This document shows positions 1 through 40,628 of a stretch of 40,628 nt of DNA, piece after piece. Position numbers and translations under genes: made by a program. Source of the DNA: an uncultured Pseudomonadota bacterium (GTDB taxonomy: Bacteria; Pseudomonadota; Gammaproteobacteria; Steroidobacterales; Steroidobacteraceae). The stretch's first letter is position 1. Each line of letters starts with the position of its first letter. The stretch covers positions 1-40,628 of the forward strand of contig CALGVD010000081.1 of assembly GCA_937920275.1 (NCBI GenBank). Reading direction: 5' to 3'. The notes beneath the pieces were generated by a model. It made no database searches. It was given only the letters and a program-made list of their open reading frames with translations, and had not been told where the DNA came from.

Positions 1-50
1 CCACCGCCGCCACCACCACCGCCCTTGTTACCGAGATAGCCGCCTCTCAC
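1..50 (-). CDS. Possible start of the gene downstream of trxA (partial, Gly-rich)
   Basis: A GTG codon at 50-48 overlaps the trxA stop codon (GTGA) and opens a frame that stays open to the window edge, reading VRGGYLGNK and then a run of glycines. In many Gammaproteobacteria the next gene after trxA is rho, but nothing Rho-specific is visible in 16 codons. The glycine run could equally be coincidental GC-rich sequence. Only the open frame and the overlap are seen; identity is unknown. Confidence 0.25.
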
Positions 51-376
51 AGGTGGCTGTCCAGGAAGGCCGCAAGCTGCGCACGGGACACGGCGCCGAC
101 TTTCTGCGCCTCGACTTTGCCGTTCTTGAAGAGGATCAGGGTGGGGATGCCACGGATGTTGTACTTCGGAGGCGTCGCCGGGTTCTCATCGATGTTGAGC
201 TTGGCGATGCGCAAGCGATCGGCGTACGCCGGGGCGAGCTCATCGAGGATGGGGCCGATCATCTTGCATGGACCGCACCACTCGGCCCAAAAGTCGAGCA
301 GGACAGGCTTGTCCGACTTGAGGACATCGGTGGCGAAACTGGAATCTGAGGTGTTGATGATGTGAGGGTTGCTCAC
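47..376 (-). CDS. trxA: Thioredoxin
   Basis: Encodes a 109-residue thioredoxin, the cytoplasmic dithiol reductant for ribonucleotide reductase, methionine sulfoxide reductase and other disulfide substrates. The WCGPC active site is at residues 33-37 and the cis-proline of the RGIPT motif at 78, as in classical thioredoxin 1; the length is also standard. The start is the GTG at 376-374, because a strong GGAGG Shine-Dalgarno lies 9 nt upstream. The open frame runs 29 codons further upstream, but that stretch is low-complexity Ser/Pro and unlike any thioredoxin. The gene diverges from rhlB, the same arrangement as rhlB/trxA in Escherichia coli. A CATAAT -10-like box on the minus strand at 489-494 could be its promoter, giving a leader of about 100 nt. 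Confidence 0.95.
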
Positions 377-488
377 GCGGGGGATCCTCCGGTGGGAGTG
401 ACTTTGGGGAGAGGGCGGAAAAGGAGAAGAGCGCGGGTTTGCGGGACTCGGGCTGAATGCCATACGGAGAAGCCGCTAAACGGGTACT

Positions 489-494
489 ATTATG
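489..494 (-). promoter_or_regulatory. Candidate -10 box for trxA
   Basis: CATAAT on the minus strand (5 of 6 matches to TATAAT), about 113 nt upstream of the trxA start and within the 260-bp gap between trxA and rhlB. No convincing -35 box is visible at 16-18 bp spacing. Confidence 0.35.
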
Positions 495-636
495 CCGCAG
501 GAATTGGTTGTTTAGTGCCTCTGGGCTTACCAGATTGAGAGGATGACTCGGGGGCAGAACGCCCGGCTGGATGGCAGTTGTAGCCAATCCGCGGTCCTTT
601 TGCAAGCGTCCCCTCCACTCTCACCACTGGTATGAA

Positions 637-1974
637 ATGTCTGACACCCATCTTTCCGACCTCACCTTCTCAGCCCTCGATCTCCATCCTCCCCTCATGC
701 AGGGCATCGAGGAAGCGGGTTTCGTGCGCTGCACACCCATCCAAGCGCAGACCCTGCCGGTCGCGCTGACCGGTCGCGACATCGCTGGACAAGCGCAGAC
801 CGGCACCGGCAAGACCGCCGCGTTCCTCGTCGCGATCTTCCAGAACCTGCTCTCCAATCCGCCACCGCCCACCCGCAGCGCCACCGCGATCCGGGCGCTC
901 ATCATCGCGCCGACCCGCGAACTCGCCGTACAGATCCACAAAGATGCCGAAGTGCTCGCCCGCCACACGGGGCTGAAACTCGCGGTGGTCTTCGGTGGCG
1001 TCGATTACGAGAAACAGCGCCGAGACCTCGAGGACGGGGTCGATGTGCTGATCGGCACGCCGGGCCGCATCATCGACTACTACAAGCAACATGTCTTCGA
1101 GCTGCGCGAAGCCCAGGCCGTGGTGCTCGACGAAGCCGACCGCATGTTCGATCTCGGCTTCATCGCCGACATCCGCTACATGCTGCGCCGGCTGCCGCCA
1201 CCGGAACGGCGCCAGTCCATGCTGTTCTCGGCGACGCTCTCGCAGCGTGTGCTCGAGCTCGCCTACGAGCACATGAACGAACCGGAACTGGTGCGGATCG
1301 AGCCCGAGAAGATCACCGCCGACCGGGTACGCCAGCTCATGTACTACCCGGCGATGGAGGAGAAGATCCCCTTGCTCGTCGGACTGCTGCGTCAGATGAC
1401 TCCGCATCGCACCATGGTGTTCGTCAACACCAAGCGCATGGCGGAGCGGCTCGAGGATGTGCTGCGCGCCAACGGCATCAACGCGGCGGCGCTGTCGGGC
1501 GATGTGCCGCAGAAGAAGCGCCTGCGTTACATGGAAGAATTCCACGAAGGCAAACTTTCAGTGCTGATCGCGACCGATGTCGCCTCGCGCGGCCTGCATA
1601 TCGCCGATGTCAGCCATGTCTTCAACTTCGATCTGCCACAGGATGCCGCCGACTACGTCCACCGCATCGGTCGGACGGCGCGCGCCGGTGCCGAGGGTGA
1701 TGCGATCAGTTTCGCCTGCGAGGAATACGCGGTCGGGTTGCCCGACATCGAGAAATTCATAGGCCGGAAAGTGCCTTTTGAATCGATCGGCAAGGAACTG
1801 ATGGCGGAGATCATCTGGCCGCCTCGACGACCCTATGAAGATCGCGGCGGCAGCGGTGGTCGTCGCGGTGGCGGTGGTGGTGGTGGTGGTCGGCCGGGTG
1901 GCGGACGACCCGGTGGCGGACGGCCCGGTGGCGGTGGCGGGAATCGTCGTCCGGCCAGCGGCGGACGCCGCTGA
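637..1974 (+). CDS. rhlB: DEAD-box ATP-dependent RNA helicase RhlB
   Basis: Encodes a 445-residue DEAD-box helicase; RhlB unwinds structured RNA and in Escherichia coli works with the RNase E degradosome. Visible motifs in order: Q motif around CTPIQAQ (residues 32-38), Walker A AQTGTGKT (53-60), PTRELA, TPGR, DEAD (165-168), [11 protein letters not shown] and [10 protein letters not shown]. The C-terminus from about residue 401 is a disordered Gly/Arg tail with three RPGGG units. The ATG at 637 is chosen because homology begins there; the longer frame from 571 adds unlike sequence, and no Shine-Dalgarno is evident at 637. Divergence from trxA supports RhlB over other DEAD-box paralogues. Confidence 0.93.
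1891..1935 (+). repeat. Three tandem 15-bp repeats encoding RPGGG
   Basis: Three consecutive in-frame 15-bp units (1891-1905, 1906-1920, 1921-1935), each encoding Arg-Pro-Gly-Gly-Gly, lie inside the basic tail of rhlB, preceded by a run of glycine codons. Being multiples of three, such units can vary in number without breaking the frame. RGG-like tails generally bind RNA. Confidence 0.8.
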
Positions 1975-2027
1975 CGGCGAGCCTCTGGGTCGAGCGCCGC
2001 GCGGTGATCCTGCGCGGCCCGGCCGCC

Positions 2028-2735
2028 TCAGGCGAGATCGGACACCGCGTCGATGGCCGCGAACTCCTCATGGCGATGCGGATCGCGCGAGGAGTCTGGA
2101 TGACGCACGGCGTAGACATGCCGTATCCCCGCCGCGATCGCCGAGCGCAGCACCGCCGCGCTGTCGTCGACGAACACCGAGCGCGCCGGATCGAACCCCT
2201 CCGCTGCACGCGCGGCGCTCCAGAACTCCTGGGTCTCTTTGGGCACGCCGAACTCGTGGGACGAATAGGCCTTGTCGAGCCAATCGAGCACCCCCGTACG
2301 CTCGTGCTTGATCTCGACGATGCGCGGATGGGAGTTCGTCATCAGCACGAGCCGCTTGCCGGACGCTCGCAGGCGCTCGAGGAAGCCGCGCGCACCGGGC
2401 AGCCAAGCGACCCGCGCCGCCTCGGCTCGATGCACTTGCGCGACATCGATGCGCAGCTCGCGGCTCCAGTAGTCGATGCAATACCACTCCATTCGGCCCT
2501 GCAACCTCACGAAATGCGGCATGAGCTCAGCCTGTGCCTCGGCGAGCGACAGTCCGTTGTTCTCGGCGTAGATCTCGGGGATGCGCGCCAACCAGACGAA
2601 ATTGTCGAACGCGAGATCGAGCAAGGTGCCGTCGAGGTCGAGCAGCACCGTGTCGACGGTGGACCAGTCAGGCGGCGCAGCGAACGCCAGCGACCGGGAC
2701 AAGGGTGCGTCAGGGGACGGCGGGAGCTCGGACAT
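2028..2735 (-). CDS. yrfG: HAD-superfamily GMP/IMP nucleotidase (YrfG-like)
   Basis: A 235-residue haloacid dehalogenase-type phosphatase. The motif I aspartates are D33 and D35 in LDLDGT; motif II is MTNSHP, motif III is in FGVPKE, and motif IV is VFVDDS. The stretches DLAFDN, WYCIDYWS and the FGVPKE region match the YrfG family, which dephosphorylates GMP and IMP, so this is more specific than a generic HAD call. It has a roughly 25-residue N-terminal extension relative to the Escherichia coli protein. It diverges from the PHP gene with only 16 bp between the start codons, and both appear to use overlapping -10 elements. It converges on rhlB with a 53-bp gap. The substrate is inferred from family. 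Confidence 0.85.
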   Translation of the reverse strand: MSELPPSPDAPLSRSLAFAAPPDWSTVDTVLLDLDGTLLDLAFDNFVWLARIPEIYAENNGLSLAEAQAELMPHFVRLQGRMEWYCIDYWSRELRIDVAQVHRAEAARVAWLPGARGFLERLRASGKRLVLMTNSHPRIVEIKHERTGVLDWLDKAYSSHEFGVPKETQEFWSAARAAEGFDPARSVFVDDSAAVLRSAIAAGIRHVYAVRHPDSSRDPHRHEEFAAIDAVSDLA

Positions 2736-2739
2736 CCCC

Positions 2740-2746
2740 TATGATA
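2740..2746. promoter_or_regulatory. Symmetric -10 element shared by two divergent genes
   Basis: TATGAT (2740-2745) on the plus strand and TATCAT (2741-2746) on the minus strand overlap in the 7-bp sequence tatgata. The plus-strand box is 6 nt before the ATG at 2752, and the minus-strand box is 5 nt before the ATG at 2735. Both transcripts would therefore begin at or next to the start codon. No clear -35 box is seen on either side, and no Shine-Dalgarno fits between box and start. Confidence 0.55.
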
Positions 2747-2751
2747 GCGGC

Positions 2752-3588
2752 ATGACGGCTCTTCTCGCCGACCTGCATCTGCACAGCCACCACTCCGACG
2801 GGGTGCTCGACCCTGCCGCACTGATGCGTCTGGTCGCCTCCCGCGGCGTCGACCTCGCGGCGCTCACCGACCACGACACCACGGCAGGCTGCGCCGCCGC
2901 CGCCGCGGCCTGTGCCGACGCCGGGATCCGGTTCATCTCCGGGGTCGAGGTCTCGGCGGGCTGGCAAGGTCAATCGCTCCATGTCCTCGGCCTCGGCGTG
3001 GCAGCGGACACCCCTCGATTGGTGGCGCATCTCGAGGGGCTGCGAGCGCAGCGTCGGGCGCGACTCCTCGAGATCGGCGAGCGCCTCGAGAAGCGTGCCG
3101 GACTGCCCGGGCGCGAACTCGCCGCCGCCGTGTGCGCAGCCACGGCGGTGCCGACCCGACTACATCTGGCGCGTGCCTTGGTCGCCTCCGGTCGGGTCCG
3201 CAACGAGGCCGAGGCCTTCACCCGGCTGCTCGGACGCGGACTGCCCGGACATGTGCCCATGGAATGGCCTGCGCTCGAGGAGGCCGTAGGTGCGCTGCGC
3301 GCAGCCGGTGCGACCGTGGTGCTCGCCCACCCGCACCGTTATCGGTTGTCGAACGGCGCGCTGCGGCGCTTGGTCGACGAGTTCCGCGCCGCAGGCGGCG
3401 ACGGTCTGGAGGTGAGCGTCGCAGGCATGAGCCCCCGTGACCTCGACCGCCTCGCGACACTGGCGCGCAGCAGCAAGCTGAAGGCTTCGACCGGCTCGGA
3501 TTTCCATGACCCTGCGGTACCGTGGAATACGCCGGGCCGCTTCGCTAAGCTACCGGCGGATCTCGAACCCGTCGCGGCCTGTCTCTGA
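2752..3588 (+). CDS. rnm: PHP-domain 5'-3' exoribonuclease (RNase AM / YciV-like)
   Basis: A 278-residue PHP-domain metal-dependent phosphoesterase. The metal-binding motifs are visible: HLH (9-11) in ADLHLHSHHSDG, TDHDT, GVEVS, AHPHRY and GSDFHDP. Spacing and flanking sequence match Escherichia coli YciV (RNase AM), which degrades short RNAs 5'-3', trims the 5' ends of 23S, 16S and 5S rRNA precursors, and releases phosphate from 3',5'-bisphosphate nucleotides. The start is the ATG at 2752, where homology begins; the frame continues 57 codons upstream but would overlap the divergent gene. There is no Shine-Dalgarno, but a TATGAT box sits exactly 6 nt upstream, suggesting a leaderless mRNA. 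The following gene begins immediately after this stop codon. Confidence 0.88.
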   Translation: MTALLADLHLHSHHSDGVLDPAALMRLVASRGVDLAALTDHDTTAGCAAAAAACADAGIRFISGVEVSAGWQGQSLHVLGLGVAADTPRLVAHLEGLRAQRRARLLEIGERLEKRAGLPGRELAAAVCAATAVPTRLHLARALVASGRVRNEAEAFTRLLGRGLPGHVPMEWPALEEAVGALRAAGATVVLAHPHRYRLSNGALRRLVDEFRAAGGDGLEVSVAGMSPRDLDRLATLARSSKLKASTGSDFHDPAVPWNTPGRFAKLPADLEPVAACL

Positions 3589-3816
3589 ATGTCCGACCAG
3601 GAACAAGACAACATCGACCGCGAGCTGTTCCGCAACATCGAGAAGTTGCGGCAGTTGCGCATCGAACACCGCGACCTCGACGATGTCATCGCCCGGTTGT
3701 CGATGGATATCCTCGTCGATCAGGTACAGCTCAAACGCCTCAAGAAGCGCAAGCTTATGCTCAAGGACCAGATCGAACGCCACGCCAGCCTGATGATCCC
3801 GGATCTCAACGCCTGA
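3589..3816 (+). CDS. YdcH-like small protein (DUF465)
   Basis: A 75-residue acidic/basic helical protein whose second half, with the lysine-rich RLKKRKLMLKDQI, is typical of the YdcH/DUF465 family. Members are short coiled-coil proteins of unknown function. The ATG directly abuts the stop codon of the upstream PHP gene (TGA-ATG), so translation is probably coupled. No signal peptide or membrane segment is visible. The PHP link is only positional. Confidence 0.75.
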   Translation: MSDQEQDNIDRELFRNIEKLRQLRIEHRDLDDVIARLSMDILVDQVQLKRLKKRKLMLKDQIERHASLMIPDLNA

Positions 3817-3841
3817 TCCGCCGACGCCCGAGGAAGACGCG

Positions 3842-5206
3842 ATGGAACAACGCTATATCTCGCTCGCTGGGCTCGGCCGGGAGCTGCTGACACCCTACGG
3901 GCTCAACGAAGCCATCGTGGTGGTGGCGGCGATCGCCATCGCACTGGTCATCGGACGCATCGTCCGCCGCGCCATGGTCCGCCTGCAGGCCGCCGATCGC
4001 GGTATCAGTGCAGCTTGGCAGACCCCATTGCTCGAAGCCGGCGCCATCGCAGCACCCTATGTGGTCGCGATGCTGCTGATCGCCGCTGCGCGGGCGGTGG
4101 CGGACGCTTGGGGCGTCCCGGATACCGTGTTCGTGTTCGCGCTACGACTGATCGGTGCACTCGCAACGGTGCGTCTGCTGGTCTATGGCGCGAGCCTGCT
4201 GCTCGGCGACTCGAGCTGGGTCGCCCGATCGCAACGCCGCATCACCCTCCTCATCTGGCTCGCGCTCGGCATCGAACTGGTCGGCGGCTTCGAATGGCTG
4301 GAGTCGGCGCTCGACCAAGTGGATCTGCTGCCCGGCAAGTCGGTGTTCAGTCTTTGGACGTTGACCAAGAGCCTGGTGGTGATCACGCTGTTCGTGCTCG
4401 GCATGTCGTTGCTGGCGCGGGCCATCGAACGGCGGGTGATGGCCATCGACTCGCTGGCGCCGGCCACCCGCGTCGGCATCAGCAAATCCGCCTATTTCCT
4501 GCTGATCGGCCTCGGCATCCTGCTCGGCATCAACTCCGCCGGTGTCGATCTCACCGCCCTCACCGTGCTCACCGGCGCGATCGTCTTCGGTCTCGGCTTC
4601 GGCATCCGCGACATCACCGCCAACTTCGTCAGCGGCTTCGTGCTGCTGATGGACAAATCGATCAAGCCGGGCGATGTCATCAGCTTCCACCAGCACACCG
4701 GCACCACCTCCGACAACTTCGGCTGGGTGCAGGAACTGCGCGGCCGCTATGTCGTGGTGCGCGACCGTGACGGCGTCGAATCTTTGGTGCCGAACCAGAG
4801 CCTGATCACCAGTTCGGTCATCAATTGGAGCTACTCCGACCAGCGCGTCCGGCTGCGCCTGCCGGTCATGGTGTCCTACGACGACGATCCGGAGGTCGCC
4901 CTCGAACTGTTGCTGCGCGCCACCGACGACCATCCGCGGATCCTGCGCGACCCGGCGCCGGTGTCGCGCCTGATCTCCTTCGAGAACTACGGCATGAAGC
5001 TCGAAGCGCGCTTCTGGATCCGCGACCCCATGAACGGCGTCAACAACGTACGCTCCGACGTCAACCGCCGCATCTGGCGGCTCTTCAAGGACCACGGCAT
5101 CAAGATCCCGGTGACGCAACAAGAAGTGCGCGTGCTCGAGCCTGACGCGCGCGCCCTGCGTCCGCCGCACCTCACGAACCCCGATGATGCCGATCCACGC
5201 CGGTAG
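3842..5206 (+). CDS. MscS-family mechanosensitive ion channel
   Basis: A 454-residue inner-membrane protein. Several hydrophobic helices precede the conserved MscS core (about residues 215-280), which includes the glycine/alanine-rich pore helix followed by GFGIRDITANFVSG, the DKSIKPGDVI turn and the beta domain containing the VVRDRDG and VPNQS stretches. This family opens under membrane tension and releases solutes during hypo-osmotic shock. The N-terminal part is longer than minimal Escherichia coli MscS, with about two to three extra helices. The start ATG has GAGGAAG a few bases upstream. Its 3' end overlaps arfB by 23 nt. Confidence 0.9.
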   Translation: MEQRYISLAGLGRELLTPYGLNEAIVVVAAIAIALVIGRIVRRAMVRLQAADRGISAAWQTPLLEAGAIAAPYVVAMLLIAAARAVADAWGVPDTVFVFALRLIGALATVRLLVYGASLLLGDSSWVARSQRRITLLIWLALGIELVGGFEWLESALDQVDLLPGKSVFSLWTLTKSLVVITLFVLGMSLLARAIERRVMAIDSLAPATRVGISKSAYFLLIGLGILLGINSAGVDLTALTVLTGAIVFGLGFGIRDITANFVSGFVLLMDKSIKPGDVISFHQHTGTTSDNFGWVQELRGRYVVVRDRDGVESLVPNQSLITSSVINWSYSDQRVRLRLPVMVSYDDDPEVALELLLRATDDHPRILRDPAPVSRLISFENYGMKLEARFWIRDPMNGVNNVRSDVNRRIWRLFKDHGIKIPVTQQEVRVLEPDARALRPPHLTNPDDADPRR

Positions 5207-5609
5207 CGTCCTGATCCCCGATGCGGACCTTTCGGTGAGCTTCGTGCGCGCCGGCGGTCCCGGTGGGCAGAACGTCAACAAGGTCGCCTCGGCGGTGCAA
5301 CTGCGCTTCGACCTCGCCGGTACCGCGGCGCTCTCACCCGCGGTGAAATCACGGCTACGGAAGCTCGCTGGCCGGCGGGTCATCGACGACGGATCGTTGC
5401 TGCTGATCGCCCGCGAGCACCGCAGCCAGGAGCAGAACCGCCGTGCCGCCGAGGACCGGTTGGCCACCCTCATCCGCGCAGCCTTGGTGGAGCCGAAGCT
5501 GCGCCGCGCGACCCGGCCTACGCGCGCCTCGAAGGAGCGTCGGCTCGAAGGCAAGTCCCGGCGCTCATCCGTGAAGGCGGGGCGCGGCAAGGTCGGCGGG
5601 GACGGCTGA
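5184..5609 (+). CDS. arfB: Alternative ribosome-rescue factor ArfB (peptidyl-tRNA hydrolase)
   Basis: A 141-residue ArfB/YaeJ protein that hydrolyses peptidyl-tRNA on stalled ribosomes lacking a stop codon. The catalytic GGQ is at residues 27-29 in GGPGGQNVNK, and the family's basic tail is intact (RPTRASKERR-like, then KSRRSSVKAGRGKV), which inserts into the empty mRNA channel. The length matches the family (140 in Escherichia coli) and excludes RF-1/RF-2. Two in-frame ATGs (5184 and 5187) are possible starts, both inside the 3' end of the MscS gene. It is convergent with plsB, 39 bp apart. Confidence 0.93.
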   Translation: MMPIHAGSVLIPDADLSVSFVRAGGPGGQNVNKVASAVQLRFDLAGTAALSPAVKSRLRKLAGRRVIDDGSLLLIAREHRSQEQNRRAAEDRLATLIRAALVEPKLRRATRPTRASKERRLEGKSRRSSVKAGRGKVGGDG

Positions 5610-5648
5610 GCGCGATCCGGATCGGGTCCGCACACGCTGCCGGCACTC

Positions 5649-8093
5649 TCAGCTGCCCGTCACCTGCAGGATGCTGTGGCGGATCTGCTCGGACAGCACG
5701 AACTCGGCATCGCGTGCCACCCGCTGCAGGACTTCATCGTGCAACAGGCGACCGGCGTCGTCGCTGCGGATCACCCCGCGGCGCAACAGCAAAGCGATGA
5801 AGTGATCGAACAGCGCCCGATCCGCGAACTCCGGCGAATTCAATCCGTAGAGCATGTCGATGCGCTGCGCCATCAGCTGGCAGCGCTCGGCGAGCCCTTT
5901 CGCCGTCTGCGTACCGGAGCCTGAATGCGTGAGCGCAGCGATCACGAGGTAGTAGCGTTCGATGGTCTGCACCGAGGCCCGTGCGAGCAGCGAAAGCTGC
6001 GTCGCCGCGGCGGCGCTCGGTGGCGGTCGACGCCAGCCGGGCGTCCCGTCGGGCAGCTGCAGCGGCTCGAGCAGCCCGAGCAGCCCCAAGGCCGCCAGCA
6101 CACGCTCGACCTGCGCGGCGAGCTCCTCCTCCGGCCATTTGAGGAACAGTTCCGACGCCACATAGGGATAGACGCGCCAAGCCAAGCGTTGGATGTCGGC
6201 CGTGGGCACCACCGGATTGGCGATGAAGGCGCAGGCCACCAACGACGGCAACGCGAACAGGTGCTGGATGTTGTTGCGGTAATAGGTCGTCAGCACCGCC
6301 ACCTCTTCGCGTAGCTGCACGAGCTCGCCGAGCGGGTGGGGATGACGCTGCAGCAAGCGCATGGCGTCGCCGTAGGCGATGACCTCGGCGCCGCTGGTCG
6401 CGGACACCGTGATGCGCGGGTCATAGGGCGCCTCGCGCAGCAAACCGAGACAGAGATCCACTTGGCGCTCGAGATCGGCGACCGCCATGGCCTTGCGGGG
6501 CATCGCGAGCAGCACCAGCGCCAAAAGATTCACCGGCGTGACCGCAGCGGCGGCGTTGATGTTGCGCATGATGCGCTGCGCGAGATCATCCACCAACGGG
6601 GTGACCCACGGTGCACGCGCTTCGTCATCGAGCGCTTGCACGCGCCAGTCGCCTGCGTGGCGACCGAGCAGCGGGTCGAGGTGGATCGGTTCGCCGAGGT
6701 TGACATGCACTCGGCCGAACTTCTCACGCAGCACCCGCGTCGCGCGCAGCAGGTCACCGATGCCTTCCTTGCGCTTCGCTGCGCCCGACAGTTCGCCGAG
6801 GTAGGTGTTGCCCTCGACGATGCGCTCATAGCCGAAGTACACCGGCAGGAACACCACGGGCCGCCGCGGATCACGCACATAGCTGCGTACGGTCATCGAG
6901 AGCATGCCGGTCTTGGGCTGCAGAAGGCGCCCGGTTCGCGAGCGCCCGCCCTCGATGAAATACTCGATCGAGTGTCCGCGCGCCATGATGGTGGCGAGGT
7001 ACTTCATCAGCACGACGGTATAGAGCGAATTCCCGGCGAAGCTGCGACGGATGAAGAACGCGCCGGCCTTGCGCAGGAAGCGACCGACCACCGGGATGTC
7101 GAGGTTGTTGCCGGCGGCGATGTGCGGCACGGCATAGCCCTGGGTGTAGATCGCATAGGACAGCAGCAGGTAGTCCATGTGGCTGCGGTGGCAAGGCACG
7201 AACACCACTTCATGTTCGCGGGAGACGCTGCGCAGCGTCTCGACATGGTTGAAGCTGACGCCGTCGTAGAGACGGTTCCAGAGGCGTCGCAGGAACGCCT
7301 CCATGAAGGTCACGAAGGCGTGGGAGTAGTTGGCAGCGATCTCCTCGCCGTAGCCGCGTGCCGTCAGCAAGGCCTTACGGCGCGTCAAACCCTTGGCACG
7401 CACCTCCGACGCCGCTACGGCACGCACCGCGCGGGTGTTCAGCACGCGCGCGAGGATGGTGCGGCGATGGGACATGTCCGGGCCGATGCGCGCGGCGCGT
7501 TGGCGCCGGAACGTGGCACGCCAAGCGCGGGTGATGCGCGCGGCCTGTGTCTTCGCCGGTTCGTCGTCAGCGAGCAGACTGCGCAAGCTGACCGGTGCAC
7601 CGACCTCGAGCATCGTGAAACGACCGTTGAAGGACACCTGCAGGATCTTGCGCAGCGTCCCACCCAGCACCCAGCCCTCGGTGAGCCAGAGCCGCAGCCA
7701 GGACCTCTCCTTCTGCGGCGCCCGCCCCCAATACACCGCCATCGGCACGAGCCGGACATCGAAGCCGCGGTCGGCCTGCAGCGCCTCGATGAGACGCACG
7801 AGCTCGGGCGGGGGGCGGCGATCGATGCGGCGGTCGAAGAAGCCGCGCTGCGTCAGCAGCGGCAGCGTGGCGCGCACGGCGTCGGCGCGTCGACCGACCA
7901 GCCTGCCATCGGGCGGCGGCAAACCGTTGCGTCGGCAGATGTCCGCCACCAACGCGACATCAGCGGTGCTGCGGCGCTCGAGCACATAGCAGACCGGTGC
8001 GGCGGTCGCGGCGACGATCTGCCGCAACGCGTCGTCGGGGCGTACTTCCGCACGCACCCAGAGCGACATCAGGCCACGCCACAGGAACTTCAC
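5649..8093 (-). CDS. plsB: Glycerol-3-phosphate 1-O-acyltransferase PlsB
   Basis: An 814-residue membrane-associated acyltransferase that transfers an acyl chain from acyl-ACP or acyl-CoA to sn-glycerol-3-phosphate, the first step of phospholipid synthesis. The HX4D catalytic motif reads HRSHMD with H302 and D307, close to Escherichia coli H306/D311, and the EGGRSRTGR glycerol-phosphate-binding motif follows. Total length is within a few residues of the 807-residue homologue. The start ATG overlaps the stop of the upstream alpha/beta hydrolase gene (ATGA), indicating translational coupling. The long plus-strand open frame opposite this gene is a codon-bias shadow. Confidence 0.95.
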   Translation of the reverse strand: MKFLWRGLMSLWVRAEVRPDDALRQIVAATAAPVCYVLERRSTADVALVADICRRNGLPPPDGRLVGRRADAVRATLPLLTQRGFFDRRIDRRPPPELVRLIEALQADRGFDVRLVPMAVYWGRAPQKERSWLRLWLTEGWVLGGTLRKILQVSFNGRFTMLEVGAPVSLRSLLADDEPAKTQAARITRAWRATFRRQRAARIGPDMSHRRTILARVLNTRAVRAVAASEVRAKGLTRRKALLTARGYGEEIAANYSHAFVTFMEAFLRRLWNRLYDGVSFNHVETLRSVSREHEVVFVPCHRSHMDYLLLSYAIYTQGYAVPHIAAGNNLDIPVVGRFLRKAGAFFIRRSFAGNSLYTVVLMKYLATIMARGHSIEYFIEGGRSRTGRLLQPKTGMLSMTVRSYVRDPRRPVVFLPVYFGYERIVEGNTYLGELSGAAKRKEGIGDLLRATRVLREKFGRVHVNLGEPIHLDPLLGRHAGDWRVQALDDEARAPWVTPLVDDLAQRIMRNINAAAAVTPVNLLALVLLAMPRKAMAVADLERQVDLCLGLLREAPYDPRITVSATSGAEVIAYGDAMRLLQRHPHPLGELVQLREEVAVLTTYYRNNIQHLFALPSLVACAFIANPVVPTADIQRLAWRVYPYVASELFLKWPEEELAAQVERVLAALGLLGLLEPLQLPDGTPGWRRPPPSAAAATQLSLLARASVQTIERYYLVIAALTHSGSGTQTAKGLAERCQLMAQRIDMLYGLNSPEFADRALFDHFIALLLRRGVIRSDDAGRLLHDEVLQRVARDAEFVLSEQIRHSILQVTGS

Positions 8094-8638
8094 GGCACGC
8101 GGTCCACGGCGCGCGGGGGCAAGCCAGCGAGGAAGCTGCGCAACCAGCCGCCGATCGCGGGGAGCGAGGCGATCAGCCGGTGGTCATCATCGACGAGGTA
8201 GGTGGTGGCACGCTGGGCCTGCGCGTAGCGCCAACCGTTCACGACCGGCACGATGTCATCCTGCCATCCATGCACCACCACCGTCGGCAGCGAGGCCGGC
8301 GCGGGCTGCGGCGGCAAGGGCGGCAAGCCGGGCATGTCGAAGGCGGGGGCCATGAGGAAGAGGCCACGCGCTGCCGCACCTGCCGGTCCGGCGCGCATCG
8401 CCGCCGCGGCGGCCAGCCAACCTCCCAGACTGGAACCCACGAGCACCGGCGCCACCGGCAGCAAGGCGCAGCAGGCGAGCAGGCGTTCCAAGCGGTCGTC
8501 GACGGACTCGAGACCGCGGTAATCCACCGACTCGACGCGCCATCCCGACGCGCGCGCGATGTCGGCCAACGCCAGGATCTTCGTGCCCCAAGGCCCGGAT
8601 TCCTTGCCGTGGGAGAACACGACGACATCCTCGTTCAT
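8090..8638 (-). CDS. Alpha/beta-hydrolase fold protein
   Basis: A 182-residue small alpha/beta hydrolase. The nucleophile elbow is GSSLGG, the acid lies in VHGWQDDIVP, and the catalytic histidine is in DDDHRL; an N-terminal FSHGKESGPWG supplies the oxyanion-hole region. No signal peptide is present, so it is probably cytoplasmic. The substrate is unknown; related short hydrolases include esterases and RBBP9-like proteins. The ATG at 8638 is preferred over the upstream GTG at 8653 because GGTGGAG lies about 9 nt before it. It overlaps plsB by 4 nt downstream and follows the rhomboid gene upstream by 18 nt. Confidence 0.8.
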   Translation of the reverse strand: MNEDVVVFSHGKESGPWGTKILALADIARASGWRVESVDYRGLESVDDRLERLLACCALLPVAPVLVGSSLGGWLAAAAAMRAGPAGAAARGLFLMAPAFDMPGLPPLPPQPAPASLPTVVVHGWQDDIVPVVNGWRYAQAQRATTYLVDDDHRLIASLPAIGGWLRSFLAGLPPRAVDRVP

Positions 8639-8656
8639 GGGCTGATGCTCCACCGT

Positions 8657-9349
8657 TCAGTGGTTGCGCCAGAGCGGCACATGGCGGGCCTTGAACAACG
8701 GGATCAGCAGCATCCCTGCCACGAACCCGCCGATGTGCGCGCCGAGCGCGACACCACCGCCGCTCATACCCGAGAACCAACCCATCGCGACCTGGCCGAT
8801 GAACCACGCGGCCAACACCCAGACGGCCCGAACCCAGCCGATGGTCAAGAAGATCAGCGGCGGCGGCAACGCGAGCAGCACGCGCGCCTTGGGATAGAGC
8901 AGCAGATAGGCGCCGAGCACACCGGAGATCGCACCGCTCGCGCCCACCATGGGCACCGCGCTCGACGGATCGGGGAGCGCTTGGGCGAACACGGCGATCA
9001 CCCCGCAGGTGAGGTAGAAAAGGATGAAACGACCATGACCCATCGCGTCCTCGATGTTGTTGCCGAACACTCAGAGGAACAGCATGTTGCCGAACAGGTG
9101 CGCCAACGAACCATGCAGGAACATCGAAGTGAAGACCGTCGCCCAGGGCGCCACCCAAGTCGGCTCCTCGCTCGCGCCCTCACGACCGAAGATCACTTCG
9201 GGGGTGGCGCCCAATCCCGCGATGATCGCACCGAACCAGGCCTCACCGGACGACCATTGCCAAAGAAAAACAAGCACACAGGCGCCGATCAGGATCCAGG
9301 TGACCCAAGGCGTGATGTGGGTCGGGTTGTCGTCGTGGACCGGGATCAT
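8657..9349 (-). pseudogene. Rhomboid-family intramembrane serine protease interrupted by an in-frame TGA
   Basis: Read through codon 93, this is a 230-position rhomboid protease with about six transmembrane helices. The first segment carries the rhomboid HGSLAHLFGN signature (H79, H84, N88), and the second the catalytic serine in GASGAISG (S138) and catalytic histidine in GAHIGG (H205). The two segments are in the same frame, separated only by TGA at 9073-9071, where homologues usually have Trp (LFLWVFGNN). A single G-to-A change explains it. A GTG follows the stop immediately, but the second fragment alone would lack the HxxxxH...N helix. It overlaps the L,D-transpeptidase gene by 4 nt. A recent pseudogene, a base-calling error and programmed readthrough all remain possible. 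Confidence 0.85.
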
Positions 9350-10497
9350 GGCGACACCCGCACGCGGTTTGCGCCGAGCGGCGCGATGTTCCGCACACGG
9401 CGCGCCTCGGCGATCACCGAATCAGGGCTGGTGCCGCTGCGGGTGAGCGGCACCGGGACGCTGCGCGGCGCATGGCTCACTCGCGACACGGACTCCCAGT
9501 CCATGGCATCGCCCTGCTCACGCAGCCGGCGCTGGATGCGCTGCGCGAGGGACTTCGAGAGCAGCTTGCGCTGCGCCCGCTGCCAATCACGCGGATCGTC
9601 CTCGAGCACCTCGTGCGCTTGCATCAAAAGTTCACCCTCATGCCACCCGAACACGAAGGGCTGGTTGACCACCGTCACACGGGTGCCCGGCTTGACGAGG
9701 TCATAGAGCAGTTCGATGTCCTCGGGGAAGAGCCGGATGCAGCCGTGGCTCGATCGCAGGCCGACACCGGCGGGCTTGTTGGTGCCGTGGATGAGATAGC
9801 TCGGCCAGTCGAGATAAAGCGCACGGTGACCGAGCGGGTTGTCCGGGCCCGGCGGCACCACGACGGGCAGCACCTCGCCGTTGACCTTGTGCTCCGCACG
9901 CACCCCAGGCCCCGGACGCCAAGCGGGATCTTTCTTCATGCGCACCACGCTGGTGGTGCCCTCCGGCGTCGCCCAACCGACGCGGCCGATCCCGATCGGG
10001 AAGGTGTAGACGGTCAGCCATTCCCCCGGCTTGCGCTTCGGGAAATAGAACAAGCGCATCGCTGCCAGATTGATGACGATGCCCTCGCGCGGCGCGTCCG
10101 GGAGGATGTGCCGCGTCGGCAGTACGATCTCGCGACCTGCGCCCGGTAACCATGGATCGACGCCCGGGTTGGCACGCACGAGTTCCTCGTAGCCGACATT
10201 GAAGCGCCTGGCGAGATCGACGAAGGTGTCCTCGCGTGTTGCGCGCGTGACCTGCAGTTCACCGATGAGATCGCCATGCGACGGGTCGAGCACGGTACGG
10301 TGGGCACTGGTCGCGACCGGGTCGGCCGCCGCCGAGGGCGGGATGAGCGGACGGAACGGGACAGCCGGCGACGCGGAGGGTTGCTTCACCGGTGCTGCGC
10401 CACACCCCGCCAGCAGCAGACCGAACGCCAAGACCCACGCCGAGCGTGACGACCGCGACAGGCCGGGAACAACGATGCGGGACGGAGGCGCCGACAT
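9346..10497 (-). CDS. L,D-transpeptidase lipoprotein with LysM domain
   Basis: A 383-residue secreted lipoprotein. The N-terminus has a signal peptide ending in the lipobox LLAGC (Cys32), then a proline-rich linker, a LysM-like peptidoglycan-binding domain (about 80-125) and a YkuD catalytic domain with HGTNKP and SHGCIRL, the nucleophile being Cys253. Such enzymes form 3-3 cross-links or attach proteins to diaminopimelate in the periplasm. The C-terminal roughly 60 residues are basic and low in complexity. The ATG at 10497 is chosen because the signal peptide begins there. The gene overlaps the rhomboid start by 4 nt, placing it in the lemA-led envelope cluster. Confidence 0.9.
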   Translation of the reverse strand: MSAPPSRIVVPGLSRSSRSAWVLAFGLLLAGCGAAPVKQPSASPAVPFRPLIPPSAAADPVATSAHRTVLDPSHGDLIGELQVTRATREDTFVDLARRFNVGYEELVRANPGVDPWLPGAGREIVLPTRHILPDAPREGIVINLAAMRLFYFPKRKPGEWLTVYTFPIGIGRVGWATPEGTTSVVRMKKDPAWRPGPGVRAEHKVNGEVLPVVVPPGPDNPLGHRALYLDWPSYLIHGTNKPAGVGLRSSHGCIRLFPEDIELLYDLVKPGTRVTVVNQPFVFGWHEGELLMQAHEVLEDDPRDWQRAQRKLLSKSLAQRIQRRLREQGDAMDWESVSRVSHAPRSVPVPLTRSGTSPDSVIAEARRVRNIAPLGANRVRVSP

Positions 10498-10508
10498 GGG
10501 CGCCGAGA

Positions 10509-11006
10509 TTACAGCAGTACGGGTCGGTTCGGCTGCTCGTTGGCGTCGCCACCCTCGTGCGGGAAATGCTCCGCGAGCAACGCGGCGACCCCCTCGATAC
10601 CGGCCAACGACCCCTCCCGCCAACGCTCCTCACGGAAGTGCGACTCCATGTCGCGGCAGACCGCCTCCCACTGCGCCGCAGGCACACGAGCGGCGATGCC
10701 GCGATCGGCGACGATCTCGACGTCGCGGTCCGCCATGAGCAGGTAGATGAGCACGCCGTTGTTGCGCTGCGTATCCCAGACCCGCAGCAGACCGAACACT
10801 TCGAGAGCCCGCGTCCGCGGCTCGAGACCGACCCGCAAGGCGCGCAGGTCCAGAGAGGTCTCCACCGCGAAACGGACCTCGCCCGCGTGGCGCGATTCGA
10901 CCGACGCGATCGCGGTCTCGATGGCGCTGAGGGTCGCCGCCGGGAACCGGCGCCGGGTGTGCAGCGGCCATGTCGTCAGGTGTCGCCAGAGGCGTCGCAG
11001 ATCCAT
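10509..11006 (-). CDS. TPM-domain protein (second, non-secreted)
   Basis: A 165-residue protein with the TPM-domain pattern: an alpha/beta core containing VRFAVETSLD, the conserved VFGLLRVWDTQRNNGVLIYL stretch and DRDVEIVADRGIAARV. It lacks a signal peptide and the glycine-rich C-terminus of its upstream neighbour. The ATG is one base beyond the neighbour's stop codon (TGA-G-ATG), so the two are almost certainly cotranslated. This lemA, TPM, TPM order is a common arrangement; the biochemical role is not established, though some TPM domains have phosphatase activity. Confidence 0.82.
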   Translation of the reverse strand: MDLRRLWRHLTTWPLHTRRRFPAATLSAIETAIASVESRHAGEVRFAVETSLDLRALRVGLEPRTRALEVFGLLRVWDTQRNNGVLIYLLMADRDVEIVADRGIAARVPAAQWEAVCRDMESHFREERWREGSLAGIEGVAALLAEHFPHEGGDANEQPNRPVLL

Positions 11007-11007
11007 C

Positions 11008-11922
11008 TCACCATCCCCCCGAGGCGCCACCGCCCCCGAAGCCGCCACCACCGCCCCCACCGAAGCCGCCACCGCCGAAGCCGCCCCCGCCCCCACCACC
11101 GAAGCCGCCGCCCCAAGGACCGCTGGAATAGTAGTTGCCCCGGTTGGCGCGGGAGCCCATGCCCATGATGATGCCGAAAAGACCGCCGAGCATCGCCGCG
11201 GTCAACGCGCCTGAGAACACCAGCGCGGCGATACCTAGGGTGCCGCCCATGGACAAAGATTGCGGCAAGCGGCCGAGGGACGCGGCGATCAGCAGCAGGA
11301 TGCCACCGATCAGGGCCAGCGCCAGGACCAGCGCCAAGGGGGCACCGGATAACCCGCCGCTCTCCCGCTTGCCGTCGCTCCAACGCGGATCGGGGGGCGG
11401 CAATTCTTCGCCGTCGATGACGCCGATCACGCGATCGACGCCGGCCTCGATGCCGGCGCCGAACTCGCCGGCGCGGAAGGCGGGACGGATCGTCTCGTCG
11501 ATGACGCGGTTCGAGACGAGGTCGGTGAGCGCGCCCTCGAGGCCGCGACCGACCTCGATGCGCATCCGCCGATCCTGTTGAGCGATGAGCAGGATCGCCC
11601 CGTCATCGACGCCCTTGCGACCGGTCTTCCAGGCATCGGCGACGCGGATCGAATACTGCTCGATCTCCTCCGGCTGCGTGGTCGGCACGATGAGCACCGC
11701 GACCTGGGATCCCTTGCGGGTCTGCAGGTCCATGAGGCGCGCGACCAGACGCGCACGCTCGTCGGGCTGCAGCAACCCGGCGGTATCGACGACCGGGGAA
11801 TCGTAGGCCGGGATCGGTTGCAGGCCGCCCTGGGCCGCGGCCGGCTGCAGCGCCGCCGACCCGAAGGCCAGCGCGGCGAGCAGCAGCGCAGGTCGCAGCA
11901 ACCCGGAGAGCAGGGTCTTCAA
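11008..11922 (-). CDS. Secreted TPM-domain protein with Gly-rich tail (YgcG-like)
   Basis: A 304-residue envelope protein: signal peptide (about 1-30, ending AAAQ), TPM domain (about 40-170, including VVDTAGLL, GSQVAVLIV and EVGRGLEGALTD), two hydrophobic segments around residues 195-255, and a C-terminal glycine/phenylalanine-rich tail ending GGW. The likely start is TTG at 11922, giving a well-formed signal peptide; GAGGCGG lies about 10 nt upstream, just after the lemA stop. It sits between lemA (16 nt away) and a second TPM gene. The glycine tail could be surface- or membrane-associated; function is unknown. Confidence 0.85.
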   Translation of the reverse strand: MKTLLSGLLRPALLLAALAFGSAALQPAAAQGGLQPIPAYDSPVVDTAGLLQPDERARLVARLMDLQTRKGSQVAVLIVPTTQPEEIEQYSIRVADAWKTGRKGVDDGAILLIAQQDRRMRIEVGRGLEGALTDLVSNRVIDETIRPAFRAGEFGAGIEAGVDRVIGVIDGEELPPPDPRWSDGKRESGGLSGAPLALVLALALIGGILLLIAASLGRLPQSLSMGGTLGIAALVFSGALTAAMLGGLFGIIMGMGSRANRGNYYSSGPWGGGFGGGGGGGFGGGGFGGGGGGGFGGGGASGGW

Positions 11923-11938
11923 GGAGTCGAAGACCGCC

Positions 11939-12544
11939 TCAGCCGCCCGGCGTGGGCGCGTTGAAGTCGACCGTCGGAGCGGCGGAGATCGCTGCCTCGT
12001 TCTCGACGGTGAAGTTCGGCTTGACCTTCATGCCGAAGACCATCGCGGTGAGGTTCGAGGGGAACTGGCGTACCGTTCCATTGAAGGCCTGCACGGTCGC
12101 GATGTAGCGGTTGCGGGCGACCGCGATGCGGTTCTCGGTGCCTTCGAGCTGCGCCTGAAGGTCGCGGAAGTTCTGGTCGGACTTCAGCTGCGGATAGTTC
12201 TCGGTGACCATCAGCAGGCTCTTGAGCGCGGCCGAGAGGTCGCCCTGCGCCGCCTGGTACTTCTTGAGGGCTTCCGGGTCGTTGAGCAGCTCCGGGGTCA
12301 ACTGGATCGAGGTCGCACGCGCGCGGGCCTCGGTGACGCCGACGAGCACCTTCTCTTCTTGGGCCGCGAAACCCTTCACGGTGTTGACGAGGTTCGGGAT
12401 CAGGTCAGCGCGGCGCTGGTACTGGTTGACGACCTCGGACCAAGCGGCCGTGGTGGCCTCGTCCTGGGTCTGCAGGGTGTTGTATCCGCAACCGCCGAGC
12501 ATCAGGGCGGCGACGAGGATCAGGCTGGCACGGATCGAACGCAT
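11939..12544 (-). CDS. lemA: LemA family lipoprotein
   Basis: A 201-residue LemA protein. The signal peptide ends in a lipobox LGGC with Cys19, followed by the family's long helical coiled domain (VNQYQRRADLIPNLVNTVKG, ENYPQLKSDQNF, ARNRYIATVQAFN) and a C-terminal region with FGMKVKPNF. LemA proteins are membrane-anchored and found across bacteria, usually with TPM-domain partners as here. The ATG at 12544 is preceded by AGGAG with 7 nt spacing, which favours it over in-frame ATGs 6 and 20 codons upstream. First gene of the minus-strand envelope cluster, divergent from greB. Confidence 0.93.
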   Translation of the reverse strand: MRSIRASLILVAALMLGGCGYNTLQTQDEATTAAWSEVVNQYQRRADLIPNLVNTVKGFAAQEEKVLVGVTEARARATSIQLTPELLNDPEALKKYQAAQGDLSAALKSLLMVTENYPQLKSDQNFRDLQAQLEGTENRIAVARNRYIATVQAFNGTVRQFPSNLTAMVFGMKVKPNFTVENEAAISAAPTVDFNAPTPGG

Positions 12545-12614
12545 GGGATGGCTCCTAATCATGGGGCGGATATTTCTATCATGCCGCAGCACAGGCGGAC
12601 CCGCCATCCCACTT

Positions 12615-12645
12615 AGGGTCAATCCTGCCTCAGGGTCAATCCTGC
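12615..12645. repeat. Two tandem copies of a TTGACCC-type motif
   Basis: The 14-bp sequence agggtcaatcctgc occurs at 12615-12628 and exactly again at 12632-12645, a period of 17 bp, in the 158-bp gap between lemA and greB. On the minus strand each copy carries TTGACCCT pointing toward lemA. A similar tandem TTGACCC array lies upstream of the secreted-protein gene at 31007. Confidence 0.6.
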
Positions 12646-12686
12646 GGACGATCGACGGTGCGCGTGGATGTTCCCTCGCCGAACGG

Positions 12687-12692
12687 TATCCT
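12687..12692 (+). promoter_or_regulatory. Candidate -10 box for greB
   Basis: TATCCT on the plus strand, 10 nt before the greB ATG. If used, the 5' leader would be only 3-4 nt. The same TATCCTGCC string precedes the M3 peptidase gene at 38468. Confidence 0.4.
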
Positions 12693-12702
12693 GCCGCCCA
12701 TC

Positions 12703-13197
<495 letters not shown>

Positions 13198-13218
13198 CAG
13201 CCCCGCGGAGGACGATCC

Positions 13219-14640
13219 TCAGCGGACGCGGATGTTGAGGAACTGCCAGGGATCTTCCCGATCGAGCTCCTCGGGGAAGAGCCGCTCACGATCCTGCAGC
13301 GGAGTCCAGTCGGTGTAGGCGCCGACCACCGGGCCGAGGTAGGGCCTGCAGACTTCGAGCGCGCGTCGGAAGTCCATCTCGTCCGGTTCGACCACGCCCC
13401 GGCGCGGGTTCTCCATCGCCCAAACGACGCCCGCGAGCACCGCCACGGTGACCTGCAGGCTGGTGGCATTGTTGAACGGGCAGAGTTCGCGCGCCTCGTC
13501 GACGCTCAACTGTGAACCGTACCAATAAGCGTTGCGGCCATGACCGGCGAGCAACACGCCGAGTTCGTCGATGCCACCCGGGTTGATCTCGTCCATGAGG
13601 ATGCGCTGCTCGTCCTGCATGATGAAATTGCGGCCAGCGAATTCGTGCACCGACAGCACCGCGTCATCGCAGGGGTGATAGGCGTAATGCACGGTCGGGC
13701 GGTAGACCACACGGTCGCCATCACGGACCGAGAGATAGTCGGAGATCGAGATCGCCTCACCGTGCGTGATGAGGAAGCCGTGGAAATGCCCGGCGCGCGG
13801 CGTCCAGGTACGCACCCGCGTCGCAGCGCCCGGCTGCGACAGGAAGATGGAGGATCCGCGACCGAAGTCGTAGCGGTTGCCATCAGCAGGGAAATGCCGC
13901 TCGTGGGAGCCCCAACCGAGTTCGGCGGGTTGGCAGCCCTCGCTCACGAAGCCGTCCACCGACCAGGTGTTGACGAATTCGCCCGGACGCTTGCGCACCG
14001 GCGAGACCTGCGTATCGCGCTCGGCGATGTGGATGACCTTGATACCGAGCGCGTGCGCGAGCCCTGCCCAATCCTCGCGCGTGTGCGGGTCACCCGCAGC
14101 GACGCCGGTGTCGGCGGCGATGTCGAGCAGCGCTTGCTTCACGAAGTGGGACACCAGACCCGGATTGGCGCCATGGGTGAGCACCGCGGTCGGTGCGTCG
14201 GCAGCGCCCTCGCGCAGCGCGAGCGCGGTCTCGCGCAACGCGTAGTTCGTGCGGCGCGCAGCGGGAAGACTGGGGTCGGTATAGCCCCCCGGCCAGGGTT
14301 CGATGCAGGTGTCGAGATAGAGCGCGCCGCGCTCGCGGCAGAAGCGGACGAGATCGATGGACGACACATCGACCGATACGTTGATGACGAAATCGCCCTC
14401 GCCCACCAAAGGGCTGAGCACCGAACGGAGGTTGTCCTGCTTGATCGCTTGCTTGATGAAGCCCACGCCGAAATGTTGGAGGACATGCAAACCGCGATCA
14501 TCCGGCGCGACCACGGTGATGCGGCTCGCGTCGGTGCCGATGTGGCGCAGGATGAGCGGCAGCACGCCCTGGCCGATGCTGCCGAAGCCGATGAACACGA
14601 TACGGCCCGGGAACTTCACGTGGATCTGGTGGTTCGTCAT
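13219..14640 (-). CDS. Homospermidine synthase
   Basis: A 473-residue bacterial homospermidine synthase, which condenses two putrescines (or putrescine and spermidine) in an NAD+-dependent reaction to give sym-homospermidine. The N-terminal Rossmann motif is GFGSIG (18-23). Family stretches are abundant: NVSVDVSSIDLV, YLDTCIEPW, GANPGLVSHFVKQAL, HIAERDTQ, FVNTWSVDGFVSEG, HYAYHPCDDAVLS, AYWYGSQLS and YLGPVVGAYTDWTPL. Length and sequence closely resemble the Blastochloris viridis enzyme. The start ATG at 14640 has AGGAG 12 nt upstream. It lies 31 nt downstream of a GST gene and across from an arginine decarboxylase fusion, an obvious putrescine-precursor supplier. The activity is inferred from strong family resemblance. 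Confidence 0.92.
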   Translation of the reverse strand: MTNHQIHVKFPGRIVFIGFGSIGQGVLPLILRHIGTDASRITVVAPDDRGLHVLQHFGVGFIKQAIKQDNLRSVLSPLVGEGDFVINVSVDVSSIDLVRFCRERGALYLDTCIEPWPGGYTDPSLPAARRTNYALRETALALREGAADAPTAVLTHGANPGLVSHFVKQALLDIAADTGVAAGDPHTREDWAGLAHALGIKVIHIAERDTQVSPVRKRPGEFVNTWSVDGFVSEGCQPAELGWGSHERHFPADGNRYDFGRGSSIFLSQPGAATRVRTWTPRAGHFHGFLITHGEAISISDYLSVRDGDRVVYRPTVHYAYHPCDDAVLSVHEFAGRNFIMQDEQRILMDEINPGGIDELGVLLAGHGRNAYWYGSQLSVDEARELCPFNNATSLQVTVAVLAGVVWAMENPRRGVVEPDEMDFRRALEVCRPYLGPVVGAYTDWTPLQDRERLFPEELDREDPWQFLNIRVR

Positions 14641-14671
14641 GATGTGCGGTCGCTCCTGTGGGCGGGGTGAC

Positions 14672-15355
14672 TCAATCGTTCCGCCAATGCGGCGGGCAGG
14701 TGCGCGCATAGCCGGGCTGCGCCTCGATGCGTGCGAGCCAGCGCCCGAGCGCAGGGTAGTTGGCATCGATGGGCAGGAACCGGCTGGCGAGATCGCCGGC
14801 GCCGGGTCGCGCGAGGGCGCGCCGCAGCAATTGGATGGCGGGGAAGATGACCATGTCGATGGCGCTGTAGTCATCGCCCACGATCCAATCGAACCGCGAC
14901 ACGCGCTGCTCGATGGTGCGGGCCTCGCGCGCCACGACATGCATCGCGTCGGTGAGACCATCGACCGTCAGCGGCGGCTCATCTGCGGGTCCCGGGCCGG
15001 TGCCGAGCAATGTGCGGCAGATGCCCATGATGTGCGGCTCGGTATAGGCCTGGAACTCCTCGATGACCCGGACGATCACGGCGGCTTCCTCAGGCGAACG
15101 GCCGAAGATCGGCGGCTCGGGGTACTTGAGGTCGAGGTAGTACAGGATCGCCACCGACTCGAAGACCACATAGTCGTCGTGCTTGAGCACCGGCAGACGA
15201 CCACGCGGGTTCATCGCCAGCATCTGCGGCGCCTTCTGTTCCTGCAGCGACATCTGCAGAAGGTGACTGTCGTAGGGCAGCCGCTTGTGCTCGAGGGCGA
15301 GCAGCGCCCGCCAAGAGTACGGGCTGCCACTGCCCCACCAGAGATCGATAGCCAT
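14672..15355 (-). CDS. Glutathione S-transferase family protein
   Basis: A 227-residue GST-fold protein. The N-terminal thioredoxin-like domain has SPYSWRALLAL, NPRGRLPVL (cis-Pro) and the glutathione-contact motif FESVAILYYL (ESxAI); the all-helical C-terminal domain follows, including GDDYSAIDMVIFP. Substrate unknown. The start ATG at 15355 has no Shine-Dalgarno, but a consensus-like TACAAT lies 7 nt upstream on the same strand, implying a leaderless or nearly leaderless mRNA. It is probably cotranscribed with homospermidine synthase (31-nt gap) and diverges from the sulfurtransferase-arginine decarboxylase gene over 43 bp. A role in polyamine metabolism is only suggested by position. Confidence 0.88.
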   Translation of the reverse strand: MAIDLWWGSGSPYSWRALLALEHKRLPYDSHLLQMSLQEQKAPQMLAMNPRGRLPVLKHDDYVVFESVAILYYLDLKYPEPPIFGRSPEEAAVIVRVIEEFQAYTEPHIMGICRTLLGTGPGPADEPPLTVDGLTDAMHVVAREARTIEQRVSRFDWIVGDDYSAIDMVIFPAIQLLRRALARPGAGDLASRFLPIDANYPALGRWLARIEAQPGYARTCPPHWRND

Positions 15356-15362
15356 GCAAAGG

Positions 15363-15368
15363 ATTGTA
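15363..15368 (-). promoter_or_regulatory. -10 box of the GST/homospermidine synthase operon
   Basis: TACAAT on the minus strand (5 of 6 matches to TATAAT), 7 nt before the GST start codon. Transcription would start at or 1 nt before the ATG. The -35 region at 17 bp spacing is TTCTCC, a weak match. Confidence 0.6.
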
Positions 15369-15398
15369 ACGGTAACGCGCAGGCCGGAGAATTGTGAG

Positions 15399-18179
15399 AT
15401 GGAACATCGCACTTTCGTCGACGCCGCCACCCTGTCCGCCCATCTGCACGATCCGGACTGGGTGCTCCTCGACTGTCGTTTCGAGTTGGCGCAGCCCGGT
15501 TGGGGCGAAGCGGCGTTCGCTGCAGGCCACATCGAGGGGGCGCAATACGCGCATCTCGACCGTGACCTGTCCTCGGCGGTGACGCCGACGACCGGCCGCC
15601 ACCCGCTGCCGGACCCGGCACAGTTCACCCGTCAGGCGGGCGCTTGGGGCATCGGTCCCGACACCCAAGTCGTCCTCTATGACCAGGACATCGGCGTGTT
15701 CGCGGCGCGCGCCTGGTGGTTGTTGCGCTGGCTCGGCCATCGGCGGGTCGCTGTGCTGGAGGGCGGCTGGGCCGCGTGGAGTGCGGCGGGCCTGCCCACC
15801 TCCCAGACCGCGCAGCCGCGACCCGCGCGGACTTTCACCGGCACCCCCGACCCGACGATGACCGCCGACGCAGCGGCGGTGCAGGCGGGACTCGCCGACG
15901 GCGCGATCCGCCTCGTCGATGCGCGCGGTGCAGAGCGCTTCGCGGGCCGCAACGAGACCGCCGATCCGATCGCAGGTCATGTGCCGGGGGCGGTCAACCA
16001 ACCCTACGCCCAGAACTTCGAGGGTGGCCGAGCGCTGCCGGTCGCTGCGCTGCAAGCGCGCTGGCGAGCGAGGCTCGCGGGGCATGAGCCGGCCGCGCTC
16101 GTCGCCATGTGCGGCTCAGGGGTCAGCGCCTGCCTCAATCTGTTGACGCTCGAGCATGCCGGGCTCGGCGGCGGCAAGCTCTATCCAGGGTCCTGGAGCG
16201 AGTGGATCCGCGATCCGGCCCGGCCCGTGGCGACCGGCGCTGCGCCAGAGCCGCAGCCCTCACCCTCGGCCGCGGCCTGGAGCGTCGCGCGATCGCGCGA
16301 GCTCTACCATGTGCGGGCTTGGGGCCAAGGCTACTTCGATATCAACGAGCGCGGTCATGTGGTGGTGCGCCCGGAGCAGCAGCCGGGCCGCGAGATCGAC
16401 CTCCACGATGTCGTGCAAGGCCTCAAGGCCCGCGACCTCACCGCCCCATTGGTGCTGCGCTTCTCCGGGATCCTCGGCCACCGTATGCGCCAGCTGTACG
16501 ATGCCTTCAGCCGCGCGATCGCCGAGAACGATTACCGCAACCGTTACGCAGCGGTGTTCCCGATCAAGGTCAACCAACAGCGCCTGGTGGTCGAAGAGGT
16601 GTTCCGCTGCGGCGCGGAGTTCGGGTTCGGTCTCGAGGCCGGCAGCAAGCCCGAGCTGCTCGCGGTCATGGCGATGAGCGAGAACTCGCCGGACCGGCTG
16701 ATCGTCTGCAACGGCTTCAAGGATGACGCCTACATCGAGACCGCGATGCTGGCCACCAAGCTCGGCCGCTCGATCGTGCCGGTGGTGGAGAACTACTCGG
16801 AGCTCGGCCTCATCATCAAGCACGCGCAACGCCTCGGCGTGCGGCCGCAGATCGGCGTGCGCGTCAAACTCGCGAGCGAAGGCTCGGGACGATGGAGCGG
16901 TTCAGCCGGCGAGAAGTCGAAGTTCGGCCTCTTCATCACCGAGATCCTGGAAGCGGTCGCGGAACTGCGCCGTCACGGCATGCTCGACTGCCTGAAGCTC
17001 GTGCACTGCCACCCGGGCAGCCAGTTGCAGGACATCCAGCGCGTCAAGGACGCCATCAACGAGCTCGCGCATGTCTACGCGGAGCTCAAGCTTCTCGGTG
17101 CCGGTCTCGAGTACATCGACGTCGGCGGTGGTCTCGGCGTCGATTACGACGGCTCGGCCAGCAACGATGCCTCCTCGATGAACTACAGCGTCGAGGAGTA
17201 CGCGAACGATGTCGTGCACCGCATCGGCAGCGTCTGCAAGACCCGCGGCATCCCGCATCCGATGATCATCAGCGAATCCGGCCGCGCCATCGCTGCGCAC
17301 CACAGCATCCTGGTGTTCAACGTGCTCGGGCGCTCGGCGCTCGATCGGTTCGATGTCAGCGGGCACGAGGACGAAGGCTCGGACAAAGCCTTTCCGCAAC
17401 CCATACTCGATCTGCTCGACGCCTACCGCGAAGCGAGCGGACGGCGCTTGGTCGAGTGTTGGCACGACGCGCTGACCGCGCGCGAGCAATGCCTGCAGAT
17501 GTTCAACCTCGGCCTGCTGTCCCTCGAACTGCGCGGTCTCGCCGAACGGCTCTATTGGGCCACCTGCGCGCGCATCCGTGACCTGTGCCGGCAGCTGGAC
17601 GAAGTGCCCGAGGAGCTCAAAGATATCGAGACCGTCCTCTCGGACCTCTATTTCTGCAACATGTCGGTGTTCCAGTCGCTGCCCGATTCCTGGGCCATCG
17701 ACCAGCTGTTCCCCATCATGCCGATCCATCGCCTCGATGAGCGTCCTGCACGCCATGCGGTGCTCGCCGACATCACCTGCGACTCGGACGGCAAGATCGA
17801 CCATTTCGTCAGCCATCGCGAGATCAAGCGGACGCTCGAGGTGCACGAGATGGAGGAAGGCGACGAGTATTACCTCGCGGCGTTCCTGGTCGGCGCTTAT
17901 CAAGAGACGCTGGGTGATCTTCACAACCTGTTCGGGGACACCCATGTGGTGCACATCAGGCTGGAGGACGACGGCGGTTGGTTCATCGAAGAGACCGTCG
18001 CCGGCGACACCGCCAACAAGGTGCTCGAATACATGGAGTACGATGTCGCCGAACTCGTCCCGGCGCTCGCCCGCGACTGCGAACGCGCGATCCGCGAGGG
18101 GCGCATGACCGTGGCGGAGGGCCAGGAACTGCGGCGCTTCTACGAGCGCGAGCTCAACGGCTACGCCTATCTGGAATGA
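15399..18179 (+). CDS. Fusion: 3-mercaptopyruvate-type sulfurtransferase + biosynthetic arginine decarboxylase
   Basis: A single 926-residue frame joins two enzymes. Residues 1 to about 285 are a two-domain sulfurtransferase with the active-site loop CGSGVSAC (Cys238), the 3-mercaptopyruvate sulfurtransferase type. After a Pro/Ala/Ser linker of about 20 residues, residues about 300-926 are SpeA-type PLP arginine decarboxylase: FPIKVNQ (PLP lysine K390), LEAGSKPELLAV, KSKFGL, DVGGGLGVDYDG, SESGRAIAAHH, DSWAIDQLFP, LADITCDSDGKIDHF and AYQETLGDLHNLFGD, ending YAYLE. Both parts have full family length and no stop or frameshift at the junction. The ATG at 15399 has CCGGAG upstream; the frame runs 38 codons further back into the divergent GST gene. 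SpeA makes agmatine, a putrescine precursor, and homospermidine synthase lies across the divergent promoter. Confidence 0.92.
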   Translation: MEHRTFVDAATLSAHLHDPDWVLLDCRFELAQPGWGEAAFAAGHIEGAQYAHLDRDLSSAVTPTTGRHPLPDPAQFTRQAGAWGIGPDTQVVLYDQDIGVFAARAWWLLRWLGHRRVAVLEGGWAAWSAAGLPTSQTAQPRPARTFTGTPDPTMTADAAAVQAGLADGAIRLVDARGAERFAGRNETADPIAGHVPGAVNQPYAQNFEGGRALPVAALQARWRARLAGHEPAALVAMCGSGVSACLNLLTLEHAGLGGGKLYPGSWSEWIRDPARPVATGAAPEPQPSPSAAAWSVARSRELYHVRAWGQGYFDINERGHVVVRPEQQPGREIDLHDVVQGLKARDLTAPLVLRFSGILGHRMRQLYDAFSRAIAENDYRNRYAAVFPIKVNQQRLVVEEVFRCGAEFGFGLEAGSKPELLAVMAMSENSPDRLIVCNGFKDDAYIETAMLATKLGRSIVPVVENYSELGLIIKHAQRLGVRPQIGVRVKLASEGSGRWSGSAGEKSKFGLFITEILEAVAELRRHGMLDCLKLVHCHPGSQLQDIQRVKDAINELAHVYAELKLLGAGLEYIDVGGGLGVDYDGSASNDASSMNYSVEEYANDVVHRIGSVCKTRGIPHPMIISESGRAIAAHHSILVFNVLGRSALDRFDVSGHEDEGSDKAFPQPILDLLDAYREASGRRLVECWHDALTAREQCLQMFNLGLLSLELRGLAERLYWATCARIRDLCRQLDEVPEELKDIETVLSDLYFCNMSVFQSLPDSWAIDQLFPIMPIHRLDERPARHAVLADITCDSDGKIDHFVSHREIKRTLEVHEMEEGDEYYLAAFLVGAYQETLGDLHNLFGDTHVVHIRLEDDGGWFIEETVAGDTANKVLEYMEYDVAELVPALARDCERAIREGRMTVAEGQELRRFYERELNGYAYLE

Positions 18180-18202
18180 GCGGCGTCCGCCGCGCCGGGG
18201 TG

Positions 18203-18208
18203 TATCAT
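18203..18208 (+). promoter_or_regulatory. Candidate -10 box for the DUF1838 gene
   Basis: TATCAT in the 92-bp gap after the arginine decarboxylase stop, giving a predicted leader of about 57 nt ending in a good GGAGGA Shine-Dalgarno. A short perfect hairpin (gcggcg-tc-cgccgc, 18180-18193) just upstream has no T-run and is not a convincing terminator. Confidence 0.35.
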
Positions 18209-18271
18209 CGGCCGGCGGGTCTTCGGATCCGTCGATCGACACCTCAAGCCATCCGTCCCGGAGGACTCCGC

Positions 18272-19183
18272 ATGAACCGTCCGATCTTTGCGCTCGCCGC
18301 CGCCCTCGCCGCGCTGCTCGCCGCCCCCGTCACCGAAGCCCGGCAGAAGCCGGCCGCGATCGACCTGTCTACGCCCGCTGGGGCTGCGCTGGCGCAGCGC
18401 AAGATCCAATGCTCGGCGATCGACAATGTCGCCGTCACCTACACCTTCCACGGCGAGGCCTTCGCGCGCGTACCCGGTGAGCGTGACCGCAAGCTGTTCG
18501 ATGTCGAGGGCATGAACGTCCGCCAATGCGTCACCGTGACCGATCCGCAGCGCGGCACCGGTTGGCGTCTCGTATCGCGCGAACTGCTGCTCTACATCGA
18601 CCCGGCCACGGGCGAGATCCTGCGCGAATGGAAGAATCCCTGGACGGGGCAGACCGTCAAGGTGCTGCAGACCACCAACGACCCGGTCAACCAGCGGCCT
18701 GTGTTCCCGGCGACCACCGACAGCCGCTTGACGGGCTGGCGCGGAACCATCAACGGGGACACTTGGTGGGACACCATCACGGTGCCGCTGTTCTATTCCA
18801 ACCCGCTTGCAGGCCCCTACCAGAAGCAGATCGGCGGCTTCTACCACGCCACGGAGATGTTCAATTTCTTCGGCAAGATCTCCGAGCTCACCGATCCGCG
18901 CAACACGAACCCGGCGGTCAATGTCGGTTGGGTGCGGATGGCCGATTGGCTGCCTTGGATGGAGATGAGCGGACGCGCAGGGATCATCTACATGCACGCC
19001 GCCGGTCGGAAGATCGACGACTATTCGCAGCTGCCCAAGGTCATGCGCGATGCGATCGAACAGGAGTATCCCGCGTACCGCACCCCGCCCCCGGGTGATG
19101 ACGCGCGCGCGAACGAGACCAGCTGGACGCTCTACAAAAAGACCTTCCCACCCCCGGCCGCGGTGCAACCCGCAGGGAAATAG
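18272..19183 (+). CDS. Secreted DUF1838-family protein
   Basis: A 303-residue protein with a Sec signal peptide (about 1-23, cleavage near TEARQ). The mature part is rich in tryptophan and aromatic residues: MNVRQCVTVTDPQRGTGW, YIDPATGEILREWKNPW, WWDTITVPLFYSNP and YHATEMFNFF resemble the DUF1838 family, of unknown function and often found near oxidoreductases. The ATG at 18272 has GGAGGA about 7 nt upstream. It follows the arginine decarboxylase gene in the same direction but has its own candidate promoter, so a functional link is not implied. Confidence 0.82.
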   Translation: MNRPIFALAAALAALLAAPVTEARQKPAAIDLSTPAGAALAQRKIQCSAIDNVAVTYTFHGEAFARVPGERDRKLFDVEGMNVRQCVTVTDPQRGTGWRLVSRELLLYIDPATGEILREWKNPWTGQTVKVLQTTNDPVNQRPVFPATTDSRLTGWRGTINGDTWWDTITVPLFYSNPLAGPYQKQIGGFYHATEMFNFFGKISELTDPRNTNPAVNVGWVRMADWLPWMEMSGRAGIIYMHAAGRKIDDYSQLPKVMRDAIEQEYPAYRTPPPGDDARANETSWTLYKKTFPPPAAVQPAGK

Positions 19184-19219
19184 TTTCCCGGTCGTCAATC
19201 ATTTCACGGGGCCCGCGCA

Positions 19220-19831
19220 GTGCCTGTCATCCGGCGTCGTCAAGCGGCCCGCAGCGCCCAACCCCCTGCGGTGGTGGCGCTGCGGTTGCCGATCCCCCCG
19301 CGGCGCAAGCTGCCGCAGGACCTGCAAAGGTACTTCGGCGCCTGCGAGGACGCTTTGGGCTTCCTGCCGAACGTGCTGTCCGTCTACAGCTTCGACGAGA
19401 CGAAGCTGCGTGCGTTCATCGCGATGTACAACGACCTCATGCTCGGTCGATCGCGGCTCTCGAAGCTCGAGCGGGAGATGATCGCGGTGGTGGTGTCGGC
19501 CACGAACCGCTGCTACTACTGCCTCACCGCCCACGGCCATGCGGTGCGCGAACTCTCCGGCGACCCTTCGCTCGGCGAGACGCTGGCGCTCAACTATCGG
19601 GTGGCGCGCCTGCCGCGCCGCCAGCGTGCGATGCTCGATTTCGCGCATGCGCTGACGATCGACCCGGCGGCTGACGCCGCGGCCGCGCGCCGCAAACTCA
19701 AGCGTGCCGGATTCAGCGACCGCGACATCTGGGACATCATCTCGGTGACGGCGTTCTTCAACATGACCAACCGGGTGGCCGCTGCCAGCGACATGATGCC
19801 GAACCGTGAGTACCTCGCCGCGGCGCGTTGA
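19220..19831 (+). CDS. Peroxidase-related enzyme (AhpD/carboxymuconolactone decarboxylase fold)
   Basis: A 203-residue helical protein of the AhpD-like fold. It carries the redox motif CYYCLTAH (Cys98, Cys101, His105), and the surrounding LSKLEREMIAVVVSATNRC and AFFNMTNRVAAASDMMPN match the uncharacterised peroxidase-related subfamily. Such proteins use the CxxC pair with a proton-relay histidine in thiol-dependent peroxide reduction, though activity here is inferred. The start is a GTG at 19220, since no ATG precedes the homology. No signal peptide. It is followed 22 nt later by a Nudix gene in the same direction. Confidence 0.85.
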   Translation: MPVIRRRQAARSAQPPAVVALRLPIPPRRKLPQDLQRYFGACEDALGFLPNVLSVYSFDETKLRAFIAMYNDLMLGRSRLSKLEREMIAVVVSATNRCYYCLTAHGHAVRELSGDPSLGETLALNYRVARLPRRQRAMLDFAHALTIDPAADAAAARRKLKRAGFSDRDIWDIISVTAFFNMTNRVAAASDMMPNREYLAAAR

Positions 19832-19853
19832 CCGCCCGGCAGCGCAGGCGCCT

Positions 19854-20396
19854 ATGGAAGACACCCGCCGCCCCGTGCTCGACGGACGCGTGATCCGCGT
19901 GAGCATCGATACGGTGACGCTACCCAACGGTCATCGCACCGATCTCGAGATCGTGCATCACCCCGGCGGCGCTGCCATCGTCGCGATCGACGACGCAGGA
20001 CGGGTCTGTCTGCTGCATCAGCACCGACATGCCGCGGGCGGCCGGGTCTGGGAGCTGCCCGCCGGACGACTGGAACCGGATGAACCCCCGGCGGAGACGG
20101 CGCGCCGCGAGCTCGCCGAGGAAGCCGGCGTCTCGGCGCGCGAGTGGCGGTCGCTCGGCGTCTCGCTCAGTTCACCCGGCGTGTTCACCGAGCGCATCCA
20201 TCTGTTCCTCGCCACGGGCCTCTCGCCGGTGCCAGATGCCCGCGAAGCGGCCGAGGTGTTCGAGGTGCATTGGCTGCCGTTGGAGGAGGCCGTGCTACGC
20301 TGCCTCGACGGCCGTATCGAAGATTCCAAGACCTGCATCGGCGTGCTGCGCGCCGCCGCCCTGATCGGGCGCGATCTGACCCGGAGTCCCGCATGA
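19854..20396 (+). CDS. Nudix hydrolase (ADP-ribose pyrophosphatase-like)
   Basis: A 180-residue Nudix hydrolase. The complete Nudix box occupies residues 71-93, beginning GRLEPDE and ending RELAEEAGV, matching GX5EX7REUXEEXGU. The preceding VWELPAG and the following FTERIHLFLATGL suit the ADP-ribose/sugar-nucleotide pyrophosphatase branch, which clears ADP-ribose to AMP and ribose 5-phosphate. The ATG at 19854 is preferred to the upstream start at 19806, which overlaps the previous gene. The stop overlaps the next start (ATGA), so it is translationally coupled to the quinone oxidoreductase. Confidence 0.87.
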   Translation: MEDTRRPVLDGRVIRVSIDTVTLPNGHRTDLEIVHHPGGAAIVAIDDAGRVCLLHQHRHAAGGRVWELPAGRLEPDEPPAETARRELAEEAGVSAREWRSLGVSLSSPGVFTERIHLFLATGLSPVPDAREAAEVFEVHWLPLEEAVLRCLDGRIEDSKTCIGVLRAAALIGRDLTRSPA

Positions 20397-21388
20397 AAGC
20401 ATTGATGAGCATCGCCCCCGGCGGCCCCCGCAGCCTCGAGCTGCGCGAAGTGCCCGATCCGATGCCCGGCCCCGGCGAGGTGCGCATCGCGGTGCGCGCC
20501 TGCGCCATCAACTTCCCCGACACGCTCGTGATCGAGGACAAGTACCAGTTCAAGCCGCCCCGACCGTTCGCCCCCGGCATGGAGGTCGCAGGCGTGGTGG
20601 AGGCGCTCGGCGCCGGCGTCGAGGCGCCCGCCCTCGGCAGCCGCGTGATCGCCCATGCGCTGGTGGGCGGTCTCGCCGAAAAGCTCATCGCCCGCGCCGC
20701 GCACTGCGTGCCGATGCCCGATGCCATGGCCTTCGAGGTCGGCGCATCGCTGCTCGTCACCTACGGCACCTCGATCCACGCGCTGCAGGACCGCGGCCGC
20801 CTGCGCGCCGGCGAGACGCTGCTGGTGCTCGGCGCCGCCGGCGGTGTCGGTCTCGCCGCGGTCGAACTCGGCAAGGTCGCAGGTGCGCGGGTGATCGCCG
20901 CCGTCTCGAGCGAAGGCAAAGCTGCCGTGGCGCGGGCGCACGGGGCCGACGCGACGCTCGTCTACCCGAGCACCGTCACCGACCCGCGCGCGCTCACCGC
21001 GGCGTTCAAAGATGCCTGCGGGCCATCGGGCGCGGATGTCATCTACGACCCCGTCGGCGGCCCCTATGCGGAGCCCGCACTGCGTGCCATCGCCTGGGAG
21101 GGCCGCTATCTCGTGGTCGGCTTTCCAGCGGGGATCCCGCAACCGCCGCTCAACCTCGCGCTGCTCAAGGGCTGCGACATCTGCGGCGTGTTCTGGGGCA
21201 GCTTCGTCGAGCGCAACCCGGCACGGCACCGCGAGCATGTGAAGAACCTGCTGCAGATGTGCCTCGAGGGCCGCATCCGCCCGGAGATCTCCGCTCGCTA
21301 TCCTCTGGAGCGCGGCGGCGAGGCGCTCGAAGCCTTGGCGGGGCGCCACGCCACCGGCAAGGTCGTGGTGACGATCGGCGAGGGCTGA
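20393..21388 (+). CDS. NADPH:quinone oxidoreductase family protein (zinc-free MDR)
   Basis: A 331-residue medium-chain dehydrogenase/reductase. The GroES-like N-terminal part has ACAINFPDTLVIEDKYQ and PFAPGMEVAGVVEALG, and the Rossmann domain has GAAGGVGLAAVELGK. The zinc-ligand pattern of alcohol dehydrogenases is absent, which places it with quinone oxidoreductases, usually NADPH-dependent. The start ATG overlaps the Nudix stop by 4 nt, so the two genes are coupled; both concern nicotinamide-nucleotide chemistry, but that is only suggestive. Confidence 0.88.
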   Translation: MKALMSIAPGGPRSLELREVPDPMPGPGEVRIAVRACAINFPDTLVIEDKYQFKPPRPFAPGMEVAGVVEALGAGVEAPALGSRVIAHALVGGLAEKLIARAAHCVPMPDAMAFEVGASLLVTYGTSIHALQDRGRLRAGETLLVLGAAGGVGLAAVELGKVAGARVIAAVSSEGKAAVARAHGADATLVYPSTVTDPRALTAAFKDACGPSGADVIYDPVGGPYAEPALRAIAWEGRYLVVGFPAGIPQPPLNLALLKGCDICGVFWGSFVERNPARHREHVKNLLQMCLEGRIRPEISARYPLERGGEALEALAGRHATGKVVVTIGEG

Positions 21389-21419
21389 CGGCAGGGGTAG
21401 AGATAGCGGGAGCGGTATC

Positions 21420-22160
21420 GTGTACAACCTGATGTTCCTGGCGTTCGCCGCCCTGCAGGTCGCGCTGTTCGTCTGGTTGCTGCACCTCTGGCGCGGAACG
21501 CGGGCTCCGGCGGCCGCTGTGCTGCTGGTGCCGCAGTTCTTCCTCATCTGGGACAACCTGCGCGTCGCCTCGGGCGTGGTGTTGGGCCACGGACCGCTGC
21601 TCTACTGGCTGTCGTGGCCCTCGTTCTGGGCGCATTGGTTGTTCGGCTGCTGGCTGATCATCGCCAGCGGCTCGATCCTGCGTCTCGCCGGGTTCGACTT
21701 CGCGAAGCAGCGTCGGGTCATGGCGGCGTTCTGCCTCACCGCCGTCGCGCTGATGGTCCATGACCTGCCTTTTTTTTGGACCCGCGACATCTACCCGGTC
21801 TGCGAGCTCGGGCTGATCCGTTACAGCGGCGCGGTCAGCGAGGCGTCGCGTTGCAGCCTCGGGCAGACCTTGGTCACGAGCGACTTCCCGCTCGCGCCCG
21901 TCGTCACCTGTCTGGTCGTCATCGGCAGCGGCGCCCTGCTGTGGGTGCATCGCGGCTTCCCCTGGATGACGCTCGGCGGCATCGCCATGCTGCTCACCGC
22001 AGCGCTGCCCGTGCTACGCGACCACAAGCTCGACAACTTCGGCGAGGTGCTGATCGTGCTCGGCGCGACGATCGCCATCGCACGCTTCGCGCCGGCTAGC
22101 CCGCGAGACGAGCCGACAACTCCAGCAAGTGAGAGACCTCGAGGTCCGGGGCGGGACTGA
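21420..22160 (+). CDS. Unrecognised multi-pass membrane protein
   Basis: A 246-residue protein with about six hydrophobic segments (roughly residues 3-24, 33-55, 60-85, 97-115, 160-180, 183-200, with another near 210-225). Tryptophan is abundant in the early segments. I do not recognise the family. The start is GTG at 21420. A run of eight T (DLPFFW codons, near 21772-21779) is unusual in this GC-rich DNA. The hydrophilic C-terminal tail overlaps the 3' end of the convergent HAD gene by 65 nt, so the tail may be poorly constrained. Confidence 0.7.
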   Translation: MYNLMFLAFAALQVALFVWLLHLWRGTRAPAAAVLLVPQFFLIWDNLRVASGVVLGHGPLLYWLSWPSFWAHWLFGCWLIIASGSILRLAGFDFAKQRRVMAAFCLTAVALMVHDLPFFWTRDIYPVCELGLIRYSGAVSEASRCSLGQTLVTSDFPLAPVVTCLVVIGSGALLWVHRGFPWMTLGGIAMLLTAALPVLRDHKLDNFGEVLIVLGATIAIARFAPASPRDEPTTPASERPRGPGRD

Positions 22161-22788
22161 GCTCTGCGGGCCACGGCATGCCCGTCCGGTTGACCCACGC
22201 GGCACGGCAACCTGCTGCACGCGCGGCCACCACGTCGAGGTGGGGGTTGTCGCCCACATAGAGCATCTCCTGCGGCGCGACACCGAGTGCGGCAGCCGAC
22301 GCCAGGAAGGCACCGGCCTCAGGCTTGGCGCAGCCCACCGATTCGGCGTTGAGCATGCCGACGAAATGCTGGTGCAGACCGATGCGCCGCAGATCGGCGT
22401 TGCCGTTCGAGAAGGTGGCGAGCGGATACCGCGAACCGAGCGCGACCAACGCCGGAACCACATCGTCGAACAATTCCACCTCGTTGCGCGCCGCGATGAA
22501 CACCTCGAAGATCGCCTCACCCACGGCTGGATCGTGGCCGTGCCGCAGGGCGATACGCCGCAACGCCTCGGTGCGCAGCCAGGTCATGTCGTGGGCGCGT
22601 GCGGGGTGGTCCGCTGCGAGGGTGGTGCGCAGCTGGAAGATCGTCTCAGGGGTCAGGTGCGGCACGAGCCCCGGATGCTGTGCGGCGATGAACTCCGCCA
22701 CGCGGGCCTCGGCGCGGACGAGGACCGGTCTCACCTCCCAAAAGGTGTCGTCGAGGTCGAAACAGAGTGCGCGGATGGGTGGGGTCAT
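22096..22788 (-). CDS. HAD-superfamily phosphatase (YigB-like)
   Basis: A 230-residue HAD hydrolase. Motif I is FDLDDTFW (D11, D13), motif II is TFSNGNAD, motif III is the lysine of CAKPEAGAF and motif IV is YVGDNPHLD. The RPVLVRAEARVAEF segment after motif I and the overall length resemble YigB, a phosphatase for FMN and the riboflavin precursor 5-amino-6-(5-phosphoribitylamino)uracil. Substrate specificity cannot be read from sequence alone. The ATG at 22788 begins the homology; the longer frame extends into the divergent peptidase gene. Its 3' end overlaps the convergent membrane-protein gene by 65 nt. Confidence 0.85.
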   Translation of the reverse strand: MTPPIRALCFDLDDTFWEVRPVLVRAEARVAEFIAAQHPGLVPHLTPETIFQLRTTLAADHPARAHDMTWLRTEALRRIALRHGHDPAVGEAIFEVFIAARNEVELFDDVVPALVALGSRYPLATFSNGNADLRRIGLHQHFVGMLNAESVGCAKPEAGAFLASAAALGVAPQEMLYVGDNPHLDVVAARAAGCRAAWVNRTGMPWPAELSPAPDLEVSHLLELSARLAG

Positions 22789-22817
22789 GAGATGCGGCAA
22801 GCGCTCGGCGAGGGGGC

Positions 22818-22823
22818 TACAAT
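22818..22823 (+). promoter_or_regulatory. Candidate -10 box for the S9 peptidase
   Basis: TACAAT (5 of 6 matches to TATAAT) in the 76-bp divergent gap between the HAD gene and the peptidase gene, predicting a leader of about 35 nt. No good -35 box at 17 bp. Confidence 0.5.
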
Positions 22824-22864
22824 CAGGGTATCGCTTTGTACCGGTATGCACCGCGGAGCACAAC

Positions 22865-24967
22865 ATGTCGATGCCAGCCGTCCTCGTCGCCCTCGTCGCC
22901 CTCGCCTTAGCCTCGACCACCTTGTCCGCGGCAGACGCCGCGACCGCCAAAGGATTGACCGCCGACGACCTGGTGCGCCTCGCGCGCGTCTCCGACCCAC
23001 AAGTCTCGCCCGATGGACGCCGCGTCGCGTACACGCTGCGCGAGACCGACCTCGAGGCCAACCGCGGCCGCACCGATCTTTGGGTGCTCGAACTCGGCAA
23101 GCGTCCGCGTGACGGGGCGTCGAGCCCGCCCCGACGGCTGACCCAGCACCCTGCCTCCGACAGCGCGCCGCGTTGGGCACCGGATGGCCGTGGGCTCTAT
23201 TTCCTCTCGAGCCGCGGTGGCAGCTCACAGATCTGGTACTTGGCGCTCGCGGGCGGCGAGCCGCAGCAGGTGACCGCGCTGCCCCTCGATGTCGGCTCGT
23301 TCGAGGTCTCCCCGCGCGGCGATCGCCTCGCCGTCTCGATGGAGGTGTTCGCAGATTGCGTGGATCTGCAGTGCAGCGTCGATCGCTTGGCCGCACGCGA
23401 CAAGCACAAAGCGAGCGGACTCATCTACGACCAGCTGTTCGTGCGTCACTGGGACACCTGGAAGGACGGTCGGCTGTCGCAGCTCTTCACGCTGCCGCTC
23501 GCCGCCGATGGCAAAGCCGGCAAGCCGGTCAATGTGTCGCGCGCCGTGCGCGCCGATGTGCCTTCGAAGCCGTTCGGTGGCGATGAGGACTACGCGTTCA
23601 GCCGCGACGGTGCGCGCATCGTGTTCAGTGCACGGCTCTCCGACCGGAGCGAGCCGTGGTCCACGAACTTCGACCTCTACGAGGTCGCGGCCGACGGCAG
23701 CGATGCGCCGCGCAACCTCACCGCTGACAATCCCGCTTGGGATGCGCAACCGGTGTTCCTGGCGAACGGCGATCTCGCTTGGCTCGCCATGGCGCGTCCG
23801 GGATTCGAGGCCGACCGTTTCACGGTGATGCTGCGCAGCGCCCGTGACGGCAAGGTGCGTGCGCTCACCGGCGACTGGGACCGCTCGGTCCGCCATCTCG
23901 GCGCGAGCTTCGACGGCAAGCGCCTGTTGGCCACGGCCGACGACATCGGCCAAGTGGCGTTGTTCGACATCGATCCTGCGACGGGTGTGCGCAGCCGCCT
24001 CGTCGGTGAAGGACAGGTGCAGGCCTTCGCCCCTGCCGCCCAGGGTGTCGTGATCGCCTGGGCCTCGCTCGGGTCGCCGCCCGACCTGCATCTCGCCGCG
24101 CGCGGCCAGCCGCCCGCGCGTCTCACCTCGGTCAACGCCGCCCTGCTCGGTGCGCGCGAACTCGGCGCGTCGGAGCAGTTCTCTTTCGCCGGCGCCGACG
24201 GTGCGAAGGTCCACGGTTATGTCGTGAAGCCGCAGGGCTGGATCCCGGGCAAGAAGTACCCCATCGCATTCATCGTGCACGGCGGCCCGCAGGTCAGCTT
24301 CGCCAATCATTGGTCGTGGCGCTGGAACCCCCAGGTCTATGCCGGTGCGGGCTACGGCGTCGTGTTCATCGATTTCCATGGTTCGCCCGGCTACGGCCAG
24401 GCGTTCACCGATTCCATCAGCCAGGATTGGGGCGGAAAACCGCTCGTCGATCTACAAAAAGGCCTCGATGCCGCGCTCGCGAGATACGACTGGCTGGACG
24501 GCACACGCGCCTGTTCGCTCGGCGCATCTTATGGCGGCTTCATGCAGAACTGGATCGCCGGCAACTGGCCGGACCGGTTCAAGTGCATCGTCAACCACGC
24601 CGGCATCTTCGACCAGCGCACGATGTACTACACCACCGAGGAACTCTGGTTCACCGAATGGGAGAACGGCGGCCCCTACTACGCCAACCCGCAGGTGCAC
24701 GAGAAGTTCAACCCGGCGGACCATGTGACGAAGTGGAAGACGCCGATGCTCGTCATCCACGGCGCGCTCGACTACCGGGTGCCGTACTCGCAAGGCCTCG
24801 CGACCTTCACCGCACTGCAGCGCCAAGGCGTCGAGAGCCGGTTCGTGTTCTTCCCGGACGAGAACCACTGGATCCTGAAGCCCGCCAACAGCCTGCTGTG
24901 GCACGCCGAAGTGATCGGTTGGCTCGACAAGCACACCGGGGATGCGTCACCGCCGCAGACGCGGTGA
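22865..24967 (+). CDS. Secreted S9-family prolyl oligopeptidase / dipeptidyl peptidase
   Basis: A 700-residue secreted serine peptidase. A signal peptide (about 1-25, ending LSAADA) is followed by a beta-propeller of WD40-like PD40 repeats (for example PQVSPDGRRVAYTL, APRWAPDGRGLYFLSS) and a C-terminal alpha/beta-hydrolase domain. The catalytic triad is S555 in GASYGG, D636 in HGALDYRVP and H668 in DENHW. It resembles dipeptidyl peptidase IV/V and acylaminoacyl peptidases, probably acting in the periplasm on peptides. The ATG at 22865 begins the signal peptide. A TACAAT -10 box lies about 42 nt upstream in the divergent gap with the HAD gene. Confidence 0.93.
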   Translation: MSMPAVLVALVALALASTTLSAADAATAKGLTADDLVRLARVSDPQVSPDGRRVAYTLRETDLEANRGRTDLWVLELGKRPRDGASSPPRRLTQHPASDSAPRWAPDGRGLYFLSSRGGSSQIWYLALAGGEPQQVTALPLDVGSFEVSPRGDRLAVSMEVFADCVDLQCSVDRLAARDKHKASGLIYDQLFVRHWDTWKDGRLSQLFTLPLAADGKAGKPVNVSRAVRADVPSKPFGGDEDYAFSRDGARIVFSARLSDRSEPWSTNFDLYEVAADGSDAPRNLTADNPAWDAQPVFLANGDLAWLAMARPGFEADRFTVMLRSARDGKVRALTGDWDRSVRHLGASFDGKRLLATADDIGQVALFDIDPATGVRSRLVGEGQVQAFAPAAQGVVIAWASLGSPPDLHLAARGQPPARLTSVNAALLGARELGASEQFSFAGADGAKVHGYVVKPQGWIPGKKYPIAFIVHGGPQVSFANHWSWRWNPQVYAGAGYGVVFIDFHGSPGYGQAFTDSISQDWGGKPLVDLQKGLDAALARYDWLDGTRACSLGASYGGFMQNWIAGNWPDRFKCIVNHAGIFDQRTMYYTTEELWFTEWENGGPYYANPQVHEKFNPADHVTKWKTPMLVIHGALDYRVPYSQGLATFTALQRQGVESRFVFFPDENHWILKPANSLLWHAEVIGWLDKHTGDASPPQTR

Positions 24968-24990
24968 AACATGATGCACCCGATCCCGCC

Positions 24991-26025
24991 TCAAGCGTAA
25001 TCACCCCGCCACTCCGCCTTGTACGCCAGCCCGAGCGCGACGACGCGCGCCAGCAGATCCTGGTAGCCGATACCGGCTGACAGCGCCGATTGCGAGAAAT
25101 CCTCGACCTGAGCGAGGCAAGGGTTGGCGTTGGCCTCGAGCAGGAACACCTGCCCATCGGCGCGGATGCGGAAGTCCATGCGGGCGTAGCCTGAAAGGCC
25201 GAGGCTGCGGTAAATGCGGCGCGACAACGCATCGAGCCGCGCCACCACCGCAGGGGCGAGATCGATCGCCGCTGCGCGGGTGATGCCATGACGCTGTTGG
25301 TACTTGCGGTCCCACTTGACCTTGCGGGTGGCGATGCCGGCTTGCCCTTGCGCCAAAGAACCGAAGCTCAGCTCCCACACCGGCAACCGCGTCAGACGCT
25401 CGTTGCCGAGCACGCCGACATACACCTCGCGTCCATCGACATACTCCTCGACCAGGGCGTCGGTACCGACCTGATCGTGGATGAAGGCGACGCGGTCGCG
25501 CAATTGCTGCGGATCTTGGATGACGGAGGCCTGCGCGATGCCGAGCGATGCGTCCTCGGTGGCCGACTTCACGAACAGGGGATACCGCAGCCGGGACGGC
25601 ACGCGGAACTTGATGCCGCGGCGCATCACCGCGAACTGCGGCGTCGGGATGCGATGGTAAGCGAGCAGCTGCTTGCACAGCGGCTTGTCGCGCGACAGCA
25701 GCAGGCCGCGCGGATTGCAACCGGTATAGGGCTGCTGCATGAGCTCGAGGAAGGCCACGACATGCTGGTCGTAGGTGACGATCCCGTTGAACTCCTCGAG
25801 CAGGTTGAAGACGACATCGGGTCGCCATTCGGTGATGGCGGTGCGCAGCTCCGTGAGGCTGTCGAGCACGCCGAGGCAGCGCACCTCATGACCCACCGTG
25901 CGCAGGGTCGTGATGACATCGTACTCGGTGCGCCAGTCGTCGATCTGTTGGTCGGTGAGGCCCGCCGTGCTCTCGGGGGGCACCAACGACGGATGGACGA
26001 GGACCAGGATCCGGAGCGTCTTCAT
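24991..26025 (-). CDS. ATP-grasp ligase (D-Ala-D-Ala ligase-like)
   Basis: A 344-residue ATP-grasp protein. N-terminal preATP-grasp region (ILVLVHPSLVPP, DVVFNLLEEFNG), LSRDKPLCKQLL with the ATP-contact lysine, the central LFVKSATEDASLGIAQ and LVEEYVDGREVYVGVLGN, and the C-terminal magnesium-site LLEANANPCLAQ. This organisation is that of D-alanine-D-alanine ligase relatives, but the genomic partner is a metallopeptidase rather than mur genes, so a different carboxylate-amine ligation is likely. The ATG has GAGG 8 nt upstream and overlaps the stop of the upstream peptidase (ATGA). Substrates unknown. Confidence 0.85.
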   Translation of the reverse strand: MKTLRILVLVHPSLVPPESTAGLTDQQIDDWRTEYDVITTLRTVGHEVRCLGVLDSLTELRTAITEWRPDVVFNLLEEFNGIVTYDQHVVAFLELMQQPYTGCNPRGLLLSRDKPLCKQLLAYHRIPTPQFAVMRRGIKFRVPSRLRYPLFVKSATEDASLGIAQASVIQDPQQLRDRVAFIHDQVGTDALVEEYVDGREVYVGVLGNERLTRLPVWELSFGSLAQGQAGIATRKVKWDRKYQQRHGITRAAAIDLAPAVVARLDALSRRIYRSLGLSGYARMDFRIRADGQVFLLEANANPCLAQVEDFSQSALSAGIGYQDLLARVVALGLAYKAEWRGDYA

Positions 26026-27047
26026 AGCGTGAACCTCAATCGTCCGCCCGCGCGCGCAGCGCGCGCCAACCGACGAAGCATACGGACGGCGGCGGCACGA
26101 CCTGCGCGCGGCGTGCCCCGCACCCACAGCCGTCGCTCTTGGCAACGGTCGATGACGACCCCCACCAATTGACGGGCGGCATAGGGGTCGAGGTCGAGAC
26201 GCTCCACCACATCGGCCACCAATCCAGCGCGGATGCTGCGCAGCAGCGGCGCAGCGCGGCGCGCCCGCGCCCGTGGCGGACGCGGTCCGAAATCCCGGCC
26301 GAAACACCCGTCCACCAACGCATAGTCACGATGGGCGCGGCGCGCGACGCCACGGCGGTAGTACTCGCGCAGCGTCAGTCCATCGGTGGCCACGGGATCG
26401 ATGCGGTGCTGGGAACGCACCGGCGGGGCACGACCACGGATGTCCGCCATCAGCGCGTCCATGCACTCGAGCTTGCGCAACGCCGGCCAGCCGGCGTAAC
26501 GGCTGCGCCAACGGGATCTCGGCGCCAACCAGAGCGCGAAGGTTTCGGCGAAATCTTCGGCCGGATGCGCCTGCGCGTACCAACCATCGAGATGCTGGAC
26601 GAAATCGCGGCTCAAAGGATCGACCGAGTAGGCGTCGGGGTAGGGTGCGAGCGGCGGGCCGAAGATCTCGCGCCAAGCGCGACGGCGGCGCAGGCGGTAG
26701 GCGGTATCGATGGCGTGTCCCGCCTCGTGGCGCAGGATGCGCATGAGGCCGGTGGCATTGCCGCCCTCGACGACACCGTTCATCCGGCGCTCCAAACGCT
26801 CGAGGCGTGGATGCGCGAGATAGAACGGGATGGCGATGCCGGGGATACCGTCGGGCGAGAACCATTCCTCCGCGAACCAGACATGTGGCCGCAGCGTGAT
26901 GCCACGCGCGTCGAGTTCGGCGTGCAGACGGCGGATCGCGCGGCGCAGCACTGCACGGTTGGGACGGCCCAGACGCAGGTCGCGGAACCGCATCCGCAAC
27001 ATGGTCGCATCCGTCTCAGCAGCCCACGCGGGCCTTCTGCGCGCCAT
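26022..27047 (-). CDS. Putative zinc metallopeptidase
   Basis: A 341-residue cytoplasmic protein with a gluzincin-like site: HEAGH (His107, Glu108, His111) in ILRHEAGHAIDTAYRL, and downstream candidate third ligands in HPAEDFAETFALWL (Glu164 or Glu168). The C-terminal third is arginine-rich. There is no signal peptide. The start ATG at 27047 has a strong GAGGAGG Shine-Dalgarno. It overlaps the ATP-grasp gene by 4 nt, so they form a coupled pair: one enzyme probably makes an amide/peptide bond and the other may cleave one. That function is inference from context; the metal site is directly seen. Confidence 0.78.
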   Translation of the reverse strand: MARRRPAWAAETDATMLRMRFRDLRLGRPNRAVLRRAIRRLHAELDARGITLRPHVWFAEEWFSPDGIPGIAIPFYLAHPRLERLERRMNGVVEGGNATGLMRILRHEAGHAIDTAYRLRRRRAWREIFGPPLAPYPDAYSVDPLSRDFVQHLDGWYAQAHPAEDFAETFALWLAPRSRWRSRYAGWPALRKLECMDALMADIRGRAPPVRSQHRIDPVATDGLTLREYYRRGVARRAHRDYALVDGCFGRDFGPRPPRARARRAAPLLRSIRAGLVADVVERLDLDPYAARQLVGVVIDRCQERRLWVRGTPRAGRAAAVRMLRRLARAARAGGRLRFTL

Positions 27048-27094
27048 CCCTGCCTCCTCGAACCGGTCGCCGTGTGACCGCGGATCACAGCACT

Positions 27095-27994
27095 TTACGC
27101 CGGGTCGACCAGACCGACCAAGGCCTCGGCGAGCAAGGCATCCGCGAGGTCTGCGATCGTGCTGCGATGCGCGATCGCGGCCACCCACGCCGCCGGGATC
27201 GACTCGACGCCGTAGTGCGCGCCCGCCAACTGGCCGCTCAGCGCACCGACCACATCGGCGGGACCACCGCGGTTCACGGCGCGCAGGACCGTTTCCTTGA
27301 ACCCGGCGCCGTCAGCGAACCCCTCGACCACCGCGCCGAGCACGGCGGATGGGCGTGACGAGCCGTCCCAAGCCGCGCTGCGCAGCTCATCGCCCGCCGC
27401 CAAGACCGTCATCGGCGCGGCGCCCCGCAACGCGAGCCGCACCATGTCCGCGAACACGCAGGTGGCGGCGAGGGTGCGCGGCTCGTGACAGGTCACGGTG
27501 GCGCTGCTGCGCACCGCGGATCGCAGCGCTTCGCGGTCATCCAGATAGCGCATGGCGAACGGCGCGACACGGGCTGGGGCGTCGGCGGCATCGGCGAGCG
27601 AAGGGTCGGGGGTCCCGTCCACCAAGGCGCGCGCCACGCTGGCGCTGATCCCCAGGCATTCGCCGGTCGCGGAACCCTCGCCCTCACGCTGCCAGCGCCG
27701 CCATCGCTCGCGTTGATCCGCGGGATCGCTGCGCCCGGTCTCGAGCAGGCTGCGCGCTGCGCCGAGCGCGAGCGACATGTGTGCGGCCCAAGCACCGCGC
27801 GGCAGGTCGAGCGGACCCCCGCCTAAGAGGTCCCGCACCGGCGGGAACGCCCCGGGGCGGCCATAGATGGCCGGGGCGGACAACGCCTCGCCGACCGCCA
27901 ACCCGAACAGCGCACCCTGAAACCGACTGCGCAGCCGCGCCACCTGCGCGAGCAGATCGCGTTCGGCATCGGTGTCGGCCACATCGACGCTCAA
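27095..27994 (-). CDS. ADP-ribosylglycohydrolase (DraG)-family protein with degenerate metal sites
   Basis: A 299-residue DraG-fold protein: [17 protein letters not shown] at the N-terminus, GVESIPAAW and [16 protein letters not shown] at the C-terminus. DraG enzymes remove ADP-ribose from proteins using two Mg2+ held by a TDDT motif and a C-terminal GGDADT motif. Here the first aligns to AAHM (residues 70-73, after Trp69) and the second to GGPADV, so most metal ligands are missing while the fold signature remains. It is probably a non-hydrolysing binder or has another activity. The start is taken as TTG overlapping the ttcA stop (TTGA); a GTG four codons later is an alternative. It lies 47 bp before the metallopeptidase gene. 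Confidence 0.75.
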
Positions 27995-28809
27995 GACCCC
28001 GCCCGCAACGCGACGAAATCGAACAACCGCGGGTCGGCGAGATGCCCCGCCTCGACTTGGCGCAAGGCCGTGAAGATCGACTCGGTACGCCCCGGGTGCT
28101 CGCGCTCCCAAGCCGTCAACATCCGCTTGATGGCACGCCGCTGCGCGTTCTCCTGGGACCCACAAAGATTGCAGGGGATGATCGGGAAGCGCCTGGCCCG
28201 TGCGTAGCGCGCGATGTCGCGCTCGGCGCAGTAGGCGAGCGGTCGGATGACGATGTTGCGGCCGTCGTCCGAGCGGAGCTTCGGCGCCATCGCCTTCAAC
28301 CGTCCGCCGTGGAACAGGTTGAGGAACAGCGTCTCGACGATGTCATCGCGGTGGTGGCCGAGTGCGATCTTGGTGACGCCGTTCTCGGCAGCCCAACGAT
28401 AGAGCGCCCCGCGCCGCAATCGCGAGCACAGGCCGCACATCGTGCGACCCTCGGGGATCACACGCTTGACCACCGAGTAGGTGTCCTGCTCGATGATGTG
28501 GTACGGCACACCCTGCGCGTTCAGCCAATCGGGCAGCACTTCAGCCGGGAAGTCCGGCTGTTTCTGGTCGAGGTTCACGGCCACGAGCTCGAAATCCACC
28601 GGCGCGCTGCGCTGCAGAGACCGCAGCAGATCGAGCATGGTGTAGGAATCTTTGCCGCCCGAGAGGCAGACCATCACCTTGTCGCCCTCAGCGATCATGC
28701 CGTAGTCGGCGATCGCCTTGCCGACCTGCCCGCGCAGCTGGGCTTGCAGCTTGCGGAAGGTACCGGAGGGACGCGGCAGATCGACGCCGAGCTCAGCCTG
28801 CACCGGCAC
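27991..28809 (-). CDS. ttcA: tRNA 2-thiocytidine(32) synthetase TtcA
   Basis: A 272-residue TtcA, which thiolates cytidine 32 of certain tRNAs using ATP and an iron-sulfur cluster. The PP-loop is SGGKDS (50-55); the cluster-binding cysteines are in MCGLC (Cys125, Cys128) and CNLC (Cys213, Cys216). [27 protein letters not shown] and RPLAYCAE are characteristic. The likely start is GTG at 28809, inside the 3' end of the MAPEG gene (17-nt overlap). The C-terminus is short compared with Escherichia coli (311 residues). The next gene's TTG overlaps its stop. Confidence 0.95.
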
Positions 28810-29185
28810 CCCGCGCCGCGACCACGATCAGCCAGACACAGGCGCCGAAGCCCGCCGCCCAGACCAAGGAGCGCAGGGTGGCAAGGTCGGCGAGATAGCA
28901 GACGAGATACCCGATGCGCGCTGCGAGGAAGATGCCGGCGACCATCGCGACCGTCGCATCGGGGACGCCCCCGGCGACCGCCGCGAGCAGCGCTGCTGCG
29001 TAGACGGCGAGCGCCTCCCAAGAATTCTGCTGGGCGGCATACGCACGCGCACGATATCCGGCGAGCTGTGCGAGCCAGGCGCGCGGATTGCGGTTGTCGT
29101 AGCGCGTGGGGCCGGCCTTGGAGATACCGGCACAGACGATCGGGAACATCACGGCGACGAGCAAAGTCCAAAGGGCAAGGGTCAT
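28793..29185 (-). CDS. MAPEG-family membrane protein
   Basis: A 130-residue integral membrane protein with four hydrophobic helices (about 2-22, 55-73, 78-97, 105-125) and the family's [32 protein letters not shown] loop after the first helix. MAPEG proteins include glutathione-dependent membrane enzymes, but bacterial members of this short type are mostly uncharacterised. The ATG at 29185 has AGGAG 6 nt upstream and overlaps the stop of a small upstream frame (ATGA). It lies directly before ttcA with 17-nt overlap. Confidence 0.88.
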
Positions 29186-29349
29186 GGTGTACTCCTGGAA
29201 GCCCCATCGGGGCGGAATTCTTGGGCAGGGGTCGTTCCCCGATGCGTCGCGATCCAGCCGAGCGCGATCGAGACAACCACCAGCGCAGCCAACACCGCCA
29301 CCAGCAGCGCCCGACGCAACGCCACCGATCGACGCGCAGACGCGGTCAT
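29182..29349 (-). CDS. Small single-pass membrane protein (55 residues)
   Basis: A 55-residue frame between the LEA-like lipoprotein and MAPEG genes. It begins MTASARRSVALRRAL, has one hydrophobic segment (about residues 13-33) preceded by arginines, and a short hydrophilic tail (THRGTTPAQEF...). Its ATG overlaps the upstream stop (ATGA) and its TGA overlaps the MAPEG ATG (ATGA), so it exactly fills an otherwise unexplained 160-bp gap. The basic N-terminus predicts an N-in orientation. No family recognised. Confidence 0.62.
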   Translation of the reverse strand: MTASARRSVALRRALLVAVLAALVVVSIALGWIATHRGTTPAQEFRPDGASRSTP

Positions 29350-29834
29350 CGCAACTTTACCGCACCTTTTTCGTCGAACGGGATGGTGCGCACCAACCCT
29401 TCGGCGAGTTTCACCTCGCCGCGCAGCCGGTACGACAAAGAATCGGGCAGTCCGTCGCTGCGCGCCCGCTCGAGCAGACGCATCACGGTCCCGGCGAAGT
29501 TCACGGTGACGAGCATGTCGAACTCGGCCTCACCCAACGCCGGCACCGTGAAGGACGATCCCGACAGACCGCGCCCCAGTTCCTCGCCGCCGATCTGGAG
29601 GGTGTAGGAGACGCCGCGGACGGCGATCGATCGGTCGTTCGGGTTCTGGACCCGCATGCGGGCTTTGAACCGCTGCTCGAACAGGTCGCCGCGGACGATC
29701 TCGACGCCGACCACCGACAGCTTGGGCGGTTCAAGGCGGGAGCCGAAGCCGGCACAACCTGCCGACAGCAGCAGCGCAGCGAGCGCGCCGACTGCGAAGA
29801 CCCGTCTGAGGCGGATGAAGTTCGAAACGATCAT
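29346..29834 (-). CDS. LEA14/WHy-domain lipoprotein
   Basis: A 162-residue lipoprotein with a signal peptide ending LLSAGC (Cys27) and a WHy (water-stress and hypersensitive response) beta-sandwich: LEPPKLSVVGVEIVRGD, RVQNPNDRSIAVRGVSYTL and GEAEFDMLVTVN. The family is related to LEA type-2 proteins; bacterial members are membrane-anchored with unknown function. A TAGAAT box lies 9 nt before the ATG, predicting a leader of only 2-3 nt, and no Shine-Dalgarno is present. It heads the minus-strand run leading to ttcA. Confidence 0.87.
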   Translation of the reverse strand: MIVSNFIRLRRVFAVGALAALLLSAGCAGFGSRLEPPKLSVVGVEIVRGDLFEQRFKARMRVQNPNDRSIAVRGVSYTLQIGGEELGRGLSGSSFTVPALGEAEFDMLVTVNFAGTVMRLLERARSDGLPDSLSYRLRGEVKLAEGLVRTIPFDEKGAVKLR

Positions 29835-29843
29835 TGCGCCCTG

Positions 29844-29849
29844 ATTCTA
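29844..29849 (-). promoter_or_regulatory. -10 box of the LEA-like lipoprotein operon
   Basis: TAGAAT on the minus strand (5 of 6 to TATAAT), 9 nt before the start codon, so the mRNA leader would be at most a few nucleotides. Confidence 0.5.
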
Positions 29850-29885
29850 CCCAAACCTAGGCGCCGGATTGCCTGTCATCGACCG

Positions 29886-29912
29886 CGGTAATGCGCTCAT
29901 CTTGCATTACCG
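29886..29912. promoter_or_regulatory. 27-bp inverted repeat (candidate operator)
   Basis: A perfect 9-bp inverted repeat, CGGTAATGC and GCATTACCG, separated by 9 nt (29895-29903), in the gap between the LEA-like lipoprotein and the DUF192 gene. It lies upstream of a candidate promoter at 29927-29956. Dyad symmetry of this size is typical of dimeric regulator sites, though an RNA hairpin is also possible; no regulator is identifiable. Confidence 0.5.
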
Positions 29913-29924
29913 TATACTATTCAC

Positions 29925-29940
29925 TGTTGAAAGGTCAACA
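29925..29940. promoter_or_regulatory. Second inverted repeat overlapping the -35 box
   Basis: TGTTGA-aagg-TCAACA, a perfect 6-bp inverted repeat with a 4-nt spacer. It contains the TTGAAA taken as a -35 box, so a protein bound here would probably block the promoter. Confidence 0.45.
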
Positions 29941-29956
29941 CTAGCGACCATAGACT
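29927..29956 (+). promoter_or_regulatory. Candidate sigma70 promoter for the DUF192 gene
   Basis: TTGAAA (29927-29932), 18-bp spacer and TAGACT (29951-29956). This is the best -35/-10 pair in the window, giving a leader of about 36 nt before the ATG at 29999. A TATGCT nearer the gene (29982-29987) is an alternative -10. Confidence 0.5.
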
Positions 29957-29998
29957 TTGGCATCCACTGGGTGACTGCGGCTATGCTTCGCCCTTCAA

Positions 29999-30526
29999 AT
30001 GCCCGCCCCCTCACAACGCTCGCCCGCCCAGCTCCGGCGCCTGACCAGGCGCCCGACCCCGCGACTACCCTCTTGGGCGCTGGTGTTCGCCACGCTCGTC
30101 CCGCTCGGGACGGCAGCAGACACCCCCATCGAGGATCTCGCGCGTTTTCCGCAGAGCCAGGTGACCGTCGAGACCGCGGCCGGGACCCGGTCCACCTACC
30201 GCGTCTGGGTCGCCGACACCGAGGCGCGCCAGCGTCAAGGGCTGATGTTCGTGCGCGACCTGCCTGCGGAGCAAGGGATGTTGTTCATCCACCCTGCGCC
30301 AAGACCGTCGGCGTTCTGGATGAAGAACACCTATATCCCGCTCGACATCCTCTTCATCGACCCGCGGGGCAAAGTGGTGAAGATCTACGAGCGGACCACC
30401 CCCCTGTCGCTGGAGCCGCTCGGCGTCGACACCCCGGTCCGGGCGGTGCTTGAACTGCGCGGCGGCGAGTCCGCCCGCCGTGGCATCCGCTCCGGTGATC
30501 GCGTACGCCATCCGGCATTTCGTTGA
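29999..30526 (+). CDS. Secreted DUF192-family protein
   Basis: A 175-residue protein. The N-terminal 40 residues are basic then hydrophobic (LPSWALVFATLVPLGTAADT), a probable signal peptide. The rest is the DUF192 fold: RVWVADTEARQRQGLMFVRDLPAEQGMLF, FWMKNTYIPLDILFID and a C-terminal VLELRGGESARRGI. This compact all-beta family is widespread, usually exported and of unknown function. It is the first plus-strand gene after the operator-rich gap. Confidence 0.88.
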   Translation: MPAPSQRSPAQLRRLTRRPTPRLPSWALVFATLVPLGTAADTPIEDLARFPQSQVTVETAAGTRSTYRVWVADTEARQRQGLMFVRDLPAEQGMLFIHPAPRPSAFWMKNTYIPLDILFIDPRGKVVKIYERTTPLSLEPLGVDTPVRAVLELRGGESARRGIRSGDRVRHPAFR

Positions 30527-30537
30527 AGGGGCGCCGC

Positions 30538-30552
30538 GCGTGTTAAACACGC
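30538..30552. repeat. 15-bp palindrome GCGTGTT-A-AACACGC
   Basis: A perfect 7-bp inverted repeat with one central base, 12 nt downstream of the DUF192 stop. No T-run follows directly, so it is not a standard terminator; a regulator site or RNA stem are both possible. Confidence 0.4.
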
Positions 30553-30561
30553 TGTTGTACG

Positions 30562-30596
30562 AGATTTTTGATGCGTCGACGCGTCTACGAAAATCT
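30562..30596. repeat. Inverted repeat AGATTTT ... AAAATCT
   Basis: Seven-base arms (30562-30568 and 30590-30596) enclose a 21-nt interval that includes the palindrome GCGTCGACGC (30573-30582). It lies 27 nt before the start of the decayed OmpA-like gene and may be a relic of its 5' control region, or a terminator for the DUF192 gene. Confidence 0.35.
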
Positions 30597-30622
30597 TGAA
30601 GGTTTAGGATGGAGCAAACCCT

Positions 30623-30881
30623 ATGAAAACATCCTCCTCAGCCTGGCGACCGCTGCGACCCTCGCGCTCGCGTAAGGCGCGAACGCCAGGTCGATGACCG
30701 GATCGGATTCGGTCCCGCACTCAGCTATGTCGCCTCGCGGAACTGGAACTTCGAGATCGGGGGCCACGCCAGCAGTCATGATTCCGACAGCACCGACGAA
30801 TTCAACGACGCTGTCGCGACCAACGACACGACCGCAGGACGAGAGAAGAACCGCCGCGTGACGCTGCTCATCGCGCCGTAA
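30623..30881 (+). pseudogene. Remnant of an OmpA-like outer-membrane protein
   Basis: GGATGGAG lies shortly before ATG at 30623. Read as written it gives 24 codons of nonsense, but with one more A in the ATGAAAA run it would start MKNILLSLATAATLALA, a classic signal peptide, ending at a TAA. In a third frame, from about 30672 to TAA at 30879, come DDRIGFGPALSYVASRNWNFEIGG and then NDTTAGREKNRRVTLLIAP, the last part matching the C-terminal end of OmpA-type domains. About 80 codons carry pieces of beta-barrel and OmpA C-terminus with the middle missing, so at least two frameshifts or deletions are needed. The downstream terminator is intact. Confidence 0.65.
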
Positions 30882-30902
30882 CATTTCGTCGTCACTCTGA
30901 GG

Positions 30903-30937
30903 GCCCGTCAGGCAGACGCGCGGCGGGCTTTCTTTTT
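30903..30937 (+). terminator. Rho-independent terminator after the OmpA-like remnant
   Basis: A 7-bp stem GCCCGTC (30903-30909) with GGCGGGC (30922-30928), one G-T pair, a 12-nt loop, then TTTCTTTTT (30929-30937). This is the clearest intrinsic terminator in the window and supports a once-transcribed gene upstream. Confidence 0.75.
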
Positions 30938-30939
30938 GG

Positions 30940-30985
30940 GTCTTGACCCGGAGCGGTCTTGACCCAAAGCGTTCTTGACCTGACG
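30940..30985 (+). repeat. Three tandem TTGACC-containing repeats
   Basis: Copies gtcttgacccggagcg (30940-30955), gtcttgacccaaagcg (30956-30971) and ttcttgacctgacg (30972-30985) follow one another at 16-bp period, ending 21 nt before the next gene. Each contains TTGACC, resembling a -35 box. TTTGGGTC/GACCCAAA at the two ends of the first pair is also an 8-bp inverted repeat. Confidence 0.6.
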
Positions 30986-31006
30986 ATACCCTCAACGGAG
31001 CCTGAT

Positions 31007-31684
31007 ATGTCTTCAATGAAATCCCTCACCCTCGCCGCCCTCGCCGTCACGGCGCTGATCGCCATCACGGGCCCGACCGCGGGCGTCGCGCAAGGAGCGG
31101 CCACCGCCCCCTGGCCGACCGACGAATTCTGTGGTCGCGCCCAAGGCTATGTGACGCTCGCATCCCGGCCGGCGCGCAATGTGCTGCATGAGGGCTACGA
31201 CAGTTTCCGCGATGCCGCGGCTTCCGTGCAGCCGCTCGAGGCGCAGCAGTACACCGTCGCCGATCCGACCACAGGTCAGGTGCAGCTGATCTCCTGCAAG
31301 CTCGCGACCGCCGAGGCCCTGCGTGGCGCCTTCGGACATGATGCGGCGCGCAGCGATTCGAGCTGCTCGCTCGTCAACCGCAACACCTTCACCTCGGTGC
31401 TCGCCTCGCTGACACCGGCGGAGCGCGCCGGCGCCCGCTTCGGTCAAGGCAAGAAGGTCGCGTTCGATCGCGATACCGTCGCTGCGAGTTCGGCCGAATG
31501 GCTGGAACCCGGCGAGCTCGCCACGGTCGACAAGCGCGGCACGCTGCACCTGACCTCGCGCAGCTGGACCGGCAGCGAAGCCGGTCGCGGCGTGCGGCAC
31601 TGCCACTTCATCGCCCCCGACTTCGCACGGCGTATCCTGCTGGACGGCTCGCTGTCGCTGCCTGCGACGCCTGTCAAGCGCTGA
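31007..31684 (+). CDS. Secreted four-cysteine protein, unrecognised family (copy 1)
   Basis: A 225-residue exported protein with a signal peptide (about 1-29, ending GVAQG). The mature part contains four cysteines (42, 97, 120, 199), which could form two disulfides in the periplasm. It has FCGRAQGYV, YDSFRDAAASVQPLEAQQY, QLISCKLATAEALR, GTLHLTSRSW and HCHFIAPDFARRILLDG. The same motifs occur in the same order in the gene at 34153, so these are divergent paralogues. I know no family name. The ATG at 31007 has GGAG 6 nt upstream; an ATG three codons later is possible. It lies downstream of tandem TTGACC repeats and 68 bp before an OmpA-type lipoprotein. Confidence 0.8.
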   Translation: MSSMKSLTLAALAVTALIAITGPTAGVAQGAATAPWPTDEFCGRAQGYVTLASRPARNVLHEGYDSFRDAAASVQPLEAQQYTVADPTTGQVQLISCKLATAEALRGAFGHDAARSDSSCSLVNRNTFTSVLASLTPAERAGARFGQGKKVAFDRDTVAASSAEWLEPGELATVDKRGTLHLTSRSWTGSEAGRGVRHCHFIAPDFARRILLDGSLSLPATPVKR

Positions 31685-31752
31685 CAGGCACGCGTCCGCC
31701 GCTCCCCGGCCTCTGCACTTCCCGACCTGAACGCTCGAACGGAGATTCCACC

Positions 31753-32415
31753 ATGAGACATTCTTCCCGCATCCAGATCACCGCCCTCGCGCTCGGATCG
31801 CTGCTGCTTGTCGGCTGCGCGAGCACCGGCAACCCGGACACCGCCAAGACCCGCAGCGGAGCGGCCATCGGCGCCGGCATCGGCGCGGTCATCGGCCTGC
31901 TCAGCAAGGGCGACAAGTTCGACAACGCAGCCATCGGCGCTGCGATCGGCGGCTTGGGCGGCGCGGCGATCGGCAACTACCAGGACCAGCAGGAGCGCAA
32001 GCTGCGCGCGCAACTCGCCAACACCGGCGTCGAGGTCCAGCGCGTGGGGAACAACATCACCCTCGACATGCCGGGCGGCGTGACCTTCGCCACCAACAGC
32101 GCCGACATCAACGCGAACTTCTACACGGTGCTCGACCAAGTGGCGACCACACTCGGCGAGTTCAACCAGACGGTGATCGAGGTCGCGGGCCACACGGACT
32201 CGACTGGTGCGCGCGCCTACAACATGACGCTCTCAGAGCGCCGTGCGGGTTCGGTGGTGAGCTACCTCTCGGGTCGCGGCGTCGCGCGCGAGCGCATGAT
32301 CGCCGTCGGCGCAGGCCCCGACCATCCGGTCGACACCAATGAAACGGCCGAGGGCCGTGCCCAGAACCGCCGCGTCGAGATCACCATCGTTCCGGTCGAG
32401 AAACAGGCGGGCTGA
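31753..32415 (+). CDS. OmpA-family lipoprotein with glycine zipper (YiaD-like)
   Basis: A 220-residue outer-membrane lipoprotein. Signal peptide with lipobox LLVGC (Cys22), a glycine-zipper segment (GAAIGAGIGAVIG and GAAIGGLGGAAIG), a short charged helix, and a C-terminal OmpA peptidoglycan-binding domain: VTFATNSADIN, GHTDSTGARAYNMTLSERRA and EGRAQNRRVEI. It presumably links the outer membrane to peptidoglycan. The ATG at 31753 has GGAG 8 nt upstream. It shares orientation with the secreted four-cysteine gene just before it, and could be cotranscribed. Confidence 0.92.
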   Translation: MRHSSRIQITALALGSLLLVGCASTGNPDTAKTRSGAAIGAGIGAVIGLLSKGDKFDNAAIGAAIGGLGGAAIGNYQDQQERKLRAQLANTGVEVQRVGNNITLDMPGGVTFATNSADINANFYTVLDQVATTLGEFNQTVIEVAGHTDSTGARAYNMTLSERRAGSVVSYLSGRGVARERMIAVGAGPDHPVDTNETAEGRAQNRRVEITIVPVEKQAG

Positions 32416-32447
32416 GGCCGCCGCCGTCCCGCGCGGACGCAGGATCT

Positions 32448-32792
32448 TCAGCGCGGCGTGTCGCCCCGCGTCACGGGGGTGAACTCGCGGAACATCCGCT
32501 CGAGGTACTCGGCGTGCAGGCGGCTGCGCGCCTCGACTTCCTCGGCGTCCGCCGGACGATAGGCCTCGATCTCCTCGGCGCCCACCACCGAGCGGCGAGC
32601 GAGCAGGCGCTCCACCGTGTCGAGCCGGGCGCGGGTGACCGCGAGCTCCGCCACCAGCGCGAGCGTGACCGAATAAAGGCGATCGAGCATGGGATCGTCG
32701 GTGAATTCGGGGCGACGCCCTCGCGCAGCGGGGGACGCAGCGGGGGACGCAGCCTGATCGGAGTCGGCGCGGAGCGGGGGAGGCTTATCCAT
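32448..32792 (-). CDS. Unrecognised small helical protein
   Basis: A 114-residue cytoplasmic protein. The first 45 residues are Pro/Ala/Ser-rich and probably disordered; the rest is helical with coiled-coil character (MLDRLYSVTLALVAELAVTRARLDTVERLL, then an acidic segment ending EYLERMFREF). No signal peptide, membrane helix or known motif. It begins 22 nt after the stop of the methyltransferase gene in the same direction, so it probably belongs to that transcript. The ATG at 32792 is preferred because the upstream frame lies inside the methyltransferase gene. Confidence 0.6.
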   Translation of the reverse strand: MDKPPPLRADSDQAASPAASPAARGRRPEFTDDPMLDRLYSVTLALVAELAVTRARLDTVERLLARRSVVGAEEIEAYRPADAEEVEARSRLHAEYLERMFREFTPVTRGDTPR

Positions 32793-32814
32793 GTCCCGGG
32801 TCGCTGTCCTCGGG

Positions 32815-34008
32815 CTAGCCGATGGCCGCGGCGGTCTCGTCCGCCGTCTGCCAAGCCCCGACGGCATACCATACGGGGGATCGCCCGAAGTCCTCGGCAC
32901 GACCATCGGCAGCGACCAAGGCCGGCGCGCGGCACTCGGTCTCGAAGATCTCTCCCGGCCTGAAACCGGCCCGCGCCATCCGCTCGGTCAGGTCCATCTC
33001 GTGGAGGGAGGTCCAGAACGGTTCGTTGTTCCAACGACCGTCCCAGTCGCGCATGAACTGCTCGAACGGCGGGAACCGCCGATAGGGCGGCTGCTCGAGA
33101 TGGATCGCGAGCCCGCCTGGACGCAGCAGGCGCTTGCACTCGGCCAGGATGCGCGGTAGCGCCTCGGCGGAGGTCTCGTGCAGCACCATGGTGGTGAACA
33201 CGAGATCACAGGAGGCGTCCGGCAGCGAAGTGGCGGTGGCGTCCTGCTGGCGGAACTCGATGTCATCGATGCCGAGCGAGCGAGCGCGCGCGTGGCCGTA
33301 GCGCAGGAACGGCGCAGCGACATCGACAGCGACGATCTGCGCCTGCGGGAACGCATGGCGCAACGGCAGCGTGTTGTGGCCGAGCCCGCAGCCGAGGTCC
33401 GCGATGCGCTGCGGCTGGAAATCCGGGTGTTCACGCTGCAACCACGCGGCCAACGCGCGGCCCGCGGCATCGTTCCAGGGACCTGCCATGCCGCCCACGG
33501 TGGCGAAGAACCCCGCGTCGTAGTTGGCGGGGTTCGAGACATCGCCTTCGATCTGCTCGGCGGTGTAGCCACCGCGCATCAGGTGGGTGTCCACCGCTGA
33601 CACATACCGGGGTACGGGCAGCGACGGGTCGAGCTGCAGCGTCGCGGCGCCTTCGTTCAGCGCCTGCGCCCGATCGCGCAAAGCGGTCGCTTGACGGGCG
33701 ACCAAGCTGCGCCCGGCTTGCTGGCGCATCTCCATGGTGTTGCGACGGACGAGGCTCCAACTGCGCCATGCGGGATCCGAGGACATGGCCTCAGCGACCT
33801 CTTGACGGTCTCGGGGTTCATGGCCATGCCGCGCCGCCCAGGCTGGGCTCACGCGTCCCTCGAAGGACGCACGCACCGCCGGCGCCAAGCGGGCGGCGAG
33901 CAGGGTGTTCAGTTGGGCGATGACATCGAACCGCGCGATCTCGTCGTGCGAGGCCGCAGGAAGGAGGTCGTGTCGCCCGATGTCTGTCCAAGGAGAGGGG
34001 TGTGCCAT
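32815..34008 (-). CDS. SAM-dependent methyltransferase with long N-terminal helical region
   Basis: A 397-residue protein. A class I methyltransferase domain occupies about residues 195-330: motif I IADLGCGLGHN (204-212 region), AVDVAAPFLRYGHARA, the FRQQDATATSLP acidic loop, and DLVFTTMVLHET/LLRPGG. The roughly 190 N-terminal residues are helical and rich in Arg and Gln (RQATALRDRAQALNEG). Substrate unknown. The ATG at 34008 is chosen over one seven codons upstream (34029), because TATACT ends exactly 6 nt before it and TTTCCA lies 17 bp further upstream: a near-ideal promoter for a leaderless mRNA. The alternative start would place the -10 box inside the gene. Confidence 0.82.
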   Translation of the reverse strand: MAHPSPWTDIGRHDLLPAASHDEIARFDVIAQLNTLLAARLAPAVRASFEGRVSPAWAARHGHEPRDRQEVAEAMSSDPAWRSWSLVRRNTMEMRQQAGRSLVARQATALRDRAQALNEGAATLQLDPSLPVPRYVSAVDTHLMRGGYTAEQIEGDVSNPANYDAGFFATVGGMAGPWNDAAGRALAAWLQREHPDFQPQRIADLGCGLGHNTLPLRHAFPQAQIVAVDVAAPFLRYGHARARSLGIDDIEFRQQDATATSLPDASCDLVFTTMVLHETSAEALPRILAECKRLLRPGGLAIHLEQPPYRRFPPFEQFMRDWDGRWNNEPFWTSLHEMDLTERMARAGFRPGEIFETECRAPALVAADGRAEDFGRSPVWYAVGAWQTADETAAAIG

Positions 34009-34014
34009 GGGGTC

Positions 34015-34043
34015 AGTATAGCGCTCCATCGGAACCCTGGAAA
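34015..34043 (-). promoter_or_regulatory. Promoter of the methyltransferase gene (leaderless)
   Basis: On the minus strand: -35 TTTCCA (34043-34038), 17-bp spacer, -10 TATACT (34020-34015), then exactly 6 nt to the ATG at 34008. The predicted first transcribed base is the A of the start codon. No Shine-Dalgarno is available. Confidence 0.65.
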
Positions 34044-34139
34044 ATCGATTATCTTGCGCGGCCAGCCAACGGTTCGTCCCAGCGGACTGATCTTTGCCAC
34101 CCTCGCGCGCCGTCCGCATCGGCCTCAGGCGTGCTTTGC

Positions 34140-34145
34140 TAGACT
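34140..34145 (+). promoter_or_regulatory. -10 box of secreted four-cysteine gene copy 2
   Basis: TAGACT, 7 nt before the ATG at 34153, placing the transcript start at or 1 nt before the start codon. No clear -35 box at 17 bp. The divergent methyltransferase promoter is 97 bp away. Confidence 0.5.
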
Positions 34146-34152
34146 CGCCGCC

Positions 34153-34890
34153 ATGCCTGTAGCGCCGATGACCCGTCGCCCCGGCCTCGCCCGCCGAGCC
34201 CTCGCGATCGCGTCCTGCGCGGTGCTGGCCGTCGCCGTGTCGGCCGCCCGGCCCGCCACGCTCGATCGGAGCCATGCGGATTTCTGCGCCGAGGCCCAAC
34301 GACGGCTGGTCGGAACGACGCTGCCCATCGAGAACATCGTCGAGACGGGCTTCGAGCCCTTCAAACTCTCCAAGCCCGCGGTCCGTCCTTTGCGCACCCA
34401 CCAATACCTCACCTCCAGCGAGGATGGCCGCGCCCTGCAGTTGTCCTGCAAGACCAAGACCGCAGACCACCTGCGCAGCGTCCATGGGGCGGGCGCCCTG
34501 AACGCGCAGACCGCCGACCGCCCCGACCGCCCCGACCGCGCCTGCCGCGACCTGCACCGCGACATGACCCGCGAGATCTGGCGCAGCTTCAGCGCAGACC
34601 AGCGGCGCGGCGCACCCTACCCGCCCTCCCGGGTGATGCTCGAGCCCGATGCCATGAGCTACACGGGCTCGAGCTGGGTGCGGTCGCGCGCGCGCGCCTG
34701 GCGTGGTCCCGACGACACGCTGCATCTGCGCTCGGCAGCGCTCTTCGCCGCTTGGGAGGACTGGCGCTGGAAAGTCATGCCTGACACCTGGCGCGGCAAC
34801 CACTATTGCCATCTGGTCGCGCCGGAGCGGCTGCGCCAGCTGATGCTCGGCACGGGCACGGATCGGCTGACGACCGAGGACCCGGGCTGA
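34153..34890 (+). CDS. Secreted four-cysteine protein, unrecognised family (copy 2)
   Basis: A 245-residue protein with a signal peptide (about residues 8-32) and four cysteines (45, 99, 131, 219) at positions matching the paralogue at 31007. Shared elements: DFCAEAQ, GFEPFKLSKPAVRPLRTHQY, LQLSCKTKTADHLR, DDTLHLRS and HYCHLVAPERLRQLMLG. It differs by a DRPDRPDR insertion near 122-129 and a tryptophan-rich stretch (AAWEDWRWKVMPDTW). No known family. Its stop overlaps the ATG of an outer-membrane barrel gene (TGATG), so the two are coupled. The start has no Shine-Dalgarno, and TAGACT lies 7 nt upstream, suggesting a leaderless mRNA. Confidence 0.8.
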   Translation: MPVAPMTRRPGLARRALAIASCAVLAVAVSAARPATLDRSHADFCAEAQRRLVGTTLPIENIVETGFEPFKLSKPAVRPLRTHQYLTSSEDGRALQLSCKTKTADHLRSVHGAGALNAQTADRPDRPDRACRDLHRDMTREIWRSFSADQRRGAPYPPSRVMLEPDAMSYTGSSWVRSRARAWRGPDDTLHLRSAALFAAWEDWRWKVMPDTWRGNHYCHLVAPERLRQLMLGTGTDRLTTEDPG

Positions 34891-35771
34891 TGCGCCGATC
34901 CACCGCGGCGTTCGCTGCCGTCCTCGCCACCGTACTCGCCACCGTACTCGCTGTCGTCCCGGCGGCAGCCCAGCCGGCAGAGGGTCCCGCGCCGACGACG
35001 CCGTTGCGCGAGAGCGAGCTGCCGGAGGCGAACTTCGCCTTCGCCCATCGGCTCGGCACCGGTATCTACGAGATCTCGGGCCGCACCGTGCAGGTCTATT
35101 CTTTGCCCTTCGAACGGCGGCTGCGCGAGCGTGATGACGAGCGCGCGGGTCTGGTGCTGACGCTGCCGGTCACGCTCGGCTTCTTCGATTTCAAGGTCCA
35201 GGACATCCTCGAGAGCGGCCTGCCGAGCGACCTCTCGACGCTGTCGTTCGTACCGGGACTGCGCTGGGAGATCGGACTCGGTGAGCACTGGGCGCTGCAG
35301 CCCTTCGTGGAGGCGGGGGTCGCCCGCGACCGCAGCAACAGTCTGCGGGCGACCGTCGCGACGCTCGGCGCGACCGCCGACCGGCGCAGCGAGTCGCGCC
35401 ACGGCGCGCTGCGCTGGCACCAGTCGCTCGCCTACGCCTACAGCCGCGTCGAAGGCACCGGCAGCGACGACTTCGCGCTGCTCGTGTCCGGCATCGAGCT
35501 CACCCGGCCGCTCGACATGCGTGTCCGCGATGTCGCGCTCGACTATGCACCCTACGCCGCCCTCCGCTGGTATCCCGATGCACCCTCGGTACCGCTGCTC
35601 GCGAGCGCACCGACCGGAGGGGTGACCCGCCTGCAGGGCGAGATCGGCATCACGCTCGGCACTGCGGAGCCCCTGCGCATCGCCGGTGTGACGTTGCCCC
35701 GCATCGGTCTCGGCTACCGCTTCGGCGAAGACCTGTCGGTGTTCCGGCTCGTCATCGGCGAGCGGTTCTGA
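34890..35771 (+). CDS. Probable outer-membrane beta-barrel protein
   Basis: A 293-residue exported protein. The signal peptide (about 1-27, ending AAAQP) contains a tandem 12-bp DNA repeat encoding LATV. The mature part alternates polar and hydrophobic residues in beta-strand pattern (LTLPVTLGFFDF, LSFVPGLRWEIGLG, WALQPFVEAGVA, RIGLGYRFGEDLSVFRLVIGERF) and ends in a C-terminal phenylalanine, the usual outer-membrane signal. I do not recognise a named family. The ATG overlaps the preceding secreted-protein stop, making a two-gene unit; the partners may interact in the periplasm or outer membrane. That interaction is inference. Confidence 0.72.
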   Translation: MRRSTAAFAAVLATVLATVLAVVPAAAQPAEGPAPTTPLRESELPEANFAFAHRLGTGIYEISGRTVQVYSLPFERRLRERDDERAGLVLTLPVTLGFFDFKVQDILESGLPSDLSTLSFVPGLRWEIGLGEHWALQPFVEAGVARDRSNSLRATVATLGATADRRSESRHGALRWHQSLAYAYSRVEGTGSDDFALLVSGIELTRPLDMRVRDVALDYAPYAALRWYPDAPSVPLLASAPTGGVTRLQGEIGITLGTAEPLRIAGVTLPRIGLGYRFGEDLSVFRLVIGERF

Positions 35772-35800
35772 GCGCCTTGCGGAACCCGCCACGCGCCGCA

Positions 35801-35806
35801 CACAAT
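35801..35806 (+). promoter_or_regulatory. Candidate -10 box of the HMG-CoA reductase operon
   Basis: CACAAT, exactly 6 nt before the ATG at 35813; TTGCGG (35777-35782) at 18-bp spacing is a weak -35. This again predicts a leaderless transcript. Confidence 0.4.
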
Positions 35807-35812
35807 GAACCC

Positions 35813-37021
35813 ATGACCGACGACAGCCGCAGCCCCGGCCCGCGCCGCCTGCCCTCCACGACCGATGCCTCGCGCGAGGCGCGCGATGCGCGTCGCTCGC
35901 GTCTTCTGAGCGATGGCCACACGGTCACCGCGATCAGCGGCGCGGCCGATGAACCGGATCCCGCGAGCCTGTCGGGCAGCATCGAAGGCTTCATCGGCTA
36001 TGCCCAAGTGCCGATCGGCATCGCCGGTCCGGTGCACATCCGCGGCCAGTACGCGCAAGGCGATTTCATCGTGCCGCTCGCCACCACCGAGGGCACGCTG
36101 GTCGCCTCCTACCAGCACGCCTTCAATGCCATCAACCGCGGCGGCGGCGCGGCGGCGGCCTGCACCCGGCAGCTGGTCGGTCGCGCACCTTGTTTTGCGT
36201 TCGCGGACCTCACCACCGCCGCCACCATGGCCGCGTGGTTGGCCTCGCAGTTCCTGCCGATGCAGCAAGCCGCCGCCACCACCTCGCGCTACTGTCGGCT
36301 GCAAGGCGCGCGCACCTCGGTGGTCGGCAATACCGTCTACCTGATGCTCGAGTACACGACCGGCGATGCGGCAGGCCAGAACATGGTCACCCTCGCCACG
36401 CAAGCGGTCTGTGCAGCGCTGCTGCCGCGGATGCCGCATGCCCCGGTGAACTGGCTGGTGGAGTCCGTGCTGTCCGGCGACAAGCGCGCCACCGCACAGG
36501 CCTTCCTCGGCGCGCGCGGTCGCAACGCCTCGGCCGAGGTGCTGCTGCCGGGGCGGCACCTCGCCCGCTATTGGCGCACCGAGGCCGCGACCATGGTCCG
36601 GGCTTGGCAACAAGGCACGATCGGATCGCTGCAGACCGGCTCGATCGGCGTGCAGGGCAATGTCGCGAACGCCGTCGCCGCTCTGTTCATCGCCTGCGGT
36701 CAGGATGTCGCCTGTGTCGTCGAGGCGAGCACCGCCCTGACGCGCATCGAAGCGACGCCCGCCGGCGATCTCTACGCCTCGGTGACGCTGCCGAACCTGA
36801 TCGTCGGTACGGTCGGCGGCGGCACCTTCCTGCCGACCGCGCGCGAATGTCTCGCGCTGCTCGGCTGCACCGGCCCCGGCACCGCGGCGAAGTTCGCGGA
36901 GATCTGCGCCGTGGTCGCGCTTGCCGGCGAGCTCGCCGTGGTGGGCGCGATGGCGAGCGGTGCCTTCGCCGAGGCGCATGCGAGCGGCGGACGCAAAGGC
37001 CGCGGCACCGGCGAGGGCTGA
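35813..37021 (+). CDS. Hydroxymethylglutaryl-CoA reductase (class I-like)
   Basis: A 402-residue HMG-CoA reductase, which reduces HMG-CoA to mevalonate with NAD(P)H. The four catalytic residues of the human enzyme have counterparts: Glu93 in TTEGTLVAS, Lys224 in SGDKRA, Asp298 in ACGQD and His389 in the C-terminal ASGAFAEAH. GFIGYAQVPIGIAGPV, GDAAGQNM and GTVGGGTFLP are family hallmarks, the last typical of class I. No membrane domain. The second half of the NADPH loop around 280-285 (GVQGNVAN) departs from the usual pattern. No other mevalonate-pathway gene is visible here. It is 6 nt before the acyltransferase gene. Confidence 0.87.
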   Translation: MTDDSRSPGPRRLPSTTDASREARDARRSRLLSDGHTVTAISGAADEPDPASLSGSIEGFIGYAQVPIGIAGPVHIRGQYAQGDFIVPLATTEGTLVASYQHAFNAINRGGGAAAACTRQLVGRAPCFAFADLTTAATMAAWLASQFLPMQQAAATTSRYCRLQGARTSVVGNTVYLMLEYTTGDAAGQNMVTLATQAVCAALLPRMPHAPVNWLVESVLSGDKRATAQAFLGARGRNASAEVLLPGRHLARYWRTEAATMVRAWQQGTIGSLQTGSIGVQGNVANAVAALFIACGQDVACVVEASTALTRIEATPAGDLYASVTLPNLIVGTVGGGTFLPTARECLALLGCTGPGTAAKFAEICAVVALAGELAVVGAMASGAFAEAHASGGRKGRGTGEG

Positions 37022-37027
37022 GACCCC

Positions 37028-37819
37028 ATGGGTGACACGGCGAAGACACCGGACCGCACGCAGCGGCCCCGCAAGCCGATACGCCGCTTCGTGCTGCACA
37101 AGATGTTGCCGCCCATCGGCTGGCGCGCCTATCGTGCGCTCGGCCGTTCCTGGACCTATCGCACCGAACAGGTCGATACGACGCTGCACCGACTGATCGC
37201 CGCACGACAGCCTGTGGTGGGCGCCTTCCTGCACTCGCGCACCTTCGCGCTGATGCACTTCTTCAGCCTGCCCGAACAGGGCCGCTGGAGCCTGATGTGC
37301 TCGCAGAGCCGCGACGGCGAGGCGATGGCGCGCATCGAAGAAGGTCTCGGCTTCCGGGTCGCACGCGGCTCCTCCGGCAAGGGCGGTGCACGGGCGCTGG
37401 TCGAGATGATCAAGGCCCAGCGCGAGGATCCCGGACTCAACTCCTGTCTCGCGATCGATGGTTCGCGCGGCCCGCGCGGCGTCGCGCAGCTCGGCATCAT
37501 CACCCTCGCGCAGAAGACCGGCAGCGTGCTGCTGCCGGTGGCCGGGTCGGCGGCGAGCTGCTGGCGTTGGGATACCTCGTGGGATCGCACCGTGATCCCG
37601 AAACCGGGCGCCACCGTCGCCGTGCGTGCGGGGGAGCCCATCGAAGTGCCGGCCAAACTCGATGCGGTGCAGCTCGAGGCGCTGCGGCGGCGCGTCGAAG
37701 ACGCTTTGGTGGGGATGCATGCCGACCTCGACGCCGTCACCGGCTACCGGGACCCCGAACCGCTACGGCTGTCGCCCAAAGATCCGCGTGGCGCATCGTC
37801 TGCGCCGCCGCCAGCCTGA
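37028..37819 (+). CDS. DUF374 lysophospholipid acyltransferase-like protein
   Basis: A 263-residue DUF374 protein, a branch of the PlsC acyltransferase superfamily. HSRTFALMHFF contains a catalytic-type histidine region, followed by CSQSRDGEAMARIEEGLGF, RGSSGKGGARALVEMI and AIDGSRGPRG, the last resembling the substrate-binding EGTRS motif. No long transmembrane segment is seen. It probably acylates an envelope lipid; substrate not known. It lies 6 nt after HMG-CoA reductase and 7 nt before the cyclase gene, so the three are probably one operon. Confidence 0.85.
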   Translation: MGDTAKTPDRTQRPRKPIRRFVLHKMLPPIGWRAYRALGRSWTYRTEQVDTTLHRLIAARQPVVGAFLHSRTFALMHFFSLPEQGRWSLMCSQSRDGEAMARIEEGLGFRVARGSSGKGGARALVEMIKAQREDPGLNSCLAIDGSRGPRGVAQLGIITLAQKTGSVLLPVAGSAASCWRWDTSWDRTVIPKPGATVAVRAGEPIEVPAKLDAVQLEALRRRVEDALVGMHADLDAVTGYRDPEPLRLSPKDPRGASSAPPPA

Positions 37820-37826
37820 CCCGGCC

Positions 37827-38435
37827 ATGGCTCAGCGCCAGATCGACTGCGCGGTGATGTTCGTCGATATGCGAGGCTTCACCCGTGCCTCGGAGCAACT
37901 CGGACCCGATGGGGTCGTGGCACTGCTCGAGGGCTATTTCGAGCTCCTCGTAGGGGTCGTCGGACAGCACAGCGGCCGCGCCTGCAACATGGCCGGTGAC
38001 GGCGTGGTGATCGCGTTCGGTGCCGGCCCCGGTGCGGACACCGGCGAGCAGGCCGCCCGCGAGTCGGTGCGAGCGGCCCATGCGCTGCTCGCTGACTGGA
38101 AGACCTTCGCCGCGGACTGGCAGGCCCGCTACAGCGTCATCACCGGCCTCGGCATCGGCATCCACTACGGGCCGGTGATCGCCGGGCCGATCGGCCCGCC
38201 CTCGTTCCGGCACGATACCGTGGTGGGCGACACGGTGAATGTGGCGGCACGGCTCTGCCAGCGCGCCCGCGCCGGCGAGGTGTTGTTCTCCGGTACGGTG
38301 CGCGCCGCACTCGGTCCCGACGGCCTCGGCCTCGAGATCCTCGAGCTGCCGGCGCTGCAGATCCGCGGCCGCGCCGCGCCGCTGCCGATGCACTGCCTGC
38401 CGGCGACGCTGCGTCTCGATCTCGGTGCGGACTGA
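37827..38435 (+). CDS. Stand-alone class III adenylate/guanylate cyclase domain
   Basis: A 202-residue protein made up only of a CHD catalytic domain. The metal-binding aspartates are D14 in VMFVDMRGF and D58 in MAGDGVVIAFG; GIGIHYGPVIAGPIG and VVGDTVNVAARL (transition-state Asn138 and Arg142) follow. The purine-specifying lysine, usually four residues before the second metal Asp region (DKxIGD), is Asn here (CNMAGD), and the residue usually Asp in DYTVIGD is His. Substrate choice is therefore uncertain. There is no sensor or membrane domain in the same chain. The ATG at 37827 lies 7 nt after the acyltransferase stop. Confidence 0.87.
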   Translation: MAQRQIDCAVMFVDMRGFTRASEQLGPDGVVALLEGYFELLVGVVGQHSGRACNMAGDGVVIAFGAGPGADTGEQAARESVRAAHALLADWKTFAADWQARYSVITGLGIGIHYGPVIAGPIGPPSFRHDTVVGDTVNVAARLCQRARAGEVLFSGTVRAALGPDGLGLEILELPALQIRGRAAPLPMHCLPATLRLDLGAD

Positions 38436-38467
38436 CCGCCCTCGCGGCAGCGCCTGTCCGTCACTGA

Positions 38468-38473
38468 TATCCT
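38468..38473 (+). promoter_or_regulatory. Candidate -10 box for the M3 peptidase
   Basis: TATCCT followed by GCC and a C-run, resembling TATCCTGCCGCCC before greB; it predicts a leader of about 28 nt with no Shine-Dalgarno. Confidence 0.35.
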
Positions 38474-38507
38474 GCCCCCCCGCCCCCAGACACCCGAAAC
38501 CACTCCC

Positions 38508-40628
38508 ATGCGCCACGCGCTCCGAATCGCCATGACCACCGCCCTCATCGCCGTCGCCTCCACCGCCGCCCCGTCGCAGCCGCTGCCCGTGCTCGCCGCA
38601 CCGTGGATCGGTCCATACGGCGGCGTACCCGCCTTCGACAAAGCCTCGCCTGCTGGGCTCGCGCCTGCGATGGAAGTCGGCATGGCCCGGCAACTGGCCG
38701 AACTTCAGGCGATCGCCGACGATCCCGCGCCGGCGACCTTCGAGAACACCATCGCCGCGATGGAGCGTTCCGGCCGTGCCTTGCGTCGCGCCTATACGGT
38801 CTACGGCATCTACGGCGCCACGCTCAGCGACGAAGCCGTGCAGGCGGTCGAGCGCGACCTCGAACCCAAGCTCGCCGCGTTCCGCGACCGGATCACCCAG
38901 AACGACAAGCTGTTCGCGCGCATCGCTGCGGTCTACGACACGCGCGCGACCGCCGGTCTCACCGCAGAGCAGCAGCGCCTCACTTGGCTCACCTATACCG
39001 ATCTCGTGCGCGCCGGCGCCAAACTCGATGCCGCATCGAAGACCCGCTTGGCCGAGATCAACCAATCTTTGGCCGGGCTGTTCACGCGCTTCAGCCAGAA
39101 CCTCCTCGCCGACGAGGGTGCGCGCTTCACGCAGCTCGGCGCCGAGGCCGACCTCGAGGGCTTGCCCGAGTCGCTGCGCGCGGGCTATGCGACGGACGCC
39201 GAGAGCCGCGGCCAGAAGGGCAAGTGGGTGATCGCCAACACCCGCTCATCCGTCGAGCCCTTCCTCACCTACTCCACCCGTCGCGACCTGCGCGAGAAGG
39301 TCTGGCGCGAGTTCGTGGGCCGCGGCGACAACGGCGATGCGCGCGACAACAACGCGATCATCGGCGAGATCCTGCAGCTGCGCGCCGAGCGTGCGCGACT
39401 GCTCGGCCACCCTACGCATGCGCACTGGCGTCTCGAGAACACCATGGCTCGCACCCCGGAACGCGCCATGGCGCTGATGGAGGCGGTCTGGAAGCCCGCC
39501 GTTGCGCGGGTGCGTGAGGAGGTCGCCGACATGCAGCGTGTCGCCGACGCCGAGGGCGACAAGCTCACCCTCGAGCCTTGGGACTACCGGTTCTATGCGG
39601 AGAAGGTCCGCAAGGCCAAGTACGACCTCGACACCCACGAGCTCAAGCCCTATCTGCAGCTCGACAAGCTCCGTGAAGGCATGTTCTTCGTGGCGCAGGA
39701 GCTCTTCGGCCTCGTCTTCAAGCCGCTCACACCGGGCACCGTACCGGTCTACCACCCCGATGTCGCGGTCTGGGCGGTCAGCGACCTCGCGGGCAAGCAT
39801 GTCGGCCTCTGGTACTTCGACCCCTACGCCCGCGTCGGCAAGCAATCCGGCGCGTGGATGAACGCCTATCGCGAACAGGAGCGCTTCGACGGCGAGGTCA
39901 CCACCCTCGTCTCCAACAATTCCAACTTCGTGAAGGGCCAGCCCGGCGAGCCGGTGCTCATCAGTTGGGACGATGCTGTGACGCTGTTCCACGAGTTCGG
40001 TCACGCGCTGCATGGCCTCGCCTCCGACGTCAACTACCCGTCCGTCTCCGGCACAGCGGTGGCGCGGGACTATGTCGAATTCCCCTCGCAGCTGCTCGAA
40101 CATTGGTTGCCGACCCAGAAGATCCTCGAGCGCTACGCCGTCCACCACGAGACCGGCGAGCCGATCCCGGCCGAGCTCGTCGCCAAGGTCGAGCGCGCCA
40201 AGAACTTCAACCAAGGCTTCGCCACCGTCGAGTACCTCGCCGGCGCATTGGTCGACATGAAGCTGCACCTCGCGGCGCAACCCGGCGCCCGGATCGACCC
40301 CGACAAGTTCGAGCGCGAGACCCTGGCTGCGCTCGGTATGCCCCGCGAGATCGTGATGCGTCATCGCACCCCGCAGTTCGGTCATATCTTCTCGGGCGAC
40401 GGCTATTCCGCCGGCTATTACAGCTATCTTTGGTCGGACACCCTCACCGCCGATGCCTGGGAGGCCTTCATCGAGGCCAAAGGCCCTTGGGACCGTGAAC
40501 TGGCGCGGCGACTGCGCGACCATGTGTTCTCGGTGGGCAACACCGTCGACCCGACGGACGGTTACCGCGCGTTCCGCGGCCGCGACCCGGGCATCGACGC
40601 GCTGATGCGCAAGCGCGGTTTCTTGCCG
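38508..40628 (+). CDS. M3-family zinc metallopeptidase (oligopeptidase, 3' end off-window)
   Basis: An open frame of 707 codons with no stop before the window edge, so only the last few residues are probably missing (it ends LMRKRGFLP). A hydrophobic N-terminus (TTALIAVASTAAPSQ) suggests export to the periplasm. The zinc site is HEFGH (495-499) in VTLFHEFGHALHG, with the third ligand Glu524 in DYVEFPSQLLEHW, the HExxH plus 25-residue spacing of M3 peptidases. Also visible are GLWYFDPYARVGKQSGAWM and SNNSNF near the active site, and AGYYSYLWSD late in the protein. It resembles periplasmic Dcp-type dipeptidyl carboxypeptidases. The start is taken at 38508 with a TATCCT box upstream. Confidence 0.93.
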   Translation, partial: MRHALRIAMTTALIAVASTAAPSQPLPVLAAPWIGPYGGVPAFDKASPAGLAPAMEVGMARQLAELQAIADDPAPATFENTIAAMERSGRALRRAYTVYGIYGATLSDEAVQAVERDLEPKLAAFRDRITQNDKLFARIAAVYDTRATAGLTAEQQRLTWLTYTDLVRAGAKLDAASKTRLAEINQSLAGLFTRFSQNLLADEGARFTQLGAEADLEGLPESLRAGYATDAESRGQKGKWVIANTRSSVEPFLTYSTRRDLREKVWREFVGRGDNGDARDNNAIIGEILQLRAERARLLGHPTHAHWRLENTMARTPERAMALMEAVWKPAVARVREEVADMQRVADAEGDKLTLEPWDYRFYAEKVRKAKYDLDTHELKPYLQLDKLREGMFFVAQELFGLVFKPLTPGTVPVYHPDVAVWAVSDLAGKHVGLWYFDPYARVGKQSGAWMNAYREQERFDGEVTTLVSNNSNFVKGQPGEPVLISWDDAVTLFHEFGHALHGLASDVNYPSVSGTAVARDYVEFPSQLLEHWLPTQKILERYAVHHETGEPIPAELVAKVERAKNFNQGFATVEYLAGALVDMKLHLAAQPGARIDPDKFERETLAALGMPREIVMRHRTPQFGHIFSGDGYSAGYYSYLWSDTLTADAWEAFIEAKGPWDRELARRLRDHVFSVGNTVDPTDGYRAFRGRDPGIDALMRKRGFLP

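Follow-up and report, generated by a model that had tools for sequence, protein, structure and literature searches.

Green et al. 2011 is reportedly a source for fusions of polyamine enzymes, such as that of AdoMetDC with an aminopropyltransferase. According to PMC12803844, natural polyamine-enzyme fusions are known, the AdoMetDC-aminopropyltransferase being one example. Like the protein described here, it is a natural fusion with a polyamine-pathway decarboxylase; it joins linked steps of one pathway, whereas the partner here is a sulfurtransferase without a shared intermediate. Searches of open-access papers revealed no description of a protein joining a sulfurtransferase to arginine decarboxylase, nor of a greB-hss-GST / sseA-speA locus.

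The closest described counterparts of the N-terminal half are the 3-mercaptopyruvate/thiosulfate sulfurtransferases SseA of E. coli (1URH), 1OKG of Leishmania and human MST (4JGT), with which the tandem rhodanese fold and the CGSGV(S/T)A loop are shared. In contrast to these enzymes, the N-terminal half scored below the NCBI SseA cut-off and is joined to a decarboxylase. The C-terminal half corresponds to the biosynthetic arginine decarboxylase SpeA (TIGR01273; E. coli 3NZQ, V. vulnificus 3N2O) in its full model length, the FPIKVNQ motif, the helical bundle and the C-terminal extension. The fused version differs from SpeA by bearing an N-terminal sulfurtransferase and, of the five fused genomes, two have no start codon left for speA itself. 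The sulfurtransferase-SpeA protein looks like a real and rare gene fusion. The families are known and the architecture is new; it is probably a union of two ordinary enzymes without a new activity.

Composition of the fused protein

The features of the window, i.e. the whole analysed stretch of 40,628 nucleotides, that are referred to below are the following.

12658..13197, + strand: greB, edge of the conserved block (TIGR01461, 223.4 bits, over the cut-off)
13219..14640, - strand: hss, homospermidine synthase (4plp, E 2.5e-178)
14672..15355, - strand: glutathione S-transferase (GST) family gene, divergent from the fusion (GST_N and GST_C domains)
15399..18179, + strand: fused sseA-speA gene, 926 aa (open junction also in L054, L055, L056 and L070)
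15399..16238, + strand, residues 1-280: tandem-rhodanese (MST/TST-type) N-terminal domain (two PF00581 matches; CGSGVSAC with Cys238; MST/rhodanese by Foldseek)
16239..16277, + strand, about residues 281-293: Ala/Pro-rich linker (pLDDT below 50 at 281-292)
16278..18179, + strand, residues 294-926: SpeA, biosynthetic arginine decarboxylase (TIGR01273; 3n2o, 3nzq and 3nzp by sequence and fold)
18272..19183, + strand: DUF1838 protein, downstream neighbour (PF08894)

The preliminary description had reported an uninterrupted 926-codon frame with a sulfurtransferase followed by a complete SpeA-type decarboxylase, separated by about 20 linker residues. The reading of the open frame (926 codons and a stop at 15399-18179 on the + strand, without an internal stop) and the domain searches agreed with the order of the parts, whereas the linker came to about 14 residues between the homologous parts. 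The product would be expected as one polypeptide of about 100 kDa. The start was taken as ATG 15399, with GGAG nine bases upstream; it is uncertain due to two alternative in-frame starts, ATG at 15354 (15 codons upstream) and TTG at 15285.

In the N-terminal half, two PF00581 (Rhodanese) matches were obtained with 65.7 and 37.1 bits (cut-off 22.2), giving the tandem-rhodanese arrangement of two domains with the cysteine in the second. The CGSGVSAC loop corresponds to residues 238-245 of the fused protein. Cys238, which we take to be the catalytic cysteine of the second rhodanese domain, was kept in 18 of 18 SseA-bearing rows of a 35-row alignment from which G021 was left out, and the CGSG loop presumably suggests mercaptopyruvate as the sulfur donor. 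The sequence and fold matches included both mercaptopyruvate sulfurtransferases and rhodaneses. The cut-off of PRK11493, the NCBI SseA/MST equivalog, was missed (129.9 vs 250 bits), therefore the earlier assignment as a 3-mercaptopyruvate-type enzyme rests on the active-site loop and the fold: the two rhodanese domains and CGSGVSAC speak for it and the equivalog score against it.

The C-terminal half contained Orn_Arg_deC_N, Arg_decarb_HB and Arg_decarbox_C in Pfam. Its completeness as a SpeA was confirmed with TIGR01273 (SpeA equivalog), which matched residues 294-926 with 752.9 bits (cut-off 624.1) over model positions 1-624 of 624. The FPIKVNQ motif spans residues 387-393, and its K390, in our understanding the PLP lysine, was kept in all 21 SpeA-bearing rows of the same alignment, again with G021 left out. 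The further SpeA motifs DVGGGLGVDYDG, ESGRA and DITCDSDG were intact; their roles are likewise assumed by us. The SpeA of the window is nearer to that of the Myxococcales-titled records L071 and L072 (47%) and of G611, a genome from a different class of the phylum (49%), than to the SpeA of nine genomes belonging to its own order (39-44%). Judged from sequence likeness, this may be a hint of horizontal transfer.

The AlphaFold2 model of the fused protein (35 rows) had a mean pLDDT of 81 and a pTM of 0.56. The SseA part was confident and the SpeA part mostly so, with pLDDT below 50 in linker residues 281-292 and in several SpeA loops, motif-bearing stretches among them; the mutual placement of the domains was not fixed by the model. 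Foldseek with the model returned the SpeA structures 3n2o, 3nzq and 3nzp first, followed by sulfurtransferases.

Distribution and origin of the fusion

The genus sample comprised 24 genomes. Five of them had an open junction with SseA and SpeA in a single frame: the genome of the window (G000), G008 (DBCG01000057, UBA964), G004 (CAMAQZ010000004), G015 (CANHFH010000057) and G021 (RFTM01000130). The fusion was of full length in the first four, and the proteins of G008, G004 and G015 were 97, 97 and 83% identical to that of the window, respectively. The SpeA half of G021 was damaged, the two pieces of the protein being 78 and 85% identical to the window's; its SpeA part (L070:1612-3169) lacked about 330 bases that L056 has, and the frame changed there, owing to either a deletion or an assembly fault. 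In 17 of the 19 unfused genus genomes sseA and speA were adjacent with a stop between them, the alignment gaps ranging from 32 to 195 bases. As to the other two, the genes were on different contigs in G020, and only one weak match was obtained in G017.

Among the matches listed for 396 genomes of the order, no stop-free full-length fusion was detected outside G000, G004, G008 and G015, with G021 in two pieces, and among those listed for 398 genomes of the phylum only the window's own fusion was found. The search for the same two-domain architecture that had been suggested at the outset thus returned it within the genus and nowhere else among these matches. Forty further family junctions with a long reported open frame were inspected; SseA was present in 37 of them, none fused, and three were without SseA. 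At 63 other loci, where SpeA was less than 48% identical, no SseA was found in the stretch examined.

The record L055 (CAMAQZ010000004.1) is titled Klebsiella pneumoniae. Its protein shares 97% of its residues with that of the window and its locus is syntenic with the uncultured genus; the name looks wrong.

In a tree of 30 genomes, calculated from SseA and SpeA with the linker removed, the five fused rows formed one side of one branch with support of 100/100. The fused state required one change on the tree compared with a shuffled mean of 4.8. The nearest relative of the five was the unfused G006 (joining branch 87/98), in which the sseA stop and the speA start overlap as ATGA in different frames. 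Since the fused genomes form one clade, the unfused pairs are adjacent with a stop between them and the nearest relative has the ATGA overlap, the sequences point to a single fusion event within one genus, from a pre-existing adjacent sseA-speA pair. A small indel at an ATGA-like junction would have brought the two genes into the same frame and eliminated the stop; the own start of speA would also have been lost.

An internal start of SpeA was considered as a candidate and rejected. Each of the 13 unfused loci inspected in the genus had possible SpeA starts in the junction stretch. L056 and L070 had no ATG, GTG or TTG from residue 242 or 237 to a GTG inside the conserved N-terminus of SpeA (312, 320). 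The other three fused genomes had only a GTG at residue 277, a codon of the SseA tail without a Shine-Dalgarno match. Such a match was also missing where the fused gene itself starts in L056 and L070, and several unfused loci had none at their SpeA start. Because true starts in these genomes often lack one, its absence is weak evidence against GTG 277, and some chance of a separate SpeA start is left in those three genomes.

Selection was estimated as dN/dS by Nei-Gojobori, with G021 left out of the SpeA pairs of fused genomes. Among the fused genomes the SseA values were 0.13-0.21 (6 pairs) and the SpeA values 0.04-0.16 (5 pairs), in comparison with 0.08-0.19 and 0.01-0.05 among unfused pairs (8 pairs each). 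Both domains of the fusion are under purifying selection, and its SpeA is under somewhat weaker constraint than the SpeA of unfused relatives. Evolution was faster in the linker stretch of 19 codons, with 0.34, 0.44 and 1.1 in three pairs, values that come from few sites. For SpeA of the window and L009 a dN of 0.073 was determined at a dS of 0.52, whereas four unfused pairs with dS of 0.50-0.72 had dN of 0.004-0.016. The similarity of SpeA to seven outgroup rows was lowest in the five fused genomes, 75.6-78.0% vs 78.2-81.3% in 18 unfused ones. The faster evolution of SpeA in the fused genomes is suggestive and appears not to be tied to the fusion itself, since the SpeA of the unfused G006 also had a high dN against the fused genomes (0.070-0.090 at dS of 0.73-0.93) and two unfused genomes were about as distant from the remaining genus members (83.7 and 85.3%). 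Fusion-specific SpeA changes were found at 3 of 351 otherwise invariant positions, with 0-7 in nine unfused groups.

The loss of a stop codon, which had been offered earlier as a simple cause, is thus upheld as an evolutionary event and not as a sequencing artefact, in view of the clade-wide state and the purifying selection. The recurrence of the open junction in five of the 24 genus genomes, in assemblies that form one clade, excludes chance and led us to reject a sequencing error at the junction. The named sources are metagenome assemblies, one of which shows gene damage (G021); against an artefact, four of the five assemblies sharing the open junction have different accession prefixes, and in two of the five the start of SpeA is gone as well. 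That a sequencing or assembly error removed a stop is accordingly extremely improbable.

Conserved gene block and polyamine pathway

A conserved block, greB-hss-GST / sseA-speA, was seen across the genus and the family. At the 17 genus loci the GST gene was placed divergently beside sseA in every case and hss followed on its far side in 16, L070 being the locus whose contig stops short of it. Of 12 stretches belonging to other family genera, all 12 contained greB, 11 a GST gene (one cut by the edge) and 10 hss.

At 11 of the 17 loci of the genus, speA was followed by a methyltransferase gene, either immediately or within a distance of about 4 kb. The gene was missing in L054, L055, L056, L058, L060 and L069 and present in the fused L070; in the window, no methyltransferase gene lies after the fusion between 18179 and 18272. 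In several relatives the methyltransferase start sits on the speA stop (e.g. L063:8828-9964).

In L138, L149 and L151, from one other genus of the family, a GST-like frame and speA were divergent with no SseA match between them. The long open frame above speA in these three is the antisense of the GST-like frame, as judged by eye from its likeness to the GST of the window. They may hold SseA elsewhere, two matches existing for each and one being among the matches listed. An SseA match without a SpeA match was obtained in G029 and G035. Due to these two groups of genomes, the sseA-speA tie, as read from the sequences, is common in the family and not strict.

The neighbouring homospermidine synthase had been put forward as strengthening the polyamine context, and the context turned out to be stronger than claimed: apart from the linkage of hss, both enzymes leading from agmatine to putrescine were detected in the window's genome. 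AguA (agmatine deiminase) matched with 413.8 bits and AguB (N-carbamoylputrescine amidohydrolase) with 454.6 bits, over its cut-off of 410.25. The Hss of the window matched 4plp in full length (residues 4-476 of 476). As AguA and AguB are in the genome and hss is in the window, there is an obvious route from SpeA to homospermidine: the SpeA part would convert arginine to agmatine, AguA and AguB would carry this to putrescine, and Hss would form homospermidine.

No match to the arginase/agmatinase family (PF00491) was obtained in the window's genome. Two further PF02784 proteins were found in it, a bifunctional aspartate kinase/diaminopimelate decarboxylase (over the cut-off) and one that scored below every NCBIfam cut-off, so an ornithine route is still possible. 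In nine other genus genomes the deiminase was present in eight and AguB was over the cut-off in seven; PF00491 matches were obtained in two, G015 (an arginase over the cut-off) and G016 (not classified). The fused genome G015 (L178 / L187) thus has an arginase and no deiminase match, while the nine other genomes searched all had a deiminase.

Possible role of the fusion

The protein is best pictured as an MST/TST-type sulfurtransferase and SpeA that fold separately and are held together by a short linker; its likely effect would be to keep the two independent activities at a fixed 1:1 ratio and in the same place. From the sequences, we consider it probable that this is a true fusion of single origin, in which two independent enzymes are carried on one chain in a fixed ratio without chemical coupling. 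The single polypeptide in the cell, the presence of both activities, the route of fusion and the lack of coupling are all inferred by us, and the linker may be cleaved after translation.

The fusion may instead be neutral, i.e. tolerated and not selected, giving nothing beyond the co-expression that the adjacent genes already had. We regard this as a possible, though somewhat less than likely, account, and its chances overlap with those of the two-independent-enzymes reading because the molecular picture is the same and only the benefit differs. The single origin in a small clade, the prior adjacency of sseA and speA with partly overlapping junctions, and the fast evolution of the linker are in line with neutrality. 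Against it, the open frame persists across SseA parts up to 24% and SpeA parts up to about 15% apart, which would fit neutrality too.

A coupling of sulfur handling with polyamine synthesis through the fusion had also been proposed as a possibility. In that case the sulfurtransferase would serve, or act directly on, SpeA or the polyamine pathway and the fusion would have been selected for it, e.g. for persulfidation of SpeA cysteines or for thiol protection together with the neighbouring GST. The clustering of sseA, speA, hss and GST in the genus and in other genera and the continued selection on both domains after fusion would favour coupling, and the lowest outgroup similarity of the fused SpeA could reflect adaptation. 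However, linkage alone is weak evidence, since the housekeeping gene greB is linked as widely, and the proposal is weakened by the three genomes of another genus without an SseA match between GST and SpeA (which may lie elsewhere) and by G029 and G035. The linker is of low model confidence, by established chemistry a sulfurtransferase and SpeA share no metabolite, and we know of no intermediate common to the two families. Functional coupling, including the two examples, is therefore judged unlikely. Of still lower probability is a broader version in which greB-hss-GST / sseA-speA forms a thiol-polyamine module, where the sulfurtransferase and GST would serve homospermidine synthesis and the fusion would have made this permanent. 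If it were true, the sulfurtransferase might persulfidate SpeA and so tune or protect it.

With two independent enzymes on one chain as the preferred reading, the value of the locus lies in its history and its setting. The steps from separate genes through an overlapping stop and start to a fused frame would provide a clean natural series of gene merging within one genus, and the finding points to a conserved locus where a sulfurtransferase and a GST stand beside homospermidine synthesis.
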